DNA of 64,000 nucleotides from an uncultured Flavobacteriaceae bacterium (GTDB lineage Bacteria; Bacteroidota; Bacteroidia; Flavobacteriales; Flavobacteriaceae). Below the pieces are notes generated by a model, which was not told the origin of the DNA, made no database searches, and saw only the letters and a list, made by a program, of their open reading frames with translations. This document shows, one piece after another, positions 1 to 64,000 of the stretch. The stretch's first letter is position 1. Every line of letters begins with the position of its first letter. The stretch is from assembly GCA_943788095.1 (NCBI GenBank), contig CALSOZ010000006.1, forward strand, positions 45,559 through 109,558. The letters are read 5' to 3'. Made by a program: the position numbers and the translations under genes.

Positions 1-1
1 T

Positions 2-154
2 GAGGCAAAAGCTTGGGCCACCATTTGGTCGGCTGGACAAGGCGTGACCAATATTCATGACTCGCCTTCTGTGGCGGAGTTGATCGCTACTATGAAAACG
101 GAGTTTAAACAGGCCATCGAAGCTCAATACAAGCTTTTAGAAACGTATAAATAA
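2..154 (+). CDS. C-terminal fragment of nitronate monooxygenase / 2-nitropropane dioxygenase-like protein (truncated by window start)
   Basis: Open frame reading EAKAWATIWSAGQGVTNIHDSPSVAELIATMKTEFKQAIEAQYKLLETYK*; the WSAGQGV motif is typical of NMO C-termini. Confidence 0.6.
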   Translation, partial: EAKAWATIWSAGQGVTNIHDSPSVAELIATMKTEFKQAIEAQYKLLETYK

Positions 155-198
155 TTTTAATAAACGTGGAATTTTAAGCCTGTGAAAACAGCCTTTTT

Positions 199-1197
199 TT
201 AAGACGAATCTCGAACCGATAATGTAGAACTGACCACCACTTGCTGCATCTCTTTCGATTTGGTTCTAATGGACTCCACAATCATACGGGCTGCGGCATT
301 CCCGATCGTATAGCTGTGTTGGTTGATGGTCGTTAATTCTGGCGTAAGGTTGTGTGCCATCCGTTCACTGACATAACCAATAACCGCCACGTCCTTTGGA
401 ATCTGTTTTCCAGAAATCTTCACCGCTTTTAAGGCCGCCAAAGACGCATCGGTGTCCAAGGCAATAATCGCATCAACCGGATGGGCTTTTAAATACTCGG
501 ACATCACGGCACCTGCCTGCTTTTCGTCCGACTCCAAAATAGTAGGCGAAAAACCGCCAGCATTCATGGCTTTTAAATACCCCTGTGTCCGCTGTTTCCC
601 TACATTCAACTTATGAATGGTTGATAATAAAACAATATTTTTTCGATCTGAGCTTATCAGTTTTTGAGTCGCTTCCGACAAGGCCGTAAAATCATTGGTG
701 GTTACTTTTCCACAGTTGACAGATTCAATCACACGGTCAAACATCACAACCGATTTGCCATTTTCCATCACATTCGTAAAATGATCATAATTTTGTAAAC
801 TCTGTGTTTCTTCACAAACCGCTACTATAAAACCATCTACCACACCATTGGACAACATATTAAATGTCTCCACTTCCTTGGCATGTGATTCTTTGGTGAG
901 ACACACTATTATATTAAAATTCGTTTCCGAAATCAAACTTTCAATACCGTACAATGCACGTGCAAAAAAGCTGTTTTGAACACTCGGAATCACCACCGCA
1001 ATGGTATTGGTTTTCCCAGATTTGAGACCTACCGCAATTTTATTAGGTTGATAATTATGTAATTTCGCTAACTCTACAATCCGATTTTTGGTAGCATCAC
1101 TAATCTCGTGACTGTCTTTTAGTGCTTTTGAAATGGTTGAAATAGACACTCCTAAAATAGAAGATAATTGTTTTAATGTAATATTGGATCCCGCCAT
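199..1197 (-). CDS. LacI-family transcriptional regulator
   Basis: N-terminal HTH ITLKQLSSILGVSISTISKALKDSHEIS plus periplasmic-binding-like sensor domain; likely start MAGSNITLK at 1197. Confidence 0.9.
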   Translation of the reverse strand: MAGSNITLKQLSSILGVSISTISKALKDSHEISDATKNRIVELAKLHNYQPNKIAVGLKSGKTNTIAVVIPSVQNSFFARALYGIESLISETNFNIIVCLTKESHAKEVETFNMLSNGVVDGFIVAVCEETQSLQNYDHFTNVMENGKSVVMFDRVIESVNCGKVTTNDFTALSEATQKLISSDRKNIVLLSTIHKLNVGKQRTQGYLKAMNAGGFSPTILESDEKQAGAVMSEYLKAHPVDAIIALDTDASLAALKAVKISGKQIPKDVAVIGYVSERMAHNLTPELTTINQHSYTIGNAAARMIVESIRTKSKEMQQVVVSSTLSVRDSS

Positions 1198-1500
1198 ATA
1201 AGCAATGTAGTTATTGAAACCCAAATATACTATAAGCTTAGGTCTCAGCAAAATTTAATTAGTTATCAATACGTTTTCTAACGGAATTGTAAATTAAGAT
1301 TCGAGACCTATTCTTTCAATTTATAAAATTCAACTTTTTCAACCCCATAAATAGGTCTAATACTGTTTTTTGATACTTCAAATTCAGAGATGTATCCATC
1401 GCATATTTGTAGATCTAAAAATGGTTAATAAAACTAAATAGAGTCTCTAGTTTTATCAACTAAAATGGCGTAAGTTAATCTGTTTTTCTATAAGTTCTTG

Positions 1501-2857
1501 CTATTTTATTCTTTGAAATTCAATGAATACCCTAGTATTGCCCAATGTGGTTTTAAACATATATTCCCTACCCAAACCATCCGTAAATTGAGCCCACTCA
1601 CGAGACCCGCTTGATGTATAATCAAGCGTTTCATCAAGCCATAGCGTGTACCATGTACCTGAAGTCATAGACATCGTTCTTGAAGTGACATTAATCACAC
1701 CATTAGAAGACTTAAAATATCCTACAGTTCCATTCATTGTAATATCGTTGGTGACATTTCGTATCATCATTTGGTCTTTTCCTGAAAAATACAGCTCCCA
1801 TCCCCCATCAAAAGTCGTACTAACCCAATGGTGTAGTGGTCCATCAATCATTGATTTGGCTTCGATACTCGAAACCCCTGTTATTTTTTCCCAGTTTCCA
1901 GCATCGCTATTTGGGCTTGTATTGCTATTGGTTCCTGTGATATTTTTATAAAGACTTCCTTCATAAATTACAAGGTCGTTCGGATCATAAACACCGCCAT
2001 TGGTCGCATTTTGCCAAGCAGTATCAAAGCCGCCTGCTTGTAATTCGTGGGTCGTTTTCCAACGCGTATTGTCGTTTTGAAGTCGTATGTTTCCATTTCC
2101 GTTTGCTAGAATAATATTCCTTGTCAAATTGGCATCAAGCTCTGTTACGTTGGCACCTACTATTGTGTTTTCACTTCCTGTTAAGATGCCTTGACCGGTG
2201 TTAAATCCTATAACTGTGTTTTGTGTGTGTGGTTGGTCATGAAAACAGAACCGCTTCTGGAGGAGGCGTGCTGAGATTCATGTAAGGCGTCTGATAAAAA
2301 CAAAACGCAATGCTTTCAAATTTAGAAAGCGGGAGACTTAACCATTGTATGACCTCAATCGTATGGATTGTAGGTGTTACAAAAGGCTGTGCTAATGAGG
2401 GAACAACCACCGCCAATGGAGAATGGTTTTCTGTAATCTGAGACTTATAAATCAATTGACCGGAAGGGGTTGGTACTAACGCCCCATCGTTTGAAAGTTG
2501 AAGGGCAGCCGCATCTTGTAGATATAAATCCTTAGAAAGAACAAGCGTCCCCGACTCTATCATTAAGTCGTGTTTTAGTTCAAGTAATGTTTCAATAGAT
2601 ACCAAATCGGCGTTTTTTAATCTTAAGTTTGGTATTTGGAGTACCGTTTCAGAACTCTTAAGATGCTGTATATCCACTCCATTCAAATAAAGAACACCTT
2701 GTCCTGAAACAGAAGCATTGATAGTATTGATGGATTCTTGGGAGTTAAAAGTCGATTCGGATGAAGGCAATGAAAACACGGCGTCTTTAGCAACATACAG
2801 CTGAGCAAAACCAAAAAAGCTGCATAAAAATAAAAGTGAGGTGAGGTATTGACGCAT
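1501..2857 (-). CDS. Secreted/tail-fibre-like surface protein split by one apparent frameshift near 2240
   Basis: ORF 2237..2857 has a signal peptide (MRQYLTSLLFLCSFFGFAQ). The second frame continues as ...HTQNTVIGFNTGQGILTGSENTIVGANVTELDANLTRNIILANGNGNIRL..., a tail-fibre-like repeat, into ORF 1501..2127. Removing one T from the TTTT at about 2238 fuses the frames. Confidence 0.6.
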
Positions 2858-3610
2858 GTATTATTTGGGTATATTATGCAGCGAAGTTCAATAATAGATC
2901 CGTGACCTGAAAGCACTATGTAACAAACGGCTAATTAACGTAAGGAAAGGGGTTGTTTTAGGAACGAACGGTTTTATTTCTTGTGTTCGTTAGTAGAAAA
3001 TTTTCTAAATCATGAACTTTAGGCAGATAGGCATTCCGAACCAATCCCTGTGGATATAGGAGACAGGCTTAGTTGGGTAACAAACACATAACCCTAAAAA
3101 ACCCGTCCAAATAAATGAACGGGTTTCACCTAGAAAAATGCTAGGACACGTATTGACCCCACATAATAAATACGCGCAAAAAACTACATTATACATTATA
3201 AGAAAATGAGGACTATAAATCCTTACATAATATAGGAAAGCATAAGTTCGTGATTAGATGCCTAAACAAAAAATGTCGTGTAACAAACGGCTAATTGATG
3301 TATTTAAGTAAGGTAATTGTGTATGGAACGGTTTTTTTGTTGGAAATTTATACGCAACGTGCTCCTAAGGTTTTGTAAATGAATTTTTAGAATGCATCGG
3401 AATTTCACATTCGCTATGCTTGTCTTGCTGTCCAAACGTACCCTATATTACTAAATTGGTTCAGCATCTGGTGGAGGGACGGTATCAAGAAAGGCGAGGT
3501 TCGTTTAAACTTCTATAAACGCATCAATAAAGTAGAAAGTCTTTACAACGATCACTCTCCACTCATCACTTATCACTTAAAAACTCACAACACCAAAAGG
3601 ATCAAGAACA

Positions 3611-5662
3611 TTAGCTAACTTTCAAACCATTCGTAGTTTCATGAGCGGCATCGGGACTGACAAAAACCAACTTACCCTCAGGAGTTTCGGTCATTAAAAT
3701 CATCCCTTGACTTTCAACGCCACGCAAGGCACGAGGCGCTAAATTGATCAGCACAGTTACACGTTTACCAACCACCTCTTCAGCTGTAAATGTCTCGGCA
3801 ATCCCAGACACAATGGTGCGAACATCCACGCCTGTATCGACTTGAAGTACCAGTAATTTTTTTGCTTTAGGCATTTTTTCGGCCGAAATAATCGTTCCCA
3901 CTCGAATGTCTAACTTTGAAAAATCTTCAAAAGAAACGGTTTCTTTTTGAGGCTCTACCACTTTTTTGGCGAGGAGATTCGCTAATTTGCTTTGAGCTAA
4001 TTTTTCCAACTGAAATTCAATTTCTGAGTCTTCAATTTTTGCAAATAAGAGCGAGGCTTCACCAATTTGATGGGATGGTTTTAACAAGGAATCTCCCCCT
4101 TGAACTGAAGTCCAAGTTGGCGATTCTAAACGAAGCATGGTTTTTAATTTTTTGGAAGACCATGGTAAAAAGGGCTCGGACACCACAGCCAAAGCCGCTG
4201 CGATTTGAAGCGCCACATACAGAATCGTTTGTACGCGTTCAGGATCTGTTTTGATCGCTTTCCAAGGTTCTTCATCGGCCAAATATTTATTTCCAAGTCG
4301 CGCCAAATTCATCAATTCCTGACTGGCTTCACGAAAACGGTAACGCTCGATCGAGTTTGATAAAATTGCTGGATACGACTTTACTTTTTCTAAGGTGTCT
4401 GTATCGATCGGTGACAACGCATTCGGACTTGGTACACTACCGTTGTAATATTTATTGGTCAATACGAGAACTCGGTTGATGAAATTTCCAAAAATAGCGA
4501 CCAATTCGTTATTATTTCGCGCTTGAAAGTCTTTCCACGTAAAATCGTTGTCTTTTGTTTCTGGTGCAGTGGCGGTTAAAACATACCGCAATACATCTTG
4601 TTTTTCAGGAAATTCTTTTAAATACTCGGGCAACCAAACTGCCCAGTTTTTGGAGGTGGATAGTTTTTGACCTTCTAAGTTTAAAAATTCGTTGGCGGGT
4701 ATATTTTCAGGAAGAATATAACTGCCTTCTGCTTTGAGCATCGCAGGAAAAATAATACAGTGAAATACAATATTGTCTTTTCCTATAAAATGAACTAAAG
4801 TGGTGTCATTATCTTTCCAATACGGTTCCCAATCCTTGCCTTCGCGTTGAGCCCATTCCTTGGTGGACGAGATGTAACCGATTGGCGCATCAAACCATAC
4901 ATATAGGACTTTTCCATCGCCGCCTTCCACAGGCACTGGAATGCCCCAATCCAAATCTCGAGTCACCGCACGAGGTCGCAGACCGTCGTCAATCCACGAT
5001 TTGCATTGGCCATACACATTGGGTTTCCAGTCGGCTTTATGACCTTCTAAAATCCATTCTTTTAAAAATGCTTCGTGTTTATCAAGCGGTAAAAACCAGT
5101 GTTTTGTTTCTTTTAGGGTTGGCGTTGCCCCTGTAATGGCAGATTTTGGTTGTATCAAATCCGACGCATTATGAGAGGTTCCACAAGCTTCACATTGATC
5201 GCCATAACTTTCTTCATTGCCACATTTTGGGCAAGTACCTACGACAAATCGATCGGCCAAAAACTGCTCGGCTTCTGCATCGTACAACTGTGCATTTGTT
5301 TCTTCAATAAATTCGCCTTTATCATACAATGTTTTAAAAAATTCAGAAGCGGTTTCATGATGAATTTTTGCAGAGGTTCTGGAATAATTATCAAACGAAA
5401 TCCCAAAGTCTTCAAATGACGTTTTGATGTTTGCATGAAAATGATCCACAATATCTTGAGGCGTCACCCCTTCCTTTTTTGCTTTAATGGTTATGGGCAC
5501 CCCATGTTCATCACTTCCACAAATGAAAGCCACATCATGCCCTTGCAAGCGCAAGTAGCGCGCATAGATATCGGCAGGCACATAGACCCCGGCCAAATGC
5601 CCAATATGAATGGATCCATTGGTATATGGTAAAGCGGCAGTTATGGTAAAACGTTTTGACAT
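3611..5662 (-). CDS. metG: Methionyl-tRNA synthetase with C-terminal tRNA-binding domain
   Basis: [31 protein letters not shown], zinc knuckle [19 protein letters not shown]-terminal [25 protein letters not shown]. Confidence 0.97.
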
Positions 5663-5871
5663 TGTGTGTGAATTATGCAGGCAAAAATACACAATATTAC
5701 GTCCAATTTGAAACAGAATTTTGGAGAAATTGCTATCTTTACAAAAAGCCCTTCAAAATGACTCTTAATACTTTAATATGGTGCCTTTTAATGGTGATCT
5801 ATTCATGTCCAAACAAGACGCTTATGAAACACTCTAAAAAACAGCCTTCTTCCATACTTAATTCTTCTAAA

Positions 5872-6783
5872 ATGATCCGTCCACAATATTTAAAAGCTGG
5901 AGACACCGTGGCCATTGTTGCCACTGCAAGCATTTTAAAAAAAGACGCCGAAGTAATTCAAAAAACCAAAACCCTTCTGAATAGTTGGGGGCTAAAGGTC
6001 CTCTTTAGCGACCACCTTGAAACAAAAGCCAATCATTTTGCAGGCACAGACAAACAGCGGATAAGCGACTTACAAAAAGCCTTAGACCACCCAAATATCA
6101 AAGCCATTTGGTGTGCACGCGGCGGCTATGGCACACTCAGAATTATAGATGATTTAGATTTTGAAGGCTTTAAAAACCATCCCAAATGGGTCGTTGGCTA
6201 CTCCGATGTGACCGTCTTGCATAATGCCTTAAACAATATGGGCTACGAAAGTCTGCACGCCATGATGTGCATCAACCTAACAGAAGATCAAGATGCCATA
6301 AAACCCTCCGTTGAAACTTTAAAAGCAGCCCTTTTTGGGCAGCTAAAAAGCTATGAAATTGATGGACATTCGGACAATAAAGTTGGTACCGCTAGCGGAC
6401 AACTTGTGGGTGGAAACCTCTCGTTATTAACCGCTACATTGGGCAGTAAAACCAGTCTTGACACCAACGGTAAAATTATTTTTATTGAAGAAATTGGCGA
6501 ACATAAGTACCATATCGATCGGCAATTACATAGCTTAAAACGTGCAGGCTATTTTGACCATTGTGCTGGGGTTCTCATTGGCGACATGAGTCAACTCAAA
6601 ACGAACTCGCCGGCTTGGGGGCACTCTATTGAAACGTTGATTTTGAATGTGCTAAAAGACACCTCTGTTCCGGTTGGATTTGGATTTCCAGCAGGGCATG
6701 AGTTAGAGAACCGCGCCCTTTATTTTGGACGTACTATTGAACTCCATGTGACCAAATCAAAAATACGGGTCCTATATTTATAG
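5872..6783 (+). CDS. LD-carboxypeptidase (muramoyltetrapeptide carboxypeptidase, S66)
   Basis: LKAGDTVAIVATAS, WCARGGYGTLRIIDDLDF, GGNLSLL, FIEEIGEHKYHIDRQLHSL. Confidence 0.92.
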   Translation: MIRPQYLKAGDTVAIVATASILKKDAEVIQKTKTLLNSWGLKVLFSDHLETKANHFAGTDKQRISDLQKALDHPNIKAIWCARGGYGTLRIIDDLDFEGFKNHPKWVVGYSDVTVLHNALNNMGYESLHAMMCINLTEDQDAIKPSVETLKAALFGQLKSYEIDGHSDNKVGTASGQLVGGNLSLLTATLGSKTSLDTNGKIIFIEEIGEHKYHIDRQLHSLKRAGYFDHCAGVLIGDMSQLKTNSPAWGHSIETLILNVLKDTSVPVGFGFPAGHELENRALYFGRTIELHVTKSKIRVLYL

Positions 6784-6806
6784 AGTAATTATTTAAGTTT
6801 TTTACT

Positions 6807-7127
6807 ATGCTATCAAACACTCCACCACCACCTTATTATGCGGTGATTTTTAGCTCTCTTAGAACTAAAAACAACGACAACTATGCTGAAACAAATGCCC
6901 TTATGAATCAGCTCGCACTTAAACAAGATGGTTTCCTGGGCATGGAGGAAGCCCGCTCAGAAATTGGTGTTGCTATTTCTTATTGGTCTGATTTAGAAGC
7001 CATCAAAAAATGGAAAGAAAATTTAGCGCATAAAGAGGCGCAAGAAAAAGGTCAACAACTCTGGTATAGCCAGTACAAAGTCCGTATTGCCAAAGTAGAA
7101 CGTGAATATGAGTTTTTGAAAAAATAA
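6807..7127 (+). CDS. Antibiotic biosynthesis monooxygenase (ABM-like) domain protein
   Basis: YYAVIFSSLRT...QDGFLGMEEARSEIGVAISYWSDLEAIKKWKENLAHKEAQEKG. Confidence 0.85.
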   Translation: MLSNTPPPPYYAVIFSSLRTKNNDNYAETNALMNQLALKQDGFLGMEEARSEIGVAISYWSDLEAIKKWKENLAHKEAQEKGQQLWYSQYKVRIAKVEREYEFLKK

Positions 7128-7139
7128 ACAAAATTTCCA

Positions 7140-7499
7140 ATGTCTGATATCTACAATCGTGGTGTTTTTGGAGAACGGTTGGCAGTCGATTATTTGATCT
7201 CGAAAGGGTATAAAATTTTGGTGCAGAATTATCGCTTTCAAAAAGCAGAAGTTGATATATTGGCACAAAAAGAGTCTTGTTTGGTGGCGATACAAGTGAA
7301 AACACGAAGCTCAACAGACTTTGGATCTCCTGAAGAGTTTTTAAAACCCGCCCAAATACAACGCATCATTAAGGCAGTCGATCATTTTGTAGTCTCAAAG
7401 GATTTAGACTTGGAAGTTCAGTTTGATATTATTGCGATTATACTTTCCTCTAAAACACCAAAAATAGAGCATATTGAAAATGCATTTTATCACTTTTGA
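7140..7499 (+). CDS. YraN/UPF0102 family endonuclease-like protein
   Basis: GVFGERLAVDYLISKGYKILVQNYRFQKAEVDILAQ...VKTRSS. Confidence 0.92.
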   Translation: MSDIYNRGVFGERLAVDYLISKGYKILVQNYRFQKAEVDILAQKESCLVAIQVKTRSSTDFGSPEEFLKPAQIQRIIKAVDHFVVSKDLDLEVQFDIIAIILSSKTPKIEHIENAFYHF

Positions 7500-8800
7500 T
7501 CTAATACACTTGTAAGATCTTTTAAAAGATAGGGCTTGGATGTGATGGCTTTATTGGCATCTAATATAAAATAACTCGGGGTGGCTTCAACGACATACCG
7601 TTTTGGAAGGTCATTTTCCCATTTACCTTCTGCGAGTACATGTGTAAACTTCGGCCACTGTTTGATCATCTCTTGCCATTTTTCAGTCGTTTTTTCCAAA
7701 CCTACTGCAATCACTTTAAGGTCTTTTTCGGGATGAGATAAAAAATAGGAATAAACTTCAGGAAGTTCATTTAAACAATGGCCACAGTCGCTACTCCAAA
7801 AAATCAACAGATAGTTGGTAGCATCGTCTAAATCATACAGAGATGTTTGATTCTCAATCAAAAAATCTGGGGCTTTAACGCCAATTGCAACTCGAACAAA
7901 ATCTTCTAATTTCACAACTTGATCTAAGTCCTTTAATTGGTGGGCCAATGGCAATATATAGGTCTTGGTGAGATAAACAGCCAAGAATTCTAGTTGAGAG
8001 GCTATCAAAAAATCCTTTAGGGCGACTAAACTCGTGAGTTGAAATTCAGGTTTGGCGATTGAAAACTGCTGGCATACGGCATCAACATTGGCCTTAAAAT
8101 CTTGAAAAGAAGGCGTTTTTGACGTGTGCAGTTGAAGGATATAGTTAAACGACTTATCGATCAAAAAATTCGAGCTTTGAAGCACTGAATCTTGAAAATC
8201 AATGGCCTTAAAATAATGCGCTTTGACATTCTGTGTATAGGTATTAGCATCTTCGGGATTGGAAGGGATATACGGCTGGCTGGCGGTTATAAACTGTGCT
8301 GCAATGGTTCCTTTAGAAAGGGCCGTATAGGTCTTTTGAATACTGTCAATTTTTTGAGAACGCAGCTTATACAATTGAGAATCCATGGGCGATTTTGAAT
8401 ACATTTGCAGCAACTCCTTTTGAGCAGCGTTGATGGCTTGAGTATATGAGTGAAACAGTTGATTTTCTTTAGAATCTATAAATTCAACGCCTGAATCCAT
8501 ATCGAAATTAAAAACAACATCTTCGTTTGCATCGTATATAAATTCAAAATTATGATCGGCTTGTGGCAGAGCATACACTAGCCTGTAAATCCCTGATGGA
8601 ACAGACGCATCAAGCTCAATTTGCATATCTCCTTGTGCATTGACGGTGCCATAACTTACATAGTCAGAACTGCCCCCTGAGAGATGGTACAACATCGTAG
8701 TTTTAAATTCATTTGGGGGTGAAAACGTGCCTTTAATTTGGAGTTGAGAGAAGCCCAAAAATGGAAGCATTACACTAAAACAAAAAAGGTGTTTAATCAT
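7490..8800 (-). CDS. Thioredoxin-fold (TlpA/DUF4369-like) secreted protein
   Basis: Signal peptide; LLIFWSSDCGHCLNELPEVYSYF thioredoxin-like active site. Confidence 0.8.
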   Translation of the reverse strand: MIKHLFCFSVMLPFLGFSQLQIKGTFSPPNEFKTTMLYHLSGGSSDYVSYGTVNAQGDMQIELDASVPSGIYRLVYALPQADHNFEFIYDANEDVVFNFDMDSGVEFIDSKENQLFHSYTQAINAAQKELLQMYSKSPMDSQLYKLRSQKIDSIQKTYTALSKGTIAAQFITASQPYIPSNPEDANTYTQNVKAHYFKAIDFQDSVLQSSNFLIDKSFNYILQLHTSKTPSFQDFKANVDAVCQQFSIAKPEFQLTSLVALKDFLIASQLEFLAVYLTKTYILPLAHQLKDLDQVVKLEDFVRVAIGVKAPDFLIENQTSLYDLDDATNYLLIFWSSDCGHCLNELPEVYSYFLSHPEKDLKVIAVGLEKTTEKWQEMIKQWPKFTHVLAEGKWENDLPKRYVVEATPSYFILDANKAITSKPYLLKDLTSVLDQK

Positions 8801-8855
8801 GAGGTTAAGTGTTTTGTAGATTCAAATATAATCATCTTCAAAAGAAAACCAATAG

Positions 8856-11800
8856 TTATGCCAAAATAGGTCTCAAAGCTTCTAAACCTTGTTGAACGGA
8901 CCGAATATCTGAGAAGCTCATTAACAATCGCAGTCCCATGCGCATTCGTTTTTCTTTGACGGTACAGGATTGTGGGTGTGTTTGTACGTATTGTAATACT
9001 TTTGAAAAATGAATGCTTTGATAGAAACGACTCTCTTGATCACTCACAAAATAACCAACCATTTTTTGCTGTTTCAGTACTATTTTTTCAAATCCTAAGT
9101 TCGTTGCCAACCACTTAATTCGAACACTGTCTAAAAGATCCACAACTTGCGTTGGCACCGCTCCAAATCGATCAATTAAATCCCGTTCAAACACCTGCAA
9201 TTCATCTTCATTTTTCAAGGTGTTTAGTTGGGTATAAAGACTTAATCGCTCTGTGATATTATTGATGTAATCATCAGGAAATAAAAGTGAAAAATCCGTG
9301 TCAATCGTCACGTCTCTTACAAATTCTTTGGTATTTATATCTTCATTATAAAGGCTCTTAAACTCTGTTTCTTTGAGTTCTTCAATGGCTTCATTTAGAA
9401 TTTTTTGATAGGTTTCAAACCCAATATCATTGATGAATCCACTTTGTTCACCGCCTAATAAATCACCCGCACCTCGAATTTCTAAATCTTTCATAGCAAT
9501 ATTAAATCCACTGCCCAGCGCGGTGTATTGTTCTAGGGCCGAAATTCGTTTGCGTGCCTCATCGGTCATGGCATGGAAATCTGGGGTAATGAAATAGCAA
9601 AAAGCTTTCTTGTTACTTCGTCCTACACGGCCTCGCATTTGGTGCAAATCACTCAGCCCAAAGTTATTGGCATTATTGATAAAAATCGTGTTGGCATTTG
9701 GCACATCCAACCCACTTTCAACAATAGTCGTACTGACCAAAACATCAAATTCTCCACTCATAAAATCGAGCATCAATTGTTCAAGTTTTCGTCCTTCCAT
9801 TTGTCCATGACCCACCCGAATTTTTGCGTCTGGCACCAAGCGTTGCAACAGCCCTGCAACTTCTTTAATGTTTTCAATACGATTATGAATAAAATAGACT
9901 TGCCCAGCCCGTTGAATTTCATATTGAATGGCATCTCGAATGGTTTCTTCATTCAATCGGATCACGATACTTTCAATCGGGAAACGGTTGGGTGGTGGCG
10001 TTGTAATCACCGATAAATCACGAGCCGCCATTAAACTAAATTGAAGCGTTCTCGGGATGGGTGTTGCAGTGAGCGTGAGCACATCTACGTTGTCTTTGAG
10101 AGTTTTGAGTTTTTCTTTAACAGCAACTCCAAATTTTTGTTCTTCATCGACAATCAACAATCCTAAATCTTTAAAAACAACAGATTTACTAACGAGCTGA
10201 TGCGTTCCAATGATGATATCTAAACGTCCTGACTCCAAGCTCTCCAAAGTCTCTTTTCGTTGTTTGGTCGTTTTAAAACGGTTGATATGATCCACCGTAA
10301 CGGGGAAGTCTTTTAAACGCGCTTTAAAGGTTTTGGCATGCTGAAACGCCAAGATGGTGGTTGGGACTAAAACGGCGACCTGTTTGCCGTTATCCACCGC
10401 TTTAAAAGCGGCTCTTAGCGCCACTTCTGTTTTTCCAAATCCAACATCTCCACAAATCAAACGATCCATCGGGCGTTCACTTTCCATATCAGCTTTGATA
10501 TCGGCCGTCGCCGTCACTTGATCAGGAGTATCTTCAAACACAAACGAGGCTTCTAATTCGAGTTGCATAGACGTGTCTGGTTTGTATTGAAATCCCGTTT
10601 CAAGTTTCCGTTTTGCATAGAGTTTAATCAGATTAAACGCAATTTCTTTGACTCTTGTTTTGGTCTTTTGTTTTAAGACTTTCCAAGCTTTACTACCTAA
10701 CTTATAAACTTTTGGAGTTTTTCCATCTTTACCATTAAATTTAGTAATTTTATGAAGTGCATGAATGCTCAGATATAAAATATCGCGTTCGCCGTAAAAC
10801 AGCTTGATGGCTTCTTGTTTTTTACCCTCTACATCAATTTTTTGTAAGCCTCCAAACTTTCCAATACCGTGGTCAATGTGAGTGATAAAATCGCCTATTT
10901 CGAGTTTGGTTAATTCTTGAAGGGTGATGGATTGCTTTTTGGAAAACCCGTTTTTAAGGTGAAATTTATGATACCGCTCAAATATTTGGTGATCGGTATA
11001 ACACACAATTTTTTTATCATGATCGATAAACCCTTGGTATAAGGATAATACAATGGTTTGACATTGCACGGCTTCGTCGACCGTTTCAAAAATATCGTAA
11101 AATCGTTGCGCTTGTTGGGCATTCGAACAACATATATAATTTTTATAACCCGAATCGTGGTGTGAATTTAAGTCCTCAATAATTAGATTAAACTGCTTGT
11201 TAAATGAGGGTTGAGGACTCACCTCAACTTCCAGATGATTTTCAGCCTTGGAGACTAATACAGGACTACTCCCAAATTCAACGACTGAAAAATCTAAGAG
11301 TTGTGATTTAAAATGCTCTGGGGTGCAAAACAAATCTTCAGGTCGACTGTGATTTAAGGTTTTAGAAAGCTGCTCATAGGCTTCCTTTGCTTTTATTTGA
11401 AGTGCTTCCGTTTTCGACAACAGTCCTTTAATATCTTTGGCAAAAATCACTGTGTTCGAGGAACTATACTCTAAAAAACTTTGACGCGTTTCGTTGCGTA
11501 ACTTATGCTCAATATTGGGGATGATTTGAAGCTTTTTAAGAGGTTTTATAGATAACTGCGATTCAATATCAAAGGTGCGAATGCTATCGACTTCATCCCC
11601 AAAAAACTCAATTCTATAAGGTTCGTCGTGCGAAAATGAAAACACATCTACGATCCCACCACGAACCGAAAATTCTCCAGGTTCAGTCACAAAATCGACT
11701 CGTTTAAAATGGTATTCAAAAAGAACTTCATTGAAAAAATCAAGGACAAGTGTTTCCCCAACAGCCACTCTAAAGGTGGATTTTTCGAGTTCTTTTCTAG

Positions 11801-12200
11801 ATAACACTTTTTCAAAAAGTGCTTCTGGATAGGTGACAATTAAAGCTGGTTTTTTTTGAGAATTAATCCGACTGAGTACCTCAGCACGCATCAAAACATT
11901 GGCATTGTCTGTTTCTTCAATTTGATAGGCCCTTCGATAGCTTCCAGGATAAAACAAAACCTCTTTATCATCCAATAACACCTCAAAATCATTTAGGTGA
12001 TAGGCAGCTTCTTCCTTGGTATCAAAGATTAATAAAAACGGCTGGTTAACTGTTTTAAACACACTCGAAATTGTAAACGATACAGACGACCCTAAAGCAC
12101 CTTTCAAATGTATTTTTTCTTTAGATTTGGATATGAGAGCGCTCAGTTTTTGATGAATCAAAGACTGTTGAAAACGCTGAGAAAGAATCTTTTTACTCAA
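8856..12200 (-). CDS. mfd: Transcription-repair coupling factor
   Basis: 1114 aa uninterrupted; [66 protein letters not shown]; start codon appears to be TTG. Confidence 0.97.
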   Translation of the reverse strand: [1114 protein letters not shown]

Positions 12201-12326
12201 AAAAAATTTTTGTGCAAATATATAATAATACTTTAGGAGTGGACTGTATTAAGGCGTTATAAAACATGAAAATTCTTTATTATGATTTAAAAAAAATGTA
12301 GGTTTGTATCCCAAATTTTAATACTT

Positions 12327-12764
12327 ATGTCGATATCAGATTTATTTAGTAGTGGTTTCAATAAACGAAATCAAGATCATTTTGCTTCCATAGTCAGAGT
12401 TGCCATGAGCGATGGTTCTATAAACGAAGAAGAAAAATTGTTTTTAGACCGGCTTGCTCGAAATTTAAACATCTCAAAAGAAAGCTATGCAGCCATTTTA
12501 AAAGATTACGATACGCATCCGATCAATCCACCCGCAACACAAGAAAGTCGAATTGAGCGTCTTTACGATTTAGCTCGGATGGTTTATTTGGATCATATTA
12601 AAAATGAGGATGAAGTGAAAATTTTATCCAAGTTGGCCATCGGCCTTGGAATTGATTACCATATCGTCTCGGAAGTTGTAGAGAAATCATTAATTTTGGT
12701 TTCAGAAAAAGCAGATTTTGAGACGTTTGAGGAACAACTGAAAAAACTGTTTCGGATTAGATAG
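12327..12764 (+). CDS. TerB-like (tellurite resistance B family) protein
   Basis: VAMSDGSINEEEKLFLDRLARNLNISKE. Confidence 0.7.
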   Translation: MSISDLFSSGFNKRNQDHFASIVRVAMSDGSINEEEKLFLDRLARNLNISKESYAAILKDYDTHPINPPATQESRIERLYDLARMVYLDHIKNEDEVKILSKLAIGLGIDYHIVSEVVEKSLILVSEKADFETFEEQLKKLFRIR

Positions 12765-13641
12765 TCCCAGGTTTTGATCCATTTACTAAAATACGCATGA
12801 GACCTTCTTGTGCGACTGAAGCGATTAAATTTCCTTTGGAATCAAAGATACTACCCCGTGAAAACCCTCTTGAGTTTGAAGCGCTTGGGCTGTCAATTGC
12901 ATACAAGAGCCAGTCGCTAATATCAAAATCTCTATGAAACCAAAGCGCGTGGTCTAAACTCGTATAAAATACTTCTTTGGTATTCAGAAACTCGCGATGT
13001 GGCATCGATGCTGGACGCAAAATATTATAGTCCGATGCATAGGCTAATAACTGATGCTGAAGTGGGATATTTGTGATGACATCCTCGCAAGTTTTAAACC
13101 ATATATTATCATAAGGTGGGCTGTTTTTAACCAACTTCGTCAGCATATTATCTACGGGTTTAAATTCGAAAATTTTTGGTAAAAACGATTTATAACGTTT
13201 ATAAGTGTCTGGAATGACCTTCTTAAATTCTTCAATTTGCACATGACTATCCATCAATTTTTCAGGTGGAAATACATTGGGCATTGAAATTTGGTGATCG
13301 ACACCTTCCTGTTTTAATTGAAAGGATGCTGACATATTAAAAATAGCCTTTTCATTTTGAAAAGCAACCACACGTCGGGTGGTAAAACTTCCACCATCTC
13401 TGATCACATCCACTTCATATTTTATTGGAACATCAATATTTCCTCCCAAAATAAAGTAGGCATGCATAGAATGTGCAATTCGATCATCTGGAACCGTTTG
13501 ATAGGCCGCGTGTAGCGACTGCGCTAAAACTTGCCCCCCAAATACGCGCCCCCAAGGGGCTTTATAATTTTTACCAATAAAAGTGTGATCGTTCATTTTC
13601 TCGAGGGTTAATAACTCGATAAGTTCAGATAGGGATTTCAT
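12757..13641 (-). CDS. tesB: Acyl-CoA thioesterase II
   Basis: WGRVFGGQVLAQSLHAAYQTVPDDRIAHSMHAYFILGG ... SLDHALWFHRDFD. Confidence 0.93.
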   Translation of the reverse strand: MKSLSELIELLTLEKMNDHTFIGKNYKAPWGRVFGGQVLAQSLHAAYQTVPDDRIAHSMHAYFILGGNIDVPIKYEVDVIRDGGSFTTRRVVAFQNEKAIFNMSASFQLKQEGVDHQISMPNVFPPEKLMDSHVQIEEFKKVIPDTYKRYKSFLPKIFEFKPVDNMLTKLVKNSPPYDNIWFKTCEDVITNIPLQHQLLAYASDYNILRPASMPHREFLNTKEVFYTSLDHALWFHRDFDISDWLLYAIDSPSASNSRGFSRGSIFDSKGNLIASVAQEGLMRILVNGSKPGTI

Positions 13642-13761
13642 AGTTTAATGAATTTTGGCAAAAATAGTCTTTTGAAAGTAAAATGGCTTTTTTATACTTT
13701 TAACAATCTGTTAAATTTTTTGTAACATTGACTGAAATTTACAGTCTTATACATAAAGCTT

Positions 13762-14259
13762 ATGGACATTTTTTTAATTTGTATTGCTGCATTCCTAATG
13801 ATTTTAGGAATCATTGGAAGTATTCTTCCGGTATTACCGGGACCACTCACGAGTTGGGTTGGGCTTTTGGTGTTACATTTTACACCCATCATCGAAGTTA
13901 GTCAGAAAACCATCATCATCACACTCATTATTGCTGTTTTAATCTGGATTTTAGACTACATCATTCCAGCTATGGGCACTAAAAAATTTGGTGGATCAAA
14001 AGCGGGAATGATTGGCACAACTGTTGGATTAGTGATTGGAATCCTCGCTCCTATTCCTGGCGGTATTATTATAGGCCCTTTTCTTGGAGCCCTTATCGGT
14101 GAATTTCTAAACAAGGCAGATAGCAAAACAGCCGTTAAAGCGGCGTTTGGGAGTTTACTCGGGTTTTTAACCTCCGCATTTATAAAATTTATCGTCGCCG
14201 TGATTTATTTAGGACTTTTTATTTCGATTCTTTGGGATCATAAATCTGTTGTATTCTAA
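13762..14259 (+). CDS. DUF456 domain membrane protein
   Basis: GIIGSILPVLPGPLTSWVGLL, GTTVGLVIGILAPIPGGIIIGPFLGALIGE. Confidence 0.85.
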   Translation: MDIFLICIAAFLMILGIIGSILPVLPGPLTSWVGLLVLHFTPIIEVSQKTIIITLIIAVLIWILDYIIPAMGTKKFGGSKAGMIGTTVGLVIGILAPIPGGIIIGPFLGALIGEFLNKADSKTAVKAAFGSLLGFLTSAFIKFIVAVIYLGLFISILWDHKSVVF

Positions 14260-14345
14260 TACTCAAAGTTTTTAACAAAATTTTTAATCGTTTTTTTTCT
14301 AATTTATCTTAATTTCACAAACTAATCCTAATAATTTATTTCACT

Positions 14346-16582
14346 ATGAACAAGTATATTTCCATTCTATTTTGTGGTTTATTTCTCCTATCGACTGCTG
14401 TTATAGCGCAAGAGGAAGAACCTTCTAACTACAACTATAACGATGCTTTTGGGCACGATTTTTATAGTAAAAACGGAACCGCTACGCGCTCTGCTAGTGG
14501 CAAACCAGGCCATGCCTATTGGCAAAATAGCGCCGATTATTCAATCGATGTTAACTTAAATGAAACGACGAAAGAAATTTCAGGATCTGAAATTATTACC
14601 TATACCAATAACAGTCCCGATACTCTAGAGTTTTTATGGATGCAATTGGATCAAAATTTATTTAAAAAAGACTCTCGTGGAAATGCAATTATCCCAGTAC
14701 GTGGAAGCAGAAACGGCGCTAAAGGTCAAGATTTTGATGGTGGCTATGGCATCAATACCATTAAACTTCTTTACAAAAAGGGCGACGTTCTACAGAAGTT
14801 GATGCGTCTACTCCATTATTGATACTCGTATGAAAATTAACCTTCCAAAAGCCTTAGAGGCAAATGGTGGTTCTGTTGGCATAAAAATTGATTTCTCATT
14901 TACTTCACCAGATTATGGCTCGGATCGAATGGGCGTTCTTGAAACCAAAAATGGACGTATTTTTACTCTTGCACAATGGTATCCAAGGATGTGTGTTTAT
15001 GACGATGTGAGCGGATGGAATACTCTTCCTTACCTTGGTGCTGGCGAGTTCTATTTAGAATACGGAACCTTTGATGTTAACATTACAGCCCCTGCAAGCC
15101 ACCTCGTTGTTTGTTCTGGAGCACTTTTAAACCCATCTGAGGTTTACACGGCTGAACAACAAAATAGATTGAAAAAAGCAGAAAGCAAGTGATGCCACGG
15201 TCATGATTCGATCGGAGGCAGAAGTCACTGATCCGAATTCAAGACCAACGCGCACGTATCTACCTTAACATGGAAGTTTAGAATCGAAAATGCAAGAGAT
15301 GTCGCTTGGGCTTCCTCTGCTTCTTTTATTTTGGATGCTGCACGTATCAACTTACCGAGTGGAAAACCAACCTTAGCCATGTCTGTATACCCTGTAGAAA
15401 GTGTGGGACAAGATGCATGGACACGCTCTACCGAATACACCAAAGCTTCTATTGAACATTACTCTGAGAAATGGCTCGAATACCCGTATCCTGCTGCGAT
15501 TAATGTTGCTGGGAATGAAGGTGGTATGGAATATCCAGGTATTGTATTTTGTAATTATGAATCTAAAGCTGCTTCTTTGTGGGGTGTAACCGATCACGAA
15601 TTTGGTCACATTTGGTTTCCAATGATTGTGGGCTCAAACGAGCGTTTACACGCTTGGATGGATGAAGGTTTTAACACCTTTATCAACTCATTAAGTAGCG
15701 CCGCTTTTAATGACGGAGAATATAAGGATCCCGAACGAAATATGCACCGTTTTTCGAGTGTCCTAGTTAATAACAATCTAGAACCTGTTTATACATCCCC
15801 AGATAATTTAAAAGAAAGAAACTTAGGTATTTTAGCGTACTATAAGCCTGGCGCTGGACTATCACTCCTGCGCGAACATATTTTAGGACCTGAGCGTTTT
15901 GATGAAGCTTTTAAGGCCTACATTAACCGTTGGGCGTACAAACACCCAACGCCAGATGATTTCTATAGAACCATTGAGAATGTAGTCTGGTGAAGACTTA
16001 AGATGGTTTTGGAGAGGCTGGTTTGTAAACAGCTGGAAACTTGACCAAGCCATTACCGAAGTTAAATATGTTAAAAATGATCCAACTCAAGGCGCATTGA
16101 TTACCATAGAAAACTTAGAAAAAATGCCAATGCCGGTCGTTTTAGAATTTAAAACTAAAAGTGGTGAGGTCACAAGACAAACACTTCCAGTTGAAATTTG
16201 GAAGCGTAATACTTCATGGACTTTTAAGCACGATTCTACTGAAGAATTGGCAAAAGTGGTCATTGACCCCGATTATGTCTTACCCGATTCAAATTCAAAA
16301 AATAACAAATGGAAGGCTAGTGACGGCACCGCTATTGTAGAAATATTGACTGGATATACAGGTAACTACAGCTCTCCAGTGTTTCCAATGAAAGTTACTG
16401 TTGTTGAAAACAATGACGTCCTTGAATTACAACTTGAAGGCCAACCCCCGTTGCCTTTAGAAAATGAAGGTGGTGGTGTATTTGTGATGGAAGAGGCTAG
16501 ACTCAAGATTCAATTTAATGAAGAGAAAAATAAATTTAAACTAGACGCAGATGGTCAATCATTTGAGTTTACGAAAGAATAA
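14346..16582 (+). CDS. M1 family metallopeptidase, frameshifted (apparent indels near 14.78, 14.81, 15.19, 15.26 and 15.98 kb)
   Basis: Signal peptide; collinear pieces including [32 protein letters not shown]; single-base corrections join the reading frames. Confidence 0.8.
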
Positions 16583-16614
16583 ATAAAGACTAAACTTGGG
16601 TATTAAAACCTAAT

Positions 16615-16647
16615 CAACAAAGGCGATCCAATGGGTCGCCTTTGTTG
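16615..16647. terminator. Bidirectional intrinsic terminator
   Basis: CAACAAAGGCGA-TCCAATGGG-TCGCCTTTGTTG perfect 12-bp stem between convergent genes. Confidence 0.8.
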
Positions 16648-16665
16648 TATTTAAAACTGTTAAAA

Positions 16666-18303
16666 TCAATACTTGATTAGTTTATGAACAGAAGATTCTA
16701 TGGCGTTAGTTAACGTTAAAACATAGAGTCCATTTTGTAAATTTTGAGTTTGCACTTTTGCGTTTCCGTTTATAAACTCAAGAGTCCCTCTAAGAACGCG
16801 TTGTCCGAGGTAATTCCTTAATTCATACGAGGTCTCTAAATGTTGATTTTCGGACTTCACAAAGAACTCTATTTTAAACGGATTTGGATATACAGACCAT
16901 TCGGCAAGAGTTTCGTTCGGAACATTTAAACTGCCATCATAGCAACTTTCAGGGACCAAAAATTCTGATTTAATCAACTCTGGAATTTTTGAATCTGTAA
17001 AGCTTTCACTGTTCATATTCCCTACAAAAGTGGCGTCTACCATGGCATCATTAGAGCCTAGAAAATCTTGCATAATGGTTGCAAAAGTTTGCCTATAATC
17101 ATATTGAACCGATTGTATTTGAAAATTATTAGATGAAACCGCTTCACTCAAATCAACATTCACCCCAGAAACTCCACTTTTAACCGGTTTTCCAAAAGCA
17201 AAAACAGGCGCAACTTCCCCATGATCTGTTCCTAAACTACCATTTTCTTGGGCTTTTCTTCCAAATTCTGAGAAGGTAATTCCCAAAACATCATCTGCTA
17301 AACTATCGGAATTCAAATCTGACATAAATGCCTCAATAGCTCCCGATAATTCTGCCATTAACTCATAGTGTTTTCCTTGCACATCGCCGGAAGCTTGGTT
17401 TTGATCGTTATGCGTATCAAACCCTCCAATTTTAACCATAAATACTTTAGACTGAATGCCGCCACGCATCAATCTAGCGACCGTTTTTAGCTGATCTGCA
17501 AGATCTGAATCGGGGTAGGTCGTAGCCGCACTGTTGGATCCCGCACTAAATGAATTAGAAATAACTTGTGAGTATTGATTAGAAAGTGCATCGACGTCTA
17601 TTATATGCTGAAGTTCTATTCCGTAGTGTGAATTTGGAATGTTTTCTGGTGGATTTCCTGCCAAACCGCTCAAAACCGAGTAGAAATTTTCCGAATCTTG
17701 ACCATTGATATTTAAAGCCAGTCCGTGCTCGACGACGCCATGAAACCCAAGGTTTGTGTTTTGTGATCCAATTTGAATTCCTAGTGGATAGTTTGCTGGT
17801 ATTAAGTCCGCATAAGTTTGCTCCATAAAACGACCAATCCAACCACTATCCTTTCCATTAGTCCAATTACTACCATCGTTGCCAGTGGCATAAATATCTT
17901 GAGATGCAAAATGACTTTTATTTTGAGATGGGTAGCCTACCGATTGAATAATTCTGAGTTGATCTGCTGCATATAAATCTTTTAATCCTGAAAGCGCAGG
18001 ATGTAATGCAATATCTTGATTTGTACCTGCTAAACTAGAGTCAATCTGATTTAAGGGAAGGTATAAAGATGACGGAATATGAATGTTTGGACGTAAGGTT
18101 TGATAGTCGGTAAAACCACTGATAGGAATGACCGTGTTAAGTCCATCATTTCCACCAGAGAGTTCGATCAAAACTAATTTTCTGTTTGAGACATCACAAT
18201 TAAAAAATGAATTCATTAATTTTAAAGAGGCATTCACTTGAAAAGGCATAAGTCCAATCGCGGAAGCCGTTGATGATAGTTTTATAAATTGTCTTCTTTT
18301 CAT
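16666..18303 (-). CDS. DUF1501 domain protein with T9SS type A sorting domain
   Basis: MKRRQFIKLSSTASAIGLMPF; LVLIELSGGNDGLNTVIP; C-terminal SVYPNPFKIEFFVKS...NGLYVLTLTN. Confidence 0.9.
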   Translation of the reverse strand: MKRRQFIKLSSTASAIGLMPFQVNASLKLMNSFFNCDVSNRKLVLIELSGGNDGLNTVIPISGFTDYQTLRPNIHIPSSLYLPLNQIDSSLAGTNQDIALHPALSGLKDLYAADQLRIIQSVGYPSQNKSHFASQDIYATGNDGSNWTNGKDSGWIGRFMEQTYADLIPANYPLGIQIGSQNTNLGFHGVVEHGLALNINGQDSENFYSVLSGLAGNPPENIPNSHYGIELQHIIDVDALSNQYSQVISNSFSAGSNSAATTYPDSDLADQLKTVARLMRGGIQSKVFMVKIGGFDTHNDQNQASGDVQGKHYELMAELSGAIEAFMSDLNSDSLADDVLGITFSEFGRKAQENGSLGTDHGEVAPVFAFGKPVKSGVSGVNVDLSEAVSSNNFQIQSVQYDYRQTFATIMQDFLGSNDAMVDATFVGNMNSESFTDSKIPELIKSEFLVPESCYDGSLNVPNETLAEWSVYPNPFKIEFFVKSENQHLETSYELRNYLGQRVLRGTLEFINGNAKVQTQNLQNGLYVLTLTNAIESSVHKLIKY

Positions 18304-18314
18304 TCGTCTGCGAG

Positions 18315-20005
18315 TTACATCAATTGAAATTCTGGAGCATTAATCATTTTAGAAAATAGGGCATCGAGGCGTATTTTGACTTGCACATCAACACCCGTTT
18401 GGAGGTAGTTAATCCAAGCTGAGTTCCAATATGAGGGATCCAATTCGTTCAGGACCGTCATAAAATAGTCGATTCTGCTTTGGTCTATGGATTCGCAATA
18501 GAGCAATTCTGAAATTTCGGTCACTAAAGTCTGAGCATCACTTGCTAAGGAAAAATTTCCAGAATTATGAACATAATCGACGCTGTTAAACAACACCCAA
18601 ATATTGGTATTTGGGCTGCTAATTTTATTTTTTCCAGAGATAAAGCATTCTATAAGTTTATACCTTGAAATAATAGTATTGGACGAAAACCAACTACGAT
18701 CCAAGTCGGGCGTTTGGTAATCCCCGGATAGCCGGCGACTGTTTCAGGCGAAAATGGATTCATTCCAGCCCCAGCGAAATATCCGAAATAGCAAAAATTA
18801 AAATAAAATTTATAAAAATGTTCGTGGTCGGTAGTCCATGCCAATGGCGGATTTGCACTGCTTGCGGCTGGGTTTGGTAAATCGATTTGTAACAAACTCA
18901 ACGTTTCACTTAAAAGTTGAATCGGGTTTTTGACAATACTTCCTATAATTTCATTTGAACTATCTGAATCGTCTTCATCATAAAAATGTTCTGACTTTAA
19001 AAGCGTTTTAAGAACTTCTAACAAGTTGTAATCAGATGCAATTAACTGAGCTGAGAGCGGACTAATGATATCATCTTCCACTTCTTGATCCCATTCACTT
19101 TTTACAAAATACCTGTAAAGTTTTCTAACATATGCCTTCGCCGTTGCCTCTTGCGCAAATACCATTTCTACAAAATCGTCTAACTCCTGTTTGATGCCAG
19201 CCTCATTGGATTGTCCTGCAATTGTTTGATTGTTAAACGCATTACTGAACGTTTTAGAACCCGAATTATGTTGAGAAACTAAGGCATACCCCATTGGAAT
19301 TCCCGTATCGGGATCGATGACGTCTCTGTTGGGTTTCATTTTAATTCCAGAAAAAACTTTAGCGGTAGTTTGAATATCCGTTTCGTTATAATTCGTGTAA
19401 TCTCCATCGCCTATTTGAGGTCCTTTAAGAATTGTAAAAAGCTCAAGAAATTCGCGGGCATAATTCTCATTTGGATTGTTTTTATTATTAGCCGTATTAT
19501 CTAAATAATTTAGCATTCCATTGTCATAAGTAATTTTTTTGGCGAGTGTTTTAATGTTTCCAAAAGCATAGAACTCTAGCAACTTTAGATAGTCATAAAA
19601 AAAGGAAGACTTCCCAACGCCATTATCCTTTGACACCGTAAAAGTCGTATGTAAAAAAAAGATGAGTTTATGCTTAAGGTTATTTTGTTTATAGGCGTTG
19701 TACCACCACCATCCAGAGAGTATTCCTCGCTTTCGAAACTGTCCAAAAGGAAAATCCGAAGGTACTTTATTAGGCGTGTGTATCCAAAAATCATCCGATA
19801 CACCGGTTTGAGAATTTACTTTCAAGTCATAAGGATCTTCCCAAAAAACAGTTGGTTCTACCGTGAGTTGAACCAATGCTTGCTCGGGAGTCAGCATTGC
19901 GAACTGATCTAACACGGCTTTAGAATATTGGAAACAACTGCGTCTAAGTAAGTGCTTCGCTTTTCTGACGCCTAAAATTGACGTTGAAGAATTTAATGAT
20001 GCCAT
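18315..20005 (-). CDS. DUF1800 domain protein, one apparent frameshift at about 18.65-18.70 kb
   Basis: KAKHLLRRSCF, HTTFTVSKD, NENYAREFLELFT; ORFs 18650..20005 and 18315..18704 are collinear. Confidence 0.85.
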
Positions 20006-20395
20006 TTGTTTTTTGTTGAACCTTTGCTATTAAAATTTACACAATATATGATAAAAAATTATAATAACCATTTGACTACAATTTTGGACAAAGGTTTAAA
20101 GTGATAAAAGAAAAGTTAGAGTGATTGTGACTTTCTGAGAACGTTGAGTCTCTAAATAAAAGAAATGTGTATGCGAACTCTATTGGCGGTCATTTGACTG
20201 TTTCAAGGTTGCCTATTTAGAAGGATTGGATGGCTAGACAACTTTAAAACACGTCGAATCCTTAATATTTAGATATAAAAAAAGCCCTCCTTTTAAGGAA
20301 AGCTTCTCACTGGTTTTGTCACAAACCACGGATAATCATATGATTATCACAACACAACATCTTTTTTACTATTGTATTTACTTAAAAATACTTAG

Positions 20396-20469
20396 CGGTC
20401 TGGACGGGACTCGAACCCGCGACCCCCTGCGTGACAGGCAGGTATTCTAACCAACTGAACTACCAAACC
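20396..20469 (-). tRNA. tRNA-Asp(GTC)
   Basis: Reverse complement GGTTTGGTAGTTCAGTTGGTTAGAATACCTGCCTGTCACGCAGGGGGTCGCGGGTTCGAGTCCCGTCCAGACC(G) folds as a cloverleaf; anticodon GTC in CTGTCAC. Confidence 0.96.
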
Positions 20470-20550
20470 GTTGCGTTATTGCGGTGCAAATATACACTGC
20501 ATTTTTCATTTTACAACTATTTTTGACTTTATTTTCAAGTAAAATGAAAA

Positions 20551-21480
20551 TTAAATAAATTTCTGTCGCTCCACCATAAAAGTGGTCAATATTTTATCAA
20601 AACCTTGTTGAATATCCACCCCAACATAGTTGATTTTATACTGCCCACACTTCAAACGTAAGTCCTTGAAATAGGTCGCTATAGCGGCTTCATAATTGGC
20701 TTGCAATGCTTCTGGATATAAATCTACAGACCCTCCAGACTCGACATCCACAAAGCGTTTTGGGGTGTTATCAAACTTAAAATTATATTCTGTGGCTTTG
20801 TCATACACATGAAACAACACCAATTCGTGCTTATTGTGTTTCAAATGGCGTAATGCTTCAAATAGTTTTTGGGCGTCTTGGTCGGGCTGAAGCATGTCTG
20901 TAAACAAAAAAATCAACGAACGACGGTGTAATTTTTCTGCGATTTGATGTAAGACTTCAAACGTTTGGGTTCCCACATCTTTTTGAGGTCGGTTCACAGT
21001 CGTGTTTAAGCGGTCCATCAGCATTTGACGGTGGCGTTCACTTCCCTTTTCTGGGGCATAGGAGTCAATCGCATCCGAATAAATGCTCAACCCGACGGCA
21101 TCGCGTTGTTTTTTTAAAAGCTGCATCATAGCAGCAGCAGCTAAGGCCGAAAAACTAATTTTATTTAAATGACCAATAGAAGGCTGGTCGCATTTTGGAT
21201 AATGCATCGAGCTGCTATTATCCAAAATCAGATGACACCGCAAGTTAGTTTCTTCATCATAACGTTTGGTGTATAATTTGTCCGTTTTGGCAAACAACTT
21301 CCAATCGATATGGCGGGTACTTTCGCCATTATTATAAATTTTATGTTCGGCAAATTCCGCAGAAAACCCATGAAAGGGACTTTTATGCATGCCAGAAATA
21401 AACCCCTCTACAATGGATTTGGCTAATAAATCAAAGTTTAAAAACCCGGAGACTTCTTGTAATTCCTTTTGAATATCCAT
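20551..21480 (-). CDS. DUF58 domain protein
   Basis: GFISGMHKSPFHGFSAEFAEHKIYNNGESTRHIDWKLFAKTDKLYTKRYDEETN. Confidence 0.95.
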   Translation of the reverse strand: MDIQKELQEVSGFLNFDLLAKSIVEGFISGMHKSPFHGFSAEFAEHKIYNNGESTRHIDWKLFAKTDKLYTKRYDEETNLRCHLILDNSSSMHYPKCDQPSIGHLNKISFSALAAAAMMQLLKKQRDAVGLSIYSDAIDSYAPEKGSERHRQMLMDRLNTTVNRPQKDVGTQTFEVLHQIAEKLHRRSLIFLFTDMLQPDQDAQKLFEALRHLKHNKHELVLFHVYDKATEYNFKFDNTPKRFVDVESGGSVDLYPEALQANYEAAIATYFKDLRLKCGQYKINYVGVDIQQGFDKILTTFMVERQKFI

Positions 21481-21548
21481 AGGTCCTAAACTAAAAAAGG
21501 TTTATCAATAAGACAAACCTTTTTAAACTTCTTTTCAAAAAGAAGTAC

Positions 21549-21866
21549 TTATAGTAATGCGTCAATCGCTTCGGTATATACGTTTTTTGGAGAAACCCCA
21601 ACTTGACGCCCTACCACTTCACCGTTTTGAAACACCAACACGGTTGGAATATTTCGTACGCCATATTTAGCTGCAAATTCTTGGTTTGCATCAACATCTA
21701 CTTTTCCTACAACGGCTTTGTCACCGTATTCAGTACTAATTTCTTCGATGATAGGCCCTACCATTCGACATGGACCACACCATGCTGCCCAAAAATCAAC
21801 TAAAACTGGTTTTGTGCTTTTTAAGACGGTTTCTTCAAAAGTTGCGTCTGTGATTTCTAATGCCAT
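21549..21866 (-). CDS. trxA: Thioredoxin
   Basis: VLVDFWAAWCGPCRMVGPIIEEI. Confidence 0.97.
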   Translation of the reverse strand: MALEITDATFEETVLKSTKPVLVDFWAAWCGPCRMVGPIIEEISTEYGDKAVVGKVDVDANQEFAAKYGVRNIPTVLVFQNGEVVGRQVGVSPKNVYTEAIDALL

Positions 21867-21990
21867 ACTCTTTATTTTTTAAATACTATTTATTATTGAT
21901 TGAATGACAAAATTAATTAAAAATATTACCAAATCAACACCCCTTATGATTTGTTTTACTTATAACTGGATTGTTGATCGTTATAAGTCT

Positions 21991-24900
21991 TTAATTTAAT
22001 TTATAATACACCTCTTGCGCTTTCAATTCTTCTAACAGTTCTTGTGAAATCTTTATTTTTTGTAAGCGACTGCTCATTTCTAGTTTCAACTCCTCTTCGT
22101 CATCATAAACCACAAATTTCAGGGTGTGATTACCGGAGTGCATTTGCAAGAGTTCTTTGATGCTTTGCACTTTTTCTTCGTTGATTTCTTTGATATTTAA
22201 TTGGATCGATAGTTTTTTGGCATAGGATTCCATGATGTCATGTAGCAGCTGAAAACTATTGAATTGCAATCGAGGTTCTCCTTTAGCACCCGTATCTCTA
22301 TTGGTCCATCCTTCCCGAATTAAGGCGCGTACAAAGACAAAATTATTGGGCATCAAAAAGTGTCTGAACTTCAAATACTCTTCGCCAAAAATCCGAAATT
22401 CGTGGGTATTCATATAATCTTCAATGGAAAACGTGCCCAAGCCTTTTCCTTGTTTACTCACGCGATGCTGTACATCTGTGACGACACCACCAAAGGAAAT
22501 TTCTCTATTTATAAAGTTGGGCATATCTCTAAACACCGAAATATCGCCATTACAGAAATGTCTGCATTTCGAGTTTAAAATCATCCAAAGGATGGCCAGA
22601 AATATAGATCCCTACTACTTCTTTTTCGCGAGCCAGTTTTTCCATGGTTCCCCAAGTCTTCACAAGGCGGAACTTCTGGTTCTGGATTTGAACATCACTC
22701 GATTCTCCAAACAAACTGACTTGCGCCGAGTTTTCATTTTCTTGGTAACGGTTGGCGTATTTAATGGTTTTTTCTAAAAAGGTGACCCCATCGCCTTCAT
22801 CCTGAAAATATTGTGCTCGGTGGGTGTCTTGAAAAACAATCAAAACCGCCGGCATTGGCCAAATTTTCAAATGCTTTTTTATTGGCGGCTCGTAAATCAA
22901 TACGTTTTGCAAAATCAAAAATAGACTTGTAATGACCTTCTTTTTTTCGTTCCTCAACAATGGTTTTTACAGCACCATGCCCCACACCTTTTATGGCGCC
23001 CATTCCAAAGCGGACGGCATTGTCTTTGTTGACCGAAAATTTATAATAACTCTCATTGACATCGGGACCTAACACATTTAATTTCATACGTTTACATTCT
23101 TCCATAAAGAACGTCACTTGCTTGATGTCATTCATGTTATTGGACAAGACCGCTGCCATATATTCGGCAGGATAATGTGCTTTTAAATAGGCTGTTTGAT
23201 AGGCAATCCAAGCATAACAAGTAGAGTGCGATTTATTAAAAGCATAACTGGCAAATGCTTCCCAATCCTTCCAAATTTTCTCCAATTTATCGCTGCCATG
23301 CCTTTTGCGGCCGCTTGCTTGATAAACTTCGGTTTCATTTTATCAAGGACCGCAATTTGCTTTTTACCCATCGCCTTACGCAACACATCGGCTTCACCTT
23401 TGGTGAAATCTGCCAGCTTTTGAGACAGCAACATTACTTGCTCTTGATAGACCGTAATTCCATAGGTTTCTTTGAGGTATTCTTCCATTTCTGGAAGGTC
23501 ATAACTAATCTCTTCATCGCCATGTTTACGACGAATAAAACTCGGGATATATTCCATTGGTCCTGGACGATACAAGGCATTCATGGCAATTAAATCGGCA
23601 AAAACGGTGGGCTTCAAGTCCCGCATGATGCTTTTGCATCCCTGGAGATTCGTACTGAAATACCCCAACCGTCTCCCCTCTTTGGAACAACTCATACGTC
23701 TTTTCATCATCCAACGGAAACGTATCGGGATCCAGCAAAATATCGTGCTTGGCTTTGACAATTTTGACCGTATCTTTGATTAATGTTAAGGTTTTCAACC
23801 CTAAGAAATCCATCTTTAGCAGTCCTGCATCTTCCACTACCGAGTTATCAAACTGGGTCACATACAGATCGGAATCTTTGGCCGTGGCACATGGGTACAT
23901 AATTGGTGATATCTCCCGGGGTGATAATGACTCCACAGGCATGAATTCCGGTATTTCGTAAGGGAGCCTTCTAAAACTTGTGCTTGGTTGATCGTTTCTG
24001 CCTCTAAGTCGTCCCCTTCCGATAGGTTTAGCAATTGATTAATCAGCTCCATATCTTCGGATCTGAATTTCGCTTTGCAGCTCTTTTTCGGAGGTGTCTA
24101 AATATCTTTATTGAGCTTGGCCATGTTCGGAATCAGTTTCGCAATCCGATCGGCATCACCTAAGGGTAAATCCAACACTCTGGCTGTATCTCGAATCGAC
24201 GATTTGGCCGCCATGGTTCCATACGTAATAATCTGCGCCACTTGATTGGCGCCATATTTTTCAATCACATAATCCATAACACGCCCACGACCTTCATCAT
24301 CAAAATCGATATCAATATCGGGCATACTCACACGATCTGGGTTTAAGAAACGCTCAAAAAGTAAATCGTATTTGATGGGATCAATATTGGTAATCCACAG
24401 ACAATAGGCAACTACCGAACCTGCGGCTGATCCTCGTCCTGGACCCACCGACACATCCATGGTTCTGGCCTCTCGGATGAAATCTTCTACAATCAGGAAA
24501 TACCCTGGATATCCTGTATTTTCAATGGTTCTAAGCTCAAAATCGAGCCGTTCTTTTATGGCGTCTGTGAGTTCTCCATAACGCTTTTCGGCACCCTGAT
24601 AGGTCAAATGTCTTAAATAGGCATTCTCTCCACGATTACTGCCTTGCTATCTTCATCAGCTGGGTTTATAAATTCTTCTGGAATATCAAATGCTGGTAAG
24701 CAGTACATCCCGAGCCAATTCAAACGGTTCAATTTTATCGACCACCTCTTGAATGTTTAAAATCGCTTCTGGAACGTCTTTGAAAAGCAATGCTTCATTT
24801 CCTCAGAGGACTTAAAATAATACTCTTGATTGGGTAGTCCGTAGCGATAACCCGCGCCCGCGCCCAATGGGTGTGGCTTGTTTTTCGCCATCTTTTACAC

Positions 24901-26389
24901 AGAGTAAAATATCATGTGCATTGGCATCTTCCTGATCGATATAATAGGTATTGTTGGTCGCAACTAATTTCACTTGATGCTTTTGAGCAAGCGTGATCAG
25001 CACCGGATTCACTCGATCTTCATCTTCTTGGTGGTGACGCATGATCTCCACATACAAATCGGCGCCAAAAATGGTTTTCCACCACAAGAGGGCTTCTTCG
25101 GCTTGGCGCTCGCCAACGTTTAATATTTTGGAAGGCACTTCGCCGTATAAATTTCCTGTCAGAACGATTAAATCCTCTTTATAGGTTTCGACGATCTTGC
25201 GGTCTATTCGTGGCAAATAATAAAAGCCATCGGTATAGGCCTTGGATGACATTTTTACTAAATTGTGATAGCCTTTTTTGGTTTTGGCTAAGAAAACGAC
25301 CTGATAGCCATTGTCTTTTTGGGACTTATTGGTATGGTCTTCGCAGACGAAAAACTCACAACCGACGATCCCTTTGATTTCCTGAGCATCCGCAGGTTCA
25401 TTGGCGGCTTCTGCGTCTTTATTTTTTTGACGAATGGCTCTGTTATAATTGCCATTTCTTTGACAAAATGAAAAGCACCCATCATATTTCCATGATCGGT
25501 AAGCGCTACGGCTGGCATCTGATTATCGGAGGCAGCTGCTACTAAATTTTTAATACTTATGGTCGATTGTAGTACCGAAAACTGCGAATGGTTATGCAAA
25601 TGCACGACTTTCGCATCATTGAGAATGGCCGGAACTTCTGTGGTAATTTGCTGTGGCGTGACGCTTCTTTTTCTTGTTGAATGCGTCGCCGCTATTTTAG
25701 CCGATTCTTTTTTAAGGTTGACATGCTTTAAACCTATGGGAGTGATTTCGTCAGGATGTTCAGACTGAAATTGTTGGTAATAGTCGTTGGAAGCTTGCAA
25801 TTGATCTATGGTGAATTCCTGACGACGGATTAATTCCAAAAAACAACGGGTGGTGGCTTCCACATCGGCGGTGGCATTGTGCGCTTCTCCAAAGGGTTTA
25901 TGAAATAAAAACTGGTGTAATTCCGTCAGTGTGGGCAGCTTAAATTTACCGCCACGTCCCCCTGGAATTTGACACATGGACGCTGTTTTTTCGGTACAGG
26001 TATCTAAAACAGGCAATTGATTTAAGGCCGTTTGAACTTGCAGGCGGTGAAACTCACAGCCCATAATATTTAAATCGAAGCCCACATTTTGCCCAACCAC
26101 AAAAGTGGTTTTGGAAAGGGCGACATTAAACAATTCTAATACTTCATGCAATAGGCAATCCTTGTTCGGTGGCCAACTCGGTAGAGATGCCATGAATTTT
26201 TTCGGCATCATACGGAATATTGAAGCCGTCTGGACGAATTAGATAATCTTGATGCTCCACACAACGCCCCATATCGTCGTGCAATTGCCAGGCAATTTGA
26301 ATACAGCGAGGCCAGTTGTCCACGTCTGTAACGGGGGCATTCCAACGCTTTGGTAAGCCGGTAGTTTCGGTATCAAAAATTAAATACAT
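21991..26389 (-). CDS. dnaE: DNA polymerase III subunit alpha with N-terminal DnaQ-type exonuclease domain; broken by at least 9 apparent frameshifts
   Basis: Collinear pieces: [39 protein letters not shown] (exonuclease), [18 protein letters not shown] (PHP), [50 protein letters not shown] (polymerase), C-terminal OB region. Confidence 0.9.
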
Positions 26390-26845
26390 AGGTGTGTTAT
26401 GTCATGAAAAATAGAACTCTAAATATAAAACTATTTAGGCGTTTGAAGCCTGAAAAATAATTTTAATTATGAACAAAATTATCTAGGGATTTTAAAAATA
26501 GAGCTATTCATGAAATTTTGTTTTTAATTCAATCTTGTTTCGTTATATAAGTCATAAGTTAAACACTATCAATTATTTATGTTAAAATCTGTATTTTTTT
26601 TGGGAATTTCAAATATCTTTTATAGGTTTATGTGGTTTTAGCCCCCAAGTCTGAATCTTCATAAAAACCATTTGACCAAAAGCAAGAACAGGAAGGACTA
26701 AAAATGACCGCTCTTTGCGAGATTTCTTTATTTTATAAATGGGACTCTCACCAGCGAAGCTCTGTTTGGTTTATAAAAAAATGGAAGTTTAAGAGTTAGA
26801 TAAATTGAATGAAAACTATACTAATAAGGCCGCATAATTTGAGAA

Positions 26846-27969
26846 ATGAATCCATTATTATGGTTCAGTTTCCTTTTGACAAGGAGCTTACTTGGCTGTG
26901 TCAAAACAATTGAAAATACTCGCTGGAGTCAGACCTTAAGCTCATGGTATGTGAAAAAGAAAGATTTTGATTTACATCGTGTTTTTAATGTCTTTAAAAG
27001 CATCGCCTATGTGGATTACTCGGCGCTTAAAACTACAAAAGACCGCACTCTGCCCAAAGAACGTATTAAACGAAAAGTCATACGCTGAGACGCCGATCCC
27101 CAACAGCCTATATTGAGCATTTAAGACTGAAGCGGTATAGCGAAAACACGATTAAGTCCTATGTCTCCGAATTTAAAAAATTTAGTTCCTATTATATTCC
27201 GAACGTAATTTAGAAACAATCTTGACTAAAGATGATATCGAGGGTTACCTACTAGTATCTTATCCAAAAGCAGAAAGTATCTGCTTCATCACAGAACCAA
27301 GCCATTAATGCTATTAAATTTTATTACGAAAAAGTATTGCAGCAGCCCAAAATGGTTTTTAACATTGAACGCCCTAGGAAAGCGAAGTTACTTCCTAAAG
27401 TACTTTCAAAGGAAGAAGTGTTTGCTATTATATCCACAATTAAAAACCTAAAACACCGCTGTATTATTTCACTAATTTATTCTGCTGGATTGAGAAGAAG
27501 TGAATTACTGAATTTAAAAATCATTGATCTCGACTCTTCTAGAAACCTGATTTTGATTCGAGGTGGTAAAGGAAATAAAGACCGTCAAAGCATTATTTCT
27601 AAGGAATTATTTAAACATCTAAGAGAATACTACAAAAAATACAAGCCAAAAACTTGGCTTTTTGAAGGAGCAAATGGAGGACAATATAGTCCGTCAAGTA
27701 TAGCGAAAGTACTATCGAAAGCGAGCAAAATAGCAGGAATACGAAGAAAGATTACTCCTCATATGCTTCGACACAGTTTTGCAACTCACCTTTTAGAGCA
27801 AGGGGTGAGTTTCAGACATATTCAAACACTTTTAGGGCATGGTAGCTCCAAAACAACGGAGATATACACACAGGTGTCTACGCAAGAAATTGGGAACATA
27901 AAGAATCCTTTAGATGGGTTTTATAAATATTCGAGTGACACAAAATATAAAGGAAATAAACACCACTAG
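26846..27969 (+). CDS. Tyrosine recombinase/integrase with N-terminal extension; C-terminal 210 aa intact, N-terminal part carries several apparent frameshifts
   Basis: Catalytic motifs GLRRSEL, GGKGNKDRQ, HMLRHSFATHLLEQG, LLGHGSSKTTEIYTQ; N-terminal pieces RWSQTLSSWYVKKKDFDLHRVFNVFKSIAYVDYSALK, YIEHLRLKRYSENTIKSYVSEFKKF and ERNLETILTKDDIEGYL lie in different frames. Confidence 0.88.
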
Positions 27970-27985
27970 TGGTTTATATACAGTA

Positions 27986-27995
27986 GTTGTGTGTA
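27986..27995 (+). other. attI-like / first cassette boundary
   Basis: GTTGTGTGTA 17 nt after the recombinase stop; exact reverse complement of TACACACAAC at 28417-28426. Confidence 0.55.
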
Positions 27996-28045
27996 ATTTA
28001 ACGCAACCAAATCGGAATTTGAACATCTAATAAAAAAATAGAATT

Positions 28046-28411
28046 ATGAAAAATTTAAAAATAATCGCATTACTCTTTTTAGTCGGAATTTACTTTTCTT
28101 GTAATAATGACGACGACAATATCACTCAAACTTTAAGTGGAATTTATTCGGAAACTTCACCTGTAAGTGGACGTTCTCAATTGAATTTTATAAACGGAAA
28201 TACAGTTGTTAAATCAGAACCTGACAACTCAACCGAAGACGAATTTACTTATGAGTTAATCGGAAACGTGATTAGATTAACACCGACTTTGGACAATTCT
28301 ACAACTCAAGAATTTGAAATTGAAATTATGACTAACTCGAAATTTGAGATTGAAAACCTTTATCCAAGTGTAGGAATAAATCCAACTACTTATATGACTT
28401 TTGAAAAATAA
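28046..28411 (+). CDS. Small lipoprotein (lipocalin-like) in cassette 1
   Basis: MKNLKIIALLFLVGIYFSCNNDDDN lipobox. Confidence 0.75.
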   Translation: MKNLKIIALLFLVGIYFSCNNDDDNITQTLSGIYSETSPVSGRSQLNFINGNTVVKSEPDNSTEDEFTYELIGNVIRLTPTLDNSTTQEFEIEIMTNSKFEIENLYPSVGINPTTYMTFEK

Positions 28412-28416
28412 AAAAC

Positions 28417-28550
28417 TACACACAACACCGTGTAAAATTAATTGCTGGTTTTAGCCAATTTACGAAAGTCCTCTCGGACTTTCTATCTGTGATTTATTTG
28501 CTAACTTTATTGCTTAAAACACGCAACTAATCTTACACAAACACGTTGTG
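28417..28550 (+). repeat. attC-like recombination site (long imperfect palindrome)
   Basis: CACAAC..GTTGTG outer arms; GTGTAAAATTAATTGC (28430-28445) against GCAACTAATCTTACAC (28523-28538), 14/16; apical GAAAGTCC-TCTC-GGACTTTC (28464-28483). Confidence 0.7.
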
Positions 28551-28909
28551 AATAATAGTTGTTTTTTGTATCTTGTAGACACCTCAAAATCAACACCTAT
28601 GCATCATATCGATCAAGAAATTGATAGATTCCAACTCTCCATGATGGATTTAGAATCTATGGTAGATCAAAACTCTTACGCACGTTTGGTAGATCTGTTT
28701 GTCCAAAGTCTTCCTCTTGAAAAATCAAGAACCTTATTGAATCTATCCGCACAAATCAAGGCATTTGTAGTCGATTTAAAGGACTATTTTGAAAGAGAAA
28801 TTATACAATTACAGTACTTTTTTGAAAGAAAACAACGGCTTAAAAGTGCTGTAAATCGTTATAATATATTAATATTTAACTGAAATGGGGCTTATTGCGA
28901 AGTCTCCCG
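28546..28909 (+). repeat. 364-bp duplicated unit, copy 1
   Basis: Near-identical to 30208-30571; identity starts after G at G|TT and ends at the next GTT. Confidence 0.9.
28599..28883 (+). CDS. Hypothetical protein, copy 1
   Basis: MHHIDQEIDRFQLSMMDLESMVDQNSYARLVDLFVQSLPLEK...; the first ~40 aa weakly resemble a transposase N-terminal (DUF772-like) region. Confidence 0.55.
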   Translation: MHHIDQEIDRFQLSMMDLESMVDQNSYARLVDLFVQSLPLEKSRTLLNLSAQIKAFVVDLKDYFEREIIQLQYFFERKQRLKSAVNRYNILIFN

Positions 28910-28980
28910 TTGTAACCAATTTTGAACAAAAATTACGTTAAACCAAAAACAGCGGTGCCAATGAATAAAACAAAAGAAAA

Positions 28981-29472
28981 ATGAAAAACTTAACAAACAA
29001 AAAGAATAGTTTGATAAAAACTATATCTTATTTATTCCTTTTTACAATACTAATTTTTAGCAGTTGTAATAACGATGACTCACCACCTAACTGTGGCTGT
29101 GAATCAGCTACTTTGGACACAGTACCTAGTGAAAACTTCCCTGAAGTTCCAATTGAAGAACAAAAAAGTGGTTTAATATTTTATAAACTTCCTGAAAATA
29201 TAGACCCTATTTTTGATGATGAACATAATGGACAATATAACAATCGTTTTTGGATTTTTCAAGGAACGGAAGGTTGTTACAATTGCCGAAGACATTTCAT
29301 CATTTGTAATGAAAACTTATTAGGTACAGAATATGATTATTTAAAAAACACAAATGACTCAATACCAATAAGTTTTACTGGAGAACTTAAATTTTTATGC
29401 ATAGAACCTTTTGTTACACCAGCTGATTATTTTTATTCAGAAATAAAGCTTACTTCGATTGAGCAACAATAA
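28981..29472 (+). CDS. Lipoprotein of unknown function
   Basis: LFLFTILIFSSCNNDDSPPNCGC lipobox, Cys-containing body. Confidence 0.7.
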   Translation: MKNLTNKKNSLIKTISYLFLFTILIFSSCNNDDSPPNCGCESATLDTVPSENFPEVPIEEQKSGLIFYKLPENIDPIFDDEHNGQYNNRFWIFQGTEGCYNCRRHFIICNENLLGTEYDYLKNTNDSIPISFTGELKFLCIEPFVTPADYFYSEIKLTSIEQQ

Positions 29473-29489
29473 TTTTAAAAAATTTAACA

Positions 29490-30140
29490 ATCAAAAAATT
29501 ACTTACTATAATCTTGTGCTTGTTCTTCTTTTCAATTTATGCACAAAACTACTATTATAATGGTAGTGAAAAAGTAGAAATCTATGAATCTAAAAATTCC
29601 TTTATTTCCTTTGACAACCCTGCTCAAACATTCCTAAAAGAGTTTAAAGATGTTAAAACATTTTCATCAAAAGGGTTTACAATCCTCGAAGACGGAAAAA
29701 CTGATATTTCAGTAAGAAAGTTAAGAGATAAAAAGTTAAATCAAACCATCCCTGCATTGCTATTGGACTCCAATAGTAATTTTAAAATGTTTTCCACAAA
29801 AACCATTCGTATAAAATTAAAGACTAATCATAATAACGATAATGTTTCAAAACTTTTAAAAAATGATGATATTATAGAAACTAAAGAAAAATATGGAATT
29901 TTGCGAGTAAAAGTAAAGAATATTCATAAAGTTTTGGAAATTGCTAATAAAATTTACGAGTCAGGTATCGCAGAATTTTCAATTCCAGACTTTTATATTC
30001 CAATGGAGTTGAACCAAATAGATGACCCTTTGTTTCCTTTTCAGTTTCAAATGCATAATACTGGACAGGTAATAGATGGAGTAGCAGGAAATTCCTACGG
30101 AATTTCCAACTTGGTGTGTACTTGCGAAGTTAAGTACTAA
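29490..30140 (+). pseudogene. Truncated N-terminal part of S8 (subtilisin-like) secreted peptidase fused to a recombination-site half
   Basis: IKKLLTIILCLFFFSIYAQNYYYNGSEKVEI ... DDPLFPFQFQMHNTGQVIDGVAG and then unrelated sequence; the frame opens at ATC, with no ATG. Confidence 0.65.
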
Positions 30141-30170
30141 ACCACGCAACTACTCATACACGAGACCGTC
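30080..30170 (+). repeat. 3' half of a second attC-like site
   Basis: Apical hairpin GGAAATTCC-TAC-GGAATTTCC followed by GCAACTACTCATACAC (30146-30161, 14/16 identical to 28523-28538) and GAGACCGTC with the same 6-nt spacing to the GT. Confidence 0.55.
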
Positions 30171-30207
30171 AGACTGCGCAAAAACCCATGATTTAACAAT
30201 TCTTTTT

Positions 30208-30571
30208 TTGTGAATAATAGTTGTTTTTTGTATCTTGTAGACACCTCAAAATCAACACCTATGCATCCTATCGATCAAGAAATTGATAGATTCCAACTCT
30301 CCATGATGGATTTAGAATCTATGGTAGATCAAAACTCTTATGCACGTTTGGTAGATCTGTTTGTCCAAAGTCTTCCTCTTGAAAAATCAAGAACCTTATT
30401 GAATCTATCGGCACAAATCAAGGCATTTGTAGTCGATTTAAAGGACTATTTTGAAAGAGAAATTATACAATTACAGTACTTTTTTGAAAGAAAACAACGG
30501 CTTAGAAGTACTGTAAATCGTTATAATATATTAATCTTTAACTGAAATGGGGGGTATTGCGAAGTCTCCCG
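30208..30571 (+). repeat. 364-bp duplicated unit, copy 2
   Basis: Same length and near-identical to 28546-28909. Confidence 0.9.
30261..30545 (+). CDS. Hypothetical protein, copy 2
   Basis: MHPIDQEIDRFQLSMMDLESMVDQ...; differs from copy 1 at a few residues (H/P, K/R, A/T). Confidence 0.55.
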   Translation: MHPIDQEIDRFQLSMMDLESMVDQNSYARLVDLFVQSLPLEKSRTLLNLSAQIKAFVVDLKDYFEREIIQLQYFFERKQRLRSTVNRYNILIFN

Positions 30572-30601
30572 TTCTACGCAATTTGAGAAAAATTTTGCAT
30601 T

Positions 30602-30624
30602 TATACCAATTTTTGGTATATTTG
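30602..30624 (+). promoter_or_regulatory. Palindromic operator overlapping a Bacteroidota-type -7 promoter element for parDE
   Basis: TATACCAA-TTT-TTGGTATA (30602-30620) overlapping TATATTTG (30617-30624), 18 nt before the parD start. Confidence 0.6.
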
Positions 30625-30642
30625 AATTAAATTAGTATCAAA

Positions 30643-30894
30643 ATGAACAAAAACACATCAATATCACTCGGGAATCATTTTGACCAATTCGTACAAAGTA
30701 GCATTAGCGATGGACGATTTAAAAATGTTAGTGAAGTTATTCGTGCAGGATTAAGACTTTTAGAAGAAGAAGAAAGTAAAGTGATTGCTTTGAAAAATGC
30801 AATTCAAGAAGGAATTGACAGCGGAATTGCTCACGATTTTGATCCAAAAAAACATCTTGAATCACTAAAAGTGAAAAAACACTCGAATGCCTAA
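30643..30894 (+). CDS. parD: ParD-type (CopG/RHH) antitoxin
   Basis: SISLGNHFDQFVQSSISDGRFKNVSEVIRAGLRLLEEEESK. Confidence 0.93.
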   Translation: MNKNTSISLGNHFDQFVQSSISDGRFKNVSEVIRAGLRLLEEEESKVIALKNAIQEGIDSGIAHDFDPKKHLESLKVKKHSNA

Positions 30895-31186
30895 ATATAA
30901 ATTAACCAACAAAGCTGTTGTTGATTTATCAAAGATTTGGGAATACACATTTGAGGTTTGGTCGGAAAAACAAGCCGATAAATATTACGATGGACTAATT
31001 TCTAATTGTGAAGAAATTGCTGAAAATCCAGATTTAGGAAAAAATTATCAAGGAATATCAAAGAAACTCTTGGGAATAAAATCAAATCGACATATAATAT
31101 TCTACAGAACTTTAAACAAAGAATATGTTGAGATAACGAGAATATTACACGAAAGAATGGATTTAAAAAAAAGAATTTCAGAATAA
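30887..31186 (+). CDS. parE: ParE/RelE-type toxin
   Basis: YKLTNKAVVDLSKIWEYTFEVWSEKQADKYYDGLI...HIIFYRTLNKEYVEITRILHERMDL. Confidence 0.93.
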   Translation: MPKYKLTNKAVVDLSKIWEYTFEVWSEKQADKYYDGLISNCEEIAENPDLGKNYQGISKKLLGIKSNRHIIFYRTLNKEYVEITRILHERMDLKKRISE

Positions 31187-31190
31187 AAAC

Positions 31191-31220
31191 TGCGTAGAAC
31201 ACCGTTATCCATTGCGCAAC
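31191..31220 (+). repeat. 5' half of a third attC-like site (end of array)
   Basis: TGCGTAGAAC|ACCGTTATCCATTGCGCAAC; AAC|ACCG also occurs at 28424-28430; TGCGTAGAAC is the exact reverse complement of GTTCTACGCA at 30571-30580. Confidence 0.5.
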
Positions 31221-31368
31221 CCTTCTAAAAAAAATAAACCACCTCTTTTAAAAAGAACTGAGCAAAAAAAAACTCTTTTCTTGAAAATTTTAGACACTAT
31301 ATGCCAGGCATAATTTTATAATTAAGCGTTTTTGGTTCATTATTTTTAAACGCCCCCTGTAACGCGCA

Positions 31369-31447
31369 AAATTGAAGCTTCCAAGACCTCAGTCCTATCG
31401 CGTGAAACCTGCTCCTGCAAATTTTGAAGTCGTCGAGGCTTCAATTT
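31369..31447. other. Long-range hairpin upstream of rpsP
   Basis: AAATTGAAGC (31369-31378) and GCTTCAATTT (31438-31447), perfect 10-bp arms. Confidence 0.4.
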
Positions 31448-31542
31448 CATGACTTAGAGGAACATTATACACCCCATTTATAGGGCAAAAAAACGGTCCT
31501 ATAAAATTTATTTACAAAAGCGTGTAGAATCGAAAAATATCC

Positions 31543-31550
31543 TATATTTG
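31543..31550 (+). promoter_or_regulatory. Bacteroidota -7 box of the rpsP promoter
   Basis: TATATTTG matches TAnnTTTG, about 45 nt before the rpsP start. Confidence 0.5.
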
Positions 31551-31596
31551 CGCTCTCATTAATAACCGAGGTCGAGAACCTCACAAATTAATTATT

Positions 31597-32190
31597 ATGC
31601 CAGTAAAAATTAGATTACAAAGACACGGTAAAAAAGGAAAACCTTTTTACTGGATCGTTGCCGCTGATGCACGATCAAAAAGAGATGGTAAATACCTTGA
31701 AAAATTAGGAACTTACAATCCAAACTTCAACCCTGCACAAATTGAACTAAATGTAGATGGTACTGTAAAATGGCTTCAAAATGGAGCACAACCTACAGAT
31801 ACTGCTAAGTCAATTTTATCTTACAAAGGGGTCATGTTGAAAAATCACCTAGTTGGTGGAGTTCGTAAAGGCGCTTTAACGGAAGAACAAGCAGAAGCGA
31901 AGTTTCAAGCTTGGTTAGAAGATAAAACCAACAAAGTAGACGCTAAGAAAAGTGATTTAGAAAAAGCTAAAGATGCTGAAGCTATTAAAATATTTGAAGC
32001 TGAAAAAGCAACCAATGAAGCTCGTATTGCTGCTGCTGCACCTGTTGTAGAAGAAGTAATTGAAGAAGCAGCTCCTATTGTTGAAGAAGCAGCAACGGAA
32101 GTTGTAGCGGAAGAAGCAGCACCTGCTGTTGAAGAAGCGGCTCCTGCTGAAGAAGCAACTCCGGAAGCACCAGCTGCGGAAGAAAAATAA
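31597..32190 (+). CDS. rpsP: 30S ribosomal protein S16 with Ala/Glu-rich C-terminal extension
   Basis: MPVKIRLQRHGKKGKPFYWIVAADARSKRDGKYLEKLGTYNP; tail EEVIEEAAPIVEEAATEVVAEEAAPAVEEAAP. Confidence 0.97.
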   Translation: MPVKIRLQRHGKKGKPFYWIVAADARSKRDGKYLEKLGTYNPNFNPAQIELNVDGTVKWLQNGAQPTDTAKSILSYKGVMLKNHLVGGVRKGALTEEQAEAKFQAWLEDKTNKVDAKKSDLEKAKDAEAIKIFEAEKATNEARIAAAAPVVEEVIEEAAPIVEEAATEVVAEEAAPAVEEAAPAEEATPEAPAAEEK

Positions 32191-32218
32191 AAAAAATAAA
32201 CTTTTTTTATACCTTTAA

Positions 32219-32248
32219 AACCTGGCACTTTTTGTCAGGTTTTTTTTA
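32219..32248 (+). terminator. Intrinsic terminator after rpsP
   Basis: AACCTGGCACTTTTTGTCAGGTTTTTTTT. Confidence 0.7.
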
Positions 32249-32281
32249 TGAAACATCCATAACGAAAACTTGAATTGAATC

Positions 32282-32809
32282 ATGACAAAAGAAGACTGTT
32301 TTTATTTAGGGAAAATCGTGAAAAAATATAGTTTCAAAGGGGAACTTTTGGCGAAACTAGACACCGATCAACCAGACATCTATGAAAACTTAGATGCCAT
32401 TTTTATTGAAGTCAATGGTACGTTGATTCCTTTTTTTATTGAAAAATCGCAATTACATAAATCGGATTTACTCCGACTCAAGTTTGATGATGTCACCAAC
32501 GAAGCCGATGCCGATGCGTTGATGAAATGCCACCTCTACTTACCTTTAGATTTACTTCCAAAACTAGAGGGCACGAAGTTTTATTTTCATGAAATTATTG
32601 GCTTTCAACTCAACGATGAAAATTTTGGCCCTGTAGGCACTGTGAAAGGCGTGAATGACACCACTTCTCAAGCCCTGTTTGAGGTGGACCGTGATGGAAT
32701 CGAAATCCTGATTCCTATGAATGACGATTTTATAACAAAATTAGATCGCGCGACCAAAACAATCACGGTCAATACCCCGCCTGGTTTGATCGAATTATAT
32801 TTAGAGTAA
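32282..32809 (+). CDS. rimM: Ribosome maturation factor RimM
   Basis: YLGKIVKKYSFKGELLAKLDTDQP...FYFHEIIGFQL. Confidence 0.95.
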   Translation: MTKEDCFYLGKIVKKYSFKGELLAKLDTDQPDIYENLDAIFIEVNGTLIPFFIEKSQLHKSDLLRLKFDDVTNEADADALMKCHLYLPLDLLPKLEGTKFYFHEIIGFQLNDENFGPVGTVKGVNDTTSQALFEVDRDGIEILIPMNDDFITKLDRATKTITVNTPPGLIELYLE

Positions 32810-33522
32810 TGTCGAAACCTTTTCGATTTAAACACTTTAGCGTTGCGCAAGATCGCTGTGCGATGAAAATTGGAACCGATGCTGTATTATTAGGCGCTTG
32901 GGCAAATATAGACTCGCATCCCAACTCAATCTTAGATATTGGAGCAGGCACTGGGATTTTGGCACTCATGATGGCCCAACGAAGCTCAGCCGAACTAATT
33001 GATGCCATTGAACTTGACGATGCCGCCTATGAGCAATGTGTTCATAATTTTGAAGCTTCGGATTGGGGCGATCGGTTATTTTGCTACCATGCGTCTTTAG
33101 AAGAATTTACAGAAGAAATCGAGGACACCTATGAGCTCATCATTTCGAATCCGCCTTTTTATACCGACTCCTATAAAACCGACAACGACGAACGAAATCG
33201 AGCGCGCTTTGAAGATGCGATGCCCTTCCATGAGTTGCTGAAATCGGTTTCAAGACTACTTTCACAAACGGGTCAATTTAATGTGATCGTTCCATATAGT
33301 GAAGAATCTTCGTTTATCGAGTTGGCAAAAAAAGAGCAGCTCTATCCGAATAATATCTTACATATAAGAGGCCAAAAATCGAGTCCTATAAAACGAAGTT
33401 TGATGCGTTTTACATTTCAAGAAAAGGCAATTGAACGGAGCGAACTCACCATTGAAATCGCACGCCACCAGTACACACAAGAATATACATCGTTGACGAA
33501 AGATTTTTATTTAAAATTGTAA
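32809..33522 (+). CDS. tRNA1(Val) (adenine-N6)-methyltransferase-like
   Basis: ILDIGAGTGILALMMAQRS ... ISNPPFY. Confidence 0.9.
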   Translation: MSKPFRFKHFSVAQDRCAMKIGTDAVLLGAWANIDSHPNSILDIGAGTGILALMMAQRSSAELIDAIELDDAAYEQCVHNFEASDWGDRLFCYHASLEEFTEEIEDTYELIISNPPFYTDSYKTDNDERNRARFEDAMPFHELLKSVSRLLSQTGQFNVIVPYSEESSFIELAKKEQLYPNNILHIRGQKSSPIKRSLMRFTFQEKAIERSELTIEIARHQYTQEYTSLTKDFYLKL

Positions 33523-33611
33523 AATTATCAAGCGGAATAAGTAAATTTGTATAAATGGTATGTAATTCTCATTTATTTTGAATAAAATTGAATTAAACCC
33601 AAAAAAGAACG

Positions 33612-34792
33612 ATGAAAGCAGATTTATTTGAAGCACCCGATTATTACAATTTAGATGATTTATTATCTGAAGAACACAAACTCGTCAGAAGTGCCGCACG
33701 GGATTGGGTTAAAAGAGATGTGTCTCCAATTATAGAAGACTATGCACAAAGGGCCGAATTTCCAACTCAAATTATTGGAGGTTTAGCAGAAATTGGAGCC
33801 TTTGGCCCGTACATCCCCGTCGAATATGGTGGCGCAGGATTGGATCAAATATCCTATGGATTAATTATGCAAGAAATTGAACGTGGCGATTCGGGCGTTC
33901 GAAGTACGGCTTCGGTTCAATCGTCCTTAGTGATGTATCCCATTTGGAAGTATGGAAATGAAGCACAACGCCAAAAATATTTACCAAAACTCGCCAGCGG
34001 CGAATGGATTGGTTGTTTTGGACTGACTGAACCCGACCATGGGAGTAACCCAGGTGGTATGACCACAAATTTTAAGGATATGGGCGACCATTATCTATTA
34101 AATGGTGCTAAAATGTGGATCTCAAATTCCCCAATTGCACAACGTGGCCGTCGTGTGGGCAAAAAATGAAGAAGGTCGAATTCACGGACTCCTAGTAGAA
34201 CGTGGCATGGAAGGATTTACAACCCCTGAAACACACAACAAATGGTCGTTAAGAGCAAGCTCTACAGGCGAACTTATTTTTGATAATGTCAAAATTCCAA
34301 AAGAAAATTTACTCCCTAATAAATCTGGACTCGGCGCACCATTAGGCTGCTTAGATTCTGCACGTTACGGAATCGCTTGGGGTGCCATTGGTGCCGCGAT
34401 GGACTGTTATGACACCGCCTCTAAGATATAGTAAAGAACGGATTCAGTTTGGCAAACCCATCGGTCAATTTCAATTACAACAAAAGAAACTTTCAGAAAT
34501 GATTACCGAAATCACCAAAGCCCAATTATTAACATGGCGCTTAGGAGTTTTAAGAAATGAGGATCGCGCAACGACCGCACAAATATCAATGGCCAAACGA
34601 AATAATGTCGATATGGCGATAAAAATTGCACGTGAAGCCCGTCAGATGTTAGGCGGCATGGGTATTAGCGGAGAATACAGCATTATGCGTCATTCTATGA
34701 ATTTAGAAAGCGTGATTACATACGAAGGCACACACGATATCCATTTATTAATTACCGGATTTGACATCACTGGTTTAAACGCATTTAAGTAA
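33612..34792 (+). CDS. Acyl-CoA dehydrogenase (glutaryl-CoA dehydrogenase-like), two apparent frameshifts
   Basis: WIGCFGLTEPDHGSNPGGMTTNFKD ... ARQMLGGMGISGEYSIMRHSMNLESVITYEGTHDIHLLI across three collinear ORFs. Confidence 0.88.
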
Positions 34793-34812
34793 CTTGAGCA
34801 ACCCAAATCTCA

Positions 34813-35702
34813 ATGTCCACAAAACACCGATTAGATAAAGCCTATAACACTGCAAAAATCATCCCGTTTGATGATGACAGTAAATTCATTTTATTCAGCG
34901 ATTGCCACGTGGTGACAATAGTTTTGCGGATGATTTTGCACATAACAGAGATGTATATGTACACGCTTTAACGCATTATTTAGAAGCTGGATTTAGCTAT
35001 TGTGAATTAGGCGATGGCGACGAACTTTGGGAAACTCAAAAGTTTGAGTCTATCTTTCAGGCCCACAAAGACGTTTATCTGTTATTGAAAAAATTTCATG
35101 ACGCCAAGCGGCTGCACATGATTTGGGGAAATCATGACATGGTTTATAAAAACCCATCGTATGTCCAAAAAAATTTATCAACCTATTTTGATAAAGAAAC
35201 TGGAGAAAAAGTCGATTTATTTCCAGGGATTGAATACCATGAAAGCATTCGATTAGAACACAAAATAACCAAACAAATTCTATTTTTAACCCACGGACAT
35301 CAAGCCGATTGGTGGAACTATATTTTTTGGCGATGGAGTCGGTTTTTAGTGCGATTTTTGTGGAAACCGCTGAATCTTATGGGAGTATCTGACCCGACCA
35401 GTCCAGCAAAAAATCACAAAGAATTAATCAAAATAGAACGTCGAGCCAAAAAATGGATCACCGAAAACAAGAATAGTTTCATCATTACTGGACATACCCA
35501 CCGCCCACGATTTCCACAACCCGGAGACATTCCGTTTTTTAATGATGGTAGTTGTGTACACCCAAGAAGTATTACTGGGCTCGAAATTGTGAAAGGTTCA
35601 ATTAGCTTAATCAAGTGGCATGTTTCCGCTAATAAAGAAGGAATTTTACAAATTATAAAAACTACCCTCGAAGGACCCGTGAATTTAAGCGCCTATCAAT
35701 AA
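34813..35702 (+). CDS. Metallophosphoesterase, one apparent frameshift near 34.91 kb
   Basis: FILFSDCH(R)GDNSFADDF...GDGDELWE...WGNHDMVY...HGHQADWWN...GHTHRPRF. Confidence 0.88.
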
Positions 35703-36035
35703 CTAGTCCTCTGGCGCTAGTTCAATTTCAAGACCTTCCATTTCGGGGGTGATTTGAATCTGACATCCCAAACGACTGTTGGGTTTGACATTAAACGCTT
35801 CACTGAGCATCGCTTCTTCTTCATCTTGCATTTCGCGCAACGGATGCTCTGTTAAAACATAACATTGACAAGAAGCACACATGGCCATCCCGCCACAAAT
35901 CCCAATGGTGCCTTCAGGAGCTAATTCATATAACCGAACCACTTCCATGATGTTCAAAGCCATATCCGTTGGAGCTGCTATTTGGTGTAATTTCCCATCA
36001 CGATCTGTGATTTTTATTTGTACGTCTTGATCCAT
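35703..36035 (-). CDS. 2Fe-2S ferredoxin
   Basis: GICGGMAMCASCQCYV...LGCQI cysteine pattern. Confidence 0.93.
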   Translation of the reverse strand: MDQDVQIKITDRDGKLHQIAAPTDMALNIMEVVRLYELAPEGTIGICGGMAMCASCQCYVLTEHPLREMQDEEEAMLSEAFNVKPNSRLGCQIQITPEMEGLEIELAPED

Positions 36036-37090
36036 TAATTTATTGATTTTACAACGGCTTTGGGGGCTTCTTTACGAGTGCCATCAAAACCATCAATCCC
36101 ACTTACAGTGGTATATTTTAATACATAGCGTTTGCCAGGATTTATAATTTGATAAGCCGCTTGACACATGAGAGTCGCTTCATGAAATCCGCAGAGAATC
36201 AGTTTGAGTTTTCCTGGATAGGTATTCACATCGCCAATCGCAAAGATGCCTGGAATATTGGTTTGATAGTCCAACGCATTATTAACTTTAATGGCATTTT
36301 TTTCAATTTCCAGACCCCAATCGCCAATAGGTCCCAATTTTGGAGACAACCCAAATAGCGGTATAAAGCAATCTGTTTCAATGGTTACAGGCGATTCTCC
36401 TGATTTGGTCACCTCGATCGCTTGGAGTTGTGTCTCACCTATCAATCCTGTGACTTCCGCAGGCGTAATCAGGGTAATGAGTCCTTTATTTTTTAACTCT
36501 TGAACTTTATCTACCGAATCCAAAGCACCACGAAACTCGTTTCGACGGTGGATTAGAGTGACATCACTCGCAACGTCACTCAAAAAAATAGCCCAATCCA
36601 ATGCAGAGTCGCCTCCACCAGAAATAACTACTTTTTTGTTGCGATAGACTTCAGGGTCTTTAATCATATAGGCCACCCCTTTATCTTCATAAAATTCTAT
36701 GTTTTCAAGAAGTGGTTTACGAGGCTCAAAACTTCCAAGTCCTCCAGCAATGGTCACCACAGGTGCGTTGTGTTGCGTGCCTTTATTGGTCGTGACGATA
36801 AAAGAGCCGTCGGTTTGTTTTTCAATGGTTTCAGCGCGTTCGCCCAACGTAAAACCGGGCTCAAATTGTTTGCATTGCTCCAATAGTTTTTCAGTGAGAT
36901 CGCCCGCCAAAATTTCTGGATAAGCTGGAATATCGTATATCGGTTTTTTGGGATAAATTTCAGAACATTGGCCACCTGCTTGTGGCAAAGCATCAATTAA
37001 GTGGCACTTTAACTTTAGAAGACCCGCTTCAAAAACTGTAAATAACCCAGTTGGGCCAGCTCCAATAATTAAGATATCGGTCGTAATCAT
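36035..37090 (-). CDS. Ferredoxin-NADP+ reductase (thioredoxin reductase-like FAD oxidoreductase)
   Basis: DILIIGAGPTGLFTVFEAG; KKVVISGGGDSALDWAIFL; GIFAIGDVNTYPGKLKLILCGFHEATLMCQAAY. Confidence 0.93.
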   Translation of the reverse strand: MITTDILIIGAGPTGLFTVFEAGLLKLKCHLIDALPQAGGQCSEIYPKKPIYDIPAYPEILAGDLTEKLLEQCKQFEPGFTLGERAETIEKQTDGSFIVTTNKGTQHNAPVVTIAGGLGSFEPRKPLLENIEFYEDKGVAYMIKDPEVYRNKKVVISGGGDSALDWAIFLSDVASDVTLIHRRNEFRGALDSVDKVQELKNKGLITLITPAEVTGLIGETQLQAIEVTKSGESPVTIETDCFIPLFGLSPKLGPIGDWGLEIEKNAIKVNNALDYQTNIPGIFAIGDVNTYPGKLKLILCGFHEATLMCQAAYQIINPGKRYVLKYTTVSGIDGFDGTRKEAPKAVVKSIN

Positions 37091-37360
37091 TTAGACTTCA
37101 ATATTTATAACAGATTGTATTTGTGGGGCATATTTTTTGATGGTCATTTCTACCCCCGATTTGAGTGTCATTTGATTGACACTACACGATGAGCAGGCAC
37201 CTACTAACTGCACTTTAACTATTTCGTCATTTTCGATGGCAATAAGGTTGATGTTGCCGCCATCATTTTGCAGAAATGGTCGGATTTCATCCAATGCTTT
37301 TTCAACGTTTAGTCTAAGATCTTCTGAACTCATTTGCTTTATTTTTTTACCGCAGAACAC
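37091..37360 (-). CDS. NifU C-terminal-domain Fe-S scaffold protein
   Basis: ALDEIRPFLQNDGGNINLIAI...LVGACSSCSVNQMTLKSGVE. Confidence 0.93.
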   Translation of the reverse strand: MFCGKKIKQMSSEDLRLNVEKALDEIRPFLQNDGGNINLIAIENDEIVKVQLVGACSSCSVNQMTLKSGVEMTIKKYAPQIQSVINIEV

Positions 37361-38478
37361 CCTGCCATCGTGGTTATTTTAATTGCATCTGTCGGAGGTA
37401 ATGCCGTATTTCTACGGACGACTTCTTGCGCTACATTTTGAGTGATTTTATTAAAGGCTTCTTCAATAGGTGTGGATGTTTGCATGGCTGCAGGACGGCC
37501 TAAATCGCCTGCTTCTCGAACACTCTGAACTAAAGGAATTTCGCCTAAAAAAGGAATGTTTAAATCGTCTGCTAAATACTTAGCACCTTCTTTGCCGAAT
37601 ATGAAATATTTGTTATCAGGTAATTCCTTAGGAGTAAAATAGGCCATATTTTCGATGATCCCTAAAACAGGTACATTTATACTTTCTTGCTGAAACATAG
37701 CTACCCCTTTTCGGGCATCGGCAAGCGCCACTGTTTGTGGGGTACTCACCACTACCGCACCAGTAATTGGTAAGGACTGCATGATACTCAGATGAATATC
37801 TCCTGTTCCCGGCGGTAAATCGATGAGAAGGAAATCTAAGTTTCCCCAAGCAGCATCAAAAATCATTTGATTTAATGCTTTGGAAGCCATGGGTCCTCTC
37901 CAAACCACCGCTTGATCGGGTTTGGTGAAAAATCCAATGGATAAAATTTTAACGCCATAATTTTCAACGGGTTTCATTTTAGATTTTCCATCTACATTGA
38001 CTGCCAATGGTTTTTCGTTTTGAACATCAAACATAATGGGAATCGATGGCCCATAAATATCTGCATCTAAAATCCCTACTTTAAATCCCATTTTGGAAAG
38101 TGTAACCGCAAGGTTAGAGGTTACGGTCGATTTACCAACCCCGCCTTTACCTGAAGCAACCGCTATTATATTTTGAATCCCAGGAATTGATTTCCCTTTG
38201 ATTTCATTTTTAGGTTGTGTTGGAGCATCCACTTTTACGTTGACCTGCACCTTAGCTTTGGCATAGACCAACTCGTGAATTGTTTTGAGGATGTCTACTT
38301 CCGTTCGTTTTTTGGCCTGTAAAGTTGGGTTGCTAATGGTGATGTCAATGATTACCTCATCGGCAAAAACCATTATATTTTTGACCGCCTGGCTTTCAAT
38401 CATATTCTGACCTTCGCCTGGGACTGTTATCGTTTTGAGCGCTTGCTCTATGTCTTGTTTGTTAAATTTCAAAGTCAC
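37339..38478 (-). CDS. Mrp/NBP35-family Fe-S cluster carrier ATPase
   Basis: IIAVASGKGGVGKSTVTSNLAVTLSKMGFKVGILDADIYGPSIP. Confidence 0.95.
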   Translation of the reverse strand: MTLKFNKQDIEQALKTITVPGEGQNMIESQAVKNIMVFADEVIIDITISNPTLQAKKRTEVDILKTIHELVYAKAKVQVNVKVDAPTQPKNEIKGKSIPGIQNIIAVASGKGGVGKSTVTSNLAVTLSKMGFKVGILDADIYGPSIPIMFDVQNEKPLAVNVDGKSKMKPVENYGVKILSIGFFTKPDQAVVWRGPMASKALNQMIFDAAWGNLDFLLIDLPPGTGDIHLSIMQSLPITGAVVVSTPQTVALADARKGVAMFQQESINVPVLGIIENMAYFTPKELPDNKYFIFGKEGAKYLADDLNIPFLGEIPLVQSVREAGDLGRPAAMQTSTPIEEAFNKITQNVAQEVVRRNTALPPTDAIKITTMAGCSAVKK

Positions 38479-38562
38479 TAATTTAGATGGATTCTAAAGT
38501 ACAAATATACTGTGAAATGTTTTAAAATAGAAGAGGATTATAGGAAATGATGCTCTTTGAGA

Positions 38563-38889
38563 CTAGAGTTCTTTGGCAGGGTCCCAAAACACAGAATCAA
38601 ATTGTTGAATTTGATTCTTAATAACCTCAACACCTTCGTTTTCTAACAACTGCTGCATCAGGTTTGTCCCCTCAAAATGATGTTTCCCTGTGAGCAGTCC
38701 TTTGCGATTCACTACGCGGTGTGCCGGAACGTCTTTGCCATGGGAGGCCGTCATTGCATAGCCAACCATTCGAGCACTACGGGCTGCACCAAGATAAGTG
38801 GCAATAGCACCATAACTGGTCACACGACCCACTGGAATTTGACGTGCAACGTCGTAGCATTTATCAAAAAAATGAGGCGCCTTTGACAT
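38563..38889 (-). CDS. MGMT-family (alkyltransferase-like) protein
   Basis: IPVGRVTSYGAIATYLGAARSARMVGYAM...PAHRVVNRKGLLTG. Confidence 0.92.
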   Translation of the reverse strand: MSKAPHFFDKCYDVARQIPVGRVTSYGAIATYLGAARSARMVGYAMTASHGKDVPAHRVVNRKGLLTGKHHFEGTNLMQQLLENEGVEVIKNQIQQFDSVFWDPAKEL

Positions 38890-38894
38890 ACAAA

Positions 38895-39524
38895 CTATGG
38901 GGTTTTTAGAATATTTATCAACGTAGTGATCGCAATCACCGCTGTAATAATTCCTATGCTGTAATTCATCCATTTTTGAGATGATATTTTAGAATTTTTA
39001 ATTTTGTCAAAAAACAAAATATAAATATAAAGGGTGATAAAGGTTCCCGTCATGGCCCCGGCTACATAGGTAGAAATCGATATGTTATCTAAATAAAGCC
39101 ATTGATACGACACCAAGGTCGTCACCATATAGGCTTGGTAAGGAATCGGAAAAACGTTTAACGCAGACATCAATAACCCCTGAAAAAAACGACTTTTTTT
39201 ACTTTTTGAAGCCCCCATTTCATGGATATTATCCTCGCTTTTAGCGACGAGAAAAAAGTAAATTGAGATTAAAATAAAAAGAACCAATGCAACACGCTTT
39301 AATATATCGATCACATCGGGGTGTTGACTTAAGTACTTCGCAAAAACTGCTGCTAAATAGGTTTGAACAGCCACAATCAAACAAACGCCGATTGAAAAGA
39401 CAAAGCCTCTAGTATGGCCTTCTTTTAAACTAATTTTAGCCGCCGTCATATTGAGCATTCCAGGTGGAATGACTCCAATAAAGGCGATGCATAAGCCCAA
39501 CATAAATACAATTGAAATCGACAC
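38895..39524 (-). CDS. LysE-family translocator
   Basis: IAFIGVIPPGMLNMTAAKISLKEGHTRGFVFSIGVCLIV. Confidence 0.85.
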   Translation of the reverse strand: MSISIVFMLGLCIAFIGVIPPGMLNMTAAKISLKEGHTRGFVFSIGVCLIVAVQTYLAAVFAKYLSQHPDVIDILKRVALVLFILISIYFFLVAKSEDNIHEMGASKSKKSRFFQGLLMSALNVFPIPYQAYMVTTLVSYQWLYLDNISISTYVAGAMTGTFITLYIYILFFDKIKNSKISSQKWMNYSIGIITAVIAITTLINILKTP

Positions 39525-39527
39525 GCT

Positions 39528-40202
39528 TTATTTAATTTTGAATCTAATATACGTAATTGCTTTTTGAGTCGCTAAATACTGATTTTCATAAAATGTTTGA
39601 ATGGCCGTTACTTCTTCGGGACTGCCTTCCTGACGGTACACATCGTGATTGGCATATTGCACTTCATGCCCCTGACCATGCAAAAGCCCCAAGGTGTAGC
39701 CATGCATAAATTCGCTGTCCGTTTTTAGATGCACAATTCCGGCATCATTTAAAATATTTTTATAGCGTTTCAAAAACAAATCGTTGGTCATTCGATGTTT
39801 GGTTCGCTTGTATTTTATTTGAGGATCTGGAAATGTAATCCATATTTCATCAATTTCATTGGTGGCAAATAGGTTTTCAACCAGTTCTATTTGGGCACGA
39901 ATAAAAGCCACATTGGGAAGTTCATTTTCAATGGCGGTCTTAGCTCCTCTCCAAAATCGAGCGCCTTTGATATCAATACCGATAAAATTTTTGTTTGGAT
40001 ACCGCTCGGCTAGGCCAACGGTGTACTCGCCTTTCCCACAACCCAATTCTAAAACTAATGGATTTTTGTTTTTAAAAAACTGCTCATTCCATTGCCCTTT
40101 TAACGGATATTCTGCATCGACCAATTCTTCGCGTTTGGGTTGAAACACATTGTGAAAGGTGTTGTTTTCGTTGAATCGTTTGAGTTTATTTTTACTGCCC
40201 AC
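39528..40202 (-). CDS. trmB: tRNA (guanine-N7-)-methyltransferase
   Basis: LVLELGCGKGEYTVGLAERYPNKNFIGIDIKGARFWRGAK...IWITFPDPQIKYKRTKHRM. Confidence 0.95.
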   Translation of the reverse strand: MGSKNKLKRFNENNTFHNVFQPKREELVDAEYPLKGQWNEQFFKNKNPLVLELGCGKGEYTVGLAERYPNKNFIGIDIKGARFWRGAKTAIENELPNVAFIRAQIELVENLFATNEIDEIWITFPDPQIKYKRTKHRMTNDLFLKRYKNILNDAGIVHLKTDSEFMHGYTLGLLHGQGHEVQYANHDVYRQEGSPEEVTAIQTFYENQYLATQKAITYIRFKIK

Positions 40203-40243
40203 TTGAATTGATTTTTGTCAAAAATACGGAAAAGAACGCTGGA

Positions 40244-41281
40244 TTATTGGTTTTGTTTTTGAAGTGTGAAAGAAAATTCACTCCCAATACCAAATTTACT
40301 TTCGACATAGATTTTTTCGTCGTGTGCTTCGATGATATGTTTCACAATCGACAATCCAAGACCGGAACCCCCTTCTTTTCTAGAACCACTTTTGTCGACT
40401 CGATAAAATCGTTCAAACAAACGCGTCAAATGCTTGGCTTCAACCCCTTCCCCATTATCGGTTACACGAACAATCATTTTTTCCGAGTTCAAATCTTCCA
40501 CACTAATTTCGGTGGTGCCATTTTGATGTCCATATTTAATAGAGTTGACCACCAGATTGGAAAGCACTTGCTGAATGCGATCGCGATCGGCATGTACCAT
40601 CACTGGAGCAGGATAGTCTTTATCTAATATTAAGGAAATGTTTTTTTTCTCTGCTTTAATTTCGAGTAAATCAAACACATTGGTGATCGTCTCAAGAATA
40701 TTAAAGGTTTCAATTGTCAGATTTGCATCTCCTACTTCGAGCTTGGTGATCATATCTAAATCCTTTACAATATAAATCAATCGATCGACCCCTTTATCGG
40801 CGCGTTTTAGATATTTATCTCTTATTTTTGGATCGTCGGCAGCGCCTTCTATTAAGGTCGAAATATAGCCTTGAACTGTAAAAAGAGGGGTTTTGAGTTC
40901 ATGAGAGACATTGCCAATAAACTCTTTTCGATATTCCTCTCGAATTTTTAAAGCTTCGAATTCTAATTTCTTATTTTTAGCATAGGAGTCTATTTCCTTC
41001 GACAAACTGGCCATATCGGTGGTGATTGGACTTTGGTTAAAAGGAGCCGATTCTAAAAGTGTAAGATCTTTATAAATATTTTTAATGCTATTAAAGATAA
41101 AAGTTTCGAGTCGTAAATGAAGGATGAAAAAGGTGAAAATATAGGAACAAATAAACCAGTAAAAAAGAAAGGATGCATCAATTTCATAAAACATATACAG
41201 AAAAATACTCAATAAAAATGTGTGTAAGCCTGTGATGAATAAGGCGGTAACCATCGAGAATTTATGCGAATTTTTAGTCAT
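40244..41281 (-). CDS. Sensor histidine kinase (PhoR-like)
   Basis: FIGNVSHELKTPLFTVQGYISTL; VTDNGEGVEAKHLTRLFERFYRVDKSGSRKEGGSGLGLSIVKHIIEAH. Confidence 0.95.
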   Translation of the reverse strand: MTKNSHKFSMVTALFITGLHTFLLSIFLYMFYEIDASFLFYWFICSYIFTFFILHLRLETFIFNSIKNIYKDLTLLESAPFNQSPITTDMASLSKEIDSYAKNKKLEFEALKIREEYRKEFIGNVSHELKTPLFTVQGYISTLIEGAADDPKIRDKYLKRADKGVDRLIYIVKDLDMITKLEVGDANLTIETFNILETITNVFDLLEIKAEKKNISLILDKDYPAPVMVHADRDRIQQVLSNLVVNSIKYGHQNGTTEISVEDLNSEKMIVRVTDNGEGVEAKHLTRLFERFYRVDKSGSRKEGGSGLGLSIVKHIIEAHDEKIYVESKFGIGSEFSFTLQKQNQ

Positions 41282-41970
41282 CAGAATTGAAACTTATAGC
41301 CGACCCCTTTGATTGTTTTAAAGGAATCATCTCCGATTTTTTCACGTAGTTTTCGGATGTGCACATCAATGGTTCTGCCGCCTACTACGACTTCATTTCC
41401 CCAGACTTTATCGAGAATCTCTTCTCTTTTAAATACTTTCCCAGGCTTAGAGGCGAGTAACGACAGCAATTCAAACTCTTTTCGTGGCAACACAATTTCG
41501 ACGTCTTTGTGTATAATTTTATAGGCTTCTCTATCAATTGTGAGGTCACCAAGAGTTAGAACCTCCGAGTTTTCAACAGGCGGTGACCCATGGCGTCTTC
41601 TTAATAACGACTTAATTTTACTGACCAACACTTTGGGCTTGATGGGCTTTGTGATGTAATCATCGGCACCCGCTTCAAATCCAGCGACTTGAGAATAATC
41701 TTCGCCACGTGCGGTTAAAAAAGTAATGATGGTTTCTTTTATTTCGGGAATGGTTCGGATTTGTGCGCACGCTTCAATGCCATCCATTTCAGGCATCATC
41801 ACATCCATGATAATTAAATGAGGTTGGTTTTTTTTGGCTTGTTTTACCGCTTCTAAACCATTTGCAGCGGTTAAAACAGTGTAGCCTTCTGCCAAAAGAT
41901 TATAACTCAGAATTTCTAAGATGTCTGGCTCGTCATCAACCAACAAAATTTTAATGGATTCGTTGCTCAT
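41281..41970 (-). CDS. OmpR/PhoB-family response regulator
   Basis: ILLVDDEPDILEILSYNLLAEGY...GGRTIDVHIRKLREKIGDDSFKTIKGVGYKF. Confidence 0.95.
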   Translation of the reverse strand: MSNESIKILLVDDEPDILEILSYNLLAEGYTVLTAANGLEAVKQAKKNQPHLIIMDVMMPEMDGIEACAQIRTIPEIKETIITFLTARGEDYSQVAGFEAGADDYITKPIKPKVLVSKIKSLLRRRHGSPPVENSEVLTLGDLTIDREAYKIIHKDVEIVLPRKEFELLSLLASKPGKVFKREEILDKVWGNEVVVGGRTIDVHIRKLREKIGDDSFKTIKGVGYKFQF

Positions 41971-42185
41971 TATAATGTATCTAATTAGTTCATAAAGATA
42001 TAAAAATTAAATCCTGTAACGAAACATATAAATTTAATAACCATTTAGTAACAACTTCGTAATGTTAATATAACGAACCCAGAATCTCATAAATTGTTGA
42101 CAGTTACTTAATAAGTAAGTATAAACTAATTTAATATTTGTTTAATATTTCATACATTTGGGTAAACAAAATTAAACCAATAATT

Positions 42186-43976
42186 ATGAAAAAAATTTAC
42201 GTATTACTTTTATCATTGACTATTACGAGCTTGTCTTTTGGGCAGACGACTGGAGACATCGCGTTTATAGGCTTCAATGCAGATGGATCGGATGATATAG
42301 CTATTGTAGTCTTAGCTGATATCGCTGCAAACACAACTATTTACATTACTGACAACGAAGTTAATGGACTAGCCCTCGCTGACACAAACGAAGGTGAACT
42401 CACTTGGGTAACAGGTGCAGATATAATTACTTCAGGAACGGTAGTCACTTTTACAGACTTATCCACAGGAACTAGTTCTGTGGTCTCTCACGGTTCAATT
42501 TCAGAAGGTAATTCATTTAATTTATCAGGTGGTGGAGATGCCGTTTTTATGTTCTTAGGAACTGACGCCAGTACCCCTACTGTATTTTTAGCAGGAGTTC
42601 AAAACGCATCTGGAGTTGCAGGCACACTTGAAGGATCTGGACTCACTGATGGATCAACTTTTTTTACTTTCACAAATTCTGGTAGTCCCGATGGAGGATA
42701 CTACTCAGGAGATAGAGATACCCAAGCAGCGTTCACAGATTATATCAACCTAATTTCTATTCCAGCTAACTGGACAACAGAAACCTCTAATGGAGAATTA
42801 GTTTTACCGTTTGTAAATACTCCTTTTACATTAGGCACACCATCACCAACAATTGTAATAACTTCCCCAGCTGACTCGACAGTTTATATCCCTGAGACTT
42901 CCACTGTTGAAGTTACATGGAGTTCTCTTAACGCCTCTGCAAGCGATACAGTGACTGTAACCGTAATTGAGGGTATGTCGTATACGGACACTCCCAACGC
43001 TACCAGTCCTTTTAGCATCACTGTTCAAGAAGGTGGGGCTTATACGGTTACTACAGAGTTAAAAAACAGTCTTGGAGACGTGCTTGACACGGACACTACC
43101 AGCTTTAGCGTCGGAGTTCTACAAGTCGTTGCAAACATCACAGCTCTAAGAGCAGATGTAGTCGCTAACGGTCCAGATGGTTTTTATGAAATTACCGAGG
43201 GGTCGTTACTAACACACAAAGATGGATATAAAGGTAAAAAATGGTTTCAAGATGCTACGCCATCTGGAATTTATATTTATGATGCAGAAGACGTAATTGC
43301 AACTACTTACAACGTAGGAGACATGGTTTCTGGATTAAAAGGTAAGGCCGTAATTGTAAATGGAGTCCTTCAATTACATCCTACAGAAGATTCTGGAGTA
43401 ATTGCTTCTTCTGATAATGCTGTGGTTGCACAAACAGTCACTATTGCAGGCTTCAATGCAGCTCCTAGCGATTATGAATCAACATTCATTAACTTTGAGA
43501 ATGTCACGTTTAGTGCTGGAGATGGTGCCGCTGTTTTTGCAACTGGACAAAATTACGTTTTGGCTCAAGGACAAGCAGAAACTGTTGTTCGTACTGAATT
43601 TTACGGCGCAGATTATATTGGTGAGATCATCCCATCAACAGAACTTGCGAATGTTTCAGGAATCGCTGGCGCATATAATGGAACTGCACAATTGTATGTT
43701 AGAAATCTTGCAGACCTTACAACACTATCTGCAGGACAATTTGAAGTTTCGAAATTTAACTTATTCCCTAACCCATCTAAAAGTGATTTTGTAAACATCA
43801 CTTCAACTGGTTCCGGAGCAATGCAAGCCGCTATATTTGACATTCTTGGAAAACAAGTGATCAATACAACGGTATCAAACAAGCGTATAAATATTTCTAC
43901 GCTTCATACAGGGATTTATATTGTAAAGCTGACGCAAGGGGCAGCAACAACGACTAAAAAATTGATTATCCAATAA
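42186..43976 (+). CDS. T9SS-sorted multidomain secreted protein
   Basis: Signal peptide MKKIYVLLLSLTITSLSFGQ; C-terminal FNLFPNPSKSDFVNITS...TGIYIVKLTQGAATTTKKLIIQ. Confidence 0.85.
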   Translation: MKKIYVLLLSLTITSLSFGQTTGDIAFIGFNADGSDDIAIVVLADIAANTTIYITDNEVNGLALADTNEGELTWVTGADIITSGTVVTFTDLSTGTSSVVSHGSISEGNSFNLSGGGDAVFMFLGTDASTPTVFLAGVQNASGVAGTLEGSGLTDGSTFFTFTNSGSPDGGYYSGDRDTQAAFTDYINLISIPANWTTETSNGELVLPFVNTPFTLGTPSPTIVITSPADSTVYIPETSTVEVTWSSLNASASDTVTVTVIEGMSYTDTPNATSPFSITVQEGGAYTVTTELKNSLGDVLDTDTTSFSVGVLQVVANITALRADVVANGPDGFYEITEGSLLTHKDGYKGKKWFQDATPSGIYIYDAEDVIATTYNVGDMVSGLKGKAVIVNGVLQLHPTEDSGVIASSDNAVVAQTVTIAGFNAAPSDYESTFINFENVTFSAGDGAAVFATGQNYVLAQGQAETVVRTEFYGADYIGEIIPSTELANVSGIAGAYNGTAQLYVRNLADLTTLSAGQFEVSKFNLFPNPSKSDFVNITSTGSGAMQAAIFDILGKQVINTTVSNKRINISTLHTGIYIVKLTQGAATTTKKLIIQ

Positions 43977-43995
43977 TCTCATTTTTATAATACTC

Positions 43996-44029
43996 AAAAA
44001 GAGCGTTGCCAAATGGTAACGCTCTTTTT
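43996..44029 (+). terminator. Intrinsic terminator
   Basis: AAAAAGAGCGTTGCCAAATGGTAACGCTCTTTTT. Confidence 0.8.
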
Positions 44030-44065
44030 ATTTTTAGCTATTTTTGTGATGGACTATTTCACAAT

Positions 44066-45046
44066 ATGAGCATCAACGATTCAATTTTTAACATCCAATC
44101 CGAAGCCGATTTTAAAGCCGTTGCTTTAAACGTTTTCAAATTTCAATTTGAACACAATACAGTGTATCGTTCCTTTTGTGATTTACTCTACAAACATCCG
44201 AGCGATGTGACCACCATAGAACAGATTCCATTTTTACCAATTGAATTTTTTAAAACTCGTAACATTGTATCTACCAAGCAACTCGCAGAAGCTACCTTTA
44301 CAAGCAGCGGCACCACTGGAAGTCGTGTGAGTAAGCATTTTGTGAGTGATTTAGCCATTTACAAACAGAGCTTTAGACGAGGTTTTGAATCGTTTTACGG
44401 CCCCATTAAAGACTATACTGTATTGGCTTTACTCCCTTCTTATTTGGAACGAGAAGGCTCGTCTTTGGTTTACATGGCAAATGACATGATTGAACAGTCC
44501 AAACAGCCTGAAAGCGGATTTTATTTGCATGATTTAGAAGCCTTAAAAAACACCTTATTGAAGCTGGAGTCCAAAGGTCAAAAAACCTTACTTGTGGGAG
44601 TTTCGTATGCCTTATTAGATTTGATGGAAGCATATTCATTCAACTTAAAACACACCATTGTCATGGAAACCGGCGGCATGAAAGGCCAACGTAAAGAACT
44701 GGTAAAATCGGAGTTACATGCGCTTTTAAAAAATGGATTTGGCGTGGACACGATTCATAGCGAATACGGGATGACGGAGTTGTTGTCACAAGCCTACTCT
44801 AAAGGAAATGGCGTGTTTGAGACGCCCCCATGGATGAAAATTTTAACAAGAGACCCCGAAGATGCACTTTGCATTCAGCCGATTGGAAAATCGGGCGGTA
44901 TTAATGTGATTGATTTGGCAAATATTAATTCGTGTGCGTTTATTGCCACGCAAGATTTAGGTAAAATGAAGCCAGATGGGACTTTTGAAGTTTTAGGCCG
45001 ATTTGATCAATCCGATATTAGAGGCTGTAATTTGATGGTGCTTTAA
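44066..45046 (+). CDS. LuxE-like acyl-protein synthetase / acyltransferase
   Basis: FTSSGTTGSRVSKHFVSDLAIYKQSF...HSEYGMTELLSQAYS. Confidence 0.88.
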   Translation: MSINDSIFNIQSEADFKAVALNVFKFQFEHNTVYRSFCDLLYKHPSDVTTIEQIPFLPIEFFKTRNIVSTKQLAEATFTSSGTTGSRVSKHFVSDLAIYKQSFRRGFESFYGPIKDYTVLALLPSYLEREGSSLVYMANDMIEQSKQPESGFYLHDLEALKNTLLKLESKGQKTLLVGVSYALLDLMEAYSFNLKHTIVMETGGMKGQRKELVKSELHALLKNGFGVDTIHSEYGMTELLSQAYSKGNGVFETPPWMKILTRDPEDALCIQPIGKSGGINVIDLANINSCAFIATQDLGKMKPDGTFEVLGRFDQSDIRGCNLMVL

Positions 45047-46338
45047 ACTACTCGGATAATAAAAGTGCTACGTTTTCCGCGATTGATAATCACATACGTA
45101 TCATTAATCAAGTCCGTGCTAGAAATTTTATAGGCCTCCCCTACTTTTTCTTTGTTTACTGAAATCGAATTCTCTTTTAAGGCGCGACGTGCTTCGCCAT
45201 TAGAGGCTAAAAAGTTGGTTTCTGCCGACAACGCAGCAATCATATCCAATCCAGATTCTAAAAGTGATTTTGAAATATCGGCCGTTGGCACGCCTTCAAA
45301 AACATCTAAAAACGTGGCTTCATCCAAAGTTTGAATGTCTGCTTTAAACGATTTACTGTATAAAATAGTGGATGCTTTTTCGGCATTTTCAAAATCTGCC
45401 TGACTGTGAACCATGGTGGTGATTTCTTGAGCCAGTCGTTTTTGAAGCTGTCTTAAATGCGGTTGTTCTGTATGGGTTTCAATAAGCGATTTGATCTCTT
45501 CTTCCCCTAAAAACGTAAATATTTTAATATACTTTTCAGCATCATCATCGCTGGAGTTTAACCAATATTGATAAAATTTATAAGGCGAAGTTCGTTTGGC
45601 ATCTAGCCACACGTTTCCGCCTTCACTTTTACCAAACTTAGACCCATCCGATTTGGTGATTAAAGGACAAGTAATGGCAAATCCTTTTCCATTCCCCACC
45701 CGTCTGATCAGTTCTGTTCCAGTGGTGATGTTTCCCCATTGGTCGCTTCCTCCCATTTGAATGGTACAGTCATGCGCTTTGAATAAATGCAGAAAATCAT
45801 AGCCTTGCACCAATTGATAGGTGAATTCGGTAAAACTCATTCCGTCCGAACTTTCGGCTGAAATTCTATTTTTAACAGAATCTTTGGCCATCATATAATT
45901 GACGGTGATGTGTTTTCCAACATCTCTAATAAACTCTAAAAATGAAAAATCTTTCATCCAGTCGTAATTATTGACAAGGACAGCGGCATTGGTTTCGCCG
46001 TTATCAAAATCTAAAAAATGAGCGAGTTGTTTTTTGATGGCTTCTTGATTGTGACGCAGTGTTTTTTCATCCAAAAAGTTGCGTTCTGTCGATTTTCCTG
46101 AGGGATCTCCAATCATTCCCGTTGCACCGCCAACCAATGCAAACGGCTTATGACCACATTGTTGGTAATGTGCCAAGAGCATAATTGGGACCAGGTTTCC
46201 AATGTGTAGCGAATCGGCAGTTGGGTCAAAACCCACATAAGCACTTCTCATTTGTTCTAATAAATGTGCTTCTGCGCCGGGCATCACATCATGAATCATT
46301 CCTCTCCAACGCAATACTTCAATAAAATTACTGGCCAT
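45043..46338 (-). CDS. tyrS: Tyrosyl-tRNA synthetase
   Basis: AYVGFDPTADSLHIGNLVPIMLL; KFGKSEGGNVWLD. Confidence 0.97.
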   Translation of the reverse strand: MASNFIEVLRWRGMIHDVMPGAEAHLLEQMRSAYVGFDPTADSLHIGNLVPIMLLAHYQQCGHKPFALVGGATGMIGDPSGKSTERNFLDEKTLRHNQEAIKKQLAHFLDFDNGETNAAVLVNNYDWMKDFSFLEFIRDVGKHITVNYMMAKDSVKNRISAESSDGMSFTEFTYQLVQGYDFLHLFKAHDCTIQMGGSDQWGNITTGTELIRRVGNGKGFAITCPLITKSDGSKFGKSEGGNVWLDAKRTSPYKFYQYWLNSSDDDAEKYIKIFTFLGEEEIKSLIETHTEQPHLRQLQKRLAQEITTMVHSQADFENAEKASTILYSKSFKADIQTLDEATFLDVFEGVPTADISKSLLESGLDMIAALSAETNFLASNGEARRALKENSISVNKEKVGEAYKISSTDLINDTYVIINRGKRSTFIIRVV

Positions 46339-46412
46339 TATCATATATTTAATTAAGACAAAGATAACAGATTCATTAGTGATCAGAAAAGAAAAAATAG
46401 TAATTTAGTGGT

Positions 46413-47417
46413 ATGATATTAGTCACCGGAGGCACAGGGTTAGTAGGAAGTCATTTGTTGTTTGAACTCAGCAAATCTCAACAAAAAATTCGCGCCATCT
46501 ATCGTCGTAAAGAAACCATTGAAAAAGTTCGAACCATTTTCTCTTATTATACGGATACTATTGACGAGCAATTTAACAGGATTGAATGGGTGGAAGCCGA
46601 TTTAAATGACATCCCACAACTTACGGAAGCATTTGTAGGCATCACGCATGTGTACCATTGTGCGGCGCTGATTTCATTTGCGCCAAACGATTATTATCTC
46701 CTGAGAAGTACCAATGTTGTTGGGACACAAAACATTGTCAATCTTTGCATCCTTAACGCCATTCAAAAGCTTTGCTATGTCAGTTCAGTAGCGACGATGG
46801 GGCATGATCCTGTGAAAATAACAGAGGAAACTACCTGGTATTCAGACGAAATTAAAAACGTGTATGCCATTACAAAACAGGAAGCCGAAATGGAAGTTTG
46901 GCGAGGGATTCAAGAAGGAGTTCCGAGTGTGATTGTAAATCCAGGGGTGATTATTGGGCCTGGCTTTTTCAAATCTGGAAGTGGACTTTTGTTTAAGCTA
47001 GTCCACAAAGGACTCAAATACAATACTGCCGGGGTTTCTGGGTATGTCGATGTGATTGATGTCATAAAAAGCATGTTGCTATTAATGAATAGCGAGATCG
47101 AAAATGAGCGTTATATTTTGGTAGGTGAAAATATTTCGTTTTTAGATTTCACAGCGCTGATCTCAAAAGAATTTGGCATGATTCCTCCCAAAAAAATAGT
47201 GCCTAGTTGGATGCTTTCTATCGGATGGAATCTCGATTGGCTGAAGCATAAATTAACAGGTAAAAAGCGACATTTAACTAAAAACCTTTGTAAAACTTTA
47301 GGTCAGAAAAATTATTACAGCGCTGAGAAATTTTTAGAAAACCAGAGGGGTTTTAAATTCAAACCTATTTCAGTGGCCGTTTCAGAAGTGTGTCAAATTT
47401 TTTTAGAGGACGTTTGA
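46413..47417 (+). CDS. NAD-dependent epimerase/dehydratase
   Basis: MILVTGGTGLVGSHLLFELSKS. Confidence 0.92.
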   Translation: MILVTGGTGLVGSHLLFELSKSQQKIRAIYRRKETIEKVRTIFSYYTDTIDEQFNRIEWVEADLNDIPQLTEAFVGITHVYHCAALISFAPNDYYLLRSTNVVGTQNIVNLCILNAIQKLCYVSSVATMGHDPVKITEETTWYSDEIKNVYAITKQEAEMEVWRGIQEGVPSVIVNPGVIIGPGFFKSGSGLLFKLVHKGLKYNTAGVSGYVDVIDVIKSMLLLMNSEIENERYILVGENISFLDFTALISKEFGMIPPKKIVPSWMLSIGWNLDWLKHKLTGKKRHLTKNLCKTLGQKNYYSAEKFLENQRGFKFKPISVAVSEVCQIFLEDV

Positions 47418-47850
47418 GTTTAGATTCCAGTTTTAGTTTCCGATCACGTCTTAGACTGTCTGAACTTTCTTCAATACTTTTTTTGATAGAATCTTTTATG
47501 CGTTTCTGATTTTCAATTATGGTTTCATAAGCCGTTTTCTTGGCGTTCAACTTCAAATCCAATCGATCGTAAATAGACTTATAGGCTTCTCTTTTATTAG
47601 TGTAATAATTATTACTTTCAGCAAACTGAAGACTGTCAATCTTATATTTAGTGTAAATATACTCTTTGGGGTTTTGGATGTTATTTTCGAGCAGTTGTTT
47701 ATTCACGCCTTTGGCAGAATTTATAATCATGACATCATACAAAATATCGACCATTTGATCCTCAGAAATCAAATTATTTGGTTTTTTTATCGCTGTATTT
47801 CCACAAGACATAAAAATGAAGAAACTTCCTATGATAATCGATTTTTTCAT
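47365..47850 (-). CDS. DUF4296 lipoprotein
   Basis: SFFIFMSCGNTAIKKPNNLISEDQMVDILYDVMIINSAKG. Confidence 0.85.
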   Translation of the reverse strand: MKKSIIIGSFFIFMSCGNTAIKKPNNLISEDQMVDILYDVMIINSAKGVNKQLLENNIQNPKEYIYTKYKIDSLQFAESNNYYTNKREAYKSIYDRLDLKLNAKKTAYETIIENQKRIKDSIKKSIEESSDSLRRDRKLKLESKLKRPLKKFDTLLKRPLK

Positions 47851-49193
47851 CTGTTAAATGTTAAACGCATAGCTGCTTTTTGATTTGTAAAATTCCCGTT
47901 TTCATACACAATCGTCCCATTTAAAATGGTATGAGTCACTCGCGATTTAAAGGTCGAGCTTTCAAATGGCGACCATCCACATTTATATAGAATATTGTCT
48001 TTATTGACCGTCCATGGGTTGTTTGGTTTTATCAAAACTAAATCGGCAAAATACCCTTCTCTGATATACCCTCTTTTTTCAATTTGAAATAAAATTGCTG
48101 GATTATGACACATTTTTTCAACCATCTTTTCGATCGAAATTTTACCATTATGATGGGCTTCCATCATAGCGACTAAACCATGTTGCACTAAAGGACCACC
48201 AGACGGTGCTTTGATATAATTATTTGACTTTTCTTCTAATGTATGCGGCGCATGATCGGTTGCAATGACATCAATTTTATCATTTAGAAGGGCCTTCCAT
48301 AGCGCAGCTCTGTCTTTGGCTGTTTTTACGGCTGGATTCCACTTGATTAAAGTGCCCTTTTTATCATAGTCTTCATCAGAAAACCAAAGGTGGTGTATAC
48401 AAACCTCAGCGGTAATTTTTTTGTCTTTTAAGGCTTTTTTATTTGAAAACAAGGCCGTCTCTTTGGCGGTTGACAGGTGAAAAACATGCAATCGAGCGCC
48501 TGTTTTTTTTGCCAAGGCAATTGCTTTTGACGATGAAATATAACAAGCCTCAGCGCTTCTAATTTCGGGATGAAATTTCACTGGAATGTCATCACCATAG
48601 GTTTCCATATAGCGCGCCGTGTTTTGTTTGATGGTATCTTCATCCTCACAATGCACCGAAATTAATAAATCTGTACTTTTAAAAATTTTCTCTAAAACTT
48701 CTGGATTATCGACCAACATGTTCCCTGTAGAAGATCCTAAAAAGAGTTTTAATCCTGCAACTTTTAGGGGGTCTACTTTTAGAATTTCGTCCAAATTGTC
48801 ATTGGTGCCACCAAACATAAAAGAATAGTTTGCAGAGGATGTTTTTTGGGCGATCTGAAATTTAGCTTCTAATTTATCAATCGTAGTGGCTTGTGGATTG
48901 GTATTTGGCATTTCGATAAAAGAAGTGATTCCTCCTGCAATGGCTGCTCTAGATTCCGTTTCAATCGTAGCTTTGTGCGTTAAGCCAGGCTCTCTAAAGT
49001 GCACTTGGTCATCAATGACTCCAGGAATAAGATAATTATTCTCGGCATCAATCACCGTAACGTTGGAGTTTTTGACACTAATAGAGCTTGAAATTTCTTT
49101 GATGATTTGATCCTCAATTAACACATCGCCTTCGAAAATGGTTCCTTCGTTAACAATACGCGCATTTTTTATGAGTAGTGTTTGTTTATGCAT
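47847..49193 (-). CDS. pyrC: Dihydroorotase
   Basis: YLIPGVIDDQVHFREPGLTHKATIETESRAAIAGGITSFIEMPNTNP; DVIATDHAPHT. Confidence 0.94.
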   Translation of the reverse strand: MHKQTLLIKNARIVNEGTIFEGDVLIEDQIIKEISSSISVKNSNVTVIDAENNYLIPGVIDDQVHFREPGLTHKATIETESRAAIAGGITSFIEMPNTNPQATTIDKLEAKFQIAQKTSSANYSFMFGGTNDNLDEILKVDPLKVAGLKLFLGSSTGNMLVDNPEVLEKIFKSTDLLISVHCEDEDTIKQNTARYMETYGDDIPVKFHPEIRSAEACYISSSKAIALAKKTGARLHVFHLSTAKETALFSNKKALKDKKITAEVCIHHLWFSDEDYDKKGTLIKWNPAVKTAKDRAALWKALLNDKIDVIATDHAPHTLEEKSNNYIKAPSGGPLVQHGLVAMMEAHHNGKISIEKMVEKMCHNPAILFQIEKRGYIREGYFADLVLIKPNNPWTVNKDNILYKCGWSPFESSTFKSRVTHTILNGTIVYENGNFTNQKAAMRLTFNR

Positions 49194-49919
49194 TTATGAT
49201 GTTCCTAAAATTGTTTTTAATCGCATTTGAACAACGCCAAATACAGCTTCTGATATTATGCCTTTACTTAGCTTGGAAACTCCGTAGCGTCGATCGGTAA
49301 AGATAATTGGGATTTCTTGGATATTAAAGTTTTTCTTGTAAACGTTGTATTTCATTTCAATTTGAAATGCATAGCCTATAAATTTGATCGCCTCTAAATC
49401 GAGTGCTTCTAAAACAGAACGCTTATAACACACAAAACCGGCCGTCGGGTCGAGAATTTTCATTCCAGTGATGAGTCGAACGTATAAAGAGGCGCCATAG
49501 GAGAGTAAGACTCTAGACAAAGGCCAATTAACAACATTCACCCCTTTGATGTATCGAGAACCTACCGTCATATCTGCTTTTTGATCCTTACAAGCTTTGT
49601 AGAGTCGAATTAAATCCTTCGGGTCGTGAGAAAAATCTGCGTCCATCTCAAAAATAAATTCGTAATCACGTTCTAAACTCCATTTAAAACCCTCAATATA
49701 TGCAGTTCCTAGACCCTGCTTTCCACTTCGTTTTAGTAAAAAGATACGGTTGGCGTATTTTTGTTGAAGCGCTTCTACTTTTTGAGCCGTTTGATCGGGT
49801 GAATTATCATCCACAATCAAAACATGAACCTGATTATTCTGGGAAAATACAGCATGTATAATTGCTTCAATATTTTCAATCTCGTTGTAAGTAGGGATGA
49901 TGACAACAGCGTCTTTCAT
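49194..49919 (-). CDS. Polyprenol monophosphomannose synthase-like glycosyltransferase (GT2)
   Basis: VVIIPTYNEIENIEAIIHAVF...MDADFSHDPKDLIRLY. Confidence 0.92.
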   Translation of the reverse strand: MKDAVVIIPTYNEIENIEAIIHAVFSQNNQVHVLIVDDNSPDQTAQKVEALQQKYANRIFLLKRSGKQGLGTAYIEGFKWSLERDYEFIFEMDADFSHDPKDLIRLYKACKDQKADMTVGSRYIKGVNVVNWPLSRVLLSYGASLYVRLITGMKILDPTAGFVCYKRSVLEALDLEAIKFIGYAFQIEMKYNVYKKNFNIQEIPIIFTDRRYGVSKLSKGIISEAVFGVVQMRLKTILGTS

Positions 49920-49992
49920 TCAGCAGAAATTTTAGCAAAAGTAAGTTATTTTTAGCTCACTCATTTTATAAATATTCTTCTTAGCTTTGTAT

Positions 49993-50634
49993 ATGCTTAG
50001 AGAAGTCTTATTTAACGATTGGTACACTACAGTTATTGTGGCTAGCTTAGCCATCGTTGTAAGTGCAAAATTACTCAATGTAAATCGATTTTCAGACTTT
50101 TTAAGACTCATTGGAAACTCAAATTACTTGAGAATATATTTAAAAGATCACAAATTTCTGGATCCTTTTGATGTGTTATTGTTTTTAAATTTTTGCATAA
50201 ACGCGGTACTAATTGCCATATGCATTTACAGTAATTTTATAGGGAACATCGAATTAAATGGGGCATTATTTTTTCGATTATTAGTGTTTTTTATGGGGGG
50301 CATCTTACTGAAGATTTTAATAGAACTAGGGGTTGGCTATTTATTTGAAATTAAAAAATTGATTCATGGTTATGTGTTTCAGCAAATTAGTTTTATCAAC
50401 TTCTTAGGCGTTGTTTTACTTCCTTTAAATTCTTTGATGATTTTTGGCTTTCCTAATAACAGAGCTCTTTTAATTGGAATTTTAATACTTTCCGGCCTAA
50501 TTCTCTTAGTCGGATTCATTAAATCAATCAAATTCTATCAAAAACTACTTATGGATAATTTCTTTTATTTTATTTTGTATCTTTGCACTCTCGAAATTGG
50601 ACCATACATATTAATGTGGAAGCTGTTTTCGTAA
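49993..50634 (+). CDS. DUF4271 membrane protein
   Basis: Multi-TM protein directly upstream of hemD, the usual flavobacterial context. Confidence 0.8.
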   Translation: MLREVLFNDWYTTVIVASLAIVVSAKLLNVNRFSDFLRLIGNSNYLRIYLKDHKFLDPFDVLLFLNFCINAVLIAICIYSNFIGNIELNGALFFRLLVFFMGGILLKILIELGVGYLFEIKKLIHGYVFQQISFINFLGVVLLPLNSLMIFGFPNNRALLIGILILSGLILLVGFIKSIKFYQKLLMDNFFYFILYLCTLEIGPYILMWKLFS

Positions 50635-50666
50635 GACATAAATTAACATTTTAGAGTAATTGATCT

Positions 50667-51413
50667 ATGAAAGTAAAAACCATTTTGGTGTCTCAACCCG
50701 AACCAAAAGTTGAAAACTCTCCATACTTTGACTTACAAGATAGTCAAAAAGTGAAAATTGATTTTCGTCCTTTTATTCATGTCGAAGGACTCACAGCTAA
50801 ACAGGTTCGATTACAAAAAGTTGATTTTTCAAGTTATTCTGCTATAATTTTGACCAGTAGAAATGCTGTAGATCATTTTTTTAGAGTTGCAGAAGAAATG
50901 CGTTTTAAAGTTCCAGACAGTATGAAGTATTTCTGTCAATCGGAAGCTGTGGCGTTTTATTTACAAAAATACGTCGTTTACCGTAAGCGGAAAATTTATG
51001 TTGGAAAGCGTAATTTCCAAGATCTTGCTCCATTAATTAAAAAATATAATGAAGAAAAGTTTTTATTACCATCGTCCGATAAATTAAAGCCTATCGTTCC
51101 TAAAATGCTGGACGAACTTGGCGTTAAATGGAAACAGGCCGTGTTTTATAACACTGTCATAAGTGATTTATCTGACTTAGCTGATGTGTATTATGACATC
51201 CTCGTCTTTTTTAGTCCTTCTGGAATTGACTCCTTATTTCATAATTTTCCAGACTTTAAACAAAATGATACGCGTATCGCTGTTTTTGGAAATACAACAG
51301 TTAAAGCCGTTGAAAACAAAGGACTTCGTGTCGACATTTCAGCTCCAACCATTGAAATGCCATCGATGACCATGGCACTGGAGAAGTATCTCAAAAACGT
51401 TAATAAAAAATAA
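50667..51413 (+). CDS. hemD: Uroporphyrinogen-III synthase
   Basis: AIILTSRNAVDHFFRVAEEM...DILVFFSPSGIDSLFHNFPDF...RIAVFGNTTVKAVENKGLRVD. Confidence 0.9.
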   Translation: MKVKTILVSQPEPKVENSPYFDLQDSQKVKIDFRPFIHVEGLTAKQVRLQKVDFSSYSAIILTSRNAVDHFFRVAEEMRFKVPDSMKYFCQSEAVAFYLQKYVVYRKRKIYVGKRNFQDLAPLIKKYNEEKFLLPSSDKLKPIVPKMLDELGVKWKQAVFYNTVISDLSDLADVYYDILVFFSPSGIDSLFHNFPDFKQNDTRIAVFGNTTVKAVENKGLRVDISAPTIEMPSMTMALEKYLKNVNKK

Positions 51414-51515
51414 TTTATACTTAAGAAAAATCAATAATAAAATTATTTAATACAATAATACTATTGATAACTTCGATAAATCGTCATATAGAAAATCTAC
51501 AAGAATAAGAATCCT

Positions 51516-51707
51516 TTACAAATTACAACTCATATCAGCTCCACAGCACATCGGTGATTTAATTTTACCTTCACATTCTGGACATTTAGAGACTTGTACT
51601 TGTGAGCCATCGGGTAGGTCTATCTTCCCATTTTCTAAAGGGACATCGCAGTTTCCACAAGTTGCTTTGACTGCCATTCCACATTGTTTACATTCATAAG
51701 TATTCAT
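51516..51707 (-). CDS. Small CxxC-rich zinc-ribbon protein
   Basis: MNTYECKQCGMAVKATCGNCDVPLENGKIDLPDGSQVQVSKCPECEGKIKSPMCCGADMSCNL. Confidence 0.7.
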   Translation of the reverse strand: MNTYECKQCGMAVKATCGNCDVPLENGKIDLPDGSQVQVSKCPECEGKIKSPMCCGADMSCNL

Positions 51708-51749
51708 ACTGTTTTTATTTAAATTGATGATTCTAAAATTAGTGATTTT

Positions 51750-52694
51750 TTAGGATATAAAGGCCAAATAAATAAAAATTCCGTACATAAAAATTAAGAC
51801 AAATCCTTCGGTTTTTTTTAATTCATGCCGTTTCAATACCAATGCAAATGGTGCTAAAATGACTGCGAACACTAACATCCAAATAATATCTCTCGATAGA
51901 ATTTGTGTGTCTTCGACAATAATCGGTTTAATCATTGCGGTCAATCCAAGTACAGAGCCAATATTAAAAATATTGGACCCAATTAGATTCCCTAAAGAGA
52001 TGGCTTTTTCTTTTCGAATCACTGCAATGACAGAAGCGGCAAGTTCTGGAACACTTGTTCCCACTGCAATTATGGACACCGAAATGACCGCTTCACTAAC
52101 GCCTATTTGTTTTGCAATGACAATCGCACCATTGACCAACCAATCCGCCCCAAAATACAAAGCGACCCCACCGATGACAAACCAAATCATTAGTTTAAAA
52201 TTAGAAGTAATTGTGAGGGCCTCCAAGGATTCATCATGATCCTCTTTTGCTCCTTTTGATTTTTTAAGTAATAATATCACAAAGACTATTAATCCAAGAA
52301 ATAAAATAGCGCCTTCAAATGCGGTTAATTGCTGGTCATTACTTAAAAAATAATAAAAGGCAAGCGAAAAAAGCATCAATGCAGGCCAGTTAAATTTATA
52401 AAAAGAGGTATCCACATAGATGGTTCCTATAAAGGCTGTGATTCCAAGGACCAACCCAATATTGGCGATGTTAGATCCAATCACATTATTGATTGCAATG
52501 GATGAAGACCCGTTAAATGCGGCATTTAAACTGACTCAAAGCTCCGGAAAAGAGGTTGCAAAAGAAACCACCGTTAAGCCAACTACCATCTTGGAGATGT
52601 TGAGTTTGAACGATAATGCTACAGAGGCTCGCACCAAAAACTCACCTCCAATAACCAATAATACAAATCCAAGCAGCATCAAAACAATATCCAT
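51750..52694 (-). CDS. Calcium/sodium antiporter (CaCA family), one apparent frameshift near 52.5 kb
   Basis: VIGSNIANIGLVLGITAFIG; VGTSVPELAASVIAVIRKEKAISLGNLIGSNIFNIGSVLG. Confidence 0.9.
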
Positions 52695-52772
52695 AACTAA
52701 ATTTTTTTACGAAGATAAATCTTAGATATGAAATTTTCCTAAAATTAGAAGAAGAATCTCTATTTTTGGACT

Positions 52773-52928
52773 ATGAATTCAAAAACTGTTTTTAAAATCA
52801 TCGCAAAAGTCAATCAACTGATACTTCCTAGTTTGACCAAAAAACGAGTAGACCTCAGCAAAGCAACTAAAATACAAATGGCGTTGTTTGGATGGCGACT
52901 CTATATAACTAAAAAAGCGTTGGATTAA
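52773..52928 (+). CDS. Small conserved flavobacterial protein, 51 aa
   Basis: Not in the ORF list: MNSKTVFKIIAKVNQLILPSLTKKRVDLSKATKIQMALFGWRLYITKKALD*. Confidence 0.65.
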   Translation: MNSKTVFKIIAKVNQLILPSLTKKRVDLSKATKIQMALFGWRLYITKKALD

Positions 52929-53002
52929 TAACTAACCGCCGCATAGACAGGAAAGGGCTCTATTTTTTTTGAGCCTTCAAGAAAGTCGAGTTTCATAATA
53001 AA

Positions 53003-53244
53003 ATTACACTGCACAACTTGTGCTGTTTGGACTGGGGACCGTGCCGTTAATGACCGTTGCCATTTATCTTGGAAATTTTTTAAAAGGAAAAGCGAAGCGA
53101 AACATCATGAGAGCAATCCCAATGTTTGTGGTCGTCATCGGTTTGTTATTTATTTTACGCGGCATGGGGCTCGGCATTAAATACATCTCCCCATCAAATA
53201 TGGTCACAAAGCCACAAGTCGATGCACGTTATGACTGTCATTAA
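53003..53244 (+). pseudogene. C-terminal remnant of sulfite exporter TauE/SafE-like membrane protein
   Basis: TAQLVLFGLGTVPLMTVAIYLGNFLKGKAKRNIMRAIPMFVVVIGLLFILRGMGLGIKYISPS; no N-terminal domain upstream. Confidence 0.6.
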
Positions 53245-53273
53245 TGTCGTTGAAAATAAACTTATTGTACTGA

Positions 53274-54305
53274 TTATTTGAGCTCGTTTCTAAGGTTTTG
53301 TTCCCAAGTCCATGAGGATTGAATCATGTCTTTTAAATTACGACTTGCTTCCCATTTTAAAACGTCTTTAGCCAGAGCTGTGGAAGCAAACATTTCAGGA
53401 ACATCGCCAGGTCTTCGCTCTGTGATTTCATAGTTTAATGGGCTTCCGCTCACCGCTTCAAAGGCTTTGATCATTTCGAGTACCGAAAACCCTTTTCCAG
53501 TTCCCAAATTAAAAACTTCTAAGGGTTGAGTGAACGTTGGGTCTAAAAGTCTCTGGAGCGCTTTTAAGTGGGCTTCCGCTAAATCCACCACGTGGATATA
53601 ATCTCTGATGGGCGTGCCATCTTTGGTTGGGTAATCATTTCCAAAAACCATCAGTTTTTCTCTGATACCTGCAGCAGTTTGGGTAATATAAGGCATTAAG
53701 TTATTAGGAACTCCGCTTGGAAACTCCCCTATTTTCCCAGAAGCATGCGCGCCAATTGGGTTAAAATACCGCAATGAAATGACGGATATTTCGGACTGAG
53801 ATTTTGTGAAATCCTCTAAGATCTCTTCCGCAATTTTTTTGGTGTTTCCATAAGGGGAAGAGGACCGCTGGGTGGGTGCATCTTCTGTAATTGGCATTTT
53901 GGAAGGGTTTCCATAAACGGTTGCTGAGGAAGAAAAAATAAGGTGATTGATGCTATTTTCCTGCTGGGCTTTCAATACATTTAATAATGAAAAAAGATTG
54001 TTTTGATAATACATCAATGGATTCTGAATGGATTCCGCCACTGCTTTATGGGCAGCAAAATGAATCACAGCCTTCGCATCTTTATGGGTTTTAAAAACCG
54101 CTTGAGTTGCTTCAAATGATTTCAAATCGACTTGTTCAAAATGGGGCCTTACGCCAGAAATAGTTTCAATACGATCTAAAATTTGAGGGCTTGAGTTTGA
54201 TAAATCATCAAGGATCACCACATCAAAATTATGATGAATCAATGTGATTACTGTATGGGAGCCAATATATCCACAACCACCAGTAACAATAATTTTTTCT
54301 TTCAT
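53274..54305 (-). CDS. galE: UDP-glucose 4-epimerase
   Basis: IIVTGGCGYIGSHTVITLIHHNFDVVILDDLSNSS...YGNTKKIAEEIL. Confidence 0.96.
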   Translation of the reverse strand: MKEKIIVTGGCGYIGSHTVITLIHHNFDVVILDDLSNSSPQILDRIETISGVRPHFEQVDLKSFEATQAVFKTHKDAKAVIHFAAHKAVAESIQNPLMYYQNNLFSLLNVLKAQQENSINHLIFSSSATVYGNPSKMPITEDAPTQRSSSPYGNTKKIAEEILEDFTKSQSEISVISLRYFNPIGAHASGKIGEFPSGVPNNLMPYITQTAAGIREKLMVFGNDYPTKDGTPIRDYIHVVDLAEAHLKALQRLLDPTFTQPLEVFNLGTGKGFSVLEMIKAFEAVSGSPLNYEITERRPGDVPEMFASTALAKDVLKWEASRNLKDMIQSSWTWEQNLRNELK

Positions 54306-54398
54306 TAGTTTGATTTAAAAGATCAAATATAACTAACTCGTTTTGCATTTTTAAGAAAAATCATTAATTCGAATGGATTTGTGAGAATAAAGAACTTC

Positions 54399-54749
54399 TT
54401 AGTCCATTTTTTTTAAGTCCTCCATAATTTTCAGCAAGAATTTATTTTCGGACTTTAATTTTAAATTTTCTTCTATTTGTTCATATAGTAAATCCTTAAC
54501 ATCTTTTCTATACGTAGATCTAGGTTCATTTAAATGATTAGGGGCCGACAAAAGCATTTCCCCTTCATCAAACAGCAACCATTTTACGTTTAAATCTAGA
54601 TAATTAACTAAAATAATGGCTAATTTATCTGTTCCAAATGATTTTCCAGAGTCTAAAAACCCATTGGAAAACTTACAAGTTCTGTAAAATGCTGAAGGCT
54701 TTATCTTCTTATATTCAAGGTATTTTAATATTTTTTCTTTATGTGTCAT
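54399..54749 (-). CDS. Putative HTH/phage-repressor-like regulator
   Basis: MTHKEKILKYLEYKKIKPSAFYRTCKFSNGFLDSGKSFGTDKLAIILVNYLDLNVKWLLFDEGEML resembles flavobacterial Cro/CI-like N-terminal domains. Confidence 0.6.
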   Translation of the reverse strand: MTHKEKILKYLEYKKIKPSAFYRTCKFSNGFLDSGKSFGTDKLAIILVNYLDLNVKWLLFDEGEMLLSAPNHLNEPRSTYRKDVKDLLYEQIEENLKLKSENKFLLKIMEDLKKMD

Positions 54750-54857
54750 TAAAAAACTAGATAATTATTGCTTTTTATTAGATATTTATTTTAAATTTAT
54801 AACAGTAATGTGACAGAAAATTAATAGAAAAAAACGACATATCAAAACAGAGCATCT

Positions 54858-55112
54858 ATGATTAGTAAAACGGCAAAAGAGTCCATAAAGAGAATTATTG
54901 GACATCGGTGTGCCCCTATCATTCAAAAGGAATTAATTGATAGTAAGGAATACAATAAATACGGTGAGCCATACTCTACAGGACATATCACTAATGTCAT
55001 GAACGGCGAAAGCCATAATGTCATTGAAGCGGCTATTTTTAGGGTTTTCGAAAATCGCTTAGATATCCAAAAAAAAAGAGACAAGCTAATCTATAAAAAA
55101 CCAAAAAACTAA
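54858..55112 (+). CDS. Hypothetical small protein, divergent from the HTH gene
   Basis: 84-aa ORF MISKTAKESIKRIIGHRCAPIIQKELIDSKEYNKYGEPYSTGHITNVMNGESHNVIEAAIFRVFENR. Confidence 0.55.
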   Translation: MISKTAKESIKRIIGHRCAPIIQKELIDSKEYNKYGEPYSTGHITNVMNGESHNVIEAAIFRVFENRLDIQKKRDKLIYKKPKN

Positions 55113-55264
55113 ACTGAAAATTAGTGATTTTTAATGATTCAAAAAACAGTATAGCGATGGATATCAAATACAAACTTACATCCTCCTGTTTTCTGTCATA
55201 AGCCGTTGGGCTGATTTCAAAATAACTTAAATTTAAGTTTGCTGAAATTTATAAAAATAAATAC

Positions 55265-55420
55265 ATGAAATTAATTGCTTGCATGGTATTACTTATAGGC
55301 TACGGCATTTTAACGAGACTCTATTATAAAGAGAAAAAGTATATAATGGCGTCTATATGGGGTCTACTGTCTATTTGTATTCTTTATTTAATGTTCGTAA
55401 TATACCTCGATGAATATTAA
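55265..55420 (+). CDS. Small membrane protein, 51 aa
   Basis: MKLIACMVLLIGYGILTRLYYKEKKYIMASIWGLLSICILYLMFVIYLDEY*, two hydrophobic segments; not in the ORF list. Confidence 0.45.
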   Translation: MKLIACMVLLIGYGILTRLYYKEKKYIMASIWGLLSICILYLMFVIYLDEY

Positions 55421-55470
55421 AATCATCGATTTCATAAAAACGAAAGAACCCCTTGTTCCCCAACCCAAAT

Positions 55471-55557
55471 CAAACAAAAAAAACGCTCAAGCAAGCTTGG
55501 CGTTTTTTCTTATTGTACTATTTATTCGTGACCCAAAGTTATAAAAATTCGAACTTT
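55471..55557 (+). repeat. Direct repeat copy 1 (contains terminator hairpin AACGCTCAAGC-A-AGCTTGGCGTTTTTT)
   Basis: Near-identical to 58891-58977. Confidence 0.85.
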
Positions 55558-55666
55558 TTAAGTAGTTTAAAAAAGCTATTTAAGTCTGAAAATTGTAAAA
55601 AATAAAATCCAATTAATTGCGATTACTCTAGGACGTCACAAGAATAATTAAGCAAGGTTTTTATCC

Positions 55667-58516
55667 CTATCTTTTAATCACTCTTTTTAGTATATTTTTA
55701 TTCATTTTTAGCATATAAACGCCTGCTTTCAAGTTGTTGGCGTCAATGTTTACTTTCGTGTCATTGACTGTTTGATCTAATACTTTTTGACCTAATAAAT
55801 TAAAAAGTGTGAGAGTATTAATTACCCTTGAAGACTCAATAGTCCACTTAGAAGCTGTTGGGTTTGGATATATACTCACACTATTAATTTCTGTAGAACC
55901 TAACCCTAAAACTTCTGTGACAGTTACCGTACGTGTTACTTCAGTGGCTTCATTGCCAGAGACATCGCTAACATTATAAGTTACGGAGTAAGTACCTACA
56001 ATAGCTGTATCTACTGTATCTCCTCCAACAACAACCGTGAGTGTAGTGTCGTAGTTGTCTGTCGCTGTGGCGCCTTGCTCAGTATACGTTGCTCCAACTT
56101 CAATCGTCTCAATGTCGTTTCCTACCAAAGTGATTTCTGGAGCAGTTGTATCTATAACCAGCGATTTGTTTTCGCCAAGTGAATTTGTGGTTCCAGGACT
56201 CACTAAAGTTAAAGTAGCATTATTTGTAGCTGCATCTAAAATAGTGCCTGAGTTTAATGCAAGTGAGCTCGTATCTACATATTCTAAATCAATAGAGCTG
56301 TGGCCAGCTGCTACTGTATAATTGAAAGTTAATATATTACTGCCTGATCCAGAACTATAGTTTAAAACCGCATCACTGCTTCCGGTCTCTAAAGTTAATG
56401 TTGGAGTTTGTGTTACGTTGACTATTTCACTAAAAGTAACCGTAATTGGTATGACCTCATCTATTGTGTAAGAACCGTCTGTCTTGGTAGAAGTTACATT
56501 ATTTACCGTTGGAGCTACGCTATCAAACGTCCAGTTAAATTGACTAGCAGCAATATTATTGTTGTTATTAGAACTGTCTGTAAAAGTACCTGCGGCAACA
56601 TCTATAGTACAAACTCCCTGCTCAGTTGGAGTAAAGATAACTGTGTAAGTTGTTCCACTTCCAACAAAGGAACTTAAAGTGCCATTACTCACAGTAATAT
56701 CGTTTTCCTCAAAATTAGAAGTTGATAATCCAGTAGTAAAGGTCAAAGTTATCGCAGCAGCATTTGTGGTAAACCCATCCGTTACTCCACTAATATTACT
56801 TGCTATTCCAATAGTGGGCACTTGACCAAGATCCGTAATATTCCAGTTTTTTGTTCCTGTGAGATAAGTTCTTGAGGGAGCATCAATGTATCTACTAGAA
56901 ACAGTAATCGTAATATTTGAATTAATAGCACTGTTATTGGCTTGACTGTAAAGGAAAACATCATAATTTTCTGTAGATAATCCCGCATTAGAAAACATAT
57001 CTATCATATTAGTCACATTCGTTAGGTTCCAAGAATTCCCATTGTGGGCAAGCGGTTGATTAAAAGCAGAAGCATTATAAAACATCGCATACATGGAATT
57101 AACTGCAGCGGTATTCCAAGAGGATATATCTTGATTAAAAGCAGAAGCTTCATTAAACATATAAATCATATTGGTCACATTACTTGTGTCCCAAGTTGAT
57201 ATATTTCCATTAAAAATATCATTAAGCCAAAACATACCGTGCATCGAAGTAACTGCAGATGTATCCCATAAAGATATATCTCCATCAAAAGCAGAATTAT
57301 TCGCAAACATCTGCATCATAGTGGTCACACTAGATGTATCCCATAAAGATATATCTCCATCAAAAGCAGAAGCCCCATTAAACATACTTCTCATAGTAGT
57401 CACATTACTTGTGTCCCAAGTTGATATATTTCCATTAAAAGAAGTAGCATTATTAAACATAAAGCTCATATTAGTAACAGAAGAAGTAATCCAAGTTGAT
57501 ATATTTCCATTAAAAGAACTTCCAGAATTATACGAAATAAACATATATGAAAGATCCACCCCTGCTGTTCTAAGTGTCCAATTATTAAGATCTTGATTAA
57601 AAGAAGTAGCATAACCAAACATATAATGCATATCAGATACATTACTTACATCCCAACCATTAAGATCTCCATTAAAAGCAGTAGCCTGTTTAAACATATT
57701 ATCCATTTCTGTCACATTAGAAGTATCCCAATTACTAAGATCTTGATTAAAAAGAGTAGCCCCCAAAAACATACCACTTGTTCTAGTAACAGCAGAAGTA
57801 ACCCAACTAGAACCACTTGTGTTAATATCTCTATTAAAAGAAGAAGCACCACTAAACATAGAGCCCAAGTCAGTAATATTAGTTGTATCCCATAAAGATA
57901 TATCTCCATTAAAACTTTCAGCATTATAAAACGTCCCCATTAAAGATGTTACATTAGAAACATCCCAATCATTAAAAGTTAAGCCCACTAAACTTGTGCA
58001 GTTTCTAAAAGCATAATTCATTTGAGTTACTAAAGAAAGATCTGGCTCGTCAGTTGCAGGAATGGTTAGATTAGCAGCGTCATAATAAGATTGGTAAAAA
58101 GATTCCCATTTCCCTTCTCCCCATTGTTCTATAGTTCTTAATAGAGTCCTAGAAACATGATTTTTAACATATATTTTCCCTATATCTTTATCTGTGTCAT
58201 TTACAGTAACGCTAATTGTGTAAGTCTCAGTAGAAGCGTAAGTATGGCTTTGCATGGCACCACCAGTATGGGTTGTAGGCGCACTTCCATCTCCCCAGTC
58301 AATAGTAATGTTGGTATAATCTTTTAAAGGCAGTTCAAAAAAGCCAGAAGAAACAGACCAAGTAGAAATAAAGTTGGAAGGGTTTTGAATAGGCGAAGTA
58401 AGAGTTTTTGAGCCAATGTCAAAAGTAGTTCTTTCAAGACCAATGACTTGTTTGGAAATACTTGGATTGAACGCTGACAGACTGACTAGCAAAAAAGCTA
58501 AAATAAAATAGCGCAT
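55667..58516 (-). CDS. BspA-family (DUF285) repeat surface protein with Ig-like/DUF5011 domain and T9SS sorting domain
   Basis: Repeats such as FNGNISTWDTSNVTTMRSMFNGASAFDGDISLWDTSSV; APEITLVGNDIETIEVGATYTEQGATATDN; SIYPNPTASKWTIESS...GVYMLKMN. Confidence 0.93.
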   Translation of the reverse strand: MRYFILAFLLVSLSAFNPSISKQVIGLERTTFDIGSKTLTSPIQNPSNFISTWSVSSGFFELPLKDYTNITIDWGDGSAPTTHTGGAMQSHTYASTETYTISVTVNDTDKDIGKIYVKNHVSRTLLRTIEQWGEGKWESFYQSYYDAANLTIPATDEPDLSLVTQMNYAFRNCTSLVGLTFNDWDVSNVTSLMGTFYNAESFNGDISLWDTTNITDLGSMFSGASSFNRDINTSGSSWVTSAVTRTSGMFLGATLFNQDLSNWDTSNVTEMDNMFKQATAFNGDLNGWDVSNVSDMHYMFGYATSFNQDLNNWTLRTAGVDLSYMFISYNSGSSFNGNISTWITSSVTNMSFMFNNATSFNGNISTWDTSNVTTMRSMFNGASAFDGDISLWDTSSVTTMMQMFANNSAFDGDISLWDTSAVTSMHGMFWLNDIFNGNISTWDTSNVTNMIYMFNEASAFNQDISSWNTAAVNSMYAMFYNASAFNQPLAHNGNSWNLTNVTNMIDMFSNAGLSTENYDVFLYSQANNSAINSNITITVSSRYIDAPSRTYLTGTKNWNITDLGQVPTIGIASNISGVTDGFTTNAAAITLTFTTGLSTSNFEENDITVSNGTLSSFVGSGTTYTVIFTPTEQGVCTIDVAAGTFTDSSNNNNNIAASQFNWTFDSVAPTVNNVTSTKTDGSYTIDEVIPITVTFSEIVNVTQTPTLTLETGSSDAVLNYSSGSGSNILTFNYTVAAGHSSIDLEYVDTSSLALNSGTILDAATNNATLTLVSPGTTNSLGENKSLVIDTTAPEITLVGNDIETIEVGATYTEQGATATDNYDTTLTVVVGGDTVDTAIVGTYSVTYNVSDVSGNEATEVTRTVTVTEVLGLGSTEINSVSIYPNPTASKWTIESSRVINTLTLFNLLGQKVLDQTVNDTKVNIDANNLKAGVYMLKMNKNILKRVIKR

Positions 58517-58689
58517 ATGTTAAATTGGTTAATGCTACGAATATAGTGAACTATTTACTTAAAAATATTTCACTTTGGGATAGTTATTAAGAATCTAGAA
58601 AATCCACCTAAAACATAGGCATATCTTCTTCCTTTAAATTAACTATTCCTAAATTTTCTACGGAAATGAGTAAACTTAAAAGATACACA

Positions 58690-58717
58690 AAAGCCTTACT
58701 ATTTCTAGTAAGGCTTT
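58690..58717. terminator. Intrinsic terminator-like hairpin
   Basis: AAAGCCTTACT-ATTTCT-AGTAAGGCTTT. Confidence 0.6.
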
Positions 58718-58890
58718 AAGTGACCTCTACATGTAAAACGTCTAACTTTTTAGAAGATATTCAACATATTTTATCATCTGATTTTTTAAAAAAAAAGTAT
58801 TCCCAAAAATAAAAAATTATTCTTGGGAATAAAAAGTGACCTCGGCAGGATTACTTTGTGATCCTAGAAAGCTCCGCTTTGAAAATAGCA

Positions 58891-58977
58891 CAAACAGAAA
58901 AACGCTCAAGCAAGCTTGGCGTTTTTCCCTATTGTACTATTTATTCGTGACCCAAACTTATAAAAGTTCGAACTTTA
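58891..58977 (+). repeat. Direct repeat copy 2
   Basis: Near-identical to 55471-55557, same orientation. Confidence 0.85.
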
Positions 58978-59177
58978 TGGCAGAACTCAATTTAATTTTT
59001 GAAACTCATTTTAGGTTAAAAATTAACCCACAACTTTATGGGTTGAGGGTTCGCTTATAGACTCTATTGACCTTTATTCAAAACAAAATTTGCAATTTAT
59101 TAAGAAGATAAGGGAGTAAAATCGAACTCTTTTGAAGATGATTTGAATAAACAAAACCAAACATGAACCCTAATCGA

Positions 59178-59846
59178 TTATTTTCGAAAAGAAGATATAA
59201 GTAGCAATGTTTTTTTAGTCTGTTGTTCAATTTTATTATAATCAAAAGAACCATCGGTATGTTTAGCCATGAGTTTTGAGCCCATCCCAACGCAAGTAAC
59301 ACCAGCTTCAAACCAGCTTTTGAGGTTTTCTTCAGTTGGTGATACGCCACCTGTTGGCATGATACTGGTCCATGGTTGGGGTGCTAGCACTCCTTTGACA
59401 AAGCTAGGTCCATAAGTGCTACCGGGAAATAACTTTACAATTTCTGCGCCCATTTCTTCAGCCTTTGCAATCTCCGTTAGTGAGCCACATCCTGGAGACC
59501 AAAGCACTTTTCTGCGGTTGCAAACAATCGCAATGTCTTCTCTGAATACAGGCGTTACTACAAAATTTGCGCCGTTAAGCATATAAGCGGATGCAGCAGC
59601 TGCATCTGTAACCGAGCCTACACCCATAATCATCCCAGGGAGTTCTTTCACGGCATATTTGGTAAGCGCTGTAAATACCTCAAGAGCAAAATCACCACGG
59701 TTGGTAAACTCCATTAAGCGTGCACCGCCGTCATAACAGGCTTTGAGCACCTTTTTAGCTACTGATACATCGCTGTGGAAGAAAAGGGGCACCATGCCGC
59801 TCTCTTTCATCGTTTGTGCTACTTCTATTCTTGTAAACTGTGCCAT
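59178..59846 (-). CDS. eda: 2-dehydro-3-deoxyphosphogluconate aldolase / 4-hydroxy-2-oxoglutarate aldolase
   Basis: VPLFFHSDVSVAKKVLKACYDGGARLMEFTNRGDFA...MGVGSVTDAAAASAYMLNGANFVVTPVF...MPTGGVSP. Confidence 0.92.
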   Translation of the reverse strand: MAQFTRIEVAQTMKESGMVPLFFHSDVSVAKKVLKACYDGGARLMEFTNRGDFALEVFTALTKYAVKELPGMIMGVGSVTDAAAASAYMLNGANFVVTPVFREDIAIVCNRRKVLWSPGCGSLTEIAKAEEMGAEIVKLFPGSTYGPSFVKGVLAPQPWTSIMPTGGVSPTEENLKSWFEAGVTCVGMGSKLMAKHTDGSFDYNKIEQQTKKTLLLISSFRK

Positions 59847-59856
59847 ATCTTTTGTT

Positions 59857-60903
59857 TTATCGGGCTACACGACCTGATGCGTCGCCACCCATGAGTTTTT
59901 CTACTTCTGCAACTGTCACAAGGTTGGCATCGCCTTTTATGGTGTGCTTCAAGCATGATGCTGCCACAGCAAAGTCCAGTGCATGTTGGTCGTTGTCTGG
60001 ATATTTTAGTAGTCCATAAATAAGACCACCCATAAACGAGTCGCCACCACCTACACGGTCTACAATGTCTGTGATTTGATACTGCGTGGAGTCATACATG
60101 GTCTTTCCATCATATAACACCCCAGCCCATGTATTGTGTGATGCCGATATTGAACCGCGAAGGGTTGTTATTACTTTTTTAGCCTTTGGGAACTTCTCCA
60201 TCATTTGCTTGCACACAGACAAAAAAGCTTCTGCTTTTACATCATGACCTTGCGTTTGTACTGTTAAGCCTTCGGGCTTTATGCCAAAGTGCATCTCCGC
60301 ATCTTCTTCATTACCCAATACAATGTCGCAGAAGGAGGTAAGCTCTGTCATGATTTTTTCACGGTGCGCATCGTCGCAATACTTCCAAAGCTTGGCACGG
60401 TAGTTCAAGTCCGTAGAAATCGTAATTCCTTTTTCACTAGCGATCTTCACTGCTTCAAGACAAGCATCTGCTGCAGATTGTGAAATGGCCGGCGTAATCC
60501 CTGTCCAATGGAACCATTCCACGCCCTCAAAGGCTTTGTCCCAATCCACCATTCCGGGCTCAATCTCAGACATGGCCGAATGAGCTCTGTCATATACCAC
60601 TTTACTGCCCCGACTTACAGCACCTGTCTCTAGAAAATAAATCCCCAAACGGTCTCCTCCACGAAGCATAAAATCAGTTTCAACACCACGCTTTCGCATT
60701 TCCATAAGCGCACATTCTCCAATATCGTTTCTAGGAACACGCGTGACATAACGTACAGGAACGCCATAGTTGGCAAGCGATACCGCTACGTTGGACTCGC
60801 CACCACCATAGATGACATCGAAAGAATTGGTTTGAGAGAAACGCAAATATCCAGGGGGCGCTAAGCGCAACATGATTTCACCAAATGTGACTACTTTTTC
60901 CAT
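59857..60903 (-). CDS. kdgK: 2-dehydro-3-deoxygluconokinase (PfkB family)
   Basis: VTFGEIMLRLAPPGYLRFSQTNSFDVIYGGGESNVAVSLA...DIVDRVGGGDSFMGGLIYGLL. Confidence 0.92.
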   Translation of the reverse strand: MEKVVTFGEIMLRLAPPGYLRFSQTNSFDVIYGGGESNVAVSLANYGVPVRYVTRVPRNDIGECALMEMRKRGVETDFMLRGGDRLGIYFLETGAVSRGSKVVYDRAHSAMSEIEPGMVDWDKAFEGVEWFHWTGITPAISQSAADACLEAVKIASEKGITISTDLNYRAKLWKYCDDAHREKIMTELTSFCDIVLGNEEDAEMHFGIKPEGLTVQTQGHDVKAEAFLSVCKQMMEKFPKAKKVITTLRGSISASHNTWAGVLYDGKTMYDSTQYQITDIVDRVGGGDSFMGGLIYGLLKYPDNDQHALDFAVAASCLKHTIKGDANLVTVAEVEKLMGGDASGRVAR

Positions 60904-60940
60904 TTGTTTAATAGTATTTAATTAACAACTTAAATTATAT

Positions 60941-62239
60941 TTAATTGTTTACAGGTTTTAAATTCTCATCTAAAGGAATCATTTTCGGCATTAATGCATG
61001 CACTATACCTAAGACTATGATATATGATGATCCGGCTATAAGAAATGCCCAGAAGTAGCCACTATTACCCGCTGAATCTAAAACCGACCCCAATACCAAG
61101 TCTGCAAGAATACCAGCTATCATGCCAACCATACCACCTATACCAACTACAGAGGCTATTGCCTTTTTAGGGAATACGTCAGAAACTAATGTAAATACAT
61201 TAGCAGACCAAGCCTGATGACCTGCCGCAGCAAGACCTATAAGGAAAACAGCTACCCATTTACTTTCTGTAAAGGCCACAAAACTAACCGGCAGTATAAT
61301 TAATGCACAAATCAATAATGTTCTTTTCCTGGCCTTATTGACGGTCCATCCTTTTCGTATGAAAGCGCCTGAGAGATACCCCCCCCAAACACTTCCAACA
61401 TCTGCCAAAATATAAATAATAAAAAAGGGTAAGGCAATGTTTTTAATGTTCACCCCAAAGGAGTCTGCTAAGAATTTAGCTCCCCAAAAAAGATAAAACC
61501 ACCATACTGCATCTGTAATTTTCGCTATAGAAAAAGCCCAAGTCTGACGTTTGTTAAGAACACTTTTCCATGGGAGTTTTTCTTCATTTTCCACTTCTAA
61601 ATCTTCTTGAATATACGCTAGCTCCTCTTTAGTTACATTTGGATGAACTTCAGGTTTTTTATAGGTTCTAAGCCATAAAACAACCCAAATTGTACTTAAG
61701 ACTCCAGTAATTAAAAATGGAATTTGCCAGTTTTTACCGTTTTCGTGAACAATCCATCCAATTACGAATGGAGCAGCAATAGCCCCAATACTTGTTGCAG
61801 CATTAAAAAGGCCTGTTGCAAAAGCACGATCTTTTTTTGGAAACCATTCAGCAGTAGTTTTTATTGCAGCTGGAAAACTTCCAGCCTCTCCAATTCCTAA
61901 TCCAAATCGTGCAGCAGCAAACCCAATCACACTAAACCCAGGACGCACCAATGCATGTAACATTCCAAAAACACTCCAGATTACAATGGATAATGTATAT
62001 CCTTTTTTAGTCCCTATGCGATCTATAATACCACCCATTGTCAAAAGTCCAATTGCATAGGCTACTTTAAAAGAAATCATAATATTAGCATAATCACTAT
62101 TGGTCCATTCAAACATTTTTTCTAATGTTGGCGCCATCACACCTATAAGACTTCGATCAAAATAGTTGATAGTTGTTGCAAACATCAAAAGTCCTAATAT
62201 TCTATAGCGATAGTTACCTATTTCTTGCTTCTTGTTCAT
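60941..62239 (-). CDS. MFS transporter, hexuronate (ExuT-like)
   Basis: NYRYRILGLLMFATTINYFDRSLIGVMAPTL...RFGLGIGEAGSFPAAIKTTAEWFPKKDRAFATGLFNA. Confidence 0.92.
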   Translation of the reverse strand: MNKKQEIGNYRYRILGLLMFATTINYFDRSLIGVMAPTLEKMFEWTNSDYANIMISFKVAYAIGLLTMGGIIDRIGTKKGYTLSIVIWSVFGMLHALVRPGFSVIGFAAARFGLGIGEAGSFPAAIKTTAEWFPKKDRAFATGLFNAATSIGAIAAPFVIGWIVHENGKNWQIPFLITGVLSTIWVVLWLRTYKKPEVHPNVTKEELAYIQEDLEVENEEKLPWKSVLNKRQTWAFSIAKITDAVWWFYLFWGAKFLADSFGVNIKNIALPFFIIYILADVGSVWGGYLSGAFIRKGWTVNKARKRTLLICALIILPVSFVAFTESKWVAVFLIGLAAAGHQAWSANVFTLVSDVFPKKAIASVVGIGGMVGMIAGILADLVLGSVLDSAGNSGYFWAFLIAGSSYIIVLGIVHALMPKMIPLDENLKPVNN

Positions 62240-62245
62240 GAAAAT

Positions 62246-63667
62246 TTATTTGTAATTATTAAATTGAAAATAATTGACGGCATTGTTATAACAGATGTTT
62301 TCGATCATTTTCCCAATAAAAGAAATGTCATTGGGGACCAACCCTTTTCTAATGTCTTCTGCCATCAAATCACACAATATTCTTCTAAAGTATTCGTGCC
62401 TTGGAAAAGACAAAAAGCTTCTACTGTCTGTGAGCATTCCTATAAACTTACTTAGTAATCCCATATTTGAAAGTACATTGAGTTGTTTTTCAATACCGTC
62501 TTTTTGGTCTAAAAACCACCAAGCAGCGCCCCATTGCATTTTACCGGAAACACCTCCGGTATTAAAATTTCCCATCATGGTTGCAAAAACTTCGTTCTGT
62601 GCTGGATTTAAATTGTAGGTAATGGTTTTTGCCAATTGATCTGTACGATCCAAAGCATTTAAAAACTTCGACAATGATTCAATAATTGGATAATCTGCTA
62701 TAGAGTCACAGCCAGCATCAGCACCAACAAGTTCATTTAATCGATCATTATTGTTTCTTATGACTCCTAAATGAAATTGTTGCACCCAACCTTTTTCGTG
62801 ATACTTTTTGCTTAAATGCATTAAAAGACTTGACCTGTATTGTTGTATTTCAAGTTCTGTCAGTTTTACTCCCCTTAGGTTTTTATCAAAAACCGATTGT
62901 ATTTCATCGTCATTAAAATCCACGAAAGAAAAAACACCACTAATTCCGTAATCTGATAGTTTACAGCCATTTTCATGGAAGAAATCTATTCTGTTATCAA
63001 TGGCTTTTAAAAGATTTGAATAATTACTGATAGAGAAATTGACACAATCTTCAAGTTTTCCTAAATAGGTATCAAATTTTTGTTCTCCAATAAAAAACAA
63101 GTTATCCGGTCTGAAGGTGGGGTAAACTTTTGTGAAAAATCTAGCCTTTGCTATTTGTTTATGATATCTTAAGTCATCTGTGGGATCATCTGTTGTGCAG
63201 ATTACTTCAACCTTCATCTGCTCTAACAATTGGGCAGGTGTCTTTGTTTCTAAAACCCTATTCGTTTTTGAATAAATCTCCAAAGCATTATTGGGTTGTA
63301 ATATTTCATCAATATTAAAATAACGCTTCAACTCTAACTGTGTCCAGTGAAATAATGGATTTCTTAAGGTGTTAGGAACTGTTTCTGCCCATTTCATAAA
63401 CTTTTTTTCTTTAGAAGCATCTCCGGAAATAAAGTTTTCTTCAACTCCATTGGCACGCATTCCCCGCCATTTATAATGATCTTCACTCAACCAAGCATTG
63501 GTTATGTTATTTACTGGTTTGTTTTCTGCAATTTGTTGAGCCGACAAATGATTGTGATAATCTATGATAGGCAAATCTTTTGCATATTCATGATACAGCA
63601 CTTCTGCCTCCTGGGAGTTTAAGAGAAAATTGTCTGTTATAAAGTTTTTTGAATTTATTTGGCTCAT
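62246..63667 (-). CDS. uxaC: Glucuronate isomerase
   Basis: [43 protein letters not shown]...[18 protein letters not shown]. Confidence 0.96.
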
Positions 63668-64000
63668 AAGTTCAAACTGGTTTTAATTCCTAATTCCAAA
63701 CCTCTAAGCTCTGCTAAACCTCTTAACCTTCCAATCCCTGAATATCCCGGATTGGTTTTTTTATGCAAATCATCTAACATTTGGTGGCCATGATCCGGAC
63801 GCATGGGGATTTTCGTATCTTTTCTACCTGTTTCTAAACGTCTTTTTTGTTCCGTCAATACTTCCTTTATTACAGCATACATATCTACATCACCTTCAAG
63901 GTGATTGGCTTCATAAAAATTACCTTGTTCATCCCGCTTTGTGCTTCTTAAGTGCAAAAAGTGAACACGGTCTGCAAATCGTTTTAAAATTTGTATCAAG
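63664..64000 (-). CDS. uxuA: Mannonate dehydratase, C-terminal part (runs off the window)
   Basis: [41 protein letters not shown]...[15 protein letters not shown]. Confidence 0.94.

Follow-up and report, generated by a model that had tools for sequence, protein, structure and literature searches.

The window analysed here, a 64,000-nucleotide stretch belonging to a 1.74-Mb flavobacterial-type MAG, contains an imperfect palindrome at positions 28417-28550, directly behind a gene for a putative lipoprotein. The initial annotation had read this palindrome as attC-like, which raises the question of whether it is an integron attC site, and which enzyme would act on it. Every element described for it, the outer arms, the 16-bp arms and the apical hairpin, could be located in the sequence, and the palindrome does begin just after the stop of the lipoprotein ORF (Table 1). 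The 16-bp arms contain exactly two mismatches, A28436:C28532 and A28441:C28527; as had been proposed, both are A:C when read on the top strand and become G.T on the bottom one. Folding of both DNA strands gave -17.6 kcal/mol (z -3.5) for the top and -22.8 kcal/mol (z -5.1) for the bottom strand, bearing out the claim that the bottom strand folds better, and 0 of 200 shuffles folded as well on either strand. A phage origin of the palindrome was considered and rejected, as phages gave no match.

Table 1. Positions of the integrase relic, attI, the cassette and attC elements in the window
Feature	Position	Strand	Remarks
Degraded integrase gene (tyrosine recombinase, no I2)	26812..27969	+	match G000:C6:72370-73503 with 3 TGA, 2 TAG, 4 TAA
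attI	27943..27989	+	AAATATAAAGGAAATAAACACCACTAGTGGTTTATATACAGTA^GTTG; inverted repeat ahead of GTT
Gene cassette	27986..28545	+	attI GTT to G of next GTT
Cassette ORF, 121-aa putative lipoprotein	28046..28411	+	only a sub-threshold match, BSAP-5i immunity protein
R'' end of attC	28417..28426	+	TACACACAAC; exact complement of own cassette start
Outer arms	28421-28426 / 28545-28550	+	CACAAC / GTTGTG
L'' arm	28430..28445	+	GTGTAAAATTAATTGC; A28436 and A28441 opposite C; G.T on bottom strand
Apical hairpin	28464..28483	+	GAAAGTCC-TCTC-GGACTTTC; variable terminal structure
L' arm	28523..28538	+	GCAACTAATCTTACAC; pairs with 28430-28445
R' box	28545..28551	+	GTTGTGA; putative crossover G^TT
Second attC, truncated, 3' half only	30087..30169	+	Persicobacter-type sequence; ends GT|CAG

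The integrase relic and the first cassette

A gene of the tyrosine recombinase family lies upstream of the cassette. Its catalytic part is open (27337-27969), and frameshifts and stop codons break its N-terminal half. Because of these interruptions we read the gene as a pseudogene, assembly errors being less likely. With its integrase decayed, the attC copy in the window is probably inactive in cis, and the cassette would be either a relic or dependent on an enzyme supplied in trans.

The attI stretch (about 45 bp) recurs in the same genome on contig C4 behind another upstream flank, followed by a different cassette with an attC 81% identical to that of the window. This copy of attI and its cassette (locus L002, about 2221-2290) have no integrase upstream. 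Analogous sites follow integrases in other genomes, and in loci L014, L015, L016, L017, L018, L045 and L046 a conserved inverted repeat, ATAAAC(A/G)C..G(T/C)GTTTAT, directly precedes the attI GTT. This repeat is probably a double-stranded core site of the integrase.

Two further observations concern DNA downstream of the cassette. An ORF at 29514-30140, apparently a truncated subtilisin-like protease, runs directly into the second attC half. In addition, a 300-bp direct repeat (99% identity) links 28546-28845 with 30208-30507; the homology begins exactly at the TT of the attC GTT, and the other copy is flanked by unrelated TTTTTT. The arrangement resembles an attC fused at its G^TT to a copied genomic sequence, through off-target insertion or cassette genesis.

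Complementarity of attC to its own cassette start

When an integron cassette is circularised, crossover at G^TT lets the R'' end of attC pair with the start of that same cassette. In the window the cassette start GTTGTGTGTA at 27986, sixteen bases past the integrase stop, is the exact reverse complement of TACACACAAC (28417-28426). The start of the next cassette, GTTGTGAATA, differs from GTTGTGTGTA and so is not the partner of R''. As judged from its sequence, this complementarity is the G^TT signature of integrons.

The same organisation was found across Bacteroidota. Units follow the order integrase, attI, cassettes, all in the same orientation. By sequence, a cassette extends from the TT of its first GTT up to the G of the following GTT, and its 3' side is formed by a long imperfect palindrome with a 5' edge complementary to that cassette's own start. 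To quantify this rule we detected sites, heuristically, by their inner stem only, and compared each R'' with the previous R' (its own start) and with the R' of the same site. R'' matched its own start at 6/7 positions or better in 129 of 237 consecutive pairs, against 12 of 237 for the same-site R' and 0 of 16 in simulated sequence; the first set of loci had given 49 versus 4 (188 pairs).

An uninterrupted example is plasmid pPP2 of Persicobacter psychrovividus. It encodes an intact, unannotated I2-less integrase of about 376 aa, followed by an attI ending AACAAGTTGTTCCC and then by 130 sites over 100.6 kb, with genes nearly all on the same strand. Among these 130 sites R'' agreed with the own start in 92 cases and with the same-site R' in 9. 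Near-identical cassettes occur at distant positions of the plasmid, and 44 of the 51 duplicated segments of at least 400 bp end no more than 5 nt from a GTT, compared with 1.4% of random points.

The link between integrase and first cassette recurred at other loci. Of 83 I2-less integrase loci whose downstream DNA was long enough, 30, the window among them, had an exact 10-mer cassette match no more than 160 bp from the integrase stop; such a match was seen in 6 of 415 random segments and in none of 12 alphaproteobacterial relatives. Decay, short contigs or the strictness of the test account for the 53 of 83 loci at which an exact match to the first cassette was absent. The integrase and attI directly upstream, the own-start rule, the 100-kb arrays and the duplications ending at GTT together support the attC reading, and we conclude that the hairpin at 28417-28550 has the sequence of a genuine attC cassette recombination site.

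Strand asymmetry and covariation of the stems

Across the 118 sites that could be aligned, the only departure from Watson-Crick pairing in the arms is a left A opposite a right C, and 96 of these sites have two A:C pairs at a spacing of exactly 5 nt. Oppositions over 127 sites comprised 333 A:C and 68 G:T. Since A:C oppositions become G.T wobbles on the bottom strand, that strand folds better: it did so in 116 of 127 sites (p 3e-18), a set with many related copies, 88 of them from one plasmid. The same preference held for 34 of 39 sites from outside Persicobacter and for 64 of 66 sites of the window type, the top strand being the more stable in a few cases. We considered that the wobble signature might be a selection artefact, and rejected this: the detector scores A:C -3 and G:T +0.5 on the top strand and therefore works against the signature.

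The arms covary, with a score of 0.236 compared with 0.094 for shuffled alignments and 0 of 500 shuffles reaching it. Among 26 window-type sites the two wobble pairs were kept in 24 and 25, and two-sided changes occurred at nine of the 16 stem pairs, so that the compensatory changes for which homologous sites were to be checked are present in number. The middle of the site was too variable for a covariance model. Window-type attC sites, up to 96% identical, were present in 25 of 396 Bacteroidota genomes from several families, a spread which suggests that cassettes travel between genera. Read by eye, the attC sites of Arundinibacter roseus (L053) form a subtype with two A:C pairs 3 nt apart, not 5.

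A recombinase family lacking I2 and its relation to known systems

The I2 helix of integron integrases docks extrahelical attC bases, and I2 has been held necessary for cassette capture and found in no other protein (PMC7790495). The integrases linked to the Bacteroidota sites miss about 40 residues, the I2 segment, when aligned to V. cholerae IntI (2a3v). Their KGxKDR and HxLRH motifs are 64-66 residues apart (70 in one, L057), compared with 107-108 in the three true IntI measured; by this spacing the missing segment, which holds I2, is about 42 residues long. The TIGR02249 score of a Bacteroidota integrase was 199.6 bits, against a cut-off of 265 and 441.9 for a true IntI, and in the tree five IntI form a separate clade (support 100/100). 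At their N terminus the Bacteroidota proteins also have a further domain, about 100 residues long. An AlphaFold model (pLDDT 81.5, pTM 0.52) is consistent with a beta hairpin that leads to the next helix with no additional one in between. Of the Bacteroidota sampled, 103 of 396 genomes and 66 of 172 genera have a member of the family, not all of them with arrays.

We therefore asked how such a system relates to canonical integrons (IntI1, the V. cholerae superintegron and its VCR attC sites). Shared features are an attI adjoining the integrase gene, the R''-L''-L'-R' palindrome with an unpaired central spacer and variable end, own-start complementarity and the G^TT boundary by sequence, co-oriented cassette arrays, and in the integrase a SAM-like N-terminal domain (PF13495) and a C-terminal SPLD-like motif. 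As a canonical control we analysed Vibrio sp. HDW18 by a similar procedure, the true-IntI loci L119, L122 and L123 having yielded no usable canonical arrays. The own-start rule held in HDW18. On the left arm of its sites a C, an A and another A are unpaired, and we take these to be the known extrahelical bases; the Bacteroidota attC has two A:C mismatches, spaced 5 nt, in place of bulges on the R''-L'' arm. In this small comparison the bottom strand of HDW18 sites was better folded in only 4 of 12, and showed no bias, while in the Bacteroidota attC it is thermodynamically favoured. The main determinant of strand choice in canonical integrons is the first extrahelical base (PMC2727003). Gene order differs as well: the canonical integrase is divergent from its cassettes, with a Pc promoter, but the Bacteroidota integrase lies upstream and co-oriented, making cassette expression by read-through from the integrase gene possible. 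In the inverse integrons of Treponema denticola, cassettes likewise lie at the 3' end of the integrase gene, although the T. denticola enzyme is an I2-type IntI. By sequence comparison, then, the Bacteroidota system is integron-like in its predicted working, yet lacks the I2 segment and the extrahelical bases of canonical integrons. The attC reading of the initial annotation is thus supported, with the amendment that this is not a canonical integron, because the enzyme family has no IntI I2.

The reading we favour, and hold with considerable confidence, is one of integrase-attI-cassette units in which an I2-less recombinase acts at G^TT on a folded bottom-strand attC, the window copy being a relic or dependent on an enzyme in trans. 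The recombinase would cut at G^TT and so excise or insert cassettes, its substrate being the attC bottom strand folded into a hairpin. The two conserved G.T positions would stabilise and mark that strand, and the mark would keep insertions in one orientation.

Ordinary double-stranded recombination by a Xer-like enzyme at an L'-R' core, with the palindrome as a duplicated or inverted core site, would suit an I2-less integrase whose nearest solved relatives, by PDB sequence and fold, are archaeal XerA proteins, and which reaches the cut-off of the XerA-type NCBIfam (NF040815). The attI inverted repeat also resembles a double-stranded core site. We nevertheless consider this unlikely, as the arms covary, sites of 130 nt are retained, and the strand asymmetry is conserved; under double-strand use, selection would not favour A:C pairs confined to one strand. 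The dif systems of XerA, XerC and XerD have neither cassettes nor palindromic attC arrays. A point of resemblance is the hairpin single strand used by CTXphi, an element that exploits Xer (PMC7790495).

It is very improbable that these are canonical attC sites served in trans by an I2-type IntI. The R''-L''-L'-R' layout and the G^TT rule are shared with the canonical Vibrio sites, but ten genomes with such sites, searched with an IntI query, gave only split matches and no I2-type IntI; the arrays start at I2-less integrases, and A:C mismatches take the place of bulged bases. Least probable of all is a transcription terminator or intergenic RNA element: the hairpin directly follows a stop codon, but neither an intrinsic terminator (a GC-rich stem followed by a U-tract) nor an Rfam match was found at the palindrome, the more stable strand is the bottom one, and such an element would not explain the own-start rule or cassette duplications ending at GTT. 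Termination could still be a side function of attC.

Returning to the favoured reading, folded bottom-strand recombination by an I2-less enzyme, we regard the chances as evenly balanced that it represents an integron of a second, independent kind within Bacteroidota, with strand choice set by two G.T wobbles 5 bp apart and not by bulges read by I2. A full-text literature search, which took in neither preprints nor most subscription papers, found no description of such Bacteroidota arrays. In the 2022 IntegronFinder 2.0 survey, Bacteroidetes proper contributed a single complete integron, that of Salinibacter ruber, and otherwise only In0 elements (PMC9024848). The kind is widespread and apparently undescribed. 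If I2-less enzymes do run cassette arrays, integron-like gene capture would be far more widespread, detection by the I2 domain, the standard approach, would miss these systems, and the origin of folded-strand recombination would become directly testable with natural enzymes.

I2-less recombinases were also observed within ORFs of about 700 aa in Anaerophaga (L095) and Bacteroidetes GWF2_41_31 (L098). The sites in L098, where the integrase is more distant, follow the own-start rule in 4 of 4 pairs.
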